Source of the DNA: Solobacterium sp.
GTDB taxonomy: Bacteria > Bacillota_I > Bacilli_A > Erysipelotrichales > Erysipelotrichaceae
Assembly: GCA_017510405.1 (NCBI GenBank)
Contig: JAFWNG010000045.1
Coordinates: forward strand, 62,001-126,000
DNA: 64,000 bases
Direction: 5' to 3'
Part shown: one piece after another, positions 1 to 64,000 of the stretch
Position numbering within the stretch: position 1 is the stretch's first letter
Layout of the letters: the number at the start of each line of letters is the position of its first letter
Translations under genes and position numbers: made by a program
The notes under the pieces: model-generated
What the model saw: only the letters and a program-made list of their open reading frames with translations
The model's database searches: none
Told to the model about the DNA's origin: nothing

Positions 1-18
1 GCCGAAAGAATTCAGGTA

Positions 19-918
19 TCAGATACCGTTGCTCTTCGGCAGCATTGCTGCGCCGACGATGCCCGGTTCTTCCAGAGCAGCCAGTGCGAACGGTGTATCA
101 TGTACAGCTGTATGGCTCATCATCTTGTACTGTTTGATGACACCCGGCAGCCACTTGTCTGCCGACTTTGTCATACCGCCGCCGATGACGAAGATGTGCG
201 GATCGCATACGCAGCAGACTGTTGCGAAATACTGTCCGAGGTCTTTGCAGAACTCATCCACGCACTCGCGGGCTGCTTCGTCGCCGCTCTCTGCAAGATC
301 GAAGACAACACCGGTATGTTCGATCTTCTTTCCGGTCTTTGCTTCGTATTTTCTCTTCAGTCCGGTTCCGCTGGCTTCGTTCTCAATGGCGCCAACATTC
401 AGATAGTTAACGACTTCACGGTTGCGGTCGATGATGATATTTGCAACTTCGCCGCCGAAACCATGCTTGCCGGAAACAGTTTTTCCATCCACTACGAGGC
501 ATCCGCCGATACCTGTAGAGATCGTTGTATAGAATGTGGAAGGCAGTCCCTTGCCTGCGCCGACCAGCGCTTCTGCAAGTGCCGCAACGTTTGCGTCGTT
601 ATCGAGGAATGCCGGCATGCCGAATTCCTTCTGAAGGTCCGCTGCGAACGGATAGCCGGCAAAGCCCGGCAGGTTCGTGGAAAGAACCATCGTTCCTGCT
701 ACTGTATCGACCGGTCCGGGGACACCGACGCCGATTCCTTCACATTCTCTCCATCCCGGGATCTGACGAACAAGTTCCTTCAGGTTGTTCATTACTTTTT
801 CCGGTCCCTCCTGTCCATAGGAAGGTCCTTTTACTGTAGCCAGAATGTCGCCGTTTTCTGTAATTTTACCTACACGTACATTCGTACCGCCAAGGTCAAT
901 ACCAAGATATGACTTCAT
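19..918 (-). CDS. ROK family sugar kinase (glucokinase/fructokinase-like)
   Basis: A 299-residue cytoplasmic sugar kinase of the ROK family, which phosphorylates glucose or a related hexose with ATP. The N-terminal phosphate loop reads DLGGTN (residues 8-13), the catalytic NDAN motif has its aspartate at about residue 108, and a glycine-rich ISTGIGG segment lies near residue 133. The usual ROK zinc motif (CxCGxxGCxE after an HG-GE-GH segment) is absent: the protein has HGFGGEVAN and then no cysteine cluster. It therefore belongs to a zinc-less ROK subgroup. A good AAGGAG site precedes the ATG. The exact sugar cannot be assigned, and no PTS or sugar operon adjoins it on this side. Confidence 0.88.
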   Translation of the reverse strand: MKSYLGIDLGGTNVRVGKITENGDILATVKGPSYGQEGPEKVMNNLKELVRQIPGWRECEGIGVGVPGPVDTVAGTMVLSTNLPGFAGYPFAADLQKEFGMPAFLDNDANVAALAEALVGAGKGLPSTFYTTISTGIGGCLVVDGKTVSGKHGFGGEVANIIIDRNREVVNYLNVGAIENEASGTGLKRKYEAKTGKKIEHTGVVFDLAESGDEAARECVDEFCKDLGQYFATVCCVCDPHIFVIGGGMTKSADKWLPGVIKQYKMMSHTAVHDTPFALAALEEPGIVGAAMLPKSNGI

Positions 919-1013
919 GAATTATCTCTCCTTTTTAACTTCTGAGTTCATTATACTATTGTTTTATGCATGTTGTCAGGACACTTTTTCCGGTGTTTCA
1001 AGTGATCGGTCTC

Positions 1014-1045
1014 AAAGAAAAAGATACCGGGCAGTTTTCCCGGTA
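1014..1045 (-). terminator. Intrinsic terminator downstream of the leader-like gene
   Basis: Inverted arms TACCGGG (1025-1031) and CCCGGTA (1039-1045) are followed on the minus strand by a T-rich run. The hairpin lies just past the stop of the frameshifted gene at 1077. Confidence 0.7.
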
Positions 1046-1076
1046 ACCTGTTTGATAGTCTGTTTTGAACTGAGCC

Positions 1077-1422
1077 TCAGAACTTTCCGTTTTCGATCAG
1101 ATCCAGAATATAGTCCGATCCGTACGGCAGGCCGTCTTTCCAGTAGATATCCTGCTCTTTGTCCGTCTTGCCGCGGACAAACCTGTAGCCCTTCTCGGCA
1201 AAGAACGCTTTCATCTTTTCCTCATCAACAATATTGATATAGCCGTTTTCAACACTGGCTTCGGATGCGAATACACTCGGATATCCGCAGCCATAGAGTT
1301 TCAGTGCCATTCTGAACGTCTCTTCGTAGTTTCCGCCGCTGATCTTTTCGAGGTCTTCAACGCTCAGTATTTTCTGCCAGTTCTTCCGGCAGTTCATAGT
1401 TCTTCAGATCATCTTTCGTCAT
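1077..1422 (-). pseudogene. Frameshifted small protein with double-glycine leader-like N-terminus
   Basis: Two minus-strand reading frames appear to belong to one gene. A strong GAGGGAG site and ATG at 1422 open a frame (MTKDDLKNYELPEEL) that stops after 21 codons. The next frame continues with KILSVEDLEKISGG and then a soluble core of about 85 residues to 1077. Joining them by removing one base near 1377 gives a continuous protein of about 115 residues. The motif ahead of the GG resembles double-glycine leaders of class II bacteriocins and Nif11-like peptides. The internal ATG at 1397 could start a 106-residue product but has only a weak ribosome site. It could be a real frameshift, programmed slippage or a sequence error. 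Confidence 0.6.
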
Positions 1423-1525
1423 AATTATCTCCCTCTGTTTTAATAGGTATCAAAATCGTAGTATCTTGTCATTTTATTATCAATATCGATCCCCTGTCAA
1501 CTTCTGCTGCTTTGGCGGATCCCAG

Positions 1526-1547
1526 GCAAAAAAGCAAAAAAAAAAAG
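1526..1547 (-). terminator. T-rich end of the tRNA cluster
   Basis: On the minus strand tRNA-Gly is followed by an unbroken run of about ten T, then GC and six more T. I see no clear hairpin other than the tRNA itself, so this is a probable transcript end rather than a canonical terminator. Confidence 0.45.
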
Positions 1548-1618
1548 AGCGCATGATGAGAATCGAACTCACGTATGCAGCTTGGAAGGCTGCCGTTCTA
1601 CCATTGAACTACATGCGC
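1548..1618 (-). tRNA. tRNA-Gly (anticodon TCC)
   Basis: A 71-nt cloverleaf with 7-bp acceptor GCGCATG/CATGCGC, a TTCGATT T-loop and anticodon loop CTTCCAA. CCA is not encoded. It is the last gene of the tRNA cluster, and a T-rich run follows on the minus strand. Confidence 0.95.
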
Positions 1619-1624
1619 AGATGG

Positions 1625-1697
1625 TGACTCGGAGGAGACTCGAACTCCTGACCCACTGATTAAAAGTCAGTTGCTCTACCACCTGAGCTACCGAGTC
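1625..1697 (-). tRNA. tRNA-Lys (anticodon TTT)
   Basis: A 73-nt cloverleaf with acceptor GACTCGG/CCGAGTC, anticodon loop CTTTTAA and T-arm GGAGTTCGAGTCTCC. CCA is not encoded. Confidence 0.95.
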
Positions 1698-1715
1698 ATC
1701 CGTGGTAAATCTTGG

Positions 1716-1788
1716 CTGGGGCAGCTGGATTCGAACCAGCGAGATGACAGAGTCAAAGTCTGTTGCCTTACCGCTTGGCTATGCCCCA
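1716..1788 (-). tRNA. tRNA-Gln (anticodon TTG)
   Basis: A 73-nt cloverleaf with acceptor TGGGGCA/TGCCCCA, anticodon loop CTTTGAC and discriminator G. CCA is not encoded. Confidence 0.95.
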
Positions 1789-1813
1789 ATACTGTCCCGA
1801 ACTTTTTAAAAAA

Positions 1814-1898
1814 TGGTGGAGACGGGTGGTTTCGAACCACCGAACCCAGAGGGAGCAGATTTACAGTCTGCCGCGTTTAGCCACTTCGCTACGTCTCC
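1814..1898 (-). tRNA. tRNA-Tyr (anticodon GTA)
   Basis: A class II tRNA with a long variable arm, acceptor GGAGACG/CGTCTCC and anticodon loop CTGTAAA. The CCA end is encoded (1814-1816). Confidence 0.95.
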
Positions 1899-1905
1899 AC
1901 ACAAC

Positions 1906-1981
1906 TGGTGCCGACTATAGGAATCGAACCTACAACCTACTGATTACAAATCAGTTGCTCTGCCAATTGAGCTAAGTCGGC
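1906..1981 (-). tRNA. tRNA-Thr (anticodon TGT)
   Basis: A 76-nt cloverleaf including an encoded CCA (1906-1908), with acceptor GCCGACT/AGTCGGC and anticodon loop TTTGTAA. Confidence 0.95.
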
Positions 1982-1985
1982 ACAA

Positions 1986-2058
1986 TGGAGGTTAACGGGC
2001 TCGAACCGCTGACCCTCTGCTTGTAAGGCAGATGCTCTCCCAACTGAGCTAAACCTCC
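1986..2058 (-). tRNA. tRNA-Val (anticodon TAC)
   Basis: A 73-nt cloverleaf with acceptor GGAGGTT/AACCTCC and anticodon loop CTTACAA. It is first in the order of transcription. CCA is not encoded. Confidence 0.95.
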
Positions 2059-2184
2059 GTACTCTCTTTCAGAGTGCTCACATAATATACCATGTTGTTT
2101 TTTTTCCGTCAACAATGAATTTCAGAAGTTGATCTCTCCGAAATCGAAATACCTGATACAATAGACGCATCAGGAGAATTGCTC

Positions 2185-2622
2185 ATGAAGATCTACAACG
2201 TTGATGCATTAAACCGGAACAGCCGCTTCCTTCGCGCTCTGGGCGCAGGTCTTGCCGCAGCCGTCGTGCTTGGCCTTGCCTGCGGTTCACTGATCTCCGC
2301 TCTGCATGTGGAAGCAGCCATTCTTTATATCGCCGTCGGCTGGGCAGTCGGCGAAGCAATTAAAAAAGCAGGACACGGTGTCGGCACTAAATTCTGCGTA
2401 CTCGGTGCCGTACTGACTCTGATCTCGATCATGATCTCGGATACGATCATGTTTACGGGCGTGCGGGGATTCTTCCAGATCCTTGTTCATCCGTCCATGT
2501 GGATGTCAATGATCCGCACCCTGCTCGCTATGAACCTGTCACTGAGTATCAGTCGTATTCTCGGACTGCTGTTCCGTATATGCGGCGTTTACTACGGCTA
2601 CAGCAATTCCGGAATAATTTAA
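2185..2622 (+). CDS. Small integral membrane protein of unknown function
   Basis: A 145-residue protein that I do not recognise as a named family. Its first 20 residues are polar. About four hydrophobic segments follow (roughly residues 20-40, 43-58, 68-90 and 100-130), so it should sit in the cytoplasmic membrane. I chose the ATG at 2185 over the TTG two codons upstream because AGGAG at 2172-2176 is correctly spaced for it. It ends 12 bases before alanine racemase, whose ribosome site follows directly, so the two are probably co-transcribed. A role in the envelope would fit that neighbour but is only inferred. Confidence 0.65.
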   Translation: MKIYNVDALNRNSRFLRALGAGLAAAVVLGLACGSLISALHVEAAILYIAVGWAVGEAIKKAGHGVGTKFCVLGAVLTLISIMISDTIMFTGVRGFFQILVHPSMWMSMIRTLLAMNLSLSISRILGLLFRICGVYYGYSNSGII

Positions 2623-2634
2623 GGAGAATAACTC

Positions 2635-3738
2635 ATGCACAGAGATACCTGGATGGAGATCGATCTGGATGCGGTGTGCGACAATGTGCGGCGCATCAAA
2701 AAAATATGCGGCAAGCGGATCATCGCGGTCGTAAAAGCCAATGCCTACGGATGCGGTGACCGGCAGATCGCGGAAGCCTGCATTGATGCCGGTGCCGAAA
2801 TGCTTGCCGTATCATCGCTGGACGAAGCGCTGATCCTGCGGAATGAAGGAATAACCTGCGGCATCCTGATCGTCGGCACGACGAATCCTTCGGATGCACA
2901 GGTGATGGCAGGATATAAGATCTCGGCTGCCGCCTATTCCCCGGAATGGGTCGAAGCGATCGCGAAAGAAAACTGCGCCGGACTGCGGGTCCACCTCAAG
3001 GTGGATACCGGTATGAACCGGATCGGATTCTCGGATACAGAGAAACTGAAAAAAGCCTATCAGACCCTGAAGGATTCAGGATGTATCATGGAAGGCATCT
3101 TCACTCACTTCAGCTGCTCCGACTTTGATCCGGACTTTACGAACCGGCAGTTTGAAAAGTTCAGAAAAGCAGTGGAATGCCTCCCGGAAAAACCGGAATG
3201 GATCCACTGCGACAACAGTGATGCAACGGTATCGTTCAAAGATCCCCTGTCCAATGCATGCCGCCTCGGCGTGTCACTGTACGGCGTATCTTCCTTCCTG
3301 AATGATCTGAAACATCCGATCTCACTGTATTCCCGTCTGTCCATGGTCAAACATGTTCCGGCCGGCGAAAAGATCGGCTACGGCGCTACGTACGAGACAC
3401 CGGAAGAAGAGATCATCGGCACGATGCCGATCGGCTACGCAGACGGATTTGTCCGTGCCAACCAGGGACGCAAAGTATACATTGACGGTGAATATGCCGA
3501 AGTCGTCGGCCGCGTGTGCATGGACCAGACAATGATCCGGCTTCCAAGGGAGTTCCAGCCGGGAACCGCAGTTGAGATCTTCGGGCCGCATATCGCGCTG
3601 GAAACAATGGCTGAAGAGCTGCATACCATCCCGTATGAGATCATCTGCCTCATCACTATGCGCGTCACCCGAGTGTACCGCCGCAGCGGCAAACGCTATC
3701 TGATCAAAAACGACCGGATGACACTCAGTGAACTGTAA
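2635..3738 (+). CDS. alr: Alanine racemase
   Basis: A 367-residue PLP-dependent enzyme that interconverts L- and D-alanine in the cytoplasm, supplying D-Ala for peptidoglycan. The PLP lysine lies in AVVKANAYGCG (Lys34). The catalytic tyrosine lies in the IGYGATY segment near residue 250, followed by the conserved VCMDQTMI segment. Length and domain order (N-terminal barrel, C-terminal beta domain) are normal for Alr. AAGGAG sits 9 bases before the ATG. It follows the small membrane protein in an apparent two-gene operon that ends at a strong terminator. Confidence 0.96.
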   Translation: MHRDTWMEIDLDAVCDNVRRIKKICGKRIIAVVKANAYGCGDRQIAEACIDAGAEMLAVSSLDEALILRNEGITCGILIVGTTNPSDAQVMAGYKISAAAYSPEWVEAIAKENCAGLRVHLKVDTGMNRIGFSDTEKLKKAYQTLKDSGCIMEGIFTHFSCSDFDPDFTNRQFEKFRKAVECLPEKPEWIHCDNSDATVSFKDPLSNACRLGVSLYGVSSFLNDLKHPISLYSRLSMVKHVPAGEKIGYGATYETPEEEIIGTMPIGYADGFVRANQGRKVYIDGEYAEVVGRVCMDQTMIRLPREFQPGTAVEIFGPHIALETMAEELHTIPYEIICLITMRVTRVYRRSGKRYLIKNDRMTLSEL

Positions 3739-3764
3739 AACGCGGGCAATCACCCGCGTTTTTT
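3739..3764 (+). terminator. Intrinsic terminator of alr
   Basis: The stem AACGCGGG...CACCCGCGTT is followed by TTTTT, immediately after the alr stop codon. Confidence 0.9.
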
Positions 3765-3785
3765 ACGTATCCGGTATATTGGATA

Positions 3786-5147
3786 TTACAGAATGTCACC
3801 CAAGTCCGGCATAACGGCCGGATCATGCCAGCTGCGGTCAAGATGCGGCGTAATGCAGCATCCCCGCATGCCGTCCTGTTCAACCTGATCGATTTGTTCA
3901 TGATAGATTCTGTAACAGTCACCCGGCGGCAGAATACTGTACTCCGTATTCTTTCCCGGACTGAAGGAACGAAGGTCTGACGGACGGAAACTATCTGTTA
4001 TCTTACAGAACCACATTTCATTCTCCGGTATGTTTTCATTCAGGATCATTTCCGATGATCCTGTATTTATTTTCCCGGCCTCCTGTACAGATAAAGGATT
4101 TACTGCACAGACTGCCAGGCAGGCAGTATCCTGATCAATGCCGTCAATAAACGGCACTGCATACTCTTCGGCCAGACGCACTGCCTTTGCATCTTCCGCA
4201 GGCAGGGTCAGTCGTCCGACGCCGATGCCGGCAAATCTGCATGTTCCGGAGACCTTCAGAATATCCCTGCCTTTTTCCGAAATGCTCTTATAACCTTCCG
4301 CGACAGACAGAGAAGCCAGAATACAGTTCGAGGAATACTCTATGTAATCCCGGAAACTCTTCAGTAATTTCGCTTCCAGATTCATTCCGGAGATCAGAAA
4401 GCATCGGTCCATCGGTCTGTCCCGCAGAATCTTTATCTCATTCGAGTTGAAACACGGCACAGATAATCCGAAATCATATTGATCCGGCAGACAGCCGTCT
4501 GCCGCCAGCATAAACGCATTGATTTCCCGCATTGCTGCATAAGTATTTGCCATGATCTCATCCCGCTGTGATTTCGAATGGATCAGTGAATCAAATACCT
4601 CCGGCAGAAGGAAGAAACCGCTAATACTGACAGATGTATCCGGCAATTCTGCTTTTACATAATCGCGGATATACAGAGACAGAGGCAGGATCTGTGCAGA
4701 CCCGGTAAACCCGCATAAGGAACCTGTGAGGATCACCTGTATCGATGATTTGCTGTCAGGGTCTTTCAGCTGACTCAGTCTCTCCAGAATACTGTTCAAT
4801 ACCTGCAGTTTTCCCCTTCGAACTGCCGTATTAAAGGACAGTCGGAAGGCAGCCCGCAGGAAGACCGGCGAATACCTGTCATAATACCGGAAAGAATATT
4901 TGGGGAACCAGTTTTTACATGCGTCCTCATCAAGTTCAAGACATTCCGAAAGCGGGAGGCTTTCCCAAAGGCTGACGGTTTGAATGGAAGGTATCTTTTC
5001 CTGAATACTCTCCATTTCATATTTATCTGTATCCATACAGACAATTTGAATATTGTTTTTCTGACGTTCTGATGCATTCTGAAAGACCGTCTTCGCAATT
5101 GTCGTTCCCGATCCTCCCAGTCCGATGATCAATGTCGGATGATTCAT
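3786..5147 (-). CDS. Tubulin-like protein (Tubulin_2 family) with degenerate nucleotide loop
   Basis: A 453-residue cytoplasmic protein that looks like the bacterial tubulin-like family Pfam calls Tubulin_2. Residues 8-17 read GLGGSGTTIA, the first glycine-rich loop. Near residue 155 comes the strand-loop ILTGSLCGFTGSAQ, where relatives carry the tubulin GGTGSG signature, followed by a helix LSLYIRDYV. Further on, a GFFLLPEVF strand and an ANTYAAMREIN helix match the family pattern. The GTP loop is degenerate (CGFTGSA), so nucleotide binding or polymerisation may be altered. I start at the ATG giving MNHPT, since AAGGA abuts the ATG three codons upstream too closely. The gene stands alone, and its function is unknown. 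Confidence 0.65.
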   Translation of the reverse strand: MNHPTLIIGLGGSGTTIAKTVFQNASERQKNNIQIVCMDTDKYEMESIQEKIPSIQTVSLWESLPLSECLELDEDACKNWFPKYSFRYYDRYSPVFLRAAFRLSFNTAVRRGKLQVLNSILERLSQLKDPDSKSSIQVILTGSLCGFTGSAQILPLSLYIRDYVKAELPDTSVSISGFFLLPEVFDSLIHSKSQRDEIMANTYAAMREINAFMLAADGCLPDQYDFGLSVPCFNSNEIKILRDRPMDRCFLISGMNLEAKLLKSFRDYIEYSSNCILASLSVAEGYKSISEKGRDILKVSGTCRFAGIGVGRLTLPAEDAKAVRLAEEYAVPFIDGIDQDTACLAVCAVNPLSVQEAGKINTGSSEMILNENIPENEMWFCKITDSFRPSDLRSFSPGKNTEYSILPPGDCYRIYHEQIDQVEQDGMRGCCITPHLDRSWHDPAVMPDLGDIL

Positions 5148-5270
5148 AGTGTCCATTTCCTTTCTCACTTCTTCTGCCCGAATTGTATCATAATGCCGGA
5201 CAGAGTACCTAACGGCGGATACAATTCCCGCCGGCAAAAAACAGCGTACACGCTGTACACTGTCAGGACG

Positions 5271-6095
5271 TCACTGTTCAGGAACAAGATCGATGAAGAC
5301 GATCTCCGGCGGATTGTACATACGCGGGATCCGCGGATCTCCGGACGCAAGTCCCCGGCTGATGACCAGTCTGCGGCCGTTCAGATCGATCATGCCGTGC
5401 GTATATTTCGGAAATATGCCCTCTTCTTTGACATACAGTCCCTGTCTGGTAAAAGGAATGCACCACTGACCGCCGTGCGCATGTCCGCTGACGATCAGAT
5501 CACAGGCACAGCGGCTGTAATAGTCTGTATGACAAGGACGGTGAGACAGCAGGATGCGGAAATTCCCGGTATGAAACAGGTCATCCGCCGCCGATACCGG
5601 TACTTTTGCCTTTCTGCCGAGATCATGAAGACCGGCGATCTCCACCGTGTCCTTTCCATTCTGCAGACATGCGGACGCGTTATCCAGCACCGTCACACCC
5701 AATGTCTCCAGGCGCTTCGTCAGTTCCGGCAGTTCATCCAGATAGTTGTCATGATTGCCGGCAGTAAAATACACCGGTATATCTTTCAGCTGCGCCATCA
5801 GGTCAAAACTGACTTCATAATCGCGGTCTACGTCAAACAGATCTCCCGGCACAAGCACCGCGTCCGGACGCATCTTACGGATGATGCGCATCAGCCGGGC
5901 ATGATGTCTGCCGAACGGACGGCAGTGCACATCCGCCAGTACACAGAAACGCAGCGGCGCAGTGACTTTCCCGGTCCTGATCGTATATACCGTCGTATCA
6001 TAGCGGAGCGGAAGTCCGCACAGGCCAGCCGCCGCTGCTGTAATCCAGATCACATTCATACCCACATTATATGTTTCCCGTCCCATGTGTTCCAT
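5271..6095 (-). CDS. Membrane-anchored metallophosphoesterase (YaeI/YkuE-like)
   Basis: A 274-residue calcineurin-type phosphoesterase. Metal-ligand motifs appear in order: ADVH (near residue 54), GDLFD, GNHD, LSHRP and SGHAHGGQ. A hydrophobic stretch (about residues 13-27) suggests an N-terminal membrane anchor, as in YkuE and YaeI proteins that act on lipid or cell-wall phosphodiesters. No clear ribosome site precedes the first ATG. An internal ATG (MNVIW) just before the hydrophobic segment is an equally good start. It is convergent with nothing, and stands divergent to the XRE regulator. Confidence 0.82.
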   Translation of the reverse strand: MEHMGRETYNVGMNVIWITAAAAGLCGLPLRYDTTVYTIRTGKVTAPLRFCVLADVHCRPFGRHHARLMRIIRKMRPDAVLVPGDLFDVDRDYEVSFDLMAQLKDIPVYFTAGNHDNYLDELPELTKRLETLGVTVLDNASACLQNGKDTVEIAGLHDLGRKAKVPVSAADDLFHTGNFRILLSHRPCHTDYYSRCACDLIVSGHAHGGQWCIPFTRQGLYVKEEGIFPKYTHGMIDLNGRRLVISRGLASGDPRIPRMYNPPEIVFIDLVPEQ

Positions 6096-6193
6096 ATGCG
6101 GTTTTTTCTTCGCATTGCGGCAATGTTAATCGGCGTTGCTTGCGGCAAAAGCGTTTTCAGGCATATTATGACTGCGAAAGGAGATGTTCCGCC

Positions 6194-6706
6194 ATGCTTA
6201 GTGAAAATATCAGAACGATCCGAAAAGCAAAAGGTCTTTCCCAGGAGGAACTCGCAGTCAGGCTGAATGTGGTGAGACAGACGATTTCCAAGTGGGAACA
6301 GGGTCTTTCCGTGCCGGATTCAGAACTGCTGGCTGCTTTATCCGAAGCTCTCGAAACCCCTGTCAGTATTCTGCTGGGAGAAGCTGTTTCGGAACCGGAG
6401 GCGGATACCCTGAAAGCAATCTCTGAGAAACTGGAAGTGATCAACCTTCAGCTGGCCAGAAAGCAGCGGTCTGAGCAAAGGAAAGCGCACTGGTTTTTCA
6501 TCTCACTGGCAGTAATGATCATACTGATTACTGCCGTGCTCTCTTTGCTGAACAGTCCGTATCTTGGCTGGAATTATAGTGATCCGGAAACGGCAGTCCT
6601 CGGCACTGCCTTCCACTCCTTAGAATGGATTTTTGTCCGTACAGCACCGATCCTCCTGATCGGCGCTGTCATCGGAATTATCATGACGAAGAGGAAAGAT
6701 TTATGA
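6194..6706 (+). CDS. XRE-family regulator with C-terminal membrane domain
   Basis: A 170-residue protein. Residues 4-60 form a Cro/C1-type helix-turn-helix (KAKGLSQEELA, VVRQTISKWEQG). Two hydrophobic segments follow (about 103-122 and 143-163), so it is a membrane-tethered DNA-binding protein. The start at 6194 is supported by AAAGGAG at 6178-6184. Its stop overlaps the next start (ATGA), so it is translationally coupled to the lipoprotein. The pair looks like a small regulatory unit sensing something at the membrane; the signal is not visible. Confidence 0.85.
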   Translation: MLSENIRTIRKAKGLSQEELAVRLNVVRQTISKWEQGLSVPDSELLAALSEALETPVSILLGEAVSEPEADTLKAISEKLEVINLQLARKQRSEQRKAHWFFISLAVMIILITAVLSLLNSPYLGWNYSDPETAVLGTAFHSLEWIFVRTAPILLIGAVIGIIMTKRKDL

Positions 6707-7182
6707 GAAAGAGAATTCGAACTGTTTGTTTTCTATGTATTGCCATGATGCTTACTGTAATTCTGGCGGGATGCGGCCTGTCACGTGACACGGTCAAAGC
6801 CTCAGAAAATGAGATAATGCTTGTCATACAACTGGATCTGAAGGAAGATATCGGTCTGCTCATTCTTTATAACTCTCTGGACGGTGCGGAAACAAGCGGC
6901 GGTGTGTCGAACGCCGACAGATCAATGCTGAAGCATGATGAGATCTTATACTGGTCGATTCAAAAAGAAGAATATGAAAATCCTGCAGATACTGCAGATC
7001 TTACTGTCCGGTTCCGGATCATCACGGAATACTGTGATCCGAATTATGAAAATGATTATCCTGAAGAGTTTACGATCCTGCTGGATCCCATCTCTTTCAC
7101 GGCAGATTTCGGCAGAGACTACCATATTACCATAACCGGTGATAAGACCAATGGTTATCAGGCTGCACTGGATGAGAACTGA
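6703..7182 (+). CDS. Small lipoprotein coupled to the XRE regulator
   Basis: A 159-residue secreted lipoprotein. A positively charged start (MRKRIR), a hydrophobic core and a lipobox ending LAGC (cysteine near residue 25) show lipid anchoring outside the membrane. The remainder is acidic and beta-rich, with no family I recognise. The ATG at 6703 lies inside the stop of the preceding membrane-tethered regulator, so synthesis of the two is probably coupled. It may be a sensor or partner of that regulator, which is inference from position only. Confidence 0.7.
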   Translation: MRKRIRTVCFLCIAMMLTVILAGCGLSRDTVKASENEIMLVIQLDLKEDIGLLILYNSLDGAETSGGVSNADRSMLKHDEILYWSIQKEEYENPADTADLTVRFRIITEYCDPNYENDYPEEFTILLDPISFTADFGRDYHITITGDKTNGYQAALDEN

Positions 7183-7232
7183 TATCAGGATCCTGGCTGT
7201 CAGTGAAAAGCGCAGAAACGGATAAAAAAAGT

Positions 7233-7304
7233 CCGGAGCAGTATAACACAGTCACTCCGGAACGCCTCTGAACCGATGTGGATCAGAGGCGTCATTTCTT
7301 TTTC
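7233..7304 (+). terminator. Double hairpin terminator
   Basis: A first hairpin CCGGAG/CTCCGG (7233-7238, 7255-7260) is followed by GCCTCTGA/TCAGAGGC (7264-7271, 7283-7290) and a T-rich tail. It ends the XRE-lipoprotein operon. Confidence 0.75.
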
Positions 7305-7424
7305 AGAATAGTGCCGGTCATCGGAATGAAGCATGACAGCTGCCGCTTAAACCCGGCTTCATTTATTTGGTCGTATAAGATTCTGACGGAATAAAGTACG
7401 TGCAGTATACTTATGGGATCGTAT

Positions 7425-8378
7425 TCATCGATCCATTACTACGACGATCTTTCCGTCTACACCTTTTTCTTGTGCTTTGACAGCCTGCTTTATATCTGAA
7501 AACTTAAAGGAAGCCCCTATAAAAGGCATAATGCCGTGTTCGTCAATAAAAGCAAATATTTTGTCTATTGTTTCCTGCGTGGGATAGTTCGAGAAAAAAC
7601 CTGTGAGATAACACCCGTTCGGTATTTCCTTTATCGGATCAAATCCATTCAGATAATACTCTCCTCCCAAAATCCCGGTATTACAGACGATTCCTCCGCG
7701 GTAAAGATGACCGAGAGAATTTCTGATGGTCCTCGGGCCGATCAGTTCTAATATCTTATTCGCATAAAATCCGTCCGGCAATTTGTTTGCAGGATCAAAG
7801 AGAGTTTCACAGCCAAGATCGGTGATCAGATGCATTTTTTCTCTTTTGTGCGTTGTTCCGTACACCTTACATCCGAGCGCCTTTGCAATCTGCATGGCAG
7901 CATAACCCAGCGCGGATGTGGCTCCTCTGATAAGAAGTATATCGGACGGCTGCAGATTCAGACATTCAAACAGGGAACCCCATGCCGTGAAAAAGGTCTC
8001 CGGAATTGCTGCAAGTTGTTCTATGTCAAGATTTGAAGAGACATGAAACACTTTCTGAACAGGCAGAATGGCATATTCCTCATAGGAACCGTTATAATTT
8101 CTTCCGAGTCCGCCCATCAGAGAGCAGACCAGATCACCTTTTTCAAAACCGTTGTCAAACGATTCTTCAACAATTCCCACGCATTCAATACCCGGCACTA
8201 TAGGTTTATTGATATAGTCCGCACGAATTTCACTGATGCGAAGTACGAGTTCCGAGTGGTTCATGCCAAAGGCTAATATCTTTACAAGTACCCAGCCTTT
8301 CCGGGCTTTAGGTATTTCAAGTTCTTCAAGGAGAATATCGTCGCTGTTTGTAATATCTCTTAAGATTACAGCCTTCAT
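7425..8378 (-). CDS. MDR-family oxidoreductase (quinone reductase-like), RiPP-operon member
   Basis: A 317-residue medium-chain dehydrogenase/reductase. A GroES-like N-terminal domain (residues 1-120) is followed by a Rossmann domain with an ATSALGYAAMQIAKALG segment near residue 155, consistent with NADPH binding. Neither the catalytic nor the structural zinc cysteine set is present, as expected for the quinone-reductase branch. Its ATG overlaps the stop of the radical SAM maturase by 4 nt, so it is co-expressed with the RiPP cassette. It could reduce or tailor the modified peptide, but this is inferred from position. Base composition is more AT-rich than most of the window. Confidence 0.82.
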   Translation of the reverse strand: MKAVILRDITNSDDILLEELEIPKARKGWVLVKILAFGMNHSELVLRISEIRADYINKPIVPGIECVGIVEESFDNGFEKGDLVCSLMGGLGRNYNGSYEEYAILPVQKVFHVSSNLDIEQLAAIPETFFTAWGSLFECLNLQPSDILLIRGATSALGYAAMQIAKALGCKVYGTTHKREKMHLITDLGCETLFDPANKLPDGFYANKILELIGPRTIRNSLGHLYRGGIVCNTGILGGEYYLNGFDPIKEIPNGCYLTGFFSNYPTQETIDKIFAFIDEHGIMPFIGASFKFSDIKQAVKAQEKGVDGKIVVVMDR

Positions 8379-9415
8379 TCATCTACCTCCATCCAGCACT
8401 GCGGATCTGCATCGTACATATTATGTGTGTATCCATAGGCAACAGCCGGACAGCCGCGGCAGTATGCTTTCAGCCTGCATTTACTGCATTTCACAAATTT
8501 GTCATACTGCCTGTATTCATCAAACTTTGCTGAAGTCCACAGATCATACAGGCTTGTATTCATCACTGATCCAATCTCTGATTCCATTCTCCGACATGCA
8601 CAGACCATGCCTGTCGGCAGGATCGTCACGTGGTTCCTGCCGCAGTTGCAGCCATCAATAACAGCATTGGCAGGAAGACTCCCGTCCGGTTTAAACAGTC
8701 CTTTTTCGTATTTATATAAAGTCCATAAATGATCCTTCAGCTGATATGTTGTTCTGGAGTTTTTGTGGGCCAGGTATCGCTCGAAGCACTCATCCATGTA
8801 CGCTTTGTACTCCTGCGGGGTCATATGAATATCAGGATCATACGCCTTTTCTATGCTTGTCGGACAGTAGCGTCCAACCGCATATACATCAACGCCGAGT
8901 TCGTCGGCCAGATCGATAAGAGCAGGAATCTCTTTGTGATTTGTTTTAGAGACAGTGGACATGACGGCTGCCCACATACCTGACGCTTTAATAAGTCTGA
9001 TTGCTTCAAGTGTAGCTTTATAACTGCCCGGTTTACGAAACATATCATGCGTCTTTTCCAAGCCGTCCAGGGAGACTTGATATTTTACACAGCCAAGGTC
9101 ATGCATTCGTCTGCAGACATCCGCGGTCAGATGGAACGGATTTCCCATAATGCAGAAACGCAGCTTTTTTTCATGAAAGTATTCAAGTAATCTCCAGAAG
9201 TCCGGGTGAAGGATCGGATCGCCGCCCGTAAGATAGATATATGGAGTTCTGTTTATTCTGTCGCAGAAGTCGACGATCTGATTTGTAACATGAATCATAT
9301 TATCGAAGGGCATTGTAATTAACACGGGATGACCTTCAGAAAAAATATAACAATGCCTGCATCGCTGATCACAATAGTCAGTGATATGCCATTGAATCGC
9401 AAAATAATTCTTCAT
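8375..9415 (-). CDS. Radical SAM/SPASM peptide maturase (ACGX-type system)
   Basis: A 346-residue radical SAM enzyme. The SAM-binding [4Fe-4S] ligands are Cys15, Cys19 and Cys22 (CDQRCRHC), followed by YLTGGDP. The C-terminal third holds a SPASM domain with cysteines in CNCGRNH, VCACRR and CSKCRLKAYCRGCP, which ligate auxiliary Fe-S clusters. Such enzymes make C-C or thioether crosslinks in small peptides. Directly upstream is a 30-codon gene with two ACGT repeats, matching what I recall of the predicted radical SAM 'ACGX system' in TIGRFAMs. AAGG precedes the ATG. A terminator-like hairpin separates it from the precursor gene. Confidence 0.88.
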   Translation of the reverse strand: MKNYFAIQWHITDYCDQRCRHCYIFSEGHPVLITMPFDNMIHVTNQIVDFCDRINRTPYIYLTGGDPILHPDFWRLLEYFHEKKLRFCIMGNPFHLTADVCRRMHDLGCVKYQVSLDGLEKTHDMFRKPGSYKATLEAIRLIKASGMWAAVMSTVSKTNHKEIPALIDLADELGVDVYAVGRYCPTSIEKAYDPDIHMTPQEYKAYMDECFERYLAHKNSRTTYQLKDHLWTLYKYEKGLFKPDGSLPANAVIDGCNCGRNHVTILPTGMVCACRRMESEIGSVMNTSLYDLWTSAKFDEYRQYDKFVKCSKCRLKAYCRGCPAVAYGYTHNMYDADPQCWMEVDE

Positions 9416-9420
9416 ATTTT

Positions 9421-9466
9421 ACCTTGATAAAAACGAAGGCGTCAACTCATCCGGAATTGACGCCTT
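9421..9466 (-). terminator. Attenuating terminator between precursor peptide and maturase
   Basis: Perfect 10-bp arms (9436-9445 and 9457-9466) enclose an 11-nt loop and are followed on the minus strand by CGTTTTTATC. The hairpin lies after the precursor stop and before the maturase ribosome site. It should let the precursor be made in excess, with some readthrough. Confidence 0.8.
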
Positions 9467-9471
9467 GCTTG

Positions 9472-9564
9472 TTACTTTGCTTCCGGGTCTATCGTTCCGC
9501 AAGCCGGTGCGAGCTCCGGATCTTTCGTTCCGCAAGCAGTGCCTGTAACCTTTTCATCGAACAT
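9472..9564 (-). CDS. RiPP precursor peptide with two ACGT repeats
   Basis: A 30-residue peptide gene with an ideal ribosome site (AAAGGAG at 9574-9580, nine bases before the ATG). The short leader starts MFDEKVTGT. The core holds two near-identical units, ACGTKDPE (from Ala10) and ACGTIDPE (from Ala21), and ends EAK. The two cysteines are the only ones in the peptide. Placement directly upstream of a radical SAM/SPASM enzyme makes it the likely substrate. The repeat form agrees with the ACGX-repeat peptides paired with such enzymes. The finished product is unknown. Confidence 0.82.
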   Translation of the reverse strand: MFDEKVTGTACGTKDPELAPACGTIDPEAK

Positions 9565-9700
9565 AGCGCTTTTCTCCTTTCAAAGATTCTATTTATAGTT
9601 TATTTGATGACAAAGAGAAAGCATCGGTCAAATATAGACTAAGAGTCGGATTTTGTGCTATAAAAAAACATGCCCGAATGACAATAAGGAGTACCTTTTT

Positions 9701-10282
9701 ATGAAGCAGTATAAAGAAGCCAGACAGCGCACAAAGGCTAAGATCGAAGATGCTTACTGGGATCTGATGATGAATAATGAGCGGATAACGGTAAAGAAAA
9801 TCATCGAGAAAGCCGGTATTCATAAGTCTACATTTTATTTCTACTATGAATGGTCCGATGATGTTCTGGCAGAAATCAAAACACGTTTAATGAACCTGCT
9901 GGTTTCTACGATCGAGAGTAAGAATCGAGAGAATGGCAACTTCCAGCAGGTAATGATAGAAATGAGGAAGATGTTCCGGGAAAATCGAAAGTATCTCATC
10001 CCATTGGTTCTGGAACAGCGTGGCGGAGAGTTTGCGGTAAATTACCGGGAATATATCAAAGAACATTTTGCAGAAGATATCGGATTGGATTATAAAACAG
10101 GAAATGATGTTAAAAATGATGTAGCTAATTGTGTTCTTGCGGGATTGGTGGAAATCATGCTGTATGAGTTGTCCAGTGAAATAATCCCTGACGAGTTCAC
10201 CTATAAGATCGGTGACGGTATTATCAGAAAGGGTGTCGCGCTGACACTAAGAGAAGATTTGAATATCAAGTTTGGAAAGTAA
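9701..10282 (+). CDS. TetR/AcrR-family regulator
   Basis: A 193-residue DNA-binding regulator. The N-terminal helix-turn-helix spans about residues 8-55 (ITVKKIIEKAGIHKSTFYFYY), followed by an all-helical ligand domain. I start at the ATG at 9701 because AAGGAG at 9686-9691 is well placed, rather than further upstream. It is transcribed divergently from the ACGT-repeat peptide and maturase genes across a 136-bp AT-rich gap, so it probably controls them and itself. No operator palindrome stands out there. Confidence 0.88.
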   Translation: MKQYKEARQRTKAKIEDAYWDLMMNNERITVKKIIEKAGIHKSTFYFYYEWSDDVLAEIKTRLMNLLVSTIESKNRENGNFQQVMIEMRKMFRENRKYLIPLVLEQRGGEFAVNYREYIKEHFAEDIGLDYKTGNDVKNDVANCVLAGLVEIMLYELSSEIIPDEFTYKIGDGIIRKGVALTLREDLNIKFGK

Positions 10283-10283
10283 C

Positions 10284-10348
10284 GGTTATTCCTCCGGCTG
10301 TCAGTTTTAGAGATAAGCTCTGCGGGCCGGCGGACAGCCGAAATAACC
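10284..10348. repeat. Imperfect inverted repeat after the TetR gene
   Basis: The arms GGTTATT plus CGGCTGTC (10284-10302) pair with GACAGCCG plus AATAACC (10333-10348) around a small bulge. No T-run follows on either strand. Confidence 0.5.
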
Positions 10349-10363
10349 AGGCAAACCGAAAAA

Positions 10364-10409
10364 GGACTTCCGAAGCTCTGCTGCAGAACGCAGTGAGCCT
10401 CGAAAGTCC
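10364..10409 (-). terminator. Long-stem terminator downstream of the MATE gene
   Basis: Arms at 10364-10378 and 10395-10409 pair with few mismatches. On the minus strand they are followed by CTTTTTCGG. The plus-strand side (CTTTATTTC) is weaker but may also stop the TetR transcript. Confidence 0.6.
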
Positions 10410-10465
10410 CTTTATTTCAAGATTTTTTCAACATTTAGGTGTCGGAGAGGGCTTTTTCTTCTCCA

Positions 10466-11884
10466 TCAAACAGCAGGATCCATCAGTGTAAGCCATTTTT
10501 CCCGTTTCAGGCGGATCAGGAACAGGATGCCGCGGAAGCTCAGTTCCACTGCCATGGCGATCCAGACGCCGGGCAGTCCGAGTGTCTTTGACAGGAACCA
10601 TGCCATCGTAATGCGCACGCCCCAGATACTGACCAGATTCATCAGTCCCGGTACAAGCGTATCCCCTGCTCCTCTGAGTGCACCGGTCGCTACGATCGAC
10701 GCTGCAAAGAGCGGTTCTGCGAACAGTTCAATGCGAAGCACCTGTACGCCCAGTGCCCGTACTGCCGTGTCTGGTGTCAGGAAATTAAATACTAACGGAC
10801 ATGCAAAGTACATCAGGATGCCGCCTGCCGTCATGATTGCCACGCCGGTGCCGGTCGTGATCCACGCAAAACTGCGCGCCATGTCTTTCCGCTTCGCACC
10901 GATCGCCTGTCCCACCAGAGTCGTCGCCGCCGCTTCTATTCCGTAGCCCGGCATATAGCAGAGCGATTCCGCTGTGACGGCGAAGGAGTTTGCCGCAATT
11001 GCCACTGTGCCGAGCGGAGCCACGATCGCGGTCGAAACGACCTGTGCCAGACAGAGCGCAGACTGTTCCAGCGCCATCGGCACGCCGATCTTTACCGCTC
11101 TGGTCAGATCGTTTTTCTGCAGTTTCCAGCTGCCGCCAAGCGATACCGCAAGTACCGGCGATCTCACACAGACCGCATACATCATGAGTACTGCGCACAC
11201 TGCGAATGACAGCGCCGTGCCGAGTGCCGCACCTTTTACACCCAGTCCCGCACCCCATACAGGAATATCTCTGCCAAACAGCCCGACCGTGCGTGACGGA
11301 AAGATCAGGAAATAATTGAATACCACATCCAGCAGACACGTCAGGGATGCAAGAATGCTCGGTGTACGCATATTGCCCGTACACTGCAGCATTCCCTGCG
11401 CCAGATAGAACATCATGCGCACCAGAAGGAATTCCCCGTATACCCGGAAATACGCCGAAGCATCCGGACGGATCGAGACGTCTGCGCCAAGCCATGCCGG
11501 CAGATATGCACTGACGATGATCACGATCAGCGAAAGAAACGCTCCCATCAGCATGGAGATGATCACCCCCTGGTGAAACAATTCCCGCGATTTTTCCGTA
11601 TTTCCGCCGCCGACAGCCTGTGCCACCTGTACGGAAAAACCAGCCACCGAAGCAAATAAAAGACTGCCCGCCAGCCACGTACTGGAAGAGACCAGGCCGA
11701 TCGATGCGCTCGCCGCCGCACCAAGGCTTCCTACCATGGCAGCGTCGATATACTGCATAATGATCTCACTGATCTGCGCCAGAATTCCCGGCAGAGACAG
11801 TTTTCCGGTAATCTCAAGTTTTCTTCGAAACGATATATTTTCCTCTTCCCGCAGCATCCGGGACAGTTCCAGTTCCTGTGCCAT
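10466..11884 (-). CDS. MATE-family efflux transporter
   Basis: A 472-residue, twelve-helix multidrug and toxic compound exporter that works by Na+ or H+ antiport. The N-terminal half carries the family pattern PGILAQISEIIMQYIDAAMVG and QAVGGGN. The second half repeats it with GVPMALEQ and LVGQAIGA. No Shine-Dalgarno site precedes the ATG. Instead TATAAT ends seven bases before it, suggesting a leaderless transcript. The substrate is unknown. Confidence 0.9.
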   Translation of the reverse strand: MAQELELSRMLREEENISFRRKLEITGKLSLPGILAQISEIIMQYIDAAMVGSLGAAASASIGLVSSSTWLAGSLLFASVAGFSVQVAQAVGGGNTEKSRELFHQGVIISMLMGAFLSLIVIIVSAYLPAWLGADVSIRPDASAYFRVYGEFLLVRMMFYLAQGMLQCTGNMRTPSILASLTCLLDVVFNYFLIFPSRTVGLFGRDIPVWGAGLGVKGAALGTALSFAVCAVLMMYAVCVRSPVLAVSLGGSWKLQKNDLTRAVKIGVPMALEQSALCLAQVVSTAIVAPLGTVAIAANSFAVTAESLCYMPGYGIEAAATTLVGQAIGAKRKDMARSFAWITTGTGVAIMTAGGILMYFACPLVFNFLTPDTAVRALGVQVLRIELFAEPLFAASIVATGALRGAGDTLVPGLMNLVSIWGVRITMAWFLSKTLGLPGVWIAMAVELSFRGILFLIRLKREKWLTLMDPAV

Positions 11885-11917
11885 GCCCTGTATTATATCG
11901 CATCACCTGTGAAATCT

Positions 11918-13949
<2,032 letters not shown>

Positions 13950-13976
13950 TTCTGTAATTATCAGAATCTGAAAAGT

Positions 13977-14005
13977 GATCCGGACCTCTCAGTCCGGATC
14001 TTTTT
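13977..14005 (+). terminator. Intrinsic terminator of the GH1 gene
   Basis: GATCCGGAC (13977-13985) pairs with GTCCGGATC (13992-14000), followed by TTTTTC. Confidence 0.9.
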
Positions 14006-14080
14006 CATGTCTGTTACTGTTCCTGCCTGCATTTTTATGTACAGTCTTTCTGTCAGAATATCCCTGTTTAAGGAGGAATT

Positions 14081-14881
14081 ATGACAGTAAAACTATCGAA
14101 TTTCATAAATGATGAACGCAAGATCATCACCAGCCTCGGCAATTTCAGTGTTCTGGAACATATCCGTGACCAGTCTGTCGCACCGGGCAACGCCATGGAC
14201 AAATACTTTATGGCTGAAATGGGCGTACGCAGACGTCAGCTGATCGTTGATCTCGACGGTTCCAATTCCCTTGTCACTCAGGCCGGGGCCATGCAGTGGC
14301 TGTTCGGCGACATCAATGCGACGACCGGTGTAAAAGGCGTCGGTGATCTTTTCGGCAAGATGGTCAAAGGCGCCGTCACAAAAGAATCCGCGATCAAGCC
14401 GGAATATGTCGGAAAAGGCCGGATCGTTCTGGAACCGACTTATAAGTTCATTCTTCTGCAGGACGTTGCGGATTGGGGAAAAGCCGGTATGTCGATCGAA
14501 GACGGCATGTTTCTGGCGTGCGAAGGCACTGTCGAACATAAGATCGCGGCCAGAACCAATCTTTCTTCTGCTGTAGCCGGTAATGAAGGCCTGTTCAATC
14601 TTTCCCTGCGCGGCCGCGGCATCGCCGCTCTGGAAAGCAATGTGCCGGCATCGGAGCTGATCACCGTCGATCTTGAAAACGATGTACTGAAACTGGACGG
14701 CAGCTTCGCCGTATGCTGGTCTACGTCCCTGCAGTTCACCGTGGAACGTTCTTCCAAGTCGCTGATCGGTTCCGCTGTCAACGGCGAAGGACTTGTCAAT
14801 GTTTTCCGCGGAACGGGAAGAGTGCTGATCTCTCCGACTGCGCCGTCGACCGGATCCCTGTTCCGTACGACACACAACTAA
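14081..14881 (+). CDS. AIM24 family protein
   Basis: A 266-residue soluble protein of the AIM24/TIGR00266 family, a beta-rich fold of uncertain biochemical role. The glycine-rich middle segment (GDINATTGVKGVGDLFGKM) and the repeated beta pattern after it are typical. No catalytic residues are known for the family. AAGGAGGAATT precedes the ATG. It stands as a single gene between two terminators. Confidence 0.8.
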   Translation: MTVKLSNFINDERKIITSLGNFSVLEHIRDQSVAPGNAMDKYFMAEMGVRRRQLIVDLDGSNSLVTQAGAMQWLFGDINATTGVKGVGDLFGKMVKGAVTKESAIKPEYVGKGRIVLEPTYKFILLQDVADWGKAGMSIEDGMFLACEGTVEHKIAARTNLSSAVAGNEGLFNLSLRGRGIAALESNVPASELITVDLENDVLKLDGSFAVCWSTSLQFTVERSSKSLIGSAVNGEGLVNVFRGTGRVLISPTAPSTGSLFRTTHN

Positions 14882-14949
14882 CGCATTGCCGGTCCATACT
14901 CTGACTTTTATCAAAAAGACAATAATAATCATCTGACAGGTATCTGGAA

Positions 14950-14986
14950 AAAGAGGTCAGGAGCGCATTCCCAACCTCTTTTTTTC
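14950..14986 (+). terminator. Intrinsic terminator of the AIM24 gene
   Basis: AAAGAGGT (14950-14957) pairs with ACCTCTTT (14974-14981) and continues into a T-run. Confidence 0.8.
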
Positions 14987-15113
14987 CTTTTGCATACCTG
15001 GTTTTTCTTCCGATCACTCACGAATCAATAAATTCATCCCATCATTCTTTCTGAAAAAACCATCAAAAAAATGCGTACCGGTTGATACGCCTGCAGGAAT
15101 GGCTGCAGATTCT

Positions 15114-15349
15114 GTTTCAATTCCTTATAGGAAAGCGGAGACTTGCCTTCCAAAAGAAGCGTGTGAATTAGGAATCACCTTGAAAGACCTGTTTCAATTC
15201 CTTACAGGAAAGCGTAGACGTGTCGACGTCCTTGACCGCAACAACGGCGCTCAGGATGGTTTCAATTCCTTATAGGAAAGCGTAGACAAGAACAAAATCC
15301 GGATAATATGCGCACTGATGGTTTCAATTCCTTATAGGAAAGCGGGGAC
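15114..15349 (-). CRISPR. Short CRISPR array, four repeats, no cas genes nearby
   Basis: Four 29-bp repeats lie at 15114-15142, 15191-15219, 15259-15287 and 15321-15349. On the plus strand they begin GTTTCAATTCC and end near GTAGAC. Read on the minus strand they end ATTGAAAC, the usual 3' handle of type I and III repeats, so I assign minus. Repeats 1, 2 and 4 differ from repeat 3 by one or two bases. The three spacers are 48, 39 and 33 bp, unusually uneven. No cas gene is visible in the window. Confidence 0.75.
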
Positions 15350-15604
15350 TAAGGTAAAAAGCTTACCTTTGAGGCCAGTATATCATAATGAGTTAAGGAA
15401 AAGTATCGAATGCCTAACGAAAAATCTCTCGATCTCCGCGTCATGAAACTATTTACAAATGCGTCAAAATGCCTATAAATAAGCACTTTTTAGTTAATGA
15501 CAAAGATAACTGATGTGGCGCTGGAAACATTGGGAGAAATAACGGCTCAAAACCAGCAGGAAAACGGGCAAAAAATCTCCCGATCCCGCCATAATTGCAA
15601 GTAA
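15350..15604. other. AT-rich gene-free stretch beside the CRISPR array
   Basis: Within the 845-base gap between the AIM24 and AEC genes, this part holds no supported gene. It begins with a small inverted repeat (AAGGTAA...TTACCTT, 15352-15368) next to the last repeat. If the array is read on the minus strand, this stretch is in the leader position. Confidence 0.4.
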
Positions 15605-15644
15605 CAAAAAATCATCAGAATGTAAGGCGCTTACATTCTGATGA
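15605..15644 (-). terminator. Strong terminator of the telA-AEC operon
   Basis: Perfect 15-bp arms (15612-15626 and 15630-15644) enclose a 3-nt loop and are followed on the minus strand by TTTTTTG. Confidence 0.9.
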
Positions 15645-15726
15645 ATGAACAGAAAACTCCAGGATGGGAAGACAGTATTATCACAGAAACAAGTATAAAG
15701 ACTGGAAACTCCGTAATGTTTACGTC

Positions 15727-16647
15727 TCAGAGATAATACAGCATGGTCATTAACGGCATGGAGCCAAGGCATACCAGCGTCGTAACAGTGTTGATCGCAG
15801 TGGCATATCCCGCGTCTTTGCCGTACAGCTGCGCCATCTGTGTAATCGTTGCGGCACTGGGCGTCATGACTGCCAGCAGACTGATATACAGAATCGTCAC
15901 ACCGTTGGGATTGAGCTTCGCAAGTCCGCTGAATTTCATAATCAGGATGACCAGCGCCGGAACGATAAACATCTTCAGGATCGTGATGATCCAGATGCGC
16001 TTCCCCTGCACCATCGCCTTGATATCACAGCCGGCCAGGATCATGCCGATCATTAACATCGATACGGCGCCGATCGTGGAACCGAGCGTCTTGACAGTGC
16101 TCTGAACGATCTCCGGAAACTGGATATGCGTCAGGAACATCACCGTACCGATGATGCACGCGATCAGATTTACATTTGTCAGGATGGAACGGACGTCCGT
16201 TCCTCTTTTTTCTTCGATCAGTGATTTGCCGTGCGTCCAGATGATCATCAGCTGCGTCACAAGAAACGCACTGGCATAGATCACCCATTCTTCGCCCAGC
16301 ACCGACATGACCAGCGGAATGATCAGGTTTCCGGCGTTGGAATACAGCAGAGACCCCTTCTCGATCGTATTCAGCGGGAAGAACCGGTCCATACCGTATA
16401 CGATCACAAACAGCAGTACATGGATCACGAGGGCAAATACTACTGCCAGCAGGAATCCCGAAGCGATCTCCGGCGTATAGCTGATCTGAAAGGCATTAAG
16501 GATCGTGCACGGACAGATGATATAAACGATCAGGATGGAAAGAACTTTGCTGTCGGAAGCTTTCAGAACTCCCGCCTTTACGACTGCATACCCGCATAAA
16601 AGAATCAGAAACAGCTGCAGGATCTGCTTTGCCAGAAGAATTGCCAT
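15727..16647 (-). CDS. AEC family transporter (auxin efflux carrier fold)
   Basis: A 306-residue membrane protein with about ten helices in two repeats of five. The N-terminal LFLILLCGYAVVKAG and later MLMIGMILAGCDI segments fit the AEC family, whose bacterial members export or exchange malate and other small acids. GAAAGGAG just before its ATG lies across the stop of telA, so the two form an operon. The substrate is not determined by sequence. A dicarboxylate would fit the nearby PEP carboxykinase and oxaloacetate decarboxylase, though they are in separate transcripts. Confidence 0.85.
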   Translation of the reverse strand: MAILLAKQILQLFLILLCGYAVVKAGVLKASDSKVLSILIVYIICPCTILNAFQISYTPEIASGFLLAVVFALVIHVLLFVIVYGMDRFFPLNTIEKGSLLYSNAGNLIIPLVMSVLGEEWVIYASAFLVTQLMIIWTHGKSLIEEKRGTDVRSILTNVNLIACIIGTVMFLTHIQFPEIVQSTVKTLGSTIGAVSMLMIGMILAGCDIKAMVQGKRIWIITILKMFIVPALVILIMKFSGLAKLNPNGVTILYISLLAVMTPSAATITQMAQLYGKDAGYATAINTVTTLVCLGSMPLMTMLYYL

Positions 16648-16659
16648 AATCGCTCCTTT

Positions 16660-17595
16660 CTAGAAATGAAATCCTTTTTTCCGGGATTCGATCGTATCTC
16701 CCGCGGCTTTGCGGACCGCGTTCAGTGTTGTGCGGAGATCTTCGTTTGCTTCATGGAAAACCGTGCTGTCGATGATGCGTCCGGTATTTCCTTCCCCCTG
16801 CTTCAGGCCGAGCGACAGTACCACGCGGCTGCGGTACAGAGGGAATGTATCGGCAGTGCACCGGCGCAGACTTTCTGCCATGGTGATATCCGTCTGGCGG
16901 ATCAGTTTGATCTGTGCCAGTATCTGAAACGGCAGGCTTCTGCTCAGACACAGGTCCTGCAGTTTCTTTTCAAACAGTTCCAGCGACTGCCGGAAGTCCT
17001 CGGTGCGGATGGTATCTTCCAGAAAGCCGCTTTTCAGCGCCTGTTCTTCCATCTGCTTCAGGGTGGTTTCCCGCTGCGTTTTCACACAGACATCGCCGGC
17101 ATAAATATACATGTCGAACTCTTTTACGATCTGAAAGCACTGTTCATACAGGTCGTCCATGCGCGATACATGGCGCAGAAGCGAACTGTGGTGGATCTCC
17201 AGCCTGCGTGCTGTTTCGGTCAGGGCGGAATTGAAGCGGTCGTACATGGATTTGAACCGCGCCAGGGACTTTGCGTCATTGGCGGTAATATCCGGTGCTG
17301 TGTCAAAGTTCCGTTCAAACTCCCGCAGTTTTTTCAGCAGTGTGCGGATGTCCGCATCGATCTCATTCAGATCATTTGCCGGGACGGAAAACAGAGATGA
17401 TTCGGTAAATGTACTGACCTTCCGCTGGGCTGCGTTTCCGTACTGCAGCACCATAGTCCGGTTTGTCACATCGATCTGCTTTGCAAACTCCTTTGCGTAT
17501 TCGGTCTGCTGCGGTGACAGACGGCTAAGATAAGGCCGCTTATTTCCGCTGTCTCCCTGCTCCAGTTCCAGTGCGATATTATTCTGTTCGTTCAT
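16660..17595 (-). CDS. TelA-like toxic anion resistance protein
   Basis: A 311-residue, mainly helical cytoplasmic protein of the TelA family, first named for tellurite resistance and found in many Bacillota with an unclear cell-envelope or stress role. The long coiled central region and the conserved region IKLIRQTDITMAESL (about residues 235-250) match. I start at the ATG giving MNEQNN (17595), preceded by GTGAGG. The frame stays open upstream for about 85 codons, but that part overlaps the PEP carboxykinase terminator and looks non-coding. Confidence 0.8.
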   Translation of the reverse strand: MNEQNNIALELEQGDSGNKRPYLSRLSPQQTEYAKEFAKQIDVTNRTMVLQYGNAAQRKVSTFTESSLFSVPANDLNEIDADIRTLLKKLREFERNFDTAPDITANDAKSLARFKSMYDRFNSALTETARRLEIHHSSLLRHVSRMDDLYEQCFQIVKEFDMYIYAGDVCVKTQRETTLKQMEEQALKSGFLEDTIRTEDFRQSLELFEKKLQDLCLSRSLPFQILAQIKLIRQTDITMAESLRRCTADTFPLYRSRVVLSLGLKQGEGNTGRIIDSTVFHEANEDLRTTLNAVRKAAGDTIESRKKGFHF

Positions 17596-17641
17596 AGATG
17601 CCTCACAACACTTAAATACTAACAGATTCTGGGCATGTCGA

Positions 17642-17673
17642 CGAAAAAAAGACGCTTCACAGCGGAAGCGCCT
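17642..17673 (-). terminator. Intrinsic terminator of pckA
   Basis: GACGCTTC (17651-17658) pairs with GAAGCGCC (17665-17672). On the minus strand a run of seven T follows. Confidence 0.88.
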
Positions 17674-17689
17674 TTCACTCAGAATCGGA

Positions 17690-19294
17690 TCAGAGTTTCG
17701 GACCAGCCTCAACCAGTGCCTTACCGGCTTCGTTGGACTCGTACTTGTGGAAGTTCTTGATGAAGCGGCCTGCGAGGTCCTTCGCCTTTTCTTCCCATAC
17801 CTTCGGATCTGCGTATGTGTCGCGCGGATCGAGGATCGCCGGATCAACACCCGGAAGTTCTGTCGGTACTTCGAAGTTGAAGAACGGGATCATCTTTGTC
17901 GGAGCGTTGTTTACATCGCCGTTCAGGATCGCGTCGATAATACCGCGGGTATCCTTGATGGAGATACGCTTGCCTGTTCCGTTCCAGCCGGTGTTGACCA
18001 GGAATGCCTTCGCACCGCTCATTTCCATCTTGCGGACGAGTTCCTGACCGTACTTTGTCGGATGCAGTTCCAGGAATGCCTGGCCGAAGCATGCGCTGAA
18101 TGTCGGTGTCGGTTCTGTGATGCCGCGCTCTGTGCCGGCAAGCTTTGCTGTGAAGCCGGACAGGAAGTAGTACTGTGTCTGCTCCGGTGTCAGGATGGAT
18201 ACCGGCGGCAGGACGCCGAATGCGTCAGCGGACAGGAAGATAACATTCTTGGCAGCCGGACCTGCGGATACCGGGCGAACGATCTTTTCGATGTGGTCGA
18301 TCGGATAGGAAACACGCGTGTTCTCTGTAACGCTCTTGTCAGCGAAGTCGATCTTGCCTTCTGCGTCAACAGTAACGTTTTCCAGCAGAGCATCTCTGCG
18401 GATCGCATTGTAGATATCCGGTTCGGAATCCTTATCGAGGTTGATGACCTTGGCATAGCAGCCGCCTTCGAAATTGAAGACGCCTTCGTCATCCCAGCCG
18501 TGCTCATCGTCACCGATCAGGAGACGCTTCGGATCTGTGGACAGTGTTGTTTTGCCTGTTCCGGAAAGACCGAAGAAGATCGCTGTGTTCTTGCCTTCCA
18601 TATCTGTGTTTGCAGAGCAGTGCATTGCTGCAATGCCCTTCAGCGGCAGGTAGTAGTTCATCATGGAGAACATACCCTTCTTCATTTCGCCGCCGTACCA
18701 AGTGTTCAGGATGACCTGTTCACGGCTGGTGATATTGAATGCTACAGCAGTCTCGGAGTTCAGACCCATTTCCTTATAGTTGTCAACTTTTGCCAGAGAA
18801 GCTGTGTAGACAACGAAGTCCGGTTCGAATGTTTCGAGTTCTTCTGCGGACGGCTTGATAAACATGTTGCGGACAAAGTGTGCCTGCCATGCGACTTCCA
18901 TGATGAAGCGTACAGCCATGCGAGTGTCTTTGTTTGCACCGCAGTAAGCATCAACGACGAACAGTCTCTTATCGGACAGTTCCTTCTGTGCCAGTCCCTT
19001 CAGGATCGCCCAGTTTTCCTCAGACAGCGGATGGTTGTCGTTCGGATATTCCGGTGTATTCCACCAGACAGTGTCTTTGGAATTCTCGTCCATGACGATG
19101 TATTTGTCCTTAGGCGAACGGCCGGTGTAGATACCGGTCATAACGTTGACAGCGTCCAGTTCTGTCAGCTGTCCCTTTTCGTAGCCGGTCAGGGCCGGAT
19201 CCATCTCTTCTTTGAACAGGAGTTCATAGGAAGGGTTGTAAACGATCTCTTTTGCACCGGTAATACCGTATTTGGTTAAATCTAACTTACTCAT
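17690..19294 (-). CDS. pckA: Phosphoenolpyruvate carboxykinase (ATP)
   Basis: A 534-residue ATP-dependent enzyme interconverting oxaloacetate + ATP and PEP + CO2 + ADP. The substrate-binding TGRSPKDKY (near residue 55) and the P-loop [11 protein letters not shown] (near residue 240), with the following metal-binding GDDEHGW, identify the ATP class. Length is normal. In fermenters it often runs towards oxaloacetate, conserving ATP. The next operon encodes a sodium-pumping oxaloacetate decarboxylase, so the two would link PEP, oxaloacetate and pyruvate. Confidence 0.97.
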
Positions 19295-19407
19295 ATCTTT
19301 ACCTTCTTTCCTGCGAAATCAATAAGCAATTCCAAAACGTATTTTATAATCTTTTTTTACGGATTTAAATAGACAAACGCAACATTTCCTTAATTATTGT
19401 GAAATGA

Positions 19408-19419
19408 CTATCATGATAG
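19408..19419. repeat. 12-bp palindrome upstream of pckA
   Basis: CTATCATGATAG is a perfect palindrome, about 110 bases upstream of pckA. It sits inside a looser TGTGAAATG...CATTTTGTCACA symmetry. It may be an operator; no regulator is linked to it. Confidence 0.4.
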
Positions 19420-19437
19420 CGCATACATTTTGTCACA

Positions 19438-19472
19438 TGAAAAAGCAGCCGCTCTGCAGCAGCTGCCTTAAG
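19438..19472 (-). terminator. Intrinsic terminator of the oxaloacetate decarboxylase operon
   Basis: GCAGC and GCTGC arms with a GC-rich loop, followed by TTTTTC on the minus strand, lie just past the beta-subunit stop. Confidence 0.7.
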
Positions 19473-19478
19473 TACATA

Positions 19479-20600
19479 TTATGCGCCGAAGATCTTCAGC
19501 ATGAAGCCGGCCGCGACTGCCGAACCGATAACACCGGCGACATTCGGTCCCATGGCGTGCATGAGAAGATAGTTGTTCGGATTTGCTTTCTGGCCTTCCA
19601 TCTGGCTGACACGGGCAGCCATCGGTACTGCGGATACACCGGCAGAACCGATCAGCGGATTGACTTTTCCGCCTGTGACCTTGTACATGATCTTGCCAAG
19701 CATCAGGCCGCCGATCGTGGAGAAGCTGAATGCGATCAGACCGAGGATAACGATCTCGATCGTACGCAGTGTCAGGAATGTTCCCGCAACTGCCTTGGCA
19801 CCAACGGAGATGCCCAGGAAGATGATGACGATATTGGTCAGCGCATTCTGGGCAGTATCGCTCAGACGGTCGGTAAGTCCTGTTTCCTTCAGCAGATTGC
19901 CGAACATCAGCATGCCGACTAACGGTGCTGTATCCGGAATCAGAAGAACAACGAAGATCGTAACGGCGATCGGGAAGATAATACGCTCTTTCTTGGAGAC
20001 CGTACGTGTCTGCTTCATGACCGTCTTGCGCTCGGTTTCCGTCGTGCACAGACGCATCAGCGGCGGCTGGATCATCGGGATCAGCGCCATGTAGGAATAT
20101 GCCGCAATAGCGATCGCCGGCAGATATTCCATCGCCAGCTTGGAAGCCGTCAGGATCGCGGTCGGGCCGTCGGCACCGCCGATGACACCGATGGCAGCTG
20201 CGACTTTCGGATCAAATCCGAGAACAAGAGCCATCAGGAATGCGGTAAAGATACCGAACTGCGCACCCGCACCCATGAGCAGGGACGACGGGTTGGCGAT
20301 CAGCGGTCCGAAGTCGGTCATCGCACCGGTCCCGAGGAATACCAGGGACGGATAGATACCGTATTCGACACCGAGTGACAGATAGTGGATCAGTCCTTCG
20401 GACAGTCCTGTCCGCGGCAGATTCGTCAGCAGCACGCCGAATGCGATCGGAATCATAAGCAGCGGTTCATACTTCTTGTGAATGCCGAGATACAGCAGGA
20501 AGCATGCAAACAGGATCATCACAAGGGATTTCGGATCCTCCAGAAGACCGGCGAAACCGGATTCCTGGAAGATCATCATCAGAATTTCCAGTATATTCAT
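19479..20600 (-). CDS. oadB: Oxaloacetate/methylmalonyl-CoA decarboxylase, Na+-pumping beta subunit
   Basis: A 373-residue integral membrane subunit that decarboxylates carboxybiotin and pumps Na+ out. It carries the family's conserved GTGAMTDFGPL, the IGVIGGADGPTAI loop with the Na+-site aspartate, and GNLLKETG and NPLIGSAGVSAVPMAAR in the C-terminal half. About nine to eleven membrane segments are evident. It is the last gene of the oadA-oadG-bccP-oadB operon. The carboxyltransferase upstream favours oxaloacetate as substrate over methylmalonyl-CoA. Confidence 0.95.
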   Translation of the reverse strand: MNILEILMMIFQESGFAGLLEDPKSLVMILFACFLLYLGIHKKYEPLLMIPIAFGVLLTNLPRTGLSEGLIHYLSLGVEYGIYPSLVFLGTGAMTDFGPLIANPSSLLMGAGAQFGIFTAFLMALVLGFDPKVAAAIGVIGGADGPTAILTASKLAMEYLPAIAIAAYSYMALIPMIQPPLMRLCTTETERKTVMKQTRTVSKKERIIFPIAVTIFVVLLIPDTAPLVGMLMFGNLLKETGLTDRLSDTAQNALTNIVIIFLGISVGAKAVAGTFLTLRTIEIVILGLIAFSFSTIGGLMLGKIMYKVTGGKVNPLIGSAGVSAVPMAARVSQMEGQKANPNNYLLMHAMGPNVAGVIGSAVAAGFMLKIFGA

Positions 20601-20611
20601 CGCTTACCCTC

Positions 20612-21007
20612 TTACTTGATCGTTGCGATGACCTGGTCGGTCTGAACGGATGCGCCTTTTGATACGATTACGGAAGTGATCGTACCGGCACGCGGTGCAA
20701 CGATCTCGTTTTCCATCTTCATCGCTTCCAGAATGAACAGTACGTCGCCTTCCTTGACGGAAGCGCCTGCGGATGTGCGGACATCCAGGATCGTTCCCGG
20801 CATCGGTGAACGGATCGGATCGCCCTCACCGGCTTTTGCGCTCTTTGCTTTCGGCGCAGCCGGTTTCGCAGCGGCCTTTACCGGAGCCTCTTCCACTTCC
20901 GCAGCCGGCTGAACTTCATCAGCCATGCCTGTAAATACAGCCGTTGCCTCGCCTTTTTCGACTTCGACTTCGTATCTCTTACCGTTTAATACAACAATAT
21001 ATTTCAT
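20612..21007 (-). CDS. Biotin carboxyl carrier subunit of the decarboxylase
   Basis: A 131-residue protein with three parts: a short N-terminal domain (1-28), an Ala/Pro/Lys-rich flexible linker (about 33-62), and a C-terminal biotinyl domain (65-131). Biotin attaches to Lys97 in EAMKMENE. It shuttles CO2 from the alpha carboxyltransferase to the membrane beta subunit. The carrier is a separate protein here, as in methylmalonyl-CoA and glutaconyl-CoA decarboxylases, and not fused to the alpha subunit as in classic OadA. Confidence 0.93.
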   Translation of the reverse strand: MKYIVVLNGKRYEVEVEKGEATAVFTGMADEVQPAAEVEEAPVKAAAKPAAPKAKSAKAGEGDPIRSPMPGTILDVRTSAGASVKEGDVLFILEAMKMENEIVAPRAGTITSVIVSKGASVQTDQVIATIK

Positions 21008-21022
21008 GTCCTGTTTCCTCCC

Positions 21023-21343
21023 TTAATCCAATGCCCTGATCGAGTGGAAGATCAGCTGGCTGAGCGGGATCTTCGTCTCATCACTGACAATTGCCATAAT
21101 GCATGCGGCTGTCTTTTCATCTACATTCAGCAGAGCGATCTCGCCGACGTAAGCCAGACGTTCCTCCGGCTCTTCCGCCTCGGCAGTCTCTTCTGCCATT
21201 TCTTTCTGAACGTCTGCCCGCTCCATGGATGTCACGAACTTGTTGATCAGTACGATGATCAGCCACAGAAGGACAAGCATCAGAAAGACTGTAAGGAATC
21301 CGGACGCAGCTATCATTAATGCCTGAAGTACGTCCATCTTCAT
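21023..21343 (-). CDS. Decarboxylase gamma (OadG-like) subunit
   Basis: A 106-residue small subunit with one N-terminal membrane helix (about residues 11-34) and an acidic cytoplasmic tail rich in Glu (60-80), typical of OadG, which holds alpha and beta subunits together. The C-terminal part (VDEKTAACIMAIVSDE) is a small additional domain seen in Bacillota versions. It sits between alpha and biotin carrier genes with 2-15 base gaps. Confidence 0.82.
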   Translation of the reverse strand: MKMDVLQALMIAASGFLTVFLMLVLLWLIIVLINKFVTSMERADVQKEMAEETAEAEEPEERLAYVGEIALLNVDEKTAACIMAIVSDETKIPLSQLIFHSIRALD

Positions 21344-21345
21344 GG

Positions 21346-22731
21346 TCAGTCAGCCTCCTGAATGGTATATGTCACTTTCAGAGCCTTCTTATTGCGGCGT
21401 TCCTTCAGGAACTTTTCCGCCTGCTGCGGGAACGCAACATAACTCAGGACATCTTCTTCACTCTCTGCAAGATCGCCGAGATACTTCTTCGCAGCCGGGA
21501 TCTCCGGTTCGATCGTATCGTCGTAGCGGCCTTCATACGGCTTTTCATTGCCGAGAGCCATCATCATCAGAGTCTTGTTAATGGGAGCGGGCGATGCGCC
21601 GTATTCACCGCGGCAGTACGCCTTGACTTCCTTGGAGATGTTCTTGTACCGGCTGCCTGTCAGTACGTTCGTAACAGCCTGTACGCCGACCATCTGGCTC
21701 ATCGGTGTGACCAGCGGCGGATAACCCATGTCACTGCGGACGATCGGTGTCTCAACAAGAACTTCATCCAGCTTGTCCAGCTTGTCGACTGCTGTCAGCT
21801 GGGAGATCAGGTTGGACAGCATTCCGCCCGGGATCTGGTAGTTCAGAGCTTCGATCTTTGTTGTCAGAACGGACGGGTTCAGACCGCCTTCCTTCAGGAA
21901 GCGTGCCTGTACCGGCTTGAAATGCTCATTGATCTTGGAGCAGATCTTTACGTTGACGCCTGTGTCATAACCCATTTCCTGCAGCGCGTACACCATGGAT
22001 TCCGTTGCCGGATGCGATGTGCCGCCGGAGAAGATGGAGATTGCTGTATCGATGCCGTCAGCGCCGGCTTCGACAGCCTTCATCAGGGTCAGCGGACCGA
22101 GACCGGTCGTGCTGTGCGAGTGCACGTAGACCGGGATCGTCAGTTCTTTCTTAAGAGCGCTTACGAGTTCAAATGCGACCTGCGGGCTCATGATGCCGGC
22201 CATATCCTTGATGCAGATGGAATGGCAGCCCATTTTCTCCAGTGTCTTTCCGAGCTTCACATAGTTTTCGAATGTGTGGATCGGGCTGATCGTATAGCAG
22301 ATCGTTCCCTGCGCATGACCGCCTGCCTTAATGCATTCGTCGATCGCAGTTGCCATGTTCTGCGGGTCGTTCAGAGCATCGAAGATACGGATGATATCGA
22401 TGCCGTTCTCGATGGATTTGCGTACGAAGGCACGTACGGTGTCATCAGAATAATGTTTGTAGCCAAGGATGTTCTGACCGCGCAGAAGCATCTGAAGTTT
22501 TGTTTTCTTCACTCGGGAACGGATAAAGCGGAGACGCTCCCACGGATCTTCGTCCAGATAACGCAGACAGGAATCAAAGGTAGCTCCGCCCCAGACTTCC
22601 ATGGAGTAATAGCCTGCCTGATCCATTGTCTCAAGAATGTCCTCGAAATCTGAGCGCGGCATACGTGTGGCGATCTGCGACTGGTTCGCGTCACGCAGCA
22701 CTACTTCGGTAATATGTACTTTTTTATTCAT
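21346..22731 (-). CDS. oadA: Oxaloacetate decarboxylase carboxyltransferase (alpha) subunit
   Basis: A 461-residue cytoplasmic carboxyltransferase that moves CO2 from oxaloacetate to biotin, releasing pyruvate. It starts with the HMG-like barrel signature EVVLRDANQSQIATRM, holds WGGATFDSCLRYL and DMAGIMSP with the metal-binding site, and the HSHSTTGLG segment. The C-terminal part is the conserved carboxylase domain. There is no biotin-attachment domain; the carrier is a separate gene. The first gene of the operon, preceded by GGGAGGAG. Confidence 0.95.
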   Translation of the reverse strand: MNKKVHITEVVLRDANQSQIATRMPRSDFEDILETMDQAGYYSMEVWGGATFDSCLRYLDEDPWERLRFIRSRVKKTKLQMLLRGQNILGYKHYSDDTVRAFVRKSIENGIDIIRIFDALNDPQNMATAIDECIKAGGHAQGTICYTISPIHTFENYVKLGKTLEKMGCHSICIKDMAGIMSPQVAFELVSALKKELTIPVYVHSHSTTGLGPLTLMKAVEAGADGIDTAISIFSGGTSHPATESMVYALQEMGYDTGVNVKICSKINEHFKPVQARFLKEGGLNPSVLTTKIEALNYQIPGGMLSNLISQLTAVDKLDKLDEVLVETPIVRSDMGYPPLVTPMSQMVGVQAVTNVLTGSRYKNISKEVKAYCRGEYGASPAPINKTLMMMALGNEKPYEGRYDDTIEPEIPAAKKYLGDLAESEEDVLSYVAFPQQAEKFLKERRNKKALKVTYTIQEAD

Positions 22732-22817
22732 ACTCTCCTCCCGGCAAAAAAGCCGCTTCTAACATAATAATTCATTTTCCCCTTTTCGTGGAAAAAAGTT
22801 TGTTTTGAAACGGTCTT

Positions 22818-22845
22818 ATTGTAGTCAATGTTCTGTTTTTTTCAA
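22818..22845 (-). promoter_or_regulatory. Probable promoter of the oad operon
   Basis: On the minus strand TTGAAA (22840-22845) and TACAAT (22818-22823) are 16 bases apart, about 90 bases before oadA. The -35 box overlaps the hydE stop codon. Confidence 0.5.
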
Positions 22846-23906
22846 GTGATTTGATGAATTTGCACGTCCGGCGCATCTCCGCGGCCTTGTACGACCCGGT
22901 AACCGATGGATTCCACCCGTTCTGTCATCCGGACAATGCTTTCCGCCGCTTCTTCCCCGGTGCTGATCTTGCCGTCGTACAGCAGATATTTTCCGCGTAC
23001 GCTGACCGGTGAAAGATTGGGCATGATGACATTGGCGCCGGCCAGTATTCCCTTCTCTCTTCCGTGCGGATCGATCGTGCCGAGTGCCGTTGTCGCCGGC
23101 AGAAGCACTTTCGGAAACATCAGCCGCAGGATGCCCAGCATGAAGATCGTCAGTTCACTGCCGCCGGACGGCATGTCGCGGAACGGCGTATCCTTATGGG
23201 CGATAAACGGTCCGGTGCCGATCATGTGCGGCTGCAGTTCCTTCAGGAAATACAGATCCTCCACGATATTCTCAACGGTCTGGTACGGCGCTTCCAGCAT
23301 CATGCCGGCGCCGACCTGATAGCCGATCTTCTTCAGATCGTACAGACAGCGCTTCCGGTTTTCCCACGAGAGTTCACGGGGATGCAGAAGACGGTAATGT
23401 TCCGAATCGGCAGTCTCATGACGCAGAAGGTAGCGGTCCGCTCCGGCGTTGTACCAGCGCAGATACTGTTCGTATGTCTTTTCGCCGATCGACAGCGTGA
23501 CGGCGGTATCCGGCATTGCCTGCTTGATGCTGTATACGATATCGGCGATATCGTCATCGCTGTAGGACAGGTCTTCTCCGGACTGCAGAACGATCGTGCG
23601 GAAGCCGAGTTCATGTCCCTGCTTCGCACATGCCAGGATCTCTTCTTTTGTCAGATGATACCGGGAAGCCTTCGTATTGGATCGCCGCAGACCGCAGTAA
23701 AAGCAGTCGTTCCGGCAGTAACTGGAAAACTCGATCAGTCCGCGCAGATAGATATCTCTGCCGAAATGCTCCTGCTGGCGAATGCGCGCCTTTTCAAACA
23801 GATACTGCGAATCCTCTTCATTTCTTTCCGTGATCAGCCGTGCGAGATCCTCCCGTGAGAGCATTCCCTTTTCAAACAGCTGATCGATGCGTTCTTTCTG
23901 ATTCAT
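22842..23906 (-). CDS. hydE: [FeFe]-hydrogenase maturase HydE (radical SAM)
   Basis: A 354-residue radical SAM enzyme that helps build the 2Fe subcluster of the [FeFe]-hydrogenase H-cluster, acting on the HydG iron-cyanide product. The SAM cluster ligands are Cys64, Cys68 and Cys71 (CRNDCFYC). The surrounding GLIEFSSYC and IGTGPFIAHKDTPF segments are typical of HydE. Its ATG overlaps the stop of the TM1266-type gene by 4 nt, making it the last gene of the nitrogenase-like/ABC/hyd operon. No HydG is encoded anywhere in this window. Confidence 0.92.
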   Translation of the reverse strand: MNQKERIDQLFEKGMLSREDLARLITERNEEDSQYLFEKARIRQQEHFGRDIYLRGLIEFSSYCRNDCFYCGLRRSNTKASRYHLTKEEILACAKQGHELGFRTIVLQSGEDLSYSDDDIADIVYSIKQAMPDTAVTLSIGEKTYEQYLRWYNAGADRYLLRHETADSEHYRLLHPRELSWENRKRCLYDLKKIGYQVGAGMMLEAPYQTVENIVEDLYFLKELQPHMIGTGPFIAHKDTPFRDMPSGGSELTIFMLGILRLMFPKVLLPATTALGTIDPHGREKGILAGANVIMPNLSPVSVRGKYLLYDGKISTGEEAAESIVRMTERVESIGYRVVQGRGDAPDVQIHQIT

Positions 23907-24151
23907 GCTTTGGAATATGCCGTCTTGACCGTGACGCCTTCCAGTTTGCCGAGCTTGCCAGTCATGGCGCTGATCGTCTCGGTCGAAGCGTCCACTGCCA
24001 CACTGATGAGGGATACCCCTTTCTTATGATACGGAATGCCCATACGTCCGATGATGATGTCTCCGTATTCATGCAGGATGGCATTCAGTTCGGCAACTGC
24101 GTCCTTGTTTTCCACGATGATGGCCGCTACGGCGATTCTTGTGTCTTCCAT
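23903..24151 (-). CDS. TM1266-type iron-only hydrogenase system regulator
   Basis: An 82-residue ACT-like regulator of the TM1266 family found beside [FeFe]-hydrogenase maturation genes. It reads IAVAAIIVENKDAV at the start and KGVSLISVAVDAST in the middle, the two strand-helix units of the fold. Its ligand is unknown. I start at the ATG at 24151, which has an ideal GGAGGAATAAC ribosome site across the hydF stop. It overlaps hydE at its own end. Confidence 0.85.
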   Translation of the reverse strand: MEDTRIAVAAIIVENKDAVAELNAILHEYGDIIIGRMGIPYHKKGVSLISVAVDASTETISAMTGKLGKLEGVTVKTAYSKA

Positions 24152-24152
24152 G

Positions 24153-25364
24153 TTATTCCTCCTCTGCGGGCACTGTGACATGATCCAGTATGCCCTGCAA
24201 CTGTGCGATGGCGATGCCGTAGTTGGTGATCGGCACGCCTCTGTCTTCGGCCTGCTTCATGCGCGACATGATGTATTTCCGGTTGAACATACAGCCGCCG
24301 CACTGAATGATGAGATCGTACCGATCGAGATCTGCCGGAAAGTCCGTGCCGGCATAGACGTCTGTCTGCAGCGTTTCGCCGTATTTCTTCCGCAGCATGC
24401 GCGGGATCTTTACCCGGCCGATGTCTTCGGAAAGTGGTGCGTGCGTGCAGCATTCCGCGATCAGTACGCGTGAGTTTTCATTGAGCTGTGACATTGCCTT
24501 CGCGCCGCGCAGGCATGCCTGGATATCGCCCTTGAAGGCGGCGAACAGGATCGAGAACGAGGTCAGTTTCGATTCCGGCGGCGTCAGTTCATACACCTGG
24601 CGGAAGACCTGGGAATCGGTGATGATCAGATCCGGCGCCTTTTTCATATTGGCCAGTGCCGCAGCCATTTCCTCCGGCGCGATGCAGGTGATCACACAGT
24701 GTCTCTCCAGCAGTTCCCGGATGGTCTGCGCCTGGGGCTGGATCAGCCGTCCTTTGGGCGCCGAGGCGTCCTGCGGCATGACCAGCATGACCGAAGCGCC
24801 GTTTTCGATCAGCCCGCCGGTGATGGTGCGGGTATTGCGGCGTTCGGAGAAAGCGCTGATCAGGGCGCTTTTCAGTTCCTCGATGCCCTCTTTCGTCACC
24901 GCGCTGCAGGCAATGACCGGTATCTGCATCGCTGCCTGGATGCGGTGTGCGATTTCTTTTTTCTTTTCTTCCGGCCAGAGATCGCACCGCGAAAGCACGG
25001 CAATGACCGGCGTCTTACGCTTACGGAATTCCTCGATCCATGTGCGCTCGATCAGATCGTCGTCGCTGTCGGTATACAGGATGACCGCGATCTCGCACAT
25101 TTCCATCGCCTTTCTGGACGCTTCGATGCGCTTTTCGCCCAGTTCGCCGGCATCGTCGTAGCCGGCGGTATCCAGCAGCACGCACGGACCGATCCCGTGG
25201 ATCTCCATGGGCTTTTTCACGACGTCCGTCGTTGTGCCGGCCGCGGCGCTGACAATGGATACCTCCTGATCCGCAAAGCAGTTGATCAGGGAGGATTTGC
25301 CGGCATTCATGCGGCCGAAAAAGCCGATATGCGTACGGTTGGCAGATGAAGCGGTATTAAGCAT
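24153..25364 (-). CDS. hydF: [FeFe]-hydrogenase maturation GTPase HydF
   Basis: A 403-residue scaffold GTPase that carries the 2Fe precursor and passes it to hydrogenase. An N-terminal Era-like G domain has GRMNAGKSS (17-25), DTAG and SRCD; a central dimerisation domain follows. The C-terminal cluster-binding domain shows CTHAP...DIGRVKIP and IIQCGGCMFNRKYI, whose cysteines ligate the [4Fe-4S] cluster. It overlaps the preceding ABC ATPase gene by 8 nt, so it belongs to the same transcript as the nitrogenase-like genes. Confidence 0.93.
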   Translation of the reverse strand: MLNTASSANRTHIGFFGRMNAGKSSLINCFADQEVSIVSAAAGTTTDVVKKPMEIHGIGPCVLLDTAGYDDAGELGEKRIEASRKAMEMCEIAVILYTDSDDDLIERTWIEEFRKRKTPVIAVLSRCDLWPEEKKKEIAHRIQAAMQIPVIACSAVTKEGIEELKSALISAFSERRNTRTITGGLIENGASVMLVMPQDASAPKGRLIQPQAQTIRELLERHCVITCIAPEEMAAALANMKKAPDLIITDSQVFRQVYELTPPESKLTSFSILFAAFKGDIQACLRGAKAMSQLNENSRVLIAECCTHAPLSEDIGRVKIPRMLRKKYGETLQTDVYAGTDFPADLDRYDLIIQCGGCMFNRKYIMSRMKQAEDRGVPITNYGIAIAQLQGILDHVTVPAEEE

Positions 25365-26163
25365 CGTCAGTCTCCTCTTCCTTCGGCACCGGTATCATGG
25401 CCGAATAGGTCTTTCCGTGTATCGTTTCCGTAATGGTATGAATATTGACGTCGAATACGTCCTGCAGGATCTCTTCCTTCAGTATATCACTGCTCTTTCC
25501 ATAGAGGCAGGTACCGTCCTCCTTCAGCAGGATGACGGTATCCGCGATCCGCAGGGCGTGGTCGGGATAATGGGTATTGAATACGATCGTCAGTCCCTTG
25601 TTCCGGCTGAGCGATTCGAGAAGTTCCAGCACCAGAAGCTGGTTGCGGAAGTCCAGACCGGTCTCCGGTTCATCCAGGATGAGGATGCGGGGCTGCTGGC
25701 AGAGCGCCCGGGCGATCAGCACCAGCTGCAGTTCGCCGCCGGAAATGGCATCGGTGCGCTTGTCTTTCAGGTCGTATACGCCGCAGTCTTTCATCGCTTC
25801 TTCGGCGATCCTGACGTCTTCTTTCGACGGTCCGGCAAACAGCGACAGGTACGGATTGCGGCCGAGCAGCACCGTTTCCTCCACGGTATAGGCAAACGCG
25901 GAATTCTTCGCCTGCGGTACATACGCGCTCATGCGGCGCAGCTGTTTCCCGGTGATCTCTTCCAGTGCCTTATCGCCGATCCGCACCGTACCGCTCTGCG
26001 GTCTCAGAAAGCCGAGCATACAGCGCAGCAGCGTTGTCTTGCCGGCGCCGTTGGGACCGAGTATGGCTGTGATTTTCCCCTCTTCGGCGGTAAAAGAGAT
26101 GTCGTTGAGAACGGTCTCTTCGTGTTCAAAACTGAAGCAGAGATGTTCCGCACTGAGTTTCAT
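25357..26163 (-). CDS. ABC transporter ATPase, iron-complex/cobalamin (FecE/BtuD) type
   Basis: A 268-residue ATP-binding subunit. Walker A is GPNGAGKTT (about residues 37-45), the signature is ISGGELQLV, Walker B is ILILDEPETGLD, and the switch histidine lies in VFNTHYPDHALR. I start at 26163 because this ATG overlaps the permease stop by 4 nt. It powers the FecCD-type permease and takes its substrate from the lipoprotein two genes upstream. The family imports siderophores, haem, cobalamin or metal chelates. The cargo here is unknown. Confidence 0.93.
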   Translation of the reverse strand: MKLSAEHLCFSFEHEETVLNDISFTAEEGKITAILGPNGAGKTTLLRCMLGFLRPQSGTVRIGDKALEEITGKQLRRMSAYVPQAKNSAFAYTVEETVLLGRNPYLSLFAGPSKEDVRIAEEAMKDCGVYDLKDKRTDAISGGELQLVLIARALCQQPRILILDEPETGLDFRNQLLVLELLESLSRNKGLTIVFNTHYPDHALRIADTVILLKEDGTCLYGKSSDILKEEILQDVFDVNIHTITETIHGKTYSAMIPVPKEEETDDA

Positions 26164-27158
26164 GTCCGTATACCTCCTGTTTTTCTTAACAGCAGGATGA
26201 ATACCGGCGCACCGATCACTGCCGTCAGGATCGATACCGGTATCTCCGAAGCCGCAATGCAGCGGGCTGCCGTATCCACCAGCAGGAGGAACAGGCCGCC
26301 GAAAACAAGTGAAGCCGGCAGGATCCGGTGATTGGAATTGCCGAACAGCATGCGCGCGATATGCGGCACAAGCAGGCCGACCCAGCCGATGACGCCGCAC
26401 AGGGCAACGACGGAAGCGGTAATGGCAGTGGACGCCGCGATCACCAGCGTGCGCAGCAGCTTCAGGTCCACGCCGAGCGCCCGGGCTTCATCTTCCGGCA
26501 GAGACAGTACATTCAGCCGGTACCGAAGCAGATACAGGATGACGATACCGCAGAGGATGAACGGCGCCCCGTACAGCAGAGACTTCACCGTCACGGATGA
26601 CAGCGAACCCATCAGCCAGAACGTGATCACCGGCAGTACATCCTGCGGATCGGCAACGAACTTCACAAGCGATACCAGCGCTGAGAACAGCGAACTGATC
26701 ACCATGCCGGCGAGAATGATCATGATCATCGAGGATCGTCTTCCCCCGGTCACCGCAAAGACGAGCACGACAGCAAGAATACCTGCGATCAGCGCCGACG
26801 TCTGCACGCCGACCGCCTGAAAGCCCAGCAGGATGCCCAGCGCCGCCCCGAAGGACGCGCCGTTGGCGATACCGAGCGTATCCGGCGTCGCCAGCGGATT
26901 GCCGAAAAGCGACTGGAACGCACAGCCTGCCGCAGCCAGCCCGGCGCCTGCCAGAACCGACAGCAGGATCCGCGGAATACGGATCTGAAACAGAACGGTA
27001 TGGACATTTGCCATGTCGGATCCGCCGCCGAACAGTTCTTCCATGACCTCGGAAAGCGGAATCGTATACCTTCCCATGCATAATGCCGCCACGGCGAAAA
27101 CGGCAGTCACGATAACTGCCGTGATCATGCACAGACGGTAAAAGCGCGGGCTTCTCAA
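26160..27158 (-). CDS. FecCD-type ABC transporter permease
   Basis: A 332-residue membrane subunit with about ten helices. Family signatures RIPRILLSVLAGAGLAAAGC and NPLATPDTLGIANGASFGA lie in the first half, and CGVIGWVGLLVPHIARML, the ATPase-coupling region, in the second. The start codon is TTG, with AAGGGGG 4-5 bases before it overlapping the stop of the binding-protein gene. It should work as a homodimer with the downstream ATPase. Confidence 0.92.
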   Translation of the reverse strand: MRSPRFYRLCMITAVIVTAVFAVAALCMGRYTIPLSEVMEELFGGGSDMANVHTVLFQIRIPRILLSVLAGAGLAAAGCAFQSLFGNPLATPDTLGIANGASFGAALGILLGFQAVGVQTSALIAGILAVVLVFAVTGGRRSSMIMIILAGMVISSLFSALVSLVKFVADPQDVLPVITFWLMGSLSSVTVKSLLYGAPFILCGIVILYLLRYRLNVLSLPEDEARALGVDLKLLRTLVIAASTAITASVVALCGVIGWVGLLVPHIARMLFGNSNHRILPASLVFGGLFLLLVDTAARCIAASEIPVSILTAVIGAPVFILLLRKTGGIRT

Positions 27159-27167
27159 GTGTCCCCC

Positions 27168-28298
27168 TTACTTCCAGGATCCGGCGGCGCTGTCCGGATG
27201 GTACATGGCGTCGATCTGCGCATCGGTCAGGTCGACACCGTACAGTGTCTTATAGTAATCGCGGACGTCTCTGGTCAGATCGATATCGCTGAAGATCTCC
27301 GGATAAGCCAGCTGCGCGAGCCATTCCAGCGTCATCGGCGTATCCACACCCGGCGTATAGGTCCGGTATGTGCCGAGAGGCATCTTGTATACCTGTTTCT
27401 CACGGACTGCCTTGACCGTGCTCCAGTCGTCGCTGCCGACGGCATTGTCATAGAGATCCTGCGGCTGTGTCTTTGTGAAGTTTGTAATGACGATGATGTC
27501 CGGGTCCCATTCATAGACCTGTTCCATCGTGATCTTCGCGTTGGAATTGTCCGCTGTGACGCCGTTTGCGGCATTGATCGTGCCGGTCGCGTCGCACCAC
27601 CACTGTCCGAAGAACGAGGAACCGGAAGTGATCATCGTGTTCTCATCGTACTGGAACAGGAACAGAACGGTCTTGCGGTCGGCGTCTGCGACACCGGCAA
27701 GACGCTCATCGATCATGTCTTTGACTTTACTGCTGTAGCCGGAGATATCCGCCGCAAGCTTGCGTCCCGGATAGATCTGTGACAGCAGAGAGATCCACTC
27801 ATCATAGGTGCGGATGCAGTCGTAGTTCCACTTTGTCGGCGACACACCGACGCTGACCAGACCGGCATTGTCCAGCTTTTCCAGCAGTGCCTTGTTGCCG
27901 GCATTGAAATATACGATCTCCGGTTCAAGAGCCAGCAGAGACTCGATATTGACGTCATCGCCGTCCATGATATCGGTCGTCGCATTGAGAATATCCGGAT
28001 ACAGTTCCGACAGGATGCCGTTCTTTGCGGCATTCATGCTGGCCGGCTGGATCGCCTTGATGGTTTCGGCACTGCCGAGGAATACCGTCAGAACGGACGG
28101 CAGCGGCAGGATGTCCAGGATCACGACATTCGTCGGATCGGTGGGTACGGTCACTTCACGTCCCGCATGGTCCGTGATCGTGACCTCCTTTGTTTCTGCC
28201 GGTTCTGCCGCGGACGAAGCCGGCTCTGTTTTCGAACAGCCGCTCAGTCCGGCAAGAACGAGCATTGCGCTTAAAACTGCTTTTGACATTTTCTTCAT
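27168..28298 (-). CDS. Substrate-binding lipoprotein of the iron-complex ABC transporter
   Basis: A 376-residue lipoprotein. The signal peptide ends in LAGLSGC (lipobox, cysteine at 21), then a Ser/Ala/Glu-rich linker and a two-lobed TroA/BtuF-like domain. ITDHAGREVTVPTDP near residue 43 and the conserved ALEPEIVYF are typical of FecB-type proteins for siderophores, haem or cobalamin. Its ATG overlaps the stop of the NifK-like gene, which ties this importer to the nitrogenase-like enzyme. Two aromatic clusters (SSFFGQWWCD, GTYRTYTPGVDT) may line the ligand pocket. Confidence 0.9.
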   Translation of the reverse strand: MKKMSKAVLSAMLVLAGLSGCSKTEPASSAAEPAETKEVTITDHAGREVTVPTDPTNVVILDILPLPSVLTVFLGSAETIKAIQPASMNAAKNGILSELYPDILNATTDIMDGDDVNIESLLALEPEIVYFNAGNKALLEKLDNAGLVSVGVSPTKWNYDCIRTYDEWISLLSQIYPGRKLAADISGYSSKVKDMIDERLAGVADADRKTVLFLFQYDENTMITSGSSFFGQWWCDATGTINAANGVTADNSNAKITMEQVYEWDPDIIVITNFTKTQPQDLYDNAVGSDDWSTVKAVREKQVYKMPLGTYRTYTPGVDTPMTLEWLAQLAYPEIFSDIDLTRDVRDYYKTLYGVDLTDAQIDAMYHPDSAAGSWK

Positions 28299-29389
28299 TT
28301 TCTTTCCCTGATATACCTTTCTATATCAAACTCATTTCCGGTAAATACCGGTATGTCTTTCCGGAAGATCCTTCCGGAATATCCCTCATGGGGAAACGGA
28401 ATGAACGCTGCGTCACCGCGCCGTCCGTACTGAAACAGCGGATCGGCAATGATCCTGTCTGCCTGTTCCATCTTTTCCAGCAGAACGTCTTCGTCCAGTC
28501 CCTCATCCACGTCCGGCCATAACGGCTGTCCGTGCAGCTGCGATGCCAGGGTGCAGGCGAAGATCTCTTCGCCGATCACCAGTGTCCTGCCGTCTGGATC
28601 ATAGTCCTGACAAACGGATGTGCATTTACCTGTACGCACTGCGTCCGCGATCTTCCGTACCATGTCCCGGCCGGACGGCAGCCCTTCCACATACGGGATG
28701 CCGGCAGTCTTCCACAGATACTGCGCCGGGCTTCTGCCGGCGGCGGACACAACGATATTGCATTCTGCCTGGTATACTTCCTGCAGCGCTTCAAAGGTCT
28801 CGTTCATCGCGAAGACGCGCACCGAGAAGCCTTCTTCCTCGAATGCCCGGCGCATCGCTTCGGCATTTTCACTGCGGGAGAAGTCGATCGGCGTTACGCC
28901 AAGGATATTCACGCGCCCAGGGATCTTTTCCGCCTGCTTATTGCCGAAGCGGCGGATCCACGCCTTCATGGCAAGACCGCAGCCGGAGACATACGAACGC
29001 AGGCCGTCGGTCGCGACCGGCAGGACCGGGATGCCGGTCTCTTTCTCGATCAGCTTCGCCGCCCCGCGGTAGTCGAAAGCGATGATATGCGGGATCGAAG
29101 CGCCGCACAGGGTGATAAAGCGCGGCTTCAGATCCTCCGCTGCTTTGACAACGTCTCTGATCAGCACGCTGTCGTCGCCGAGCACCGCGGTCATCTCATC
29201 CAGTCCGGAGATGAACATGAGGCTCTTCGAATCGTACCAGCGCGGTTCATCGTGCGTCGTATACGTGGAATTACAGCCGGACGGATCGTGCAGCACGGTC
29301 ATTCCGCCGAGTTCATACAGCATCGAGCAGACGCCGGACACATCCGCCGTATAGGTCGATGTGAATACATGTGTATGCCAGTCTTTCAT
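28295..29389 (-). CDS. Nitrogenase component 1-like subunit (NifK-like)
   Basis: A 364-residue protein of the nitrogenase component 1 family, much shorter than true NifK. Cys21 (SGVCSML), Cys39 (DPSGCNSTY) and Cys95 (TLCGASIPH) are spaced like ligands of a P-cluster-type Fe-S centre. I start at the ATG at 29389 (MKDWHTHVF), which overlaps the NifD-like stop by 4 nt; an ATG six codons further up is possible. With the NifD-like subunit it should form an alpha2beta2 reductase fed by the NifH-like protein. The reaction is unknown: no nifE, nifN or nifB is present, so a MoFe cofactor is unlikely. Confidence 0.85.
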   Translation of the reverse strand: MKDWHTHVFTSTYTADVSGVCSMLYELGGMTVLHDPSGCNSTYTTHDEPRWYDSKSLMFISGLDEMTAVLGDDSVLIRDVVKAAEDLKPRFITLCGASIPHIIAFDYRGAAKLIEKETGIPVLPVATDGLRSYVSGCGLAMKAWIRRFGNKQAEKIPGRVNILGVTPIDFSRSENAEAMRRAFEEEGFSVRVFAMNETFEALQEVYQAECNIVVSAAGRSPAQYLWKTAGIPYVEGLPSGRDMVRKIADAVRTGKCTSVCQDYDPDGRTLVIGEEIFACTLASQLHGQPLWPDVDEGLDEDVLLEKMEQADRIIADPLFQYGRRGDAAFIPFPHEGYSGRIFRKDIPVFTGNEFDIERYIRERK

Positions 29390-30681
29390 CCGCAGTGACA
29401 CCCCCATCCCTTGACCTGCACGAGCGAGCGCATGTCCTTTTCATTCCGATACGCTTCCCGGATCAGCTCCAGCATGCGCCGGATGCCGCGGTAACCGTAC
29501 ATATCGCCGCTTTCCACAACGTCCACAAAGTGATTCGTATCGTTGAAGTACGCGGCTTTCTGTCCCACTGCCGTGATCATTCCTTCATGGCCTCTGTCGA
29601 CCGTGCGCATATTCCAGTTCAGCGAGGAATATACCTTCAGGTCCGGCAGTTTTTTCTGCAGAGCCTCGAATACGGCTTTGTCCTCCGTGAAATTCTCAAT
29701 GAAGCATGATTCCACCCGGAACCCGTGTTCATGGAGCCAGAGTGTAAACATGAGCGGTTCATCCACGGCCGTATAATCCACGGAAAGCGGTGTATCACCC
29801 AGCAGTGTACGCACTTCTTCCGCCAGTTCTTCCGTTTTCCTGCGCTCTTCCTGTATCGTCTTTTCAGCCGGCGCCGGGATCCCGAGCGCTTCGCACACGC
29901 GCTTCATATCCGCATCGATGACGTCGTAATCATACGTCGTGCGGACCGGCAGCCATTTCTGTCCGAGACGGGCTTCCAGGTCTTTTCCGGCTTTCGCAGC
30001 GGGTTTATGAAAGGTGATATTGGCAATGGAACTGCCCATCTGCAGATACTCGTCATAGGTATCGCAGCGGGTGATATCCCGTACGGTCATCCCGTTATTT
30101 ACCAGATACATGTACAGATCGCTGTGTTCCCCGGTGCGGAACTCATTCCCGATGATATTGACCGACGTCTCATCTTTGGGCAGAGGCCGCAGAACACGCG
30201 TGATCTGCCGCCGCAGCGTCGGGTCCGGCGGTGCGGTGCGCCGCATGATCGGATCCATATAGCAGTCGATGAAGTCGATATCGGGATATTCCCTGCGCAG
30301 GATCTTATAGACCCGCTGGTAATTGACCGCAAGGAAATGGTGGATGCACGAAGTGAACACCATGACCATGCGCGGCCGTTCCTTCAGCCGGGAGAGGATC
30401 TTTACGACACCGTTGTACAGCGCTTCTTCCATGTCCCCTTCCAGGATATTGTCTTCGCCGACCGTGATCGTGGACATCTGATCCATCGCGCCCAGTTCCG
30501 CCGTCGTCAGCACGACGCCGCGCAGACAGCTGGTCGGACAGACGAAGATCTGGTGCGACTGCGGCACCAGAGTGCCGATATGCACGATATTCCAGACGCC
30601 TCTTGCCGGTGAGGAATACGACAGTCCGATATCCGCGTTGTAGGCATAGGTCATGTCCGCAATGCGCTGGTATCCGTTCAT
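29386..30681 (-). CDS. Nitrogenase component 1-like subunit (NifD-like)
   Basis: A 431-residue component 1-type oxidoreductase subunit. Cys48 and Cys52 (VCPTSC) and Cys112 (TSCIHH) occupy positions expected for Fe-S ligands. [11 protein letters not shown] and [15 protein letters not shown] mark the later Rossmann-like domains. The protein ends in WGCHCG, an extra cysteine pair at the very C-terminus. Cofactor ligands of true NifD are not evident. It overlaps both neighbours (NifH-like and NifK-like) by 4 nt, indicating coupled synthesis. Probably one half of a nitrogenase-like reductase of unassigned group. Confidence 0.85.
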
Positions 30682-31445
30682 ACTTCGTCTTCTCCTTCGC
30701 TCAGGGTCAGAAGATATCTGGCCAGACGCCGGATCTCTTCCGCATACGGAATATCCGGATACATGGCAAATACCGGCTGTTTCGCCTCTTCCGCTTCGCC
30801 GATGCGGTTGTCGCGGGGCAGATCCGCAAGGATCTGTGTATGCAGTTCATCCGCCAGTTCCTGCACTTTGGCAAGTTCATTCGGCACTTCCCGGCGGTTC
30901 AGAACAAGACCTGCCAGGCTGGCATATCCCCTGTCCTTGAAGTTGTCAATTGCCATGGCAATGTTCGCCGCCGCATAAATGGCCATATTCTCTCCGGATG
31001 TCACGATCAGCACATGGTCGGCGTAGCCTTCGCGGATCGGCATGGCAAATCCGCCGCATACAACGTCGCCAAGCACGTCATAGAGCACGATATCCGGCTG
31101 TACGATCTCGAATACATCCCGTTCCTTCAGGGCTTCAAACGCCGCCGCAATGCCGCGTCCTGCGCATCCCAGTCCCGGCATCGGTCCGCCCGATTCCGCG
31201 CATACGATGCCTTTATAGCCGGTGTGGATCAGATCGTCGAGCTCCGCCCGGTCCCGCTTGCGGCGCAGAACATCCAGGATCGGCGTGATCTTTTCGCCGC
31301 CGTGCAGATACAGCGTCGAATCCGCTTTCGGATCACAGCCTACCTGCAGTACTTTATATCCCATCTCGGCAAACGCACAGGACAGCGCCGCTGTGGTCGT
31401 GGACTTTCCGATCCCGCCCTTGCCGTATACTGCAAAACGATACAT
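30678..31445 (-). CDS. NifH-like ATPase (nitrogenase-like reductase component)
   Basis: A 255-residue NifH-family iron protein that delivers electrons with ATP hydrolysis. The P-loop is [10 protein letters not shown] (7-16), and the two cysteines that bridge the [4Fe-4S] cluster in a dimer are kept: Cys94 (GLGCAGRG) and Cys130 ([10 protein letters not shown]). Arg97, the ADP-ribosylation site in nitrogenase, is also present. I start at the ATG at 31445, preceded by GGAGG; the upstream extension would run through a terminator hairpin. It is the first gene of a nine-gene operon. Confidence 0.92.
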
Positions 31446-31565
31446 AGTTCCTCCGTATAAAAAATACCTGCCGGGACATCCGGCAGGTATACCAAAACAA
31501 ATCAGTCTACGTTGCTCTTCCCGCTCAGAATCTTCTTTGCGGTCGGATGACACAACCCTATTATA
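31446..31565 (-). promoter_or_regulatory. Leader of the nitrogenase-like operon: -10 box and attenuator hairpin
   Basis: On the minus strand a TATAAT (31560-31565) is followed by about 100 untranslated bases. These end in a perfect ATACCTGCCGG/CCGGCAGGTAT hairpin (about 31465-31491) and TTTTTT, only about a dozen bases before the NifH-like ribosome site. Since the next upstream gene stops at 31602, before this TATAAT, the hairpin is best read as a transcription attenuator inside the leader. A TTGACA lies only 10 bases from the -10 and is not a normal -35. No known riboswitch class is recognised. Confidence 0.55.
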
Positions 31566-31601
31566 GCCAAAAAACTGTCAAGGGAAACTATAACGCTCTT
31601 A

Positions 31602-31817
31602 TCAGCGGAACTTTTCCCAGAGTACCGGCAGATCTTTCTCATCGATCCACTCTTCCGAGAACCCGCAGTCCATGCATACATAGCGCGGGACCTTGATATA
31701 CGAGAAGATCGTCATGCCGACCGGAATGTTATTTCCGGCTCCGTACGCTCTTGCCTGCCCTTCGATGCGGATGATCTCCGCACTGCCGCATTTGGGGCAG
31801 ATGCCTGTATTTTTCAT
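31602..31817 (-). CDS. Small zinc-ribbon protein
   Basis: A 71-residue protein with two CxxC knuckles, CPKC (residues 7-10) and CMDC (48-51), which should bind one zinc ion. The function is unknown. It lies between the DUF362 gene and the nitrogenase-like operon on the same strand, but a hairpin separates it from DUF362. Confidence 0.75.
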   Translation of the reverse strand: MKNTGICPKCGSAEIIRIEGQARAYGAGNNIPVGMTIFSYIKVPRYVCMDCGFSEEWIDEKDLPVLWEKFR

Positions 31818-31841
31818 TGCTTATTTCTCCTGTACATACAA

Positions 31842-31872
31842 AGAGCAGGATGGTTTCCCATCCTGCCTGTGC
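31842..31872 (-). terminator. Hairpin after the DUF362 gene
   Basis: GCAGGATGG and CCATCCTGC arms with a 4-nt loop, followed on the minus strand by TCTTTGT, a weak T tract. Confidence 0.6.
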
Positions 31873-31879
31873 TCATAAC

Positions 31880-32881
31880 TCAGCGGACGCGCTTGAACGG
31901 CTTGACGTCCTTGACTGCTTCTTTCGGCGTCAGGACTGCACCGCCGTTATCCAGGTCGATCAGGATGTAGCGGTCATTGCCCATGCCCAGTTCCTTCATG
32001 TAGGTCAGCTGACGGAAACCGTGACGGCTCTGCATTCTCTGCCACAGATCATGGTGCTGTTCCTCGGTCATGGCATATACGAGGTCGACGCACGCACAGT
32101 CGATCGCACAGATATCCGTGGATGCCAGGATGCCTACGTTCGGTGTAACGACCGGCTGAGCAGCCAGTCCCTCACAGTCGCAGGAAACGCTCATGTTGCG
32201 CATGACGTTGACATAGGTGACATTCTTTCCGAAGAAGTCGATCGTTGCTTTCGTGGACTCCGTGATCTTCTCCATCAGTTCTTCTTCCACAACGCCCCAG
32301 TCATTGCCGTCTTTCGCGTGGATCATGCCCTTGCCGATGCGTCCGTCGGCACAGCCGATACCGATATTCTTGTTGGAGCCGCCGAAGCCGCCCATCGTAT
32401 GGCCTTTGAAGTGCGTCAGTGCGAACAGCGAATCGTATTCTGTCATATGGGAGCCGTGGGTCATATGATCGAACCACTTGCCGCCTTTGACCGGCAGATC
32501 CACTGTGCCGTCTTCATCCATGATATCGACCTTGCAGAAATCCCAGCCGTTGACCTTCAGTGTCTCACGGTGCTCTTCTGTCGTATAGCGGTCGCCGACA
32601 TAGAATGTATTTGTCTCAACGATAACAGCATCTTTCAGTGTTTCTTCGTTTTCCATGACTTCCTTTACCCAGCTTGCCGGGGTGAAGTTCGGACCGTTCT
32701 TTTCGCCTGTATGAAGCTTGACAGCCACTTTGCCGGTCATGTTTCCGCATACTTTTTCATATGCCTTGCGGATGCCTGCCGGGGAGATATCACGTGTGAA
32801 ATAAACGATGGATTCATTGCCTGTACGGTCTTCTGCCGGTACATAAATGTTGCCGTTAACGGCTGCTTTGACTTCTGTCAT
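31880..32881 (-). CDS. DUF362 domain protein
   Basis: A 333-residue protein of the DUF362 family, often found with Fe-S proteins in anaerobes. The start is typical (KVAVKLHTGEKNG near residue 50, then GGSNKNIGIGC). The usual C-terminal ferredoxin domain is missing, but a cysteine cluster (SCDCEGL near 216 and CAIDCACVD near 240) may bind a metal or cluster. AAGGAGAATAATACT precedes the ATG. The role is unknown. Confidence 0.82.
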   Translation of the reverse strand: MTEVKAAVNGNIYVPAEDRTGNESIVYFTRDISPAGIRKAYEKVCGNMTGKVAVKLHTGEKNGPNFTPASWVKEVMENEETLKDAVIVETNTFYVGDRYTTEEHRETLKVNGWDFCKVDIMDEDGTVDLPVKGGKWFDHMTHGSHMTEYDSLFALTHFKGHTMGGFGGSNKNIGIGCADGRIGKGMIHAKDGNDWGVVEEELMEKITESTKATIDFFGKNVTYVNVMRNMSVSCDCEGLAAQPVVTPNVGILASTDICAIDCACVDLVYAMTEEQHHDLWQRMQSRHGFRQLTYMKELGMGNDRYILIDLDNGGAVLTPKEAVKDVKPFKRVR

Positions 32882-32905
32882 AGTATTATTCTCCTTCTGT
32901 TTATA

Positions 32906-33775
32906 TTATACATTTCCTTCCAGACCTTCGCACGCTTCCTGCATCTGCTTCTCTTCCAGCAGCGCCTCATTCAGCGCCGCTCCTGCCAGCAGAATCATCA
33001 TCAGGATCTTCAGCCACAGGATGACGATCACGATCGCTGCCAGGGAGCCGTAGATGACCGAAGCACGCCAGAACCGCGGGATCCAGTACGCAAATCCAGC
33101 CGTGAACGCCACCCAGAGCAGACTTGAAAAGACTGCGCCGGGCAGTTCTTCCGTCAGTTTCCTCCGTCCGGCCGGAAGATAGGTGTACGTCAGCCATAGA
33201 ATGCACATCATGGCGCCGAGAGAGATCAGCGAACTGTAGTGCAGAAACGACGATATAAAGCCTGCCGTCTCCGGCAGTCCTGCCTTTTCCAGGAATGCTA
33301 CAGCCAGTGCCTTAATCGAGGAACCGAGCAGACGGAATACCAGCAGTGAGGGCATCAGTAATATGTACAGGATCGTAAACACGAACGCCCGCCGGTGTGC
33401 CGCCAGGATCCTGCTTTTGTTCTGCCTGATCTGTTCCAGGCAGTTCTGTATCGCAATAACGCCGCGCGAGACCGTCCAGAACAGTGTCACGACCGAAACA
33501 GACGCTACAACACGTCCGGAACTGTCTCTGAGATTATTGAAAATGTTTTCCAGAAGATCGCGCAGTTCACCGATGTGCACCCAGCGTTCGATCATGAAAA
33601 TAATATCATCTGCCGTAAGACCCGGCAGAAGCGCCGCCACCCACAGAACAAGTACGAGCATCGGCACCATTGCCGTCAGGATATACAGCGCCGCATAGCC
33701 GGAATATACCGGCATCTGCCGTTCCTGATAGATCCTCGCTGTTTTCTCTGTGATCCGCAGTAGTTTCTTTCCCAT
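32906..33775 (-). CDS. YihY/BrkB family membrane protein
   Basis: A 289-residue membrane protein of the YihY family, once mislabelled ribonuclease BN. About six helices are visible, with the family regions RMPVYSGYAALYILTAMVPMLV-like segment near residue 20 and the later FGxxxGTYGSLA-type SVIYGSLAAIVIVILWL near 245. The role is unsettled; the family has been linked to envelope stress or transport. No ribosome site is seen before the ATG. Confidence 0.85.
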   Translation of the reverse strand: MGKKLLRITEKTARIYQERQMPVYSGYAALYILTAMVPMLVLVLWVAALLPGLTADDIIFMIERWVHIGELRDLLENIFNNLRDSSGRVVASVSVVTLFWTVSRGVIAIQNCLEQIRQNKSRILAAHRRAFVFTILYILLMPSLLVFRLLGSSIKALAVAFLEKAGLPETAGFISSFLHYSSLISLGAMMCILWLTYTYLPAGRRKLTEELPGAVFSSLLWVAFTAGFAYWIPRFWRASVIYGSLAAIVIVILWLKILMMILLAGAALNEALLEEKQMQEACEGLEGNV

Positions 33776-33822
33776 ACTGTCATACTAGCAGGTATTCCCC
33801 CTTCCGTCACACCGTTTTGCAC

Positions 33823-33852
33823 AGAAAAAGCGTACTGCTTTCCGCAGCACGC
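33823..33852 (-). terminator. Terminator of the padR-DUF2812 operon
   Basis: GCGTGCTGC/GCAGTACGC stem with a short loop, followed on the minus strand by TTTTTC. Confidence 0.75.
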
Positions 33853-33860
33853 CTTCGCAG

Positions 33861-34358
33861 CTATTCATGAAGCCGGCGTTCGTTTTCCAGATATTCGATC
33901 TTTCCGTGGATCCGGCCGAGACCGTACATCAGCAGCGTTGCGCAGAGCAGATTGATGCGGGAGAATTCATTGACGTTGACCATCCCGATCAGCAGATTCA
34001 TTGCGCCGATGATCATAAGCATTCTGGCAATTCCCTGCAGATGGCTGATCTTCGAATCGATATCCGAGAATATATTGAATTCCCCGTATTCACTTCTTCT
34101 GGAGAAGTAGATCCACTGGACACAGCGGCCGATATAATTCGCACCGGTCTCTTCCATGAAACTGACATAATCCGGATCACTTCCGTGCATTTCCAGACGG
34201 ATGATATATTCGCCCGGTTCGCACCGTTCAAACGTATACCGGCATAATCCGACGTCGACCAGCACCCAGCCGTTCAGCGCCATCTCGTTCAGCCACGCTT
34301 CTTCTTTGTCAAAGTCCCATACAAAGAACCATTTATACAGTGTTTTTCTCTCAGTCAT
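33861..34358 (-). CDS. DUF2812 membrane protein, PadR partner
   Basis: A 165-residue protein. The N-terminal 110 residues are a DUF2812 domain (KWFFVWDFDKEEAWLNEMA...GWVL) and two membrane helices follow (about 115-150). In many Bacillota it is the partner of a PadR regulator, as here: the genes overlap by 8 nt. I start at the ATG at 34358 (MTERK) since AAAGGA is well spaced for it and too close for the ATG two codons earlier. Confidence 0.85.
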   Translation of the reverse strand: MTERKTLYKWFFVWDFDKEEAWLNEMALNGWVLVDVGLCRYTFERCEPGEYIIRLEMHGSDPDYVSFMEETGANYIGRCVQWIYFSRRSEYGEFNIFSDIDSKISHLQGIARMLMIIGAMNLLIGMVNVNEFSRINLLCATLLMYGLGRIHGKIEYLENERRLHE

Positions 34359-34671
34359 GATCATTTCCTTTCAGAACGTTCTCACCGTTCTCTACCAGTT
34401 CCTTCAGACGCTCCAGTTCATTAAACAGCACTTCCTCGCCAAGCTCGGTCAGGCAGTATACCTTGCGTCTTCCGCCATCCATCTTCTCCAGCGGGATGAT
34501 CCATCCCTTATCACATAATGTCGTCAGCGCTCCGTACAGCGTTCCCGCCGCCAGCCGCACGCGTCCATTGGACAGTCTCTCGGTTTCCTGCATGATGCCG
34601 TAGCCATGCTGGGGTTTATACAGAGACAGCAGAATATAATATGTCGCTTCGGTCAATGCAATTTCCTGCAT
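34351..34671 (-). CDS. PadR-family transcriptional regulator
   Basis: A 106-residue winged-helix repressor. TEATYYILLSLYKPQHGYGIMQE and LAAGTLYGALTTLCDKGWI are the PadR DNA-binding core, and the C-terminal helix that dimerises is present. It is first in an operon with the DUF2812 gene. The promoter directly upstream is overlaid by ATATATCGG-type inverted repeats, a strong hint of autoregulation. Confidence 0.92.
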   Translation of the reverse strand: MQEIALTEATYYILLSLYKPQHGYGIMQETERLSNGRVRLAAGTLYGALTTLCDKGWIIPLEKMDGGRRKVYCLTELGEEVLFNELERLKELVENGENVLKGNDHD

Positions 34672-34692
34672 CCTCTCACCTCCATCGTTTCC

Positions 34693-34752
34693 CGATATAT
34701 CGTCATCCGATATATCTGTCTACAATATATCGGCTTTCGATATAATTGTCAA
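34693..34752 (-). promoter_or_regulatory. padR promoter with overlapping inverted-repeat operator
   Basis: Minus-strand TTGACA (34747-34752) and TATATT (34724-34729) are exactly 17 bases apart. CCGATATAT and ATATATCGG (34707-34715, 34725-34733) form perfect 9-bp arms over the -10. A further CGATATATCG palindrome lies at 34693-34702. This layout fits autorepression by PadR. Confidence 0.8.
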
Positions 34753-34760
34753 TACCTTCT

Positions 34761-34790
34761 CACAAAAAAACAGGAAACTTCTGTTCCCTG
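34761..34790 (-). terminator. Intrinsic terminator of fchA-folD
   Basis: CAGGGAAC and GTTTCCTG pair (one G-T) around AGAA at 34771-34790, followed on the minus strand by seven T. Confidence 0.75.
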
Positions 34791-34806
34791 TCCTGTATAT
34801 GCCCTG

Positions 34807-35673
34807 TTACCGGGTATGTTCTTCTGTGCTGCGCCTGGCGGCCAGCGCGGTGTGATAGACAAGCACGGCTGTCGTCACCGCGCCTACACCGCCCGGCACC
34901 GGCGTCAGCGCATCAACGACCGGTTCCGCTTCCTCCTGCAGAACGTCGCCGACCAGTTTTCCCTTTGCCTCGCTCCAGGAAATACCGACATCGATCACCG
35001 TCTGTCCCGGACGCAGGTACTCTTTCCCGATCATCTCCGGCTGTCCGGTGCAGGCAAAAATCAGATCGGCACTGCGGGCAATCTCCGCCATGTTCCGTGT
35101 CCTTGTGTGGCAGATCGTCACGGTAGCGTTTCTGTGCATCAACATCATTGCCAGCGGTCTTCCGACGACGAGAGACCGGCCGAGCACCGCGGCGTTCTTT
35201 CCGCTCACATCGATGCCATAGCAGTCCAGGATCTGTACTGCAGCTTCAGGCGTGCATGGTGCATAGCCGGTCTTCCGGTTTGCGAATACCCCGGCAAGAG
35301 ATGCGTCGCCGCACCCGTCCACGTCCTTTTCCGCAACGATGGCATTGCGGGCCCGCTCATTGTCCAGGTGTACCGGCACCGGCCGGAACAGCAGGATGCC
35401 GTGCACTTCCGGATCATGATTCAGTTCTTCGATCGTCCGGTAGAATTCCTCAACGCTGACATCAGCCGGCATCAGAACATTTTTTACCCGGATCCCGACC
35501 GTCTCACAGCGCTTCATCGCCCCGCGTTCATAGGAGATGTCATCTGCTTTTTCGCCGACGCGCACGATGGCAAGCAACGGCGTCACGCCTTTCTGCCGCA
35601 GTTCCTGAACGATGGCAAACGTCTTTTCGTTCAGCGCATCCGCCGCTTTCTTTCCTCTGAGCAGTTCAGCCAT
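34807..35673 (-). CDS. folD: Methylenetetrahydrofolate dehydrogenase/cyclohydrolase FolD
   Basis: A 288-residue bifunctional enzyme that turns methylene-THF to methenyl-THF and formyl-THF with NADP. The catalytic lysine region (SYERGAMKRCETVGI), the GILLFRPVP and the cofactor-binding VLGRSLVVGRPLAMML segment, then PVPGGVGAVTTA at the end, are diagnostic. It overlaps the cyclodeaminase gene by 8 nt, so the two are translated together. The one-carbon genes lie close to the divergent PucR/GcvT-like operon. Confidence 0.94.
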   Translation of the reverse strand: MAELLRGKKAADALNEKTFAIVQELRQKGVTPLLAIVRVGEKADDISYERGAMKRCETVGIRVKNVLMPADVSVEEFYRTIEELNHDPEVHGILLFRPVPVHLDNERARNAIVAEKDVDGCGDASLAGVFANRKTGYAPCTPEAAVQILDCYGIDVSGKNAAVLGRSLVVGRPLAMMLMHRNATVTICHTRTRNMAEIARSADLIFACTGQPEMIGKEYLRPGQTVIDVGISWSEAKGKLVGDVLQEEAEPVVDALTPVPGGVGAVTTAVLVYHTALAARRSTEEHTR

Positions 35674-36280
35674 CCAGTCTCTCCTCTACTGCTTCAAAGC
35701 AGTTCAGGGCACGTTCCGCATATTCTTCCAGCAGGTCTTCCGCCTCTTCCTCTTTCTCCTCCGCGTACATCTTATCCTGCATGAGACGGGTATTCACCTT
35801 CACGTTCAGATAAGCGCCGTACATTGCGCCGTGCGCCAGCATGACCGATGTCCCGGCATCCGAGACCGCCAGTTTCGAACCGATCGCGGAGAGACGCTCA
35901 TCGATCTCAACGACTCTTGTGCACAGCTTCAGAATAAGGAACGGCGGTTCCGCGGCTGCCCGCAGACACGCTTCCAGGCGTTCCCGGTATCCTTCCGCAT
36001 TCCGGTCCATGCCGTAAGCTGCCGCAAGCGGCGCAAATGCCTCAGCGTCTTTCTCTATGCACGAAAGCAGTTCGATCCGCAGTTCTTCCGCTTCCCGCAT
36101 CAGCTGCTGTATTTCTTCTTCGTATTCCGCATAGCGTTTCTTGCCGGTCGTCAGCTGCGTCACCATTTCGGCAAGAGACGCTGCCAGGGAACCGGCCAGG
36201 GCACTGACGCCCCCGCCTCCCGGCACTGGCCGCTTCGAAGCCGCCGCCGCGGTAAATGTATCCAATGTCATGTTTTTCAT
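35666..36280 (-). CDS. fchA: Cyclodeaminase/methenyl-THF cyclohydrolase family protein
   Basis: A 204-residue helical protein of the FTCD C-terminal/FchA family, which hydrolyses methenyl-THF to formyl-THF or deaminates formimino-THF. KRPVPGGGGVSALAGSLAASLAEMV-type start (about 16-35) is the signature. Paired with FolD, it more likely acts as a cyclohydrolase. First gene of the pair. Confidence 0.88.
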   Translation of the reverse strand: MKNMTLDTFTAAAASKRPVPGGGGVSALAGSLAASLAEMVTQLTTGKKRYAEYEEEIQQLMREAEELRIELLSCIEKDAEAFAPLAAAYGMDRNAEGYRERLEACLRAAAEPPFLILKLCTRVVEIDERLSAIGSKLAVSDAGTSVMLAHGAMYGAYLNVKVNTRLMQDKMYAEEKEEEAEDLLEEYAERALNCFEAVEERLDG

Positions 36281-36430
36281 CAGCTCTTCCTCTTTTCTGC
36301 ATACGGTTTAACGGGTCTTTCATCCGGAAAACCCGCTGTTTCACGGATTGGTTCCAAAGGAACGCGGTTCTATGCTATAGACAGATCCCCGGGCAGGGAA
36401 TACCAACATCATAAAACACAGGAGGATATT

Positions 36431-36646
36431 ATGGCACTTTCACTTGATTCCAAGATCAGAGACATCATGCGTTCACCAGAAGGCAAAGCAGTTATGGAAA
36501 AATGGGCACCCGGATCCACATCCGATCCGCGTATGCGCCTTGTCGGCGGTCTCACCTACCGGAAGCTTCTGAGCTATCCGGAGTCTGCCGAAGTCGCTGC
36601 TCACGCAGACGAGATCGATGCCGATCTGAAAGCCTGCAAACGCTGA
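36431..36646 (+). CDS. Small conserved helical protein, unknown
   Basis: A 71-residue protein, ATG preceded by AGGAGG at 36421-36426. It begins MALSLDSKIRDIMRSPEGKA and contains a WAPGSTSDP turn and a LTYRKLLSYP helix. A similar short helical unit occurs as a C-terminal appendage on some anaerobe enzymes, from memory, but I cannot name it with confidence. It stands alone, with its own terminator, opposite to fchA. Confidence 0.65.
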   Translation: MALSLDSKIRDIMRSPEGKAVMEKWAPGSTSDPRMRLVGGLTYRKLLSYPESAEVAAHADEIDADLKACKR

Positions 36647-36650
36647 GAAG

Positions 36651-36673
36651 ACAGCCGCAAGGCTGTTTTTTTT
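36651..36673 (+). terminator. Intrinsic terminator of the small protein gene
   Basis: ACAGCC/GGCTGT stem with GCAA loop and eight T. Confidence 0.8.
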
Positions 36674-38207
36674 ATCGCAGTTTCAGCATCTCCTCAATAT
36701 CGATCGCCTTCAGCAGGATCTCCAGCTGCAGACGCCGGTCACTGTCGCTCAGATCCATCTGCAGTTCCCGTTCGATCCGGGCTATGCGGTCGATCAGCGT
36801 GGAGCGATGGATATAGAGTTTCCGCGCCGCCTCCGTATACGACATGTTTTCTTCCAGAAACACCTTCAGTGTTTCAAGGTACGATACACCGCCGCTGCGG
36901 TCATGTTCAAGCAGTGTCTGAAAACCGTTCGGGAAATATGCCTGCACCGGCAGCCCGCCGAGGGCATTGATAATCATATCCGTCAGTGCATAGCTGGCAA
37001 AATAATACAGGTCTCCGCCCGGCGCCATCAGGCGTCCGTTTTCCAGCGCAGACTGTGCCTGCAGATAATAGATACGGATGTCGAGCAGGTCGCGGAATTC
37101 ATTGGAAATACCTGCCGAAACACGCATTCTGCCGCAGAAGTCCCGCAGTCTGCGGTTGAGTTCCGCTTTATAATACCCATCTTTACCGCTGTCCAGCGTT
37201 TCTATACTGACAAAGCAGACGATACCCGGTTCGGAGCGGAATGCCGCCGATTCCGGAAAGAGTTCTTCAAAGCTCTCACAGATATATTCCGCCGGAAGCT
37301 GCGGCCGTTCCCGCGTATACTGCAGGATCACGCATACATACTGCGTTTTGCGGTTGGAGGCATTCAGCACCCACCGCTGCGCATCGCTTAAGGGCAGTTC
37401 TTCGACCAGCGTCTGCAGGACCCGACGCAGAGATGATGTTTCATCATTTATGACCGCGGGATTGCGCCGGATCGCCGTTTCCAGGATTCCGGCCAGGAAG
37501 ACCGCAAGGCTCTCGTCCCGGCTGCTGAAATCATCCTGATCCAGCGGAATGCACAGACAGCCTTCGTAAGTGTCGGAACGGCTGTACAGATTCACACAGA
37601 GAATATTCCTTTCCCCTGCCGTTATGCGCAGCGGTCCGTGTTTTTCCGTCATCAGATCCGATGAGGACAGAAAGGTTGACATCGCTTCCGTCGTCAGCGT
37701 GCCGCCGCGGGACGGGATCCAGTCCGCATCCCGCACACTGCTGTCTGTCGCCGCAAGAAAGCGGAAGGACTTGTCCAGCAGATAGAGCGAACGGCCGAAG
37801 ACCGCCATGGAATCTGCCAGAATGCCCGCCAGTCCGCTGTCTTCCGCAAGATCGCGGTACAGCGTGTTTTCCCATTCATCGTAGCGGTCATAGATCTTCT
37901 GCAGCGTCTGGTAGACGCGGAAATAATCTGCTCTTTCCTTGATCGTGATCAGGCACAGATGTTCACGATAATAGCGTGCATACGGAAGCTCGCCGATGCA
38001 GACAAGCACGGCTCCGTGACGGATCCGCGGCCGGGCGGGAAGACGGTCTGCCGTTGCGAGAACTGCATGTCCGCTTTGAAACTCCCGGTCGCTTTCCATG
38101 TAAAAATCCGGCCGTCCCAGTACCATTGCATTGGCTTCCTGTCCGGTCATTTCGACGGTATACGTTTTTGCCAGTTCAGCATATATGATCGCAGCATTCA
38201 GTTTCAT
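36672..38207 (-). CDS. PucR/CdaR-type transcriptional regulator
   Basis: A 511-residue regulator. A long sensory region (1-430, GAF-like in part) precedes a C-terminal HTH_30 domain (YLETLKVFLEENMSYTEAARKLYIHRSTLIDRI, about 440-490), the PucR family hallmark. The start at 38207 (MKLNAA) is chosen as the frame upstream lacks coding character; its ribosome site is weak, with TATAAT about 21 bases upstream. It is divergent from the SDR-GcvT operon and likely activates it when the substrate is present. Confidence 0.82.
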   Translation of the reverse strand: MKLNAAIIYAELAKTYTVEMTGQEANAMVLGRPDFYMESDREFQSGHAVLATADRLPARPRIRHGAVLVCIGELPYARYYREHLCLITIKERADYFRVYQTLQKIYDRYDEWENTLYRDLAEDSGLAGILADSMAVFGRSLYLLDKSFRFLAATDSSVRDADWIPSRGGTLTTEAMSTFLSSSDLMTEKHGPLRITAGERNILCVNLYSRSDTYEGCLCIPLDQDDFSSRDESLAVFLAGILETAIRRNPAVINDETSSLRRVLQTLVEELPLSDAQRWVLNASNRKTQYVCVILQYTRERPQLPAEYICESFEELFPESAAFRSEPGIVCFVSIETLDSGKDGYYKAELNRRLRDFCGRMRVSAGISNEFRDLLDIRIYYLQAQSALENGRLMAPGGDLYYFASYALTDMIINALGGLPVQAYFPNGFQTLLEHDRSGGVSYLETLKVFLEENMSYTEAARKLYIHRSTLIDRIARIERELQMDLSDSDRRLQLEILLKAIDIEEMLKLR

Positions 38208-38498
38208 ATAAAGTATCTCTGTTTTCATTATAGCGGATACAGCATTCCATTGACCCGTCATTTTGTAGGTATTTCCGACAGGAGTTCCATACAGACAGCG
38301 GTTTGGGAATAATTGTTTCCGCAGGTTTTTTCCCGGCTTCCGCAGACCCGGCTGTTTTCTACCCTTCCCCACCCGTGAAAACAGGTGCTGAAGCTCCGGA
38401 AAAATCGTATTTTTTCAGCATTTCCGCGCATTTTCCTCCTTTTTAGAATAAAGACGGAAGACCTGCCCGGGTCACTATTTTACAGGAGGAGATCATTT
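38208..38498. promoter_or_regulatory. Divergent intergenic region between PucR and SDR genes
   Basis: A 291-base gap with promoters for both directions. A minus-strand TATAAT lies about 20 bases before the PucR start. No clear inverted repeat is seen and no gene is supported. Confidence 0.4.
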
Positions 38499-39404
38499 AT
38501 GCCATTTACACCGGCTGATAAAGCCATGCTGGAAGGATATGTCCGCGCCGCCCGTCCGTTTGCGGATATGTTCTCTGTCAAAGATAAAACCGCACTCGTG
38601 ACCGGAGGATCCTCCGGACTCGGTTTTGATATCACACTGCGCCTGCTGCAGGGCGGGGCCCGTGTCGTCGTCGCTTCCAATTCCCGCATCGAGGAAGAAG
38701 CCGCCATGCCGCTGTTTGCCGAACAGGGTTTTGTGGATCAGGTGCGTTTCTTCTTTGCCGATGTGAGAAACGAAGAAGACGTGGAAAAACTTGTCGCCTA
38801 TACAGCAGAGACATTCGGTTCGCTGGATATCTTTGTCAACAGCGCAGCCATCTGGAACTACGCCAAGATCTACGATCTGCCGAAAGAAGACCTGCAGCTG
38901 GTCTTTGAGACCAATGTGTACGGTGCCTTCTACGGCGTTAAGCATGTCAGTAAATACATGAAGGAACACGGGATCGCCGGCAAGATCGTTCTGATCGCGT
39001 CGAACAGCCCGATCGTTCCGTATCCGGTATTCGGCGGCTATCCGCACTACGCTTCCAGCAAGGCGGCAGTTATGGGACTTTGCGTTGAAGCAGCCAAGGA
39101 ACTCAAGCGCTACGGCATCATGGTCAATACGATCGCTCCGGGCGGAATGGTCACCCCCGGCGCTGCCGGAAACCTTGCCAGTGAACTGATCACGGAAGAG
39201 CAGCAGGATGAGTTCTATGACGAACTGATGGTATGGTCCGTAGACGGACAGCTGCCGGTCGATCAGGTCGGCATCGCCGCATATGCATTCTGCACACCGA
39301 TGAGCGACGGCATCACCGGTGAAGTCATCCTCGCAGACGGCGGCGCATCTCATAATATCGTGCGCTATCAGCCTGCCATCGATGCATATCCCGAAGAACA
39401 GTAA
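38499..39404 (+). CDS. Short-chain dehydrogenase/reductase
   Basis: A 301-residue NAD(P)-dependent SDR. The cofactor site is TGGSSGLGF (near residue 33), the active-site serine and YASSKAA tyrosine-lysine pair lie near 168-188, with NSAA at about 113. A N-terminal extension of about 25 residues is present. AGGAGG precedes the ATG. It opens a three-gene operon with a Cys-rich protein and a GcvT-like protein, so it may oxidise an alcohol or amine on the same substrate. Confidence 0.9.
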   Translation: MPFTPADKAMLEGYVRAARPFADMFSVKDKTALVTGGSSGLGFDITLRLLQGGARVVVASNSRIEEEAAMPLFAEQGFVDQVRFFFADVRNEEDVEKLVAYTAETFGSLDIFVNSAAIWNYAKIYDLPKEDLQLVFETNVYGAFYGVKHVSKYMKEHGIAGKIVLIASNSPIVPYPVFGGYPHYASSKAAVMGLCVEAAKELKRYGIMVNTIAPGGMVTPGAAGNLASELITEEQQDEFYDELMVWSVDGQLPVDQVGIAAYAFCTPMSDGITGEVILADGGASHNIVRYQPAIDAYPEEQ

Positions 39405-39419
39405 GGAGGAAATATTCCT

Positions 39420-40649
39420 ATGTCCAGAAAGATACAGGGAAGGATCCCTGCCGACTCCGGAAATGGTGCCGGTTTCACCTCTTACAATGCGGTGCAGTCC
39501 CCGTGGAACAAACTGATGTCCTATCAGGATGCCCTGCATTATGCATCCCGCTTTGAAGCAGTTCTCAGCGCGGCAGTCGCACAGGCATACCGCATCATCA
39601 TTCCCGACTACGAAACACGCGCTTCCGAAATGTGCAAGGAAGCATACGGACGTCTGTATTACACCGGCATCAACTATCCCGGTGACGACGGCTTCGGCAT
39701 CCATCCGTTCATGTGCGGCTCCTACCCCGGCGCGCTGATCGGCGACAAGGGCGACGATGCCCTGCTCATGTGCGGACGCTGCCAGGACTTCGGTACATAC
39801 CGCTGTGAAAAAGAACTGGATGTCTGCGACTGGGACATCTGCTGTTCGGAGCTTTGCCGGGCAACGACCATGTCGCTGCAGGGACAGGCCGACGCGACCG
39901 AGTCCCGCCACCGCAAAGGCAAGAAGCTGGATTACATGATGGTCGAAGCAAGAGGCTGCGGCGACCGTCACTGCCGCATCATTGCGGAAAACCGTGAAAA
40001 ATACCCGGCTCCGGCTCACGAACTCTGGCAGTCCTTCGGCCCGGCAGTATCGGACGAATACAAGAAGTTTACGACGGAAGACCGGACCGTCGAAGAATCC
40101 ATGATGTTCCGGGAAGAATGCAATTATCATTTCGTCAACGGAGTCAATAACGAAACCGACTCCTCCAACCAGATGGTCAACCTGTCCACTGCCGCATCCC
40201 TGTACCTTCTGCCGGCAATCGACAATGCCGTACGTCTCGGCTATACCACAGAGAAACAGGCGGATTGGACCAAGAAATGCGTCCTCGAAGCTGCCGGCAA
40301 GGCCATGTTCGGCGAACGCTACGCGATCAGGGCATGCCGCGAGTGGCTCGGCTATCCGCAGGAAGACAAAGCCGATGCACGCCTGATGGGCGGTGTCATA
40401 GAGATGCTGCTGCAGTCTCTCGTCTGCAAATATGAGATCGAAGCATTCAACAATGACGAAGTCATCTATGTGATCGACCGCGGCGGTCTTTCCATCACCG
40501 GCACCCAGTCCCTGTGCGAAGCGCATCTCTATATGTGGCAGGGCATGGTCAAGACCCTGGTCAGCGCGGAATGGTCCCTGTGGGAAGAAGATTCCCCGAA
40601 GGGAAAGATGCGCATCAAGATCGCACGGAAGATCGACAAATTCATGTAG
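39420..40649 (+). CDS. Cysteine-rich protein of unknown function in the GcvT-like operon
   Basis: A 409-residue soluble protein that I do not recognise. A cysteine-dense region at residues 99-146 (Cys99, 118, 121, 129, 136, 141, 142, 146), with two more in GCGDRHCR near 180, points to metal or Fe-S binding. The ribosome site is AAGGAGG. Gaps to its neighbours are about 15 bases. It may be the substrate-activating or regulatory partner of the GcvT-like protein downstream. Confidence 0.6.
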   Translation: MSRKIQGRIPADSGNGAGFTSYNAVQSPWNKLMSYQDALHYASRFEAVLSAAVAQAYRIIIPDYETRASEMCKEAYGRLYYTGINYPGDDGFGIHPFMCGSYPGALIGDKGDDALLMCGRCQDFGTYRCEKELDVCDWDICCSELCRATTMSLQGQADATESRHRKGKKLDYMMVEARGCGDRHCRIIAENREKYPAPAHELWQSFGPAVSDEYKKFTTEDRTVEESMMFREECNYHFVNGVNNETDSSNQMVNLSTAASLYLLPAIDNAVRLGYTTEKQADWTKKCVLEAAGKAMFGERYAIRACREWLGYPQEDKADARLMGGVIEMLLQSLVCKYEIEAFNNDEVIYVIDRGGLSITGTQSLCEAHLYMWQGMVKTLVSAEWSLWEEDSPKGKMRIKIARKIDKFM

Positions 40650-40663
40650 GAGGCCGCAGAACG

Positions 40664-41692
40664 ATGTATAAGAATATCTTTAACAGCGATACCTGGAAAC
40701 GCGAAGAGCACATGGCCGTCCGTGAGTGCGTCGGCTACTATCTGTTCACCCATCAGCTGATGGAAGTCACCGGTCCGGATGCCGGCCGCTTCCTTGACTG
40801 GATCTGCCCCAACAACATCGCTTCCCTCAAAGTCGGAAGAGACCGCTATACCACGATCCTGAACGAAGACGGCGAGATCATCGACGACGTTGTCGTCATG
40901 CGTCTGGATGAAGAACAGTACTGGGTATCCACCCTGTACGGAACAAAGCTGGATGACTGGATCTACTATCACAGTGAAAACTATGATCTGGATTCGTATG
41001 AGATCACGGAAGACTGGCATATGTTCTCCGTTCAGGGACCGAAGTCGCAGGAAGTCATGAACGCCATCTGTGAGACCGGCGTTGACGGACTGCGCTTCTT
41101 TGAGACCCGTATGGATGTGATCAGCGGCATGGATGTCCGCATCAACCGCGGCGGCTTTACCGGCGAGAAATTCGGCTATGAGATCTACTGTTCACCGGAT
41201 GACGCCGACGCCGTTCAGGAAGTGCTGGACGCTGCTGTAAAAGAGGCAGGCGGACGGGAGATCACGGAGTTCCAGGTCTTTGCATGGACCCTTCCGACCG
41301 AAGCAGGATTCTACTATATGCGGGATCTTGCCCACACCAATCCCATGGAAGTCGGCCTTGACCGCAATATCGTATGGGACAAGGAATTCATCGGAAAAGA
41401 AGCTCTGCTGAAGATCCGGGAAGAAGGACCGAAGCGTGAAATGGTCGGCTTTGAAATCTGTGATTCCAACGAAGATCACTGTATCCTCTCTGCCCAGTAC
41501 GGCGGTCCGGGTGAACCGGTCTATATCGAGGGCGAAGACGAAGAAGTCGGCCGCGTGCGCAAGCTGGTCTATTCCTATGTGAAAAATGTTAATAACGGCT
41601 ATATCCTGGCAGTCAAAGACAAACTGCACATCGGCGACGAGATTAAGATCAACGGCACCGAGTGCATCATCACAGGAAAGAACTGGCTTTGA
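40664..41692 (+). CDS. GcvT-like aminomethyltransferase/demethylase
   Basis: A 342-residue protein of the glycine cleavage T-protein family, which moves a one-carbon unit to tetrahydrofolate. DWICPNNIASLKVGRDRYTTILNEDGEIIDD, in part, is the GcvT signature (about residues 42-70), and SVQGPKSQEVM and LPTEAGFYYM follow. No other glycine-cleavage gene is nearby, so it is more likely a THF-dependent demethylase acting on a methylated amine or ether. I start at 40664, after GGAGG. Confidence 0.85.
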   Translation: MYKNIFNSDTWKREEHMAVRECVGYYLFTHQLMEVTGPDAGRFLDWICPNNIASLKVGRDRYTTILNEDGEIIDDVVVMRLDEEQYWVSTLYGTKLDDWIYYHSENYDLDSYEITEDWHMFSVQGPKSQEVMNAICETGVDGLRFFETRMDVISGMDVRINRGGFTGEKFGYEIYCSPDDADAVQEVLDAAVKEAGGREITEFQVFAWTLPTEAGFYYMRDLAHTNPMEVGLDRNIVWDKEFIGKEALLKIREEGPKREMVGFEICDSNEDHCILSAQYGGPGEPVYIEGEDEEVGRVRKLVYSYVKNVNNGYILAVKDKLHIGDEIKINGTECIITGKNWL

Positions 41693-41701
41693 TTCAATAC
41701 T

Positions 41702-41730
41702 CAGGAGCTCTTCGGAGCTCCTTTTTCACT
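41702..41730 (+). terminator. Intrinsic terminator of the SDR-GcvT operon
   Basis: AGGAGCTC/GAGCTCCT with a TTCG loop and a T-run. Confidence 0.9.
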
Positions 41731-41762
41731 GGATACGCTATACTTACAGCAGGAGGTCCCTT

Positions 41763-42722
41763 ATGCAGTCTGCAGTCCGTTACGGCATTCTGTCTGCCGC
41801 ATCCATCGTTCCCCGCTTTGTCAAAGGCATGCGCCTGAGTGAAAACGGCGAAGTTACCGCCATCTGGTCGCGCAGTGAAGAAAAAGCCCGCACTATGGCG
41901 GAAGAACTCGGCATTGAACGTGTATACACAGATCACCGGGAGCTTCTCAATGACCCGGACATCGATGCTGTATACATTCCGCTCATTAACTCCCTGCACT
42001 ATCCCTATGTGAAAGAAGCACTGCTGGCGGGAAAGCATGTGCTGTGTGAAAAGCCGTTTGTTCTCCATGCAGAAGAAGCACGCGAACTGTCCGCGCTTTC
42101 TCATGAGAAGGGGCTGTTCCTGACGGAAGCGGTGAAGACACCGTTTCTGCCGATCTATGACCGCATCCGCGAGATCCTGAACAGCGGGATGCTTGGATCC
42201 ATGCGTTATATGGAATTCCGCCAGTCCTATACCGTCGGACCGTATGTCGGCGGATGGAATACGGAGATCGACAAAGGCGGCGGTGTCCTGTACGGAAACG
42301 AAGCGTATTTCTTTACCATGGCAGAATACCTTGCCGGAGAGATTCTTTCCGTGACCGGAACACTCAGTTTTCCGGACGGGGAAGCAGAAGACCAGCTTGC
42401 GGTCAGCGCGCTCCTGCCGAATGGTGTTCTTGCGACTCTGCAGGTATCCCGCCGCGTCCTGTTTGAAAACGGACTTACCATCCGTTGTGATCATGGAAAG
42501 ATCGTGATCCCGGATTACTGGAAAGCTTCCCGTGCATATGTATATGAAGGTGACCGGCTCAAGGAAACGATCGATATCCCCTGCCCGTTTGAGTTCCAGT
42601 ATGAACTGAAGCATTACAATCAATGCATACAGAACGGACTGGTGGAAAGTCCCGTAACCACGCACGAAGACACGATCCGCCGCATTGCATTCACCGAACA
42701 GCTTTACGCACCGTACCGATAA
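41763..42722 (+). CDS. Gfo/Idh/MocA family oxidoreductase
   Basis: A 319-residue NAD(P)-dependent sugar or inositol oxidoreductase. An N-terminal Rossmann domain (MQSAVRYGILSAASIVPRFVKG) is followed by HVLCEKPFVLHAEEA (near 95), the catalytic EKP motif. The ribosome site is AGGAGG. It is a single gene between terminators; the substrate is unknown. Confidence 0.87.
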   Translation: MQSAVRYGILSAASIVPRFVKGMRLSENGEVTAIWSRSEEKARTMAEELGIERVYTDHRELLNDPDIDAVYIPLINSLHYPYVKEALLAGKHVLCEKPFVLHAEEARELSALSHEKGLFLTEAVKTPFLPIYDRIREILNSGMLGSMRYMEFRQSYTVGPYVGGWNTEIDKGGGVLYGNEAYFFTMAEYLAGEILSVTGTLSFPDGEAEDQLAVSALLPNGVLATLQVSRRVLFENGLTIRCDHGKIVIPDYWKASRAYVYEGDRLKETIDIPCPFEFQYELKHYNQCIQNGLVESPVTTHEDTIRRIAFTEQLYAPYR

Positions 42723-42747
42723 AAAAACGTTCCGTTTTATCGGAACG
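42720..42747 (-). terminator. Terminator between oxidoreductase and aspartate kinase
   Basis: CGTTCCG/CGGAACG with a 6-nt loop; on the minus strand TTTTTTT follows. It may also stop the plus-strand gene. Confidence 0.75.
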
Positions 42748-42761
42748 CATGCCATCCCCTC

Positions 42762-44072
42762 TTACAGGAATTCGTAGAGTCCTTTGTACAGAGCCCGGAT
42801 GGTTTTTTCATAATCCGAGTCATTGACGCCGATGATGATATTCAGCTCGCTGCAGCCGGCATCGATCATGCGCACGTTGATGCCTGCTTCGGCAATGCTC
42901 TGCAGGACGCGCGCCGCAACACCGACGTTGGCGGAGATGCCTTCACCCACGACAGCGATCAGGGACATGTTGTCTTCAATGAATACACGATCCGGATGGA
43001 ACTCCTGATCGATCTCCATGATCAGTTCGTTGCGGTGCGGATCCATCGCCTTTGTGTCCGCGATGACCGACATGATATCGATGGAAGTCGGCGTATGTTC
43101 ATAAGAGATGCCGTGGGAAGCAATGATCTCCAGAATGCGGGCGCCGAAGCCGATCTGGCTGTTCATCATCGCCATTTCGATCTGCAGGTTGGAGAAGCCC
43201 TTCTTGCCGGCAATACCCGTTACCGGATGACTTCCCCGGTCCACCGGATACTTGGCGACGATCCATGTGCCTTCTTTTTCCGGATCCATCGTATTGCATA
43301 CACGGATCGGAATGCCGGTATTCTTCAGCGGGAAAACAGCGTCCTCGTGAAGCACCGAAGCACCCATGTAGGAAAGCTCGCGCAGTTCCCGGTAGCTGAT
43401 ATAGCGCACTGCATGCGGGTTCTCGATCACTCTTGGATCCGCGCTCATGATACCCGTGACATCGGTCCAGTTCTCATAAACAGACGCTTCAACTGCCCGG
43501 GCAACGATCGCGCCGGTCACGTCGGAGCCGCCTCTTGAGAACACCCGGATCACACCGTTGGGACCGCTGCCGTAGAACCCCGGAATGACCGCATATTCAT
43601 ATTCTTCCAGCTCACCGCGCGCAGTGCGGTATGTCAGCGCTTCTTCCAGCCTTCCGTTTTCCCGGAAACGGATCAGATTCGCCGCATCCACAAACGGCCA
43701 GCCCATATACGCAGCCGTGATCTTTGCGGAAAGATATTCCCCGCGGCTGACGATTGCGTCGACAGCGCAGCCTTCCGCCAGTGTTTTTTCAATTTCTCTG
43801 CGTTCTTCCGCAAGATCAAAGTCAATGCCCAGTTCCTGCACGATTCCTGCAAAACGTTCAAAAACATGATCCAGCAGGTCTTCCCGGCTGTCTTTTTCTT
43901 CATATATCCGGTACAGAAGATCAGTCACTTTTTCATCGTCCGCATACCGTTTTCCCGGTGCCGAAACGATCATGAATCGTCTTTCCGGATCTGCCTTCAT
44001 GATATTGCAGGCATGGCGGATCCTGCTGCCGTCTGCCAGTGATGTTCCCCCAAATTTCGCCGCTATCGTCAT
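42762..44072 (-). CDS. Aspartate kinase
   Basis: A 436-residue enzyme making aspartyl-4-phosphate, the first step to lysine, threonine, methionine and diaminopimelate. KFGGTSLADG at the N-terminus is the kinase motif, SRGGSDVTGA is the nucleotide site, and two ACT domains at the C-terminus (about 300-436) bind feedback inhibitors. The other pathway genes are not here. GAGGAAT precedes the ATG. Confidence 0.93.
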   Translation of the reverse strand: MTIAAKFGGTSLADGSRIRHACNIMKADPERRFMIVSAPGKRYADDEKVTDLLYRIYEEKDSREDLLDHVFERFAGIVQELGIDFDLAEERREIEKTLAEGCAVDAIVSRGEYLSAKITAAYMGWPFVDAANLIRFRENGRLEEALTYRTARGELEEYEYAVIPGFYGSGPNGVIRVFSRGGSDVTGAIVARAVEASVYENWTDVTGIMSADPRVIENPHAVRYISYRELRELSYMGASVLHEDAVFPLKNTGIPIRVCNTMDPEKEGTWIVAKYPVDRGSHPVTGIAGKKGFSNLQIEMAMMNSQIGFGARILEIIASHGISYEHTPTSIDIMSVIADTKAMDPHRNELIMEIDQEFHPDRVFIEDNMSLIAVVGEGISANVGVAARVLQSIAEAGINVRMIDAGCSELNIIIGVNDSDYEKTIRALYKGLYEFL

Positions 44073-44170
44073 CGCCCATTCCTCATTTCGCGCCTCATGA
44101 TAGCATTCACTGTTTTTTCCGTCAATCCATATATGTTTTCCGCTATACTGAAGTACAGGAGGACCATTCT

Positions 44171-45013
44171 ATGAGTAAGATCGTTTTTCTGGATGTGGAC
44201 GGCACCCTGATCAACTACTATGCCGAAACACCTGCCAGTGCCAAAAAGGCAATTGATGAAGCGCGTGCCAACGGACACAGAGTCTATATCTGCACCGGCT
44301 GTTCCAAAGCGGAGATCCTGCAGAGAGATCTGCCGGCACTCGACGGCATGATCGGTGCCAACGGCGGCTATGTAGAGGATAACGGAGAAGTGATCCTGCA
44401 CCAGAGCCTGACGCCGGCACAGGTGCGTCATGTGACCGACTGGTGCCGCAGCCGCAAAATCGCGTATGTGCTGGAAGCCAATTCCGCCCGTTACTACGAT
44501 GACCTGTATCTGGAACAGGGACCGGAAGCCAACGCCCGCTACCGGGAAGGAAAAGGTGCGAAAAACGTCGACCGCGAAGCACAGAAGAAGCGCATCATGG
44601 AACAGTATACGTACATCCGCCACGAAGACGCTGCGCGCGATGACGTGAACAAGATCAGCTTTGTTCTGCGCACGTACCAGGATCATCTCGATTCCATTGA
44701 GGAATTCCCGGACATGATCGCACATACATGGGGCGGCACCGGTGAGACAGCGATCTACGGCGACCTGGCCCCGAAGGGCATCACAAAGAAGTATGCGATC
44801 GAAGTTCTTCTGAAGCATCTCGGTGCGTCAAAAGAAGACACCATCTCCTTTGGCGACGCCAAGATCGACCTTTCCATGTTTGAACTGTGCGCGTACAACG
44901 TAGCCATGGGCAACGGCGGTCCTGAGATCAAGGCAGCCGCGGACTATATTACGGATGATGTCGACAATGACGGACTGTACAACGCGTTCCGTTATCTCAA
45001 ACTGATCGACTGA
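44171..45013 (+). CDS. HAD-superfamily Cof-type phosphatase
   Basis: A 280-residue cytoplasmic HAD phosphatase. The nucleophile motif is FLDVDGTLI (5-13), motif III/IV is GDAKIDLSMF near 235, and the cap is Cof type. Relatives act on sugar phosphates or flavin precursors; the substrate is unknown. AGGAGGACC precedes the ATG. Confidence 0.9.
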   Translation: MSKIVFLDVDGTLINYYAETPASAKKAIDEARANGHRVYICTGCSKAEILQRDLPALDGMIGANGGYVEDNGEVILHQSLTPAQVRHVTDWCRSRKIAYVLEANSARYYDDLYLEQGPEANARYREGKGAKNVDREAQKKRIMEQYTYIRHEDAARDDVNKISFVLRTYQDHLDSIEEFPDMIAHTWGGTGETAIYGDLAPKGITKKYAIEVLLKHLGASKEDTISFGDAKIDLSMFELCAYNVAMGNGGPEIKAAADYITDDVDNDGLYNAFRYLKLID

Positions 45014-45024
45014 TATATGACAGA

Positions 45025-45067
45025 AAAGGAGTCCCGGGCTCTTCAGAGTGTACCGAAACTCCTTTTT
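45025..45067 (+). terminator. Terminator of the HAD gene
   Basis: AAGGAGT and ACTCCTT arms with a structured loop and TTTTT. Confidence 0.7.
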
Positions 45068-45188
45068 GCTTAAGTATTATTTCTGAAGGAAGATTGTAAT
45101 AATTGTCATTATTCTTCCATAGGCCAATGAAAACAGCTCAAAGCAGATTTATTCATAATAAAGCACTCACAATAATGAGCGTTTAACA

Positions 45189-45626
45189 ATGAATAGAGAT
45201 GGAATCGAAAAACTATTGTATTCCGAATCATCTGACACCGTAAAAAAGTATCTGTCTTCTTGTAAAGAAACAGATACTCTTCATATTTATACATACAATT
45301 ACAACTGGGATAACGGATTTGATATACCTCGGACAATCATCAATAATGCTCATTGTTCACTGTCAACTGCATTAATGATGTTTTATCTGGCAGATGGCTT
45401 CCGTTATCTGACAGAAAGAAACGAATTAACGGATTCTTCGGAATGGCAAGACTTCATGTCCGATCTTTTCACCTGCATTGTTAATGACCACTACAAAGAC
45501 AAGTCTATACAGTTTACAACTCCGCTCACAAAAGTCCAATTATTCAAGCTTAAGAAGATCCTGACTGACAGTGAACAGATATTAATTACTCCTATTGAAG
45601 GAAAAGATTTAAATATTGAAATATAA
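45189..45626 (+). CDS. DUF4274 domain protein
   Basis: A 145-residue soluble protein. TYNYNWDNGFDIPRTIINNAHCSLSTALMMFY, in part, near residues 33-64 is the DUF4274 pattern. The gene is clearly AT-richer than its neighbours and has no good ribosome site. The frame ends 4 bases from the convergent YitT gene. Such proteins often occur near polymorphic toxins, but no toxin is visible here; it may be a stray or transferred immunity-like gene. Confidence 0.65.
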   Translation: MNRDGIEKLLYSESSDTVKKYLSSCKETDTLHIYTYNYNWDNGFDIPRTIINNAHCSLSTALMMFYLADGFRYLTERNELTDSSEWQDFMSDLFTCIVNDHYKDKSIQFTTPLTKVQLFKLKKILTDSEQILITPIEGKDLNIEI

Positions 45627-45630
45627 CTCG

Positions 45631-46500
45631 TTACTCCAGCGGTGTCTGATAGTAGTTTCCGATAATGCGTTCGACCGGATTGACGGATATGAATGCCTGC
45701 GGATCCACATCCAGAATACAGTGTTCCACTTCCCGCAGCTGGTAGGTATTGATCGACATCATAAGAAGTGTATGACCGACGTGGCTGTAGGCACCTTCAC
45801 AGGCGATCTTCGTGATGCCGTGGCGGCAGATCCGGAATACAGCCGTACAGATCTCATCCGGCTTATCCGTTACAACGTGCAGACGCGATACTTTGTAGCG
45901 CTGGTGCATCATTCCGACGACTTCTTTCGATACATACTGGAAGATGATCGAATAGAGTGCCTGTTCCCAGCCGTACAGAAGACCTGCACAGATGAGCACC
46001 AGGGCATTGAACGCAAAAATATAGTTCCATGTCGGCCGGTTCAGGCGGATGGAAAGATCGATTGCGATAAAGTCAGTCCCGCCGCTGGAACCGTTGCTCT
46101 GAAGCGCAAGACCGGTCGCAAAGCCGCTGATCAGGCCGCCGAATACAGCGATCAGAAGCGGATCCTGAGTGATCACCGGAAGATCGATGACACCGGTCAG
46201 AAACGATGCCAGAGAATACCAGATAACAGAATACAGAACGAACTTATGACCGATCGTACGGTATACGATTGCCGTCGTGACCGCGTTCATGCCGAAGTAA
46301 ATGACACTGAACGGAATATTGAGTCCGAAGCGGTCCTGTGCGACCAGCGACAGCAGACGGGAAACGCCCGCATAGCCGCCGGGAAACAGGTTGCCTGAGC
46401 GGACGAAGACGACCATTCCGATCGAATAGATCAGCGCGGATACACATATGGCAAAGATCCGGGGGATATCTTCCTTCCCGAAGCGAACAGATGTTTTCAT
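45631..46500 (-). CDS. YitT family membrane protein
   Basis: A 289-residue protein with five to six membrane helices followed by a C-terminal DUF2179 ACT-like cytoplasmic domain (about 205-285). PGGYAGVSRL and LQSNGSSGGTDFIA match the family. The function is unknown, though widespread in Bacillota. GCAGGAGGGT precedes the ATG. Confidence 0.9.
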   Translation of the reverse strand: MKTSVRFGKEDIPRIFAICVSALIYSIGMVVFVRSGNLFPGGYAGVSRLLSLVAQDRFGLNIPFSVIYFGMNAVTTAIVYRTIGHKFVLYSVIWYSLASFLTGVIDLPVITQDPLLIAVFGGLISGFATGLALQSNGSSGGTDFIAIDLSIRLNRPTWNYIFAFNALVLICAGLLYGWEQALYSIIFQYVSKEVVGMMHQRYKVSRLHVVTDKPDEICTAVFRICRHGITKIACEGAYSHVGHTLLMMSINTYQLREVEHCILDVDPQAFISVNPVERIIGNYYQTPLE

Positions 46501-46559
46501 GGACCCTCCTGCAGATAATGCCTGCTTCTTTCAGTGTAGCCCAAGGCATAGTGAATGCA

Positions 46560-46590
46560 ACAAAAAGAATGAAGCATTCCTGCCTCATTC
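46560..46590 (-). terminator. Terminator overlapping the hypA stop
   Basis: GAATGA/TCATTC arms around a GC-rich loop, followed by TTTTTG on the minus strand. Confidence 0.65.
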
Positions 46591-46932
46591 TTCATAGCCG
46601 ATCTCTTTCAGTTCAAACTGTGTTCCGCCCAGGATCGTCTTGTAACGGGAACCGCAGCGCGGACATTTCCCTTCGCATTCCATGACATTGTACATGGCAT
46701 GGCAGTCCGTGCACAGCGCTTCGCCGCGGGGACGCGTCATACGCAGCTGGCAGCCTTCAAATACTTCCCTTCCTTCAATGACGACGGGGAAGTATTTTTC
46801 AAAGAATACGGGGAGATAGCCGCTCAGTTCGCCTACTTCCAGAGTGATGTAGGACAGACGGGAGATCCCGTTTTCTTCTGCCGTCTCTTCGGCAAGTTCC
46901 ACCGCCCTGTACAGGACGCTGATCTCATGCAT
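46585..46932 (-). CDS. hypA: HypA nickel chaperone (hydrogenase maturation)
   Basis: A 115-residue protein. MHE at the N-terminus is the nickel-binding start of HypA, and the zinc site has CTDC (73-76) and CPRC (near 91-94). It inserts nickel into [NiFe] hydrogenase. No HypB or [NiFe]-hydrogenase genes are in this window. It lies 4 bases after the 912-residue flavoprotein and so is in its operon. Confidence 0.9.
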   Translation of the reverse strand: MHEISVLYRAVELAEETAEENGISRLSYITLEVGELSGYLPVFFEKYFPVVIEGREVFEGCQLRMTRPRGEALCTDCHAMYNVMECEGKCPRCGSRYKTILGGTQFELKEIGYEE

Positions 46933-46936
46933 GGCA

Positions 46937-49675
46937 TCAGCCTTTCAGCTTGCGTACGGCAATGCGGCCGATCTTCTTCGCCTCTTCTTTGAGAACGGTC
47001 GGGACAAGTTTCTCATACGGTACGCCCCACGCGTCGTATACGCGGTCAAGATGGATCGCGTCGAATTTGCACTGCAGGGTGCACAGACCGCATCCGATGC
47101 AGAGCTTCGGATCGACCTTGGCGGCGCCGCACGACAGACAGCGCGCTGTCTCTTTCTTCACCTGTTCCTCGGTAAATGTCAGGCGTTCGTCAGAGAATGT
47201 GCGGATCTTTTCGGGATCCTTTCCCGGCACCTGACGCTCACCGCGGTCATAGCTGGCGATCACGGCGTTGTCTTTGTCAATGTAATGGTAGTTGTCGCGG
47301 TGCACACGGCCGAGCGTCAGGGAATGGCCTTCCCATACATAGCGGTGTACGGACTCGGCGCCTTCCTTGCCGGCCGCGATCGCATAGATGGCAAAGCTCG
47401 GTCCGGAATAAGCGTCGCCGCCGACAAATACGTCCGGCTGCGCAGTCTGATATGTCCATGGATCTGCCTTGGCGGTCTTATTGCGGTTGAGTTCCACCTT
47501 TTCATCATCCAGCAGATTTCCCCATTCGATCGACTGGCCGATCGCCGACAGTACATAGTCCGCTTTCAGTTCGATCGTGGCATTTTCATCGTACTGCGGA
47601 TCAAAGCGGCCTTCCGCATTCTTCACGCTTGTGCATGCCTTGAATACGATGCCTGTGACATGTCCGTCTTCGGCAAGGATCGTCTTCGGTCCCCAGCCGC
47701 ACTTCACCGTGATGCCCTCTTCTTCCGCTTCCGCAACTTCATCGTCCGCAGCCGGCATCTCGTCACGCTGTTCCAGACACAGCATCGTGACGTTTTCCGC
47801 ACCATGGCGGACCGCCGTACGGGCAACGTCCACCGCGACATTTCCGCCGCCGACCACGACAACGGAGCCATGAAGCTTCGGCATCGTTTCAAAGGATACG
47901 CGGCGCAGGAAGTCGATGCCCGAGAGCACGCCTTCGCTGTCTTCGCCTTCCACATTCAGCTTTCTTCCGCCCTGCGCACCGATCGCCACGTAGAAGCCCT
48001 TGTAGCCTTCTTTACGCAGGTCTTCGAGCGTGATATCCTTGCCGACTTCAATGCCGCAGCGGATGTCCACGCCGAGTTTCCGCACGACGTCGATCTCCGC
48101 TTCCACAACTTTACGGTCGAGACGGAAGGAAGGCATGCCGAACGTCATCATTCCGCCCGGACGGCTTTCTTTCTCAAATACAGTCACATCATGTCCCCAG
48201 ACGGCGAGATAATACGCCGCGGACAGTCCGGCCGGACCGGAACCGATGACCGCGACTTTCTGTCCTTCGTTAAACCGTTTTTCCGGTACATAGCGGTCTT
48301 CGTCATTGAGCTCCAGATCAGCGATGAACTTCTTGACTTCATCGATGGCGACCGGGGCGTCGATATCACCTCTGGTGCATACCTGCTCACAGAAGCGCGC
48401 ACAGACACGGCCGCACATTGCCGGGAACGGATTTTCTTTCTTGATCAGGGCCAGCGCTTCGCGGTATCTGCCCTCATTTGCCATCTTCAGATAACCCTGT
48501 ACGGCGATATGCGCCGGACAGTTGGTCTTGCACGGTGCCGTACCGGTCTCCGGCACGACGTTTTCCCGCTCCGTCAGGAAATCCGGGCCGTTCCAGTGCT
48601 TCGGATGCATGAAGACATAGTCGGACGCCACCTTTGCCTCCGCAATTTCGATTGGTTTCTTTGTGCACAGCTTCTCACCGAGCTTCACGGCATTCTGCGG
48701 GCAGATCTCCACACAGCCGCCGCACGCCACACAGTGGGACGGATCCACGGATGCGCAGTAATTCGAGCGGGAGAGATCCGGCGACGACGTATACCAGGAT
48801 GTACGCAGCGCCATGCAGGTATCCCACGGGCAGTTGCAGATAAAGATCGAGAAATCCGGTCCGTCAATATTGGACAGCTGGTGTACATAGCCGAGTTCCT
48901 CAGCCCGTTTGATCTTCGCCTCTGCTTCTTCCCGGGTGATCCTTCTGGCCTTTCCCATACGGATGCAGCTTTCGGCATAATTGCCCAGATTGATGCACCA
49001 TTCCCCTTCCAGGTCTGCCGTTCCCTCGCCGACCATGCGGCGCAGTTTGCGGCACTCACACGGAGCGACGCCGATGGAATCGCCGGCTTTGTCCAGCCAG
49101 TACGATACTTCCTCATATTTGACTTTCCGTGTATTCGAAGTGATCGCGCTTTCCACCGGGATCGCACGCATTAAAGCAGAGCCCATGAATGTCGCACCGG
49201 AGATCTTCTTCTGAAGATCCAGAACATAATTCAGAAATGCCGGTGCGGTTTCCGGATATTTATCCGTACGTTCTTTTGTCATGACTGTGCTTTCCATCGC
49301 TCCCGGCGCAAACACCGGCAGCTGCACTTTGTCTTCCTCTCCCCGCGCACTGCAGTATTCCAGCAGGCCGATATAGCACAGGTCATAGACCATCTTCGCA
49401 GTATCTTCCACACTCATCTTTTCCCGTTCCGCCAGTTCCGGGATCGTATACTGGTGACGCAGTTTCATCTTCAGGGCAAAGTCGATCTGCTCGTCGGTCA
49501 GCTGGCGGTCAAAGAAAATGTATTCCCAGGAATTCTCATCCGGCACCGGATTCAGCATATTGATATGCCGTACCAGGCGGATCAGGTTTTTGCGGGGCGT
49601 TTTGCTTTTCTCGCGATTATACTCTTCAAGACACTTCTTCTCTCCGGGTGTCAGTTCATGCTTCGTCTGAAACAT
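46937..49675 (-). CDS. Multi-cluster Fe-S flavoprotein (GltD-like NAD(P)H oxidoreductase)
   Basis: A 912-residue electron-transfer protein. Residues 1-290 are an N-terminal region with a winged-helix-like part and cysteines in APCECRKL. Near 310 is a ferredoxin motif CVACGGCVEICPQNA. Residues 370-480 are a GltD-type cluster domain (CKTNCPAHIAVQGYL, CGRVCARFCEQVC), then the FAD site GSGPAGLSAAYYL (near 488) and NAD(P) site VVVGGGNVAVD (near 630). Two more clusters end it (CLSCGA, CIGCGLCTLQC). Such modules pass electrons between NAD(P)H, ferredoxin and a partner enzyme. HypA downstream suggests a hydrogenase link. Confidence 0.85.
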   Translation of the reverse strand: MFQTKHELTPGEKKCLEEYNREKSKTPRKNLIRLVRHINMLNPVPDENSWEYIFFDRQLTDEQIDFALKMKLRHQYTIPELAEREKMSVEDTAKMVYDLCYIGLLEYCSARGEEDKVQLPVFAPGAMESTVMTKERTDKYPETAPAFLNYVLDLQKKISGATFMGSALMRAIPVESAITSNTRKVKYEEVSYWLDKAGDSIGVAPCECRKLRRMVGEGTADLEGEWCINLGNYAESCIRMGKARRITREEAEAKIKRAEELGYVHQLSNIDGPDFSIFICNCPWDTCMALRTSWYTSSPDLSRSNYCASVDPSHCVACGGCVEICPQNAVKLGEKLCTKKPIEIAEAKVASDYVFMHPKHWNGPDFLTERENVVPETGTAPCKTNCPAHIAVQGYLKMANEGRYREALALIKKENPFPAMCGRVCARFCEQVCTRGDIDAPVAIDEVKKFIADLELNDEDRYVPEKRFNEGQKVAVIGSGPAGLSAAYYLAVWGHDVTVFEKESRPGGMMTFGMPSFRLDRKVVEAEIDVVRKLGVDIRCGIEVGKDITLEDLRKEGYKGFYVAIGAQGGRKLNVEGEDSEGVLSGIDFLRRVSFETMPKLHGSVVVVGGGNVAVDVARTAVRHGAENVTMLCLEQRDEMPAADDEVAEAEEEGITVKCGWGPKTILAEDGHVTGIVFKACTSVKNAEGRFDPQYDENATIELKADYVLSAIGQSIEWGNLLDDEKVELNRNKTAKADPWTYQTAQPDVFVGGDAYSGPSFAIYAIAAGKEGAESVHRYVWEGHSLTLGRVHRDNYHYIDKDNAVIASYDRGERQVPGKDPEKIRTFSDERLTFTEEQVKKETARCLSCGAAKVDPKLCIGCGLCTLQCKFDAIHLDRVYDAWGVPYEKLVPTVLKEEAKKIGRIAVRKLKG

Positions 49676-49771
49676 ATGTGTTCTCCTTTATGATCTTTCC
49701 GATTCTTTACACATAGTATAGGATCCGCCTCCGGTTCTTCCTATAGTCTTCCCGGTACCGGAGAGGTAAAA

Positions 49772-49797
49772 TGAGACAGAAGATATAATCTGTCTCA
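49772..49797 (+). promoter_or_regulatory. TetR operator over the -10 of the regulator gene
   Basis: TGAGACAGA (49772-49780) and TCTGTCTCA (49789-49797) are perfect 9-bp arms, with TATAAT inside the spacer and the ribosome site directly after. This fits autoregulation and control of the divergent flavoprotein gene. Confidence 0.75.
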
Positions 49798-49807
49798 GGA
49801 GGATCCC

Positions 49808-50374
49808 ATGTCCGGACATACCAAGGAAAAAGTACTCAGTGCGTTCAACAGTCTGCTTTCCACCCGCGACTTCCACCGCATCACCGTGGACGCGATCGTG
49901 CAGAAAGCCGGCATCTCCCGTGCCACCTTCTACCGTCATTTCAAAGACAAATACGATGTCATGAACTACAACTACACCAGTATTCTCAACGATTCCCTTT
50001 CCGGCATCACGTATACATCCATGGAAGGTCTGTTTGAACGCCTTCTTCTGACCGGGAAGCTGCAGGGAGAATCGCTTCTGCCGTTATTTGCCACTTATGG
50101 TCCCAACAGTTTTCATGAGTATATCCGTGACTACAGTTTTACCGCTGCCAGGAATATCTACGAAACACAGTCCCTGTACGGCACTCAGCCTGCTCACCGC
50201 ACATTGAATGAAAAACAGAAGATCCAGCTGATGGTCTTCTGCCATGGCGCTGCTGGTTTCTTTGAGGAATGGATCAAGGGAGCCCATTCCCTCTCCGCAG
50301 AGGAGGCCGCCGCAGTACTGTATGAGATCCTGCCGGAATTCATGAAAGGCGATCTCTGGCAGGATACACTGTAA
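49808..50374 (+). CDS. TetR-family regulator
   Basis: A 188-residue regulator. TVDAIVQKAGISRATFYRHFKDKYD (about 24-48) is the helix-turn-helix, and a TetR_C-type helical domain follows. AGGAGGATCCC precedes the ATG. It is divergent from the Fe-S flavoprotein-hypA operon, with a 9-bp-arm palindrome between them. Confidence 0.9.
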   Translation: MSGHTKEKVLSAFNSLLSTRDFHRITVDAIVQKAGISRATFYRHFKDKYDVMNYNYTSILNDSLSGITYTSMEGLFERLLLTGKLQGESLLPLFATYGPNSFHEYIRDYSFTAARNIYETQSLYGTQPAHRTLNEKQKIQLMVFCHGAAGFFEEWIKGAHSLSAEEAAAVLYEILPEFMKGDLWQDTL

Positions 50375-50400
50375 AAAATTATATATACAGACATACGAAA

Positions 50401-50437
50401 AAAAGACTGTTTCCTTTCCGGAAACAGTCTTTTCAAA
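50401..50437. terminator. Bidirectional terminator between TetR and HPr-LDH genes
   Basis: Perfect 14-bp arms (50401-50414, 50420-50433) with A- and T-runs on both sides serve convergent genes. Confidence 0.92.
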
Positions 50438-50446
50438 GTCACAGAA

Positions 50447-51745
50447 TTACTTGCACTCTGCACTGCCGAGATCAACACCCTGGTTGAAGTTGCGTGCATT
50501 TTCAAGTGTAACAGCTGCGATTGCCTGCAGAGCTTCTCTTGTGAAGAATGCCTGGTGGGATGTCAGAACAACGTTCGGGAACATCAGCAGTCTTGCTGTA
50601 ATATCGTTGACCAGGAAGTCATCGGAGTGGTCTGTGTATACGTTTGCGTCTTCGCCTTCATATACGTCAAGACCGACAGCGTGGAACTTTCCGTTCTTCA
50701 GAGCATCGATCAGAGCTTCTGTATCGATCAGGCCGCCGCGTGCTGTGTTGACGAGCATAGCGGTGTCTTTCATCTTTGCAATTGCATCTGCGTCGATCAT
50801 ATGATATGTGCCCTTCGGACCCATGATCAGCGGTGCATGCAGGGAGATGAGGTCTGCCTTTTCGAGCAGTTCGTCTTTCTCAACATATGTCAGAAGTCCT
50901 TCGTCAACGAGTTTCTGGTTCGGGAATGCATCCCAGCCGATAACTGTCATGCCGAAGCCTTTGCAGATGCGGGCCATGCACTGACCGATCTTACCGGTAC
51001 CCATGATGCCGGCAACCTTGTTGTGGAGGTCAACACCGAGCAGTCCGCTCAGAGCGAAGTTGTTGTCCTTAACCTTGTTGACAGCCTTGTGCATACGGCG
51101 GTTGCAGGTGAGGATCAGAGTCATAGCATGCTCTGCGACAGCGTACGGGGAGTAAGCCGGTACACGGGCAACACGGATGCCGCATTCCTTGGCAGCCTGC
51201 AGATCAACGTTGTTGAAGCCTGCGCAGCGCAGAAGGATGAGCTTAACGCCGCATTCATGCAGTTTTTCAACAGCACTTCTCGGGCATTCATCATTTACGA
51301 AGATACATACAGCATCGAAGCCTTTTGCCAGACCTGCAGTTTCCGGTGTAAGACGTGCATTGAAGTATTTGATATCGCAGTTGTAAGCACCTTCACCTAC
51401 GTCTCTTGCGAGTTCGCTGAAGAAGATTCTGTCATAGTCTTTTGCACCGAAGAACGCGATCTTCAGTACCGGAGCTTCCTGATACCGTTTCAGTCTGCGG
51501 TCCAGTTCGTCTTTGATCAGAGCCAGAGCAGCGTCTTCGTCGCCGCCTTCTGCGCTGATTTCGAGAATGGAACCCTGCTGTGCGTCAAGGCCGAGGATCT
51601 GCAGAACGTTGTCACCGTTGGCAGTACGGTCACCGCACTTGATGAGGATCTGAGACGGAAGCGATACGCATGCCTGTGCAACGAAAGCTGCCGGACGCGC
51701 ATGCATTCCCAGAGGGCTTGTAATTTCGTAAGTGATCTTTTTCAT
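50447..51745 (-). CDS. HPr-like domain fused to D-lactate dehydrogenase
   Basis: A 432-residue two-domain protein read in one frame. Residues 1-85 are an HPr (PTS phosphocarrier) domain: the phospho-acceptor histidine is His15 in GMHARPAA with Arg17 kept, but Ser46, the HPr kinase site, is replaced by Asn46. Residues 95-432 are a D-2-hydroxyacid dehydrogenase close to D-lactate dehydrogenase: a catalytic arginine near 295 (NTARGG), GIMGTGKIGQ NAD-binding loop near 244, and the proton-relay histidine in SHQAFFT. It would reduce pyruvate to D-lactate. The fusion suggests phosphorylation or PTS docking controls lactate formation. TAGGAGGAAAAA-type site precedes the ATG. Confidence 0.88.
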   Translation of the reverse strand: MKKITYEITSPLGMHARPAAFVAQACVSLPSQILIKCGDRTANGDNVLQILGLDAQQGSILEISAEGGDEDAALALIKDELDRRLKRYQEAPVLKIAFFGAKDYDRIFFSELARDVGEGAYNCDIKYFNARLTPETAGLAKGFDAVCIFVNDECPRSAVEKLHECGVKLILLRCAGFNNVDLQAAKECGIRVARVPAYSPYAVAEHAMTLILTCNRRMHKAVNKVKDNNFALSGLLGVDLHNKVAGIMGTGKIGQCMARICKGFGMTVIGWDAFPNQKLVDEGLLTYVEKDELLEKADLISLHAPLIMGPKGTYHMIDADAIAKMKDTAMLVNTARGGLIDTEALIDALKNGKFHAVGLDVYEGEDANVYTDHSDDFLVNDITARLLMFPNVVLTSHQAFFTREALQAIAAVTLENARNFNQGVDLGSAECK

Positions 51746-51891
51746 TTTTTCCTCCTGATAATCTTACGTGAAATGATGATTTAAGATGTCTTGCTATAAA
51801 AATGATACTACATTTTATGGCTGAAATGAACGATAAAGTGTTCACCTTGGCAATGACACTTGTCAGAAAACAAAAATGACACCATACGGTG

Positions 51892-53277
51892 TCAGTCATC
51901 CACATTCATCCGGATGATCCAGTTTCCCCTGCGGATACGCCATAAGCCCCACAGTGTCTTGAGAAGATAATCAATGCGCAGACTCAGATAAATGAAGAAC
52001 GGGTCGGCGTGCAGAACGAGAGCGGTCACGAAGCCGACCGGCAGATTGACCAGCCAGCAGGTCAGCAGGTCCACCCGCGTTACCGCAGGTGCCTGGCCGC
52101 CGCCCCGCAGGATGCCCTTTGTCAGGATCATCTGCATTGCCAGGAAGCAGACTGCGATCGATGCGGCGTTCTTCAGTTTTTCCGCCGTTGCGAGCGTTTC
52201 AGCGCTGACGTTGAACATCGAAGTGATCCACGGCGCCAGCAGCTGCACGAGCACGGCCGCAGCCAGGCCGATCACCACGGTGATGCGGATCAGACGGTGC
52301 GCGTATTCCTCTGCCCGCTCAAACGCGCCGGCGCCGATCTCATGTCCGATCATGACCGAAGCGCCCATGGAAAGGCCGAACAGGAACAGCGATGAGATCG
52401 TCCAGATATTATGCACGATCGTATTTGCGGCAATGTAATACGCGGAGACGCGGCCGGTGATCATGGCGGCGGCAGACACATTCAGATTCTGCGTCACTTC
52501 CGAGATCACGCTCGGCGTACCGATCTTCTTCAGATCAGCGATCATCTGGCGGCTGCCGCGGATCGAAAAGTCCGAAACAGAGAACGGAAGCCGGTCATTG
52601 TGGAAGAGATACCATACAACAACGGCGAATTCCACAATGCGCGCGATCACAGTCGCAACAGCGGCGCCGGCAAGTCCCATGGCCGGCAGACCGAAGCGGC
52701 CGAAGATCAGCACCCAGTTGCCTGCCATATTGACGAGACATGCCAGGGTCGAAGTGTAAAAACCGAGCCGGTTCACGCCGGCACTGCGCAGTACGGTCAC
52801 GATCGTCATCGTGAATGCCTGCAGCAGGAAGGTCAGAGACAGGAGTTTCAGATAGATCTGTCCCATTTCCACGATCTGCGTCTCATTGGTATAGATATAC
52901 AGGATCGGCGAAGGAAACAGGAAAGCCGCAAGGAAAAACAGAACACTGACCGGCACGGAGATCTTCAGTACAAACACCAGCACTTCCTTCACCTTGTCCG
53001 GACGGCTGTTTCCCCACGCCTGCGACGCGATGACCATCGCCGCGTTTCCAAGTCCCATGAATACGGTCATGTACAGGTACGGAAACTGACTGGACAGATT
53101 CACTGCCGAAAGCGCCGTGTCGCCGAGCGTTCCCACCATGACCGTGTCAATGAGATTGACGATCATATTGACGGCGGACTGCAGGCCGACCGGCAGCGCG
53201 ATCGCGATCAGTTTCCGGTAAAATCCGTTTTCTCTTTCTGCTGTCATATGTATCAGTATACTATCATCGGTCTTCAT
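51892..53277 (-). CDS. MATE-family efflux transporter
   Basis: A 461-residue MATE exporter with twelve helices. ALPVGLQSAVNMIVNLIDTVMVG opens the first repeat and GHEIGAGAFERA lies in the second. The start is uncertain: neither the first ATG nor the internal ATG (MTAEREN, 53247) has a ribosome site. TATACT ends seven bases before the internal ATG, hinting at a leaderless message. It is not close in sequence to the first MATE gene in this window. The substrate is unknown. Confidence 0.9.
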   Translation of the reverse strand: MKTDDSILIHMTAERENGFYRKLIAIALPVGLQSAVNMIVNLIDTVMVGTLGDTALSAVNLSSQFPYLYMTVFMGLGNAAMVIASQAWGNSRPDKVKEVLVFVLKISVPVSVLFFLAAFLFPSPILYIYTNETQIVEMGQIYLKLLSLTFLLQAFTMTIVTVLRSAGVNRLGFYTSTLACLVNMAGNWVLIFGRFGLPAMGLAGAAVATVIARIVEFAVVVWYLFHNDRLPFSVSDFSIRGSRQMIADLKKIGTPSVISEVTQNLNVSAAAMITGRVSAYYIAANTIVHNIWTISSLFLFGLSMGASVMIGHEIGAGAFERAEEYAHRLIRITVVIGLAAAVLVQLLAPWITSMFNVSAETLATAEKLKNAASIAVCFLAMQMILTKGILRGGGQAPAVTRVDLLTCWLVNLPVGFVTALVLHADPFFIYLSLRIDYLLKTLWGLWRIRRGNWIIRMNVDD

Positions 53278-53295
53278 GCACCTGACGGATGCCCG

Positions 53296-53319
53296 AAAAA
53301 AAGAGACCCTGAGGGTCTC
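53296..53319 (-). terminator. Terminator of the DJ-1/PfpI gene
   Basis: GAGACCC/GGGTCTC with a TCA loop, followed by seven T on the minus strand. Confidence 0.85.
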
Positions 53320-53324
53320 CGGTA

Positions 53325-53921
53325 TTATCTCTGGACAGCTTCTTTCAGAGTATTGTATAGCATCTGGTTCTTCAGACCTTCCGCGTTTCCGCCCAGTACT
53401 TCCACGAGTTTGTAGGCAAACGGGAATGTGGAAGCCGGTCCGCGGCTTGTGATCAGTTTTCCGTCGGTGACGACCAGGTCTTCCATCTCATGGATATCCT
53501 CGACATAGTCGGACTCGGTGAACATCTCTCTGTAGCGGTCTGCCGGGTAGGAGGTCAGTCTGCGTCCGACATGGACGCCGGCCTGCTTCAGCACCATCGG
53601 TCCGGCGCAGATAGCCGCGACATATTTATCTTCTTCCACGAACTTTCTGACCCATTCAACAACGCCTTCACAGTCTCTCAGATTCGCTGCACCGGGCATT
53701 CCGCCGGGGATGACGACCATATCATAGGAATCAATATCGGCTGCGGAGAGCGTTGTATCGGCCTTCACATAGATATTGTGGCCGCCCTGCACCATGGCGC
53801 CGTCGATGGAAACTGTTTCAGCTTCGATTCCGCCTCTGCGGAGAATATCAACGACAAACAGGGATTCACCCTCTTCAAATCCTTCTGCCAGAAGTACTGC
53901 TGCTCTTTTCTTATCACTCAT
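53325..53921 (-). CDS. DJ-1/PfpI family protein
   Basis: A 198-residue cytoplasmic protein. The nucleophile elbow is AAICAGPMVL, with Cys near residue 103, and GFEEGESLFVVDILRR opens the fold. Relatives are glyoxalase III-type deglycases, chaperones or amidases. GAGGA precedes the ATG. A single gene ended by its own terminator. Confidence 0.9.
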   Translation of the reverse strand: MSDKKRAAVLLAEGFEEGESLFVVDILRRGGIEAETVSIDGAMVQGGHNIYVKADTTLSAADIDSYDMVVIPGGMPGAANLRDCEGVVEWVRKFVEEDKYVAAICAGPMVLKQAGVHVGRRLTSYPADRYREMFTESDYVEDIHEMEDLVVTDGKLITSRGPASTFPFAYKLVEVLGGNAEGLKNQMLYNTLKEAVQR

Positions 53922-54056
53922 GTGTATTGTCCTCGCTTTCCTGTTCTGTCTGAATCATAGCCCGCGTTTCTGCCAAAACCAAGGAATTTCCGAAATCCGG
54001 AAATCATCGGTGCATATCCGTTTCTTTTTGGAACCGGACAGGTATACTTTGTTTAT

Positions 54057-55469
54057 ATGCTTGAGTTTCGACCTTTTACACCGGCTGACGCGAAGACCGT
54101 CATCCCCTATCTCCACTGCACAGCGACCGGATTCAGTGATCTGACTGCCGGTTATTTTGCCATGTGGAGCGAAGAGATGGATATCCGCTGGTGCATTGAA
54201 AACGACGTCCTGTATTCCTCGCAGATGATCGGGGACCAGCCGGCTTTCTTTCCGCCCCTCGGCAAAGATACGTCCGGCGCTCTGGACGCGCTGATCGGAT
54301 ACGTTCAGGAAAATGACCTTCCCCTGCGTTTTTACGCGGTCGATGAAGCCATGCTTGCCAAACTGCGCAATGACGCGCGCTTTGCCCATGTGCCGGCCGC
54401 CTATGACGTGCGCTGGAGCGACTATGTGTACGCCTTCGATACCGCCGCAACATTCCGCGGAAAGAAGTTCAGCGGTCAGCGCAACCATGTCAACCGGTAC
54501 ACAAGAGAATACGGCGAACCGGATGCCCGCTGGCTCACGGAAGCGGATATGCCGCAGATCGAAGCCATGCTTGCGGAATACGAAGAGGAACACAGCGACC
54601 GCAACGCGCTGGAACAGTCCGAGCTGGACGGCACCCGCCTGCTGCTGTCGCATCTGGACGATTTCGGGCAGATCGCTGCCTGCCTGTGGAAGGATGAGCG
54701 GATCATCGCTTTCTCGATCGGTGAGATCGTCGGCGATATGCTGTTCATTCACGCGGAAAAAGCGCTTCGTTCCTATAAAGGCGCCTACCCGGTCATGTAC
54801 ACGTCGTTTGTGCGTCTGGTACAGGATCGGTACGGAGCGCTTCAGTGGGTCAACCGGGAAGACGACTCCGGCGACCCCGGCCTGCGCACTTCCAAGATGC
54901 AGTATCAGCCTGTGCGCCGCCTGCATAAATACTTCACCCATGTCAATTCCCCTGCGCCGGTGTCACGCCATGTGACGATCGATGCCGGCACAGTGCTTCT
55001 GACACCGTTCAGCGAGAAGGACCGGCACAATTACCATGTGCTCAATACCGATCCTGACGTCTCCCGCTGGTGGGGATACGATTATGAGAACGATCTGAAT
55101 ATCACTTCTGAGATCAACGAAGATCTGTTCTATGACATGACCATGTTCGACATGGATTACGGTGATTCAGTCAACTGGGCGATCCGCGAAACGGAAGACG
55201 GCGAAATGATCGGCGAAGTGATCCTGTGGAATATGACATGGAATGGTGACGTGGAGATCGGCTGCCGCCTGCTTCCCGGATATCAGGGAAAAGGCTTTGG
55301 AAAGGCTGCTTTCCGCGCCGCAGCCGAATATGTAAAAAACACTCTGCACCGGAAGCCCCGGGCAAAGTGTTACCGTGAAAATACCGCCTCGAAGGCAATG
55401 ATCACTGCCTCCGGTCTCACCGAGTGTTCCTCGGATGAAACATTTATCTACTTTCAGGCATCCGCGTGA
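54057..55469 (+). CDS. DUF2156-GNAT fusion acyltransferase
   Basis: A 470-residue protein with two transferase-like domains. Residues 1-295 are a DUF2156 domain (GNAT-like fold, as in the catalytic part of MprF lysyl-transferases), with GKKFSGQRNHVNRY and EKALRSYKGAYPVMY. Residues 310-470 are a RimJ-type GNAT acetyltransferase, with the acetyl-CoA loop LLPGYQGKGFGKAAF. No ribosome site is seen; TATACT eight bases before the ATG suggests a leaderless mRNA. The substrates are unknown. Confidence 0.83.
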   Translation: MLEFRPFTPADAKTVIPYLHCTATGFSDLTAGYFAMWSEEMDIRWCIENDVLYSSQMIGDQPAFFPPLGKDTSGALDALIGYVQENDLPLRFYAVDEAMLAKLRNDARFAHVPAAYDVRWSDYVYAFDTAATFRGKKFSGQRNHVNRYTREYGEPDARWLTEADMPQIEAMLAEYEEEHSDRNALEQSELDGTRLLLSHLDDFGQIAACLWKDERIIAFSIGEIVGDMLFIHAEKALRSYKGAYPVMYTSFVRLVQDRYGALQWVNREDDSGDPGLRTSKMQYQPVRRLHKYFTHVNSPAPVSRHVTIDAGTVLLTPFSEKDRHNYHVLNTDPDVSRWWGYDYENDLNITSEINEDLFYDMTMFDMDYGDSVNWAIRETEDGEMIGEVILWNMTWNGDVEIGCRLLPGYQGKGFGKAAFRAAAEYVKNTLHRKPRAKCYRENTASKAMITASGLTECSSDETFIYFQASA

Positions 55470-55475
55470 TGCCTT

Positions 55476-56285
55476 TTATTTTCTTTCGATGAAGCGGATG
55501 ACTGCCTGGGCACACGCTTCCTGCTGGACATCATTCGGGACAGAAGCCTCGCCGTCTCCCGCCTGTAAGCCGTAGCTGCCGAAACCGGAATGATTTCCGC
55601 CTTCAATAACGCATTCCTGCGCATCCGCAGGCCAGTATTTCTTTCCCTTTTCGTACTCTTCCCGGTCCAGTATGAGATCCTCGCTTCCGCATACCGACAG
55701 CAGTCTCTCCTCGTGTCCCAGCGGTTTTGTCGGATATGCCGCAAACAGGATCACGCCTTCCGTGATCTCCGGATGCCGGATATCAAATAAAGCCGCCGTG
55801 ACGCCGCCGAGCGAATGTCCGGCTGTGTACCAGTGCGCATGACTGCCTGTATCAATAATGCGCGCCGCTCCGTCCGCATCCAGCACTGCCAGATGATACG
55901 GAACATCCAGCAGATAGCAGTCCGTGCCGCCGGCCGCGATCCGTGACAGCAGTCCGGAATAAGCCTCTGATTCAACTTTGGCACCCGGATAGAAGATCAC
56001 AGCGTTCTCTGTGCCCGGACCGTCAAAAAACCATGCCCCGTTTTCCTTTGTGACCCGGACAGTTTCATTCGACTCCATAGCTGCCCGTGCAGCCTCATCC
56101 GCGTGGTAATACACCGAGAAATAGCCTCCGGTGATCAGACAGAGCGCTGTCAGGGACATCGCCGATGCTGTCAGAAAACGCCATATTCTTTTCCACGGCC
56201 GTTTCCGCCGCACCAGCAGCTCCGCCAGAACTCCCAAAAGAACGCTCAGTATCAAAGCACCCGTGCAGAACAGTATGTATTTCAT
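55476..56285 (-). CDS. Membrane-anchored alpha/beta hydrolase
   Basis: A 269-residue protein. Two N-terminal hydrophobic segments (1-20, 38-60) anchor it, and the rest is an alpha/beta hydrolase domain with nucleophile motif AGHSLGGV (near residue 160), catalytic Asp in EDLILD, and His in GGNHSGF. It likely acts outside the membrane. I start at 56285 (MKYILFC), after AAGGGGA. The substrate is unknown. Confidence 0.83.
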   Translation of the reverse strand: MKYILFCTGALILSVLLGVLAELLVRRKRPWKRIWRFLTASAMSLTALCLITGGYFSVYYHADEAARAAMESNETVRVTKENGAWFFDGPGTENAVIFYPGAKVESEAYSGLLSRIAAGGTDCYLLDVPYHLAVLDADGAARIIDTGSHAHWYTAGHSLGGVTAALFDIRHPEITEGVILFAAYPTKPLGHEERLLSVCGSEDLILDREEYEKGKKYWPADAQECVIEGGNHSGFGSYGLQAGDGEASVPNDVQQEACAQAVIRFIERK

Positions 56286-56324
56286 GATCGATATCCCCTT
56301 ATCCGATTTCAGTATACACCTGTT

Positions 56325-56355
56325 CAAAAGAAAAACCGGCATTGTCTGCCGGTTC
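56325..56355 (-). terminator. Terminator of the Fe-S aldo-keto reductase gene
   Basis: AACCGGCA/TGCCGGTT with a 4-nt loop, then TTTCTTTT on the minus strand. Confidence 0.85.
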
Positions 56356-56359
56356 AGGC

Positions 56360-57475
56360 TTATTCAAATGCTTCTGCGATCTTTCCGAGCCAGTCGGTGA
56401 TCTGTATGTGCTGCGGACATTCGCCTTCGCACTGCAGACAGCCGATGCAGGAACCGGCGGTTCCGCCGTCCTTCGTGACATTGGCGTAACGCCGTTTCGA
56501 GTCTTCGTGATTGCCGAACAGCATATCCCGGTTCATGATCCGGAACAGTTCCGGAATATTGATCTGCATCGGGCATCCGCCGGTGCAGTAGCGGCATGCC
56601 GTGCACGGGATCTGCGGCAGTGCGCGGAAGGCTTCCTGTGCCTTTGCAATGACTTCCTGCTCTGCTTCGTCCAGCGGTTTGAAATCCGCCATATAGGACA
56701 GGTTGTCGTCCATCTGGGCCAGATTCGACATACCGGACAGAACGATCTTTACATTGTCCAGACTTGCGACAAAACGGACTGCCCATGACGCGATGCTCAG
56801 CGGACTGCCGGTCTGTTCCAGTATTTCCTTTACCGGTTTCGGCGGATCGGCAAGCGTGCCGCCCTTGATCGGTTCCATGACAACGACCGGACGATTATGC
56901 TTCACCGCGGTCTCATAGCAGCGTCTGCTCTGCACGATCGGATCATCCCAGTCAACGTAATTGATCTGCAGCTGTACGAACTCCGCTTCCGGATGTTCTT
57001 CCAGAAGCCGGTCCAGCAGCTCCGGTGTTCCGTGGAAGGAGAATCCGATATGACGGATCTTTCCTTCTGCCTTCAGCTGTTTCATATACTCCCACAGCCC
57101 GTATTCCTCGTACTTCTTCTCGTTATTCTCCGACAGCGCATGCAGGAGGTAGAAGTCGATGTAGTCCGTACCGAGGCGTTCCAGAGAAACGTTGATCTGA
57201 TTTTTTGCGTCTTCCTCATCTTTTGCCGCATTGGCATTCAGTTTGGATGTAATAAAGAAACTTTCGCGCGGATGCCGGCTGATCAGGGCAGTTTTCGCCG
57301 CTTCCTCGCTTCCTTCGTATACATATGCTGTATCAAAATACTTCAGTCCGGCAGCCAGGAAACGATCCGCCATGACAGCTACTTCATCGGTATTGATCGT
57401 CTTGTCCTCATTGCGCGGCAGGCGCATAAGTCCGAAGCCGAGTTTGCCGATCTCTTCTCCGCAGAATGTACTCAT
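56360..57475 (-). CDS. Aldo-keto reductase with C-terminal [4Fe-4S] domain
   Basis: A 371-residue enzyme. The barrel starts LGFGLMRLPRNED (11-23), has FDTAYVYEGSE near 47, and the catalytic residues of the AKR fold. From about 275 a ferredoxin-like domain follows with CTACRYCTGGCP and CIGCLQCEGECP. Such AKRs are common in anaerobes, and the clusters may take electrons from ferredoxin. I start at 57475, after GAGAGGAG. The substrate is unknown. Confidence 0.92.
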   Translation of the reverse strand: MSTFCGEEIGKLGFGLMRLPRNEDKTINTDEVAVMADRFLAAGLKYFDTAYVYEGSEEAAKTALISRHPRESFFITSKLNANAAKDEEDAKNQINVSLERLGTDYIDFYLLHALSENNEKKYEEYGLWEYMKQLKAEGKIRHIGFSFHGTPELLDRLLEEHPEAEFVQLQINYVDWDDPIVQSRRCYETAVKHNRPVVVMEPIKGGTLADPPKPVKEILEQTGSPLSIASWAVRFVASLDNVKIVLSGMSNLAQMDDNLSYMADFKPLDEAEQEVIAKAQEAFRALPQIPCTACRYCTGGCPMQINIPELFRIMNRDMLFGNHEDSKRRYANVTKDGGTAGSCIGCLQCEGECPQHIQITDWLGKIAEAFE

Positions 57476-57688
57476 AGTGTTCTCCTCTCTCTGACTGCAT
57501 CTTAGCATATTCCTGCATGATTTCGTTCTTTCGTGACCGAAACAGGATCTGCTTTGTTCCATAAAACAAAAAAGCAGTCCGCCGCAGGAACCGGTCTGCC
57601 TCTTAAACTGCCCCCATCCAAAGAATACTGACTGTACATGATAATTCAACAGGATCTGCATAAATGGCAGGTTTTCATGTCAGAACAG
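57476..57688. other. Gene-free gap, mostly featureless
   Basis: No gene or RNA is supported. It holds the promoter side of the aldo-keto reductase and the 3' side of the phosphoesterase transcript. Confidence 0.4.
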
Positions 57689-57712
57689 CAAAAAACGGAG
57701 TCTTACCTCCGT
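57689..57712 (-). terminator. Terminator overlapping the phosphoesterase stop
   Basis: ACGGAGG...TCCGT stem with the stop codon in the loop, followed by TTTTTT on the minus strand. Confidence 0.7.
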
Positions 57713-58374
57713 CTGTTTTTCCCGGTGATATACCAGTCATAGAAGAAACTGCCGGTCTCTCCCTCTTTCGGATACGCCGACGCCGGGATATCGATGATCA
57801 CATGACCGTAGCCGTTTGTGATCACTGTTCCGCAGGAATGATTCCGCGTCCGTGTAAAGTCTCCGTATTCCCGGTGTACATGTCCATGGAACATATATGC
57901 CGGCCGGTATTTTTCCAGCAGGTCATTGAATATGTCAAAGCCCCGGTGCGGCAGATCCTCCAGATCGCCGTAGCCCAGTGCCGGCGCATGCGTCAGAAGG
58001 ACATCAAAGCCGCCGGTAAACAGCAGCGTACCGCTCAGTTTCCGCACACGCTTTTTCATTTCCGCCTCGGTATACATGTCGCCGCCCTGTTTATAGCGGT
58101 AGGATCCGCCCAGGCCGAGAATGCGCATACCGTGATAGTTGTATACCTGATCATCGATATCGATGCACCCCTCCGGCGGCTTGCGGTCATAGATGCCGTC
58201 ATGGTTGCCGCGTACATACAGAAGCGGTACATTCACCACGGTCGTCAGGAACTCCATGTAGTCCGGATGCAGGTCGCCGCACGAAAGGATCAGCTCCACC
58301 CCTTCGGTCTTTTTCGGACTGTAGTAATCCCAGAGACCGGGCTCTTCTGTGTCCGCCACGATCATGACTTTCAT
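57703..58374 (-). CDS. Calcineurin-like metallophosphoesterase
   Basis: A 223-residue cytoplasmic phosphoesterase. Motifs are SCGDLHPD, RGNHDG, LTHAP and FHGHVHREYG. The first motif is DTE rather than the usual DxH, one metal ligand being changed. Its ATG overlaps the stop of the ParB-like/BMP gene by 4 nt, so the two proteins are made together and may act on the same ligand. Confidence 0.85.
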   Translation of the reverse strand: MKVMIVADTEEPGLWDYYSPKKTEGVELILSCGDLHPDYMEFLTTVVNVPLLYVRGNHDGIYDRKPPEGCIDIDDQVYNYHGMRILGLGGSYRYKQGGDMYTEAEMKKRVRKLSGTLLFTGGFDVLLTHAPALGYGDLEDLPHRGFDIFNDLLEKYRPAYMFHGHVHREYGDFTRTRNHSCGTVITNGYGHVIIDIPASAYPKEGETGSFFYDWYITGKNRRR

Positions 58375-60236
58375 AGCCCGGTATCCTCCGTCTGCGGCAG
58401 GAATCCTGTCACGTTGTCATTCAGCCAGTTCATTGAAAGGATCTCTTCGGTCGTCAGTTTCGGATCGTACGGTCCTTTGATCACGCGTTCCGTACTGTGG
58501 ATCTCCCCGTCGAACGGATCCAGGCGTTCGGTCGTCAGACCGTTCTTCAGCAGCTGGATCATCTTGCGGGACTGATACGGCAGGCTGCCGGATACGTTGA
58601 CATCCAGCACATCCGCGCTCATGCCCCACCAGTAGTTCAGTGTTTTGTCTTTGGAACCGGAGAGGCTTTCCGTCATCGGCTGGATCATCTTGGTATAGTA
58701 GTTTCCCCAGTTAATGACCGGCACCGCCAGATTGATCGGGCCGTTCTCATCCAGCCGGTAGATCCCGTAGCGCACACTGCCATCCTTGATGCTCGGGACT
58801 GCACTGTCGCGGAATACCGAGATATCCAGACGCTTCATCTGTTCCTGCCAGTCTTCATCCAGATATTCCTTCCAGGAAAGGATAACCTGCGCATGCGGAT
58901 CGACCATGGACGCGCCGATTGCGAAGGCGTTGATCTGTGCTGCGCTTCCTGGCTGCGGCGCTTCGGCAAGATACGCGATGCGGTGGCTGTCCGCGAAAAC
59001 GGCGGCGAGCGCACCCAGCAGGAAGTCCGCCTCATACATGCGTACACCGTATACCGGCAGTACGTTTCTCTTCATATTGCGGGAACAGTTCAGATACCGC
59101 TTCCCGGGATTTTTCACAGCAAAGCGGTAGGTATCCGCAAAGTGGGACGGTGAGACCGTAAGGATCACGTCGCACGTATTCGTCGCATCCGTCAGTGCTT
59201 CTTTCAGTGTTTTTTCATCCCTGCAGTCTTCATAGGTACAGGTAGTGACTTTGTCCCCAAGACGTTTTTCCAGCAGGATCCGTCCAAGTTCATGATCGAA
59301 GACCTCCGCGGATTCCGAGGCGCTGGAAGGATAGATGAAGGCAACGCGCAGACGCCGTTTCGGCAGCGCAAACGGAAGTGCTTTCTTCAGATCGCTGACA
59401 ACATCACTTACGACTTCGCTGACGCTGTCACTGCGGATCTCGTCCGGATGAGCCGCGATCTCTGTTTTGCGCGTATCTTTGATGAGCGCGCCTTTCAGCT
59501 TGACCAGGCCGCGGTCCAGCGTGCTGCTGTCAGCTGTTCTTGCGGCTTCAAAGCCGTATACGGAGAGATATTCCAGGAACACGTCGCCGCACGGAATTTC
59601 ATCCTCTGCGTCAAAACGGCGCTGATACGCCTTCTGAAACCGGTAATAGACGCCCTTGATGCGCCGTACGGTCTCATCGCTCCATTCATGTTCCAGATCC
59701 TGTCCGGTCAGCTTTGCGAACTTCGCATAGCTTCCTGTTTCGGAAAAATACGGTTCATACAGTCTGCTCACTTTGTAGAACGCCAGGAACTCCGCATACA
59801 GCTCATCCGGTTCCTTCGGCATGATGCGCGTGACATCTGCCAGAATGACCGGCATGCGCAGATACTTGAGGACGGATACGCGCTTGTTTCCTTCCTGTAC
59901 ATAGAACCGGTGCTTATACTCGAATACCGTGACAGCGTCCTGGATCCCCTGCTCTTCCTGATAGCGGTAAAGGGAATTCCACTTTGCCGCAAACTCGGTA
60001 TTGACGCCGGCTGCGGGCATGAAGTTTGCCGCAAACACGTTCTGCCTTCCGGACGTTACCGTGCCGGCCAGAAGATCCAGCGGGATCTCCATGATGCCGA
60101 GCCGCAGACGGGTGCCGGTACTGTCTTCCCCGATCACATCATCCAGTGCCGGAATATACGGATATTCACCATGCAGGACCGCTTTGCGGATATACCGGTC
60201 AGCTTCCCGCTTTGCTTTCGCATATGCTTCATTCAT
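58371..60236 (-). CDS. ParB-like domain fused to a BMP (PnrA-like) ligand-binding domain
   Basis: A 621-residue cytoplasmic protein (no signal peptide). Residues 1-150 resemble a ParB/sulfiredoxin-like domain: YVQEGNKRVSVLKYL near 112 is its GxxR-type motif. Residues 150-290 are helical. Residues 295-560 are a BMP domain like the nucleoside-binding lipoprotein PnrA, with ADFLLGALAAVF, YLAEAPQPG and FAIGASMVDPHA. BMP domains normally lie outside the membrane, so a cytoplasmic one joined to ParB-like is unusual. It may sense a nucleoside-like ligand. GAGGAGGG precedes the ATG. Confidence 0.75.
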   Translation of the reverse strand: MNEAYAKAKREADRYIRKAVLHGEYPYIPALDDVIGEDSTGTRLRLGIMEIPLDLLAGTVTSGRQNVFAANFMPAAGVNTEFAAKWNSLYRYQEEQGIQDAVTVFEYKHRFYVQEGNKRVSVLKYLRMPVILADVTRIMPKEPDELYAEFLAFYKVSRLYEPYFSETGSYAKFAKLTGQDLEHEWSDETVRRIKGVYYRFQKAYQRRFDAEDEIPCGDVFLEYLSVYGFEAARTADSSTLDRGLVKLKGALIKDTRKTEIAAHPDEIRSDSVSEVVSDVVSDLKKALPFALPKRRLRVAFIYPSSASESAEVFDHELGRILLEKRLGDKVTTCTYEDCRDEKTLKEALTDATNTCDVILTVSPSHFADTYRFAVKNPGKRYLNCSRNMKRNVLPVYGVRMYEADFLLGALAAVFADSHRIAYLAEAPQPGSAAQINAFAIGASMVDPHAQVILSWKEYLDEDWQEQMKRLDISVFRDSAVPSIKDGSVRYGIYRLDENGPINLAVPVINWGNYYTKMIQPMTESLSGSKDKTLNYWWGMSADVLDVNVSGSLPYQSRKMIQLLKNGLTTERLDPFDGEIHSTERVIKGPYDPKLTTEEILSMNWLNDNVTGFLPQTEDTGL

Positions 60237-60452
60237 AAGGTTTCATCCCTCCTCTTGCAAAGGTCAATACATCTTAGAACGTTACAGGCATCAATACAAT
60301 GTCAGAATAATGAATACCACCGGAGACTCACTGCCGCCTGTTCCGGTGGAATTCGGTATCCGGACTGCATGGGCACGTCCGGTCACACATGATTCAGATC
60401 GGGCGAGGTTCATTCTCCCAGATCATACGTAAATATTTATGGGTGCGTGGTC

Positions 60453-61961
60453 TTATCTTTTCTGCGCCGGATCCATCAGTTCGTATTTTTCAACGTCCAT
60501 CAGGACTTTTCCGTCACAGTAGAACCAGATATTGTCTGCCGAAAGCGGTGTATACAGAACATTTGTCATGACCTGCTCACCGTCGTTGATGAAGACCTCG
60601 GAACTGTACCGGTCAAGCAGGAGACGCAGCTTCAGCTGTCCGTTGCGATTGCGGACGAAGAAGTGACGGTCATGCATGACAGCAACGCGCGTTCCGGAGT
60701 TCGAACGGTCGAACTCAAGACGGTTTTCACGCGGCCGGTAAACGATCGACGTGTAATGATGTTCGTCTACAGCAAAACGCATTTCAAACTTGGTATAGCT
60801 GCCGAACGATTCCGGATACAGTTCGATCGTCAGATCGAGCGAACGGCCGCGAATGGCATCCAGCACAAGCGTTTCGCCGACAACGACATGCTTATAAACG
60901 ACCTCGTGGGTACGGAGTTCTTCGATCTCCCGGATCGGCTTCTGGATGAGTCGTTCATTCACGATCGAAAGTTCGCGCGGAAGCGTCATCATGCCAAGCC
61001 ACGGAATGCTCTGTTCCGTGTATTTGATCGTATCCCAGTTCTGCATCCAGGCAATCATCACGCGGCGTCCGTCCGGCGTCAGCATGGTCTGTGTGGCATA
61101 GAAGTCGATACCGTAATCAACGGTCATGTCCGCTTTCGGGATCATCTTTCCGGCTTCTTCGTCGAAATCACCCAGAATACAGATCGTCTGGTTTCCACAG
61201 TTGAATCTTGGTGTCTGCAGCACATCCTGCGGTGACATCAGCATTACATATGTTCCGTCCAGTTCAAAGAAATCCGGGCATTCCCACATTTTTCCCATTG
61301 ATCCGTCATTTTCCAGCAGCGTACTTACGTACTTCCAGTGGAAGCCGTCTTCACTGCTGAAATACAGGACACGGCCGTGCGTGAAATCCTTATCCACTCC
61401 GTTGGCAACTACACACCGGTATGTGCCGTCTGCTTCTTTCCAGATCTTCGGATCCCGGAAATCATACGAATTGGTGTCCGACGGGATCATTGTCTGATCA
61501 ATGACAGGGTTCCCGTCGTATTTTTCATAGTTTTCTCCATCACCGACTGCAACACACTGAATCTGCGAATACAGAGTTCTTTGATATTCATCGGTACTTA
61601 CTTCAGTTACGCCGGTATACAGAAGCAGATGTCTTCCGTCATTCAGCTCAATTGCGCTTCCGGAAAAGCATCCATCTTCATCCGGTACGGTATCCGGTGC
61701 CAGCGCAGCCGGTTTGAATTCCCAGTGCAGAAGGTCTTTGCTTACTGCATGACCCCAGTGCATTGGCCCCCATTTTTTCGCAAATGGGTAGTATTGGTAA
61801 AACAGATGATAGTATCCGTTATACCAGGAAAAACCGTTAGGATCGTTCATCCATCCGATATACGGGGTAAGGTGATACAGAGGACGCAGGATCGGATCGA
61901 CCCGCTCCCCGTTTTCTTCTTCGTACTTCCTGGCTTTTATAAGGCTCTGACTATAATTCAT
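60453..61961 (-). CDS. Glycoside hydrolase family 32 (sucrose/fructan hydrolase)
   Basis: A 502-residue enzyme that cleaves beta-fructosides such as sucrose, sucrose-6-phosphate or fructo-oligosaccharides. The nucleophile is in WMNDPNG (near 37), the transition-state stabiliser in FRDP (near 170), and the acid/base in MWECPDF (near 225). The C-terminal beta-sandwich is present (from about 350). No signal peptide is seen, so the enzyme is intracellular. I start at the ATG at 61961, after GGAGGAATC. It follows an ABC sugar-uptake system. Confidence 0.95.
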   Translation of the reverse strand: MNYSQSLIKARKYEEENGERVDPILRPLYHLTPYIGWMNDPNGFSWYNGYYHLFYQYYPFAKKWGPMHWGHAVSKDLLHWEFKPAALAPDTVPDEDGCFSGSAIELNDGRHLLLYTGVTEVSTDEYQRTLYSQIQCVAVGDGENYEKYDGNPVIDQTMIPSDTNSYDFRDPKIWKEADGTYRCVVANGVDKDFTHGRVLYFSSEDGFHWKYVSTLLENDGSMGKMWECPDFFELDGTYVMLMSPQDVLQTPRFNCGNQTICILGDFDEEAGKMIPKADMTVDYGIDFYATQTMLTPDGRRVMIAWMQNWDTIKYTEQSIPWLGMMTLPRELSIVNERLIQKPIREIEELRTHEVVYKHVVVGETLVLDAIRGRSLDLTIELYPESFGSYTKFEMRFAVDEHHYTSIVYRPRENRLEFDRSNSGTRVAVMHDRHFFVRNRNGQLKLRLLLDRYSSEVFINDGEQVMTNVLYTPLSADNIWFYCDGKVLMDVEKYELMDPAQKR

Positions 61962-62000
61962 GATTCCTCCAAAAGTCATTTGTAATCATTAAGCATAATA

Positions 62001-62036
62001 TACAGATATCCGCCCCATACGGAGCGGATATCTGTA
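62001..62036 (-). repeat. Strong hairpin between binding protein and GH32 genes
   Basis: Perfect 13-bp arms (62001-62013 and 62024-62036) with a 10-nt loop lie between the binding-protein stop and the GH32 start. No U-tract follows on the minus strand. It probably stabilises the upstream message or lessens downstream expression. Confidence 0.75.
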
Positions 62037-62053
62037 AGGTTTGTGTTTATGAA

Positions 62054-63781
62054 TTATTTGTAGAATTCATCCAGATACTTCTGGTGCAGTTCAAGATACT
62101 TGCTGAGGCCATAGCTCTCGAGTTTGCTCTGGAGTTCGTTCCACTTAGCCTCTACATCGCCATCTTTAATACCAGTTGCCTTGAACTCATTGATTGCCGT
62201 ACGGATATCAGCATTCAGGTTGGAAGCTTCCTTGGTATCTTCTGTCGACATGAATACATTCGGGAATACATACTTTGTATTCATATCCGGTGTGTAGATA
62301 TCCTTGATCCAGTCAAGACGATACTGAGCATCATCCGGGCATGTGACATACTTGCCATAGTAGGAGTCGAGGATTGCCAGCGGACCGCCTACACATTCAG
62401 CTTCACGTACTTCAACCGGGGACTTGTCGCCCAGCGGAGCGTGCTGCAGCATGTCTTCGCCGTCAGCGTTCTTACCCATTACGAAGATATCGAATCCATC
62501 GTCTTCACCGTAAGTACCCCAGTTGTTCTGCGGGGACTGCATCGGATCATACATCTGGTCGAGCCAGGAGCAGATCAGAGCCGGGTTCTTTGCGTTAACT
62601 GTAATAACGCAGCGACCACGGTCGAAGCCGGATGTGAAGGAACCGTTCTGCGGAGTGATGTTCTTTGTATCAGCAGCCAGTGCCGGCAGCGGTACCCAGT
62701 GCTTGCCATCGATCAGATCCTGCATGTTGACCTGAGCAATGTTTGCAACGTCCCAGGAGAAGCAGACGCCATAACGTCCGGATTTACCCTTAGCAACGTA
62801 TGTGGACCATTCCTGTGTGAATGCTTCGGAGTCAATCAGATCTTCTGCATAGAGCTTGTGCAGCCATTCGATACCCTTCTTGAAGCCCTCTGTGTTAGCA
62901 ACGCAGATGACCTTCTTGTCGTCTGTAACAGCAATGTGTCTGCCCTTGTCCATGTCGCCGTAGCCTTCGCCGAAGCCGTTGATCAGAACGGACGGATCCT
63001 GGTCGCCGTCATTTACGATGCAGGACATCGGAATGATGCTTCCGTCGATGTTGAATTCTTTCTGCAGAGCAGCTGCGTTGTCGCGGAATGCGATCAGAAC
63101 CTGTTCGAATTCATCAACAGTTCCCGGAAGTTCTGACGTCAGGAAATCGAGTTTTCCCTGACTCTTCAGGAAGTCAATCCAGTCTTTGTTGATGAACGGC
63201 ATGTTGCCGATCGACTGAATAGCTGTCTTTTCATAACCCAGCTGTTCGATCCACGGAAGAGCCCAGATGTGTCCGTCTGCGTCTTCGCACATTGTTCTGT
63301 ATTCCGGAGCCTGTTCGAATACCTTCTTCAGGTTCGGCATATACTTGTCAATGTATTCTTCAACGTTGATGATAACGCCCTGTTTTGCATACTTCAGAAG
63401 ATCTGTGTCGCCGAAGCCTGCGGAGAATACGAATTCCGGAAGTGTCTTGAGGTTGGACATTTCGAGCTGGATCTTATCGCCCCACTGGTCGCCCTGGATC
63501 GTCTTCCACTCAACGTGGACGTTTGTCTTTTCTTCCAGACGCTTGAAGATCGTACGGTTGTTCGGATTGGATTCTGTTCCTACCGGATAGTTTGTCAGAC
63601 CGCTGATCGTTGCCTTTTCCTTGAGAGGCAGTGCAACTTCTGCCGGATCAACATCTGTTCCGCCGGAAGCACCGCCGCCTCCGCCGCCGTTACCGCCGCC
63701 GCAGCCAGCCAGAATGGTTGCAGACATGCTCAGAGAAAGTGCAAATGCTGCGCCCTTTAAGATTTTTTTGCTGAATTTCAT
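62054..63781 (-). CDS. Extracellular sugar-binding lipoprotein (ABC transporter)
   Basis: A 575-residue lipoprotein. The signal peptide ends in SATILAGC, with the cysteine near 27, and a Gly-rich linker follows. The bulk is a family 1 extracellular solute-binding fold, large as in oligosaccharide-binding LipO-type proteins of Bacillota. The start at 63781 (MKFSKK) follows CAGGAG; the frame upstream of it is unlikely to be used. With the permease upstream and GH32 downstream it should import a fructan or sucrose-type oligosaccharide. Confidence 0.93.
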   Translation of the reverse strand: MKFSKKILKGAAFALSLSMSATILAGCGGGNGGGGGGASGGTDVDPAEVALPLKEKATISGLTNYPVGTESNPNNRTIFKRLEEKTNVHVEWKTIQGDQWGDKIQLEMSNLKTLPEFVFSAGFGDTDLLKYAKQGVIINVEEYIDKYMPNLKKVFEQAPEYRTMCEDADGHIWALPWIEQLGYEKTAIQSIGNMPFINKDWIDFLKSQGKLDFLTSELPGTVDEFEQVLIAFRDNAAALQKEFNIDGSIIPMSCIVNDGDQDPSVLINGFGEGYGDMDKGRHIAVTDDKKVICVANTEGFKKGIEWLHKLYAEDLIDSEAFTQEWSTYVAKGKSGRYGVCFSWDVANIAQVNMQDLIDGKHWVPLPALAADTKNITPQNGSFTSGFDRGRCVITVNAKNPALICSWLDQMYDPMQSPQNNWGTYGEDDGFDIFVMGKNADGEDMLQHAPLGDKSPVEVREAECVGGPLAILDSYYGKYVTCPDDAQYRLDWIKDIYTPDMNTKYVFPNVFMSTEDTKEASNLNADIRTAINEFKATGIKDGDVEAKWNELQSKLESYGLSKYLELHQKYLDEFYK

Positions 63782-63815
63782 TTCTTTTACTCTCCTGTAA
63801 TTATTCAGTTTTGAA

Positions 63816-64000
63816 TTAGCCCTTGACCGCACCGGCCATGATACCGTTGTCGAAGTATTTCTGGAAGAACGGATACATGATCATAAGCGGGAGGGATGAG
63901 ATAATGATTGTTGCGTACTTCAGAAGTTCTGCGAGCTGTGCACGCTCAGCTGTACTCTGCATATCGGAGACCATGCCGGGTTCCGGCTGGCTCTGAATCA
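63816..64000 (-). CDS. Carbohydrate ABC transporter permease, C-terminal part (runs off the window)
   Basis: The last 61 codons of a permease on the minus strand. They read LKYATIIISSLPLMIMYPF, then QKYFDNGIMAGAVKG and stop, the C-terminal end typical of MalG-type sugar permeases. The gene ends 34 bases before the binding protein start. The rest lies beyond the edge of the window. Confidence 0.9.
   Translation of the reverse strand, partial: IQSQPEPGMVSDMQSTAERAQLAELLKYATIIISSLPLMIMYPFFQKYFDNGIMAGAVKG

Follow-up and report, generated by a model that had tools for sequence, protein, structure and literature searches.

The four-gene set at positions 7425-10282 of the window (the whole stretch of 64,000 nucleotides of DNA analysed here from the gut bacterium Solobacterium sp.) is almost certainly a cassette of the ACGX system. 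The cassette is intact, probably TetR-controlled and a member of a divergent ACGX clade. Radical_SAM and SPASM domains were found in the maturase product, which scored 491.9 bits against TIGR04340 ("radical SAM/SPASM domain protein, ACGX system"; curated cut-off 400), bearing out both the SPASM radical SAM maturase and the ACGX identity proposed in the first-pass annotation, which was made from the letters of the sequence. That annotation knew of no product of the system, and none was found in the literature for any ACGX system; in the literature searched, outside which most subscription journals lie, no paper combined ACGX with radical SAM or named TIGR04340 or TIGR04341. The features of the locus and its surroundings are as follows.

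7425..8378, minus strand: MDR oxidoreductase of the quinone/enone reductase type, 317 aa, whose ATG overlaps the stop of the maturase gene (ADH_N and ADH_zinc_N domains, NCBIfam, AlphaFold, conservation).
8375..9415, minus strand: AcgM-type radical SAM/SPASM maturase, 346 aa (TIGR04340, conserved cysteines).
9436..9466, minus strand: terminator-like hairpin in the gap between the precursor and maturase genes (stem and T-rich tail, conserved).
9472..9564, minus strand: AcgA-type precursor, 30 aa, with two ACGTxDPE units (sequence, homologous peptides in relatives).
9514..9537, minus strand: first unit, ACGTKDPE, Cys-X3-Asp (sequence, motif statistics).
9481..9504, minus strand: second unit, ACGTIDPE, Cys-X3-Asp (sequence, motif statistics).
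9574..9580, minus strand: ribosome-binding site of the precursor gene, AAAGGAG (sequence, AGGAGG-type site in relatives).
9629..9653, minus strand: candidate TetR operator, AAATCCGAC-N5-GTCTATATTTG (conserved in the clade, single genome match).
9701..10282, plus strand: divergent TetR-like regulator, 193 aa (Pfam, weak; profile search; conservation).
10466-11884: MATE transporter gene, convergent, near the TetR gene.
3786-5237, minus strand: elsewhere in the window, a 483-aa protein with a match to the tubulin-like family PF13809 (98.6 bits).

The 30-codon gene with its two ACGT units, its ribosome-binding site and the 4-nt overlap of the MDR and maturase genes (8375-8378) had all been described before and are all present in the sequence. 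The small gene encodes MFDEKVTGTACGTKDPELAPACGTIDPEAK, placing the two units in a short peptide 56 nt upstream of the maturase gene. The repeat units are beyond chance: translating the window in six frames gives the pattern ACG[TSA]xDP two times, against none in 20 triplet shuffles, and the repeat DNA pattern has exactly two matches in the organism's own genome, both at this locus. At 42.9%, the cassette is lower in G+C than its flanks (50-51%), which fits acquisition as a unit. The gene families common between loci of the window clade are TetR, precursor, maturase and MDR, with hardly any others except between L033 and L034, and the cassette seems to move as a four-gene unit. A phage origin was rejected, as no relative was found in viral-contig or phage collections.

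When species genomes were scanned, 16 loci proved close (75-88% identity) and a single one distant. The close loci come from metagenome-assembled genomes of Clostridia, Bacilli and Spirochaetia, mostly with ruminant-gut labels, and the clade to which the window belongs has ACG[TSA]xDP repeats and TetR control. In the 14 relatives with a complete upstream region, a peptide of three to five such units stands ahead of the maturase gene; conservation of the small gene beside this maturase family had been set beforehand as a check that could refute the reading, and the relatives keep the repeat peptide in place. One relative from goat rumen has a maturase frame broken near residue 245-250, which tblastn returns in two pieces (L048:3655-4696). 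A canonical clade, found by family-model searches within the same family, order, class and phylum, has peptides built of the units ACGAAD, ACGAAE and CGSACGAGD. Named ACGX loci lie on plasmids of Roseburia sp. 831b (annotated acgA and acgM), Subdoligranulum variabile and the archaeon Methanosphaera sp. ISO3-F5. The last of these plasmids, from sheep rumen, carries a seven-unit ACGX peptide, an MDR gene and a frameshifted maturase gene (L135:5025-6377), an apparent case of transfer between domains. A tblastn search of plasmids with the precursor gave no match even in records with a known precursor, and is thus insensitive for repeat peptides.

Neither the window peptide nor the five-unit peptide of L033 gave any hit to the precursor model TIGR04341 (cut-off 28), whereas three canonical peptides scored 31-103 bits. 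TIGR04341 is a detection model and not a definition of the ACGX system, and these scores indicate a divergent precursor clade missed by the present model, so that many gut genomes probably contain genes of this type that lack annotation. With two units, the window peptide is the shortest among the peptides examined. This shortness relative to the three to five units of relatives, together with a linker ELAP where EPAP is usual, could mark a decayed remnant in a non-functional cassette; we regard this as highly improbable, since every invariant residue is kept in both units, no radical SAM or SPASM cysteine is lost, and the ribosome site, hairpin and operator-like block are all conserved. The CX3CX2C motif is Cys15/19/22, invariant among the aligned maturases, as are the SPASM cysteines 256, 274, 310, 313, 319 and 322; 24 of the 25 rows have cysteine 340, the exception being a shortened row.

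Cys-Gly is constant across ACGX units. Among the cysteines of CG units in 27 peptides, leaving aside those that come first in a CGxxC doublet, the first acidic residue stands at exactly +4 in 113 of 113, a count that is not to be read as a probability because units taken from related peptides are not independent of one another. Judged from these sequences, the weight of the rule lies in a spacing that is constant despite varying unit length (9 to 20 residues from unit to unit in the same 27 peptides) and a choice of Asp or Glu. The 27 further cysteines, each the first of a CGxxC doublet in canonical peptides, have no acid at +4. Both units of the window peptide have the Cys-X3-Asp/Glu arrangement. 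The exceptions to CX3[D/E] were L134 and L135. In one repeat from Roseburia the first acid stands at +7, and the Methanosphaera peptide, from the plasmid copy with the frameshifted maturase gene, has Glu at +3 in all seven units; a universal CX3[D/E] rule was therefore rejected.

The fixed Cys-X3-acid spacing, as in the substrates of PapB, predicts Cys-to-Asp thioethers. PapB, the freyrasin enzyme, joins the Cys of CX3D/E motifs to Asp at C-beta or to Glu at C-gamma, with a loss of 2 Da each (PMC9413430), and QhpD forms the same kinds of bond (PMC11002830). We would give even odds that the acid at +4 serves as the crosslink partner, with one Cys-Asp thioether per unit, and the CX3D layout agrees with the loss of 2 Da that had been expected for each repeat. 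Only nine residues of peptide precede the first unit, and the maturase would thus probably recognize the units themselves. The first cysteine of its CX3CX2C motif is preceded by just 14 residues, which leaves no N-terminal RRE domain.

Family kinship of the maturase, on the other hand, does not favour a ranthipeptide, since it scored far higher with the SbtM model TIGR04082 (185.7 bits), the nearest other curated family, than with the PapB family NF047865 (62.1 bits, below the cut-off of 340). The main rival is an SbtM-type reaction, in which four hydrogens would be removed from each Cys-Gly unit to give a thiooxazole, and the product would be a metal-binding or redox-active peptide. SbtM itself removes four hydrogens from the Cys or Sec on which it acts (PMC11002830). 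Cys-Gly, the invariant pair of the ACGX units, is also present in the copper-binding thiooxazole peptides made by other enzyme families (PMC12538549). However, a thiooxazole leaves the fixed acid at +4 unexplained, the maturase falls below the SbtM cut-off of 350 bits, and such an acid is missing from the SbtA-like peptide next to an SbtM gene, whose motifs are SGU/CSG, so that we consider this reading unlikely. An SbtA-like peptide ahead of a Desulfospira SbtM gene (L085:1183-1428, plus strand) contains three in-frame TGA codons, presumably for Sec.

The AhbD model came next after SbtM, with 148.7 bits, and NirJ (110 bits) and mycofactocin MftC (93 bits) were also among the nearest models to the maturase. 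AhbD, NirJ and MftC work on carboxylate-bearing groups. Taken with the conserved acid of the units, these scores would allow an oxidative decarboxylation or dehydrogenation of the acid, of the sort that these three enzymes carry out on their own substrates, with no link to Cys; this reading is very unlikely, as it leaves the equally constant Cys-Gly unexplained, and SPASM enzymes with Cys-X3-Asp substrates make thioethers (PMC9413430). The structural model of the maturase (pLDDT 87.9) has a SPASM-type fold with anSME, CteB and ChlB as tied best matches. Its fold neighbours are SPASM peptide and sulfatase maturases broadly (anSME, CteB, ChlB, SkfB, SuiB) and do not discriminate between chemistries.

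The MDR enzyme had been taken as an addition to the system, a view that the distribution of the gene does not support. The MDR gene directly follows the maturase gene in 30 of 33 loci, from both clades (tblastn), with the 4-nt overlap present in most loci of the window clade. Within the genus, the MDR subfamily was found in 11 of 11 genomes with an above-cut-off maturase and in 1 of 59 others, giving a Fisher p of about 6e-12 that ignores relatedness; in that single other genome the MDR gene lies 563 bases from the start of a contig. MDR and maturase distances are also correlated (Spearman 0.71; 0 of 500 permutations as high). The MDR enzyme is thus a usual partner of the maturase, and a one-off addition was rejected on the adjacency and co-occurrence.

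What this partner does is less clear-cut. Pfam assigned ADH_N and ADH_zinc_N domains, and the best NCBIfam model was quinone_pig3 (TIGR02824), at 133 bits below its cut-off of 296.8. The AlphaFold model (pLDDT 87.4) had its best matches among quinone-oxidoreductase and MDR folds, and a zinc-free fold of the MDR superfamily is supported. The first-pass annotation had the enzyme make a further reduction, which as tailoring of the peptide might, for instance, act on an unsaturated maturase product, and the gene overlap, near-constant presence, co-occurrence and correlated divergence with the maturase all speak for such a role. Yet in 6 of 37 loci (L071, L073, L075, L134, L136 and L137) precursor and maturase are kept with no adjoining MDR gene and with a nitroreductase (five of the six) and/or a sirtuin-macrodomain pair (a sirtuin in all six) instead. 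The nearest families and structures of the MDR enzyme are quinone/enone reductases, and the other partners resemble detoxification genes. The kinship makes detoxification beside the peptide at least as likely as reduction of the peptide, and we therefore rate tailoring as somewhat unlikely.

The divergent TetR gene noted in the first-pass annotation is present, although its assignment is uneven. The Pfam TetR_N score is weak (15.5 bits, under the gathering score of 24), while a profile made from eight members of the TetR-like protein had TetR proteins as its best PDB matches (E 2.5e-8). The gene is present at every clade locus with enough upstream sequence. Between the TetR and precursor genes, the block AAATCCGAC-N5-GTCTATATTTG is conserved across the clade, with small changes in distant members, and has a single match in the organism's own genome, making it a candidate TetR operator. 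The hairpin at 9436-9466 consists of a 13-pair stem followed by a T-rich tail. It is kept in relatives with changed sequence, compensatory changes being seen in 6 of 12 pairs, and is also present in many canonical loci; it would be a usual means of making precursor exceed enzyme.

The neighbours of the canonical loci give some indication of a cellular role. These loci have a divergent HxlR regulator, in which an N-terminal CPVAT cysteine is present in 14 of 15, and the HxlR/DUF24 regulators YodB, CatR and HypR sense quinones, diamide and HOCl via N-terminal cysteines, with HxlR controlling aldehyde detoxification (PMC6943732). Recurrent neighbours are a ferredoxin-nitroreductase, a PNPOx-ferredoxin, a macrodomain protein and a sirtuin with the motif QG that marks class M. 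A class-M sirtuin gene adjoins the ACGX maturase gene in 11 of 37 loci (L046, L068, L071-L075, L077, L134, L136 and L137), often with a macrodomain gene. The sirtuin is present in 100 of 315 genomes, too common for co-occurrence to count as a dedicated link to ACGX, and only its adjacency to the maturase gene is informative. The genome of the window has two sirtuin relatives away from the cassette (G000:C18:62457-63335, L106; G000:C38:2054-2947).

We tentatively favour, at a little under even odds, an intracellular role in redox or electrophile stress over an exported antibiotic, as far as gene neighbourhoods allow. The window locus has TetR in place of HxlR and neither a sirtuin nor a nitroreductase gene next to it, so the case for a stress role is extrapolated from relatives. 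The alternative is a product that leaves the cell as an antimicrobial or signal. Most of the radical SAM peptide systems studied in gut Firmicutes have been interpreted in this way, and a MATE gene lies nearby. This gene qualifies the earlier statement that no exporter or protease is adjacent, but it is absent from the loci of relatives and was for that reason rejected as a product exporter; the statement stands in that the loci have no exporter or protease gene in common. Across 33 loci no gene for an exporter, a protease or immunity was conserved, no signal peptide was seen in the precursor sequence, and the neighbours are of a redox kind, which together render export improbable.

A more specific and equally improbable proposal is that ACGX peptides are ribosomally made redox carriers, the counterpart of lipoyl GcvH-L in the SirTM operon. 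In full, this would involve Cys-X3-Asp/Glu crosslinks, exchange of electrons or electrophiles with the MDR enzyme or nitroreductase, and reversible ADP-ribosylation of the acid-rich peptide where a class-M sirtuin and a macrodomain protein are present. Lipoyl GcvH-L is the target of SirTM/Zn-Macro pairs in an operon for oxidative stress that also encodes two oxidoreductases, and no substrate is known for such pairs elsewhere (PMC4518038, PMC11490716).

Taken together, the best explanation, to which we assign a probability of about 0.45 as a whole, runs as follows. A TetR-like repressor would keep the operon off via the GAC-N5-GTC site, and on induction the intervening hairpin would yield peptide in excess of enzyme. 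The radical SAM/SPASM enzyme would then take a hydrogen from the methylene of the acid four positions past each Cys, and a thioether from Cys-S to Asp-C-beta would close, for a loss of 2 Da per repeat and 4 Da for the window peptide. The modified peptide would stay inside the cell, beside an NADPH-dependent MDR reductase of the quinone/enone type, in redox or electrophile stress.

The ACGX system is known as a family of sequence models, and the constant Cys-X3-acid spacing makes its modification a specific, testable prediction, for which the 30-residue, two-unit peptide is the simplest ACGX substrate seen. The neighbours offer a first hint of the role of the system, in redox or electrophile stress, and ACGX peptides are now tied to sirtuin/macrodomain pairs.

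Compared with known systems, the window locus shares with the ACGX system (AcgM, TIGR04340 rSAM_ACGX; AcgA, TIGR04341; for example on the Roseburia sp. 831b plasmid) an above-cut-off maturase with a repeat peptide directly upstream, and the canonical clade also has the MDR neighbour. It differs from canonical ACGX in a precursor outside TIGR04341 with ACGxxDP units, no CGxxC doublets and only two units, and in a TetR-like in place of an HxlR regulator with no adjoining sirtuin, macrodomain or nitroreductase gene. The freyrasin/PapB ranthipeptides, and QhpD, likewise combine repeated Cys-X3-Asp/Glu units with a SPASM radical SAM enzyme (PMC9413430, PMC11002830), but the window maturase scores 62.1 against 340 bits for PapB, has no N-terminal RRE region and would act on a peptide with a very short leader. 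The SbtM/SbtA thio(seleno)oxazole system has the nearest other maturase family and a cysteine-bearing, repeat-like substrate; SbtM, however, has about 200 extra N-terminal positions (the match covers 198-515 of 516), and the SbtA-like peptide, with SGU/CSG motifs, Sec codons and an N-terminal hydrophobic stretch, is unlike the window peptide. The SirTM/Zn-Macro operon resembles the ACGX relatives in pairing a class-M sirtuin and a macrodomain protein with a sulfur-bearing small substrate candidate and oxidoreductases (PMC4518038, PMC11490716), but no GcvH-L or lipoate ligase was seen in ACGX cassettes, and the window locus has neither sirtuin nor macrodomain gene. The ACGX kind itself is thus already known, and what is new is a divergent precursor clade, its TetR control and the shortest peptide seen.
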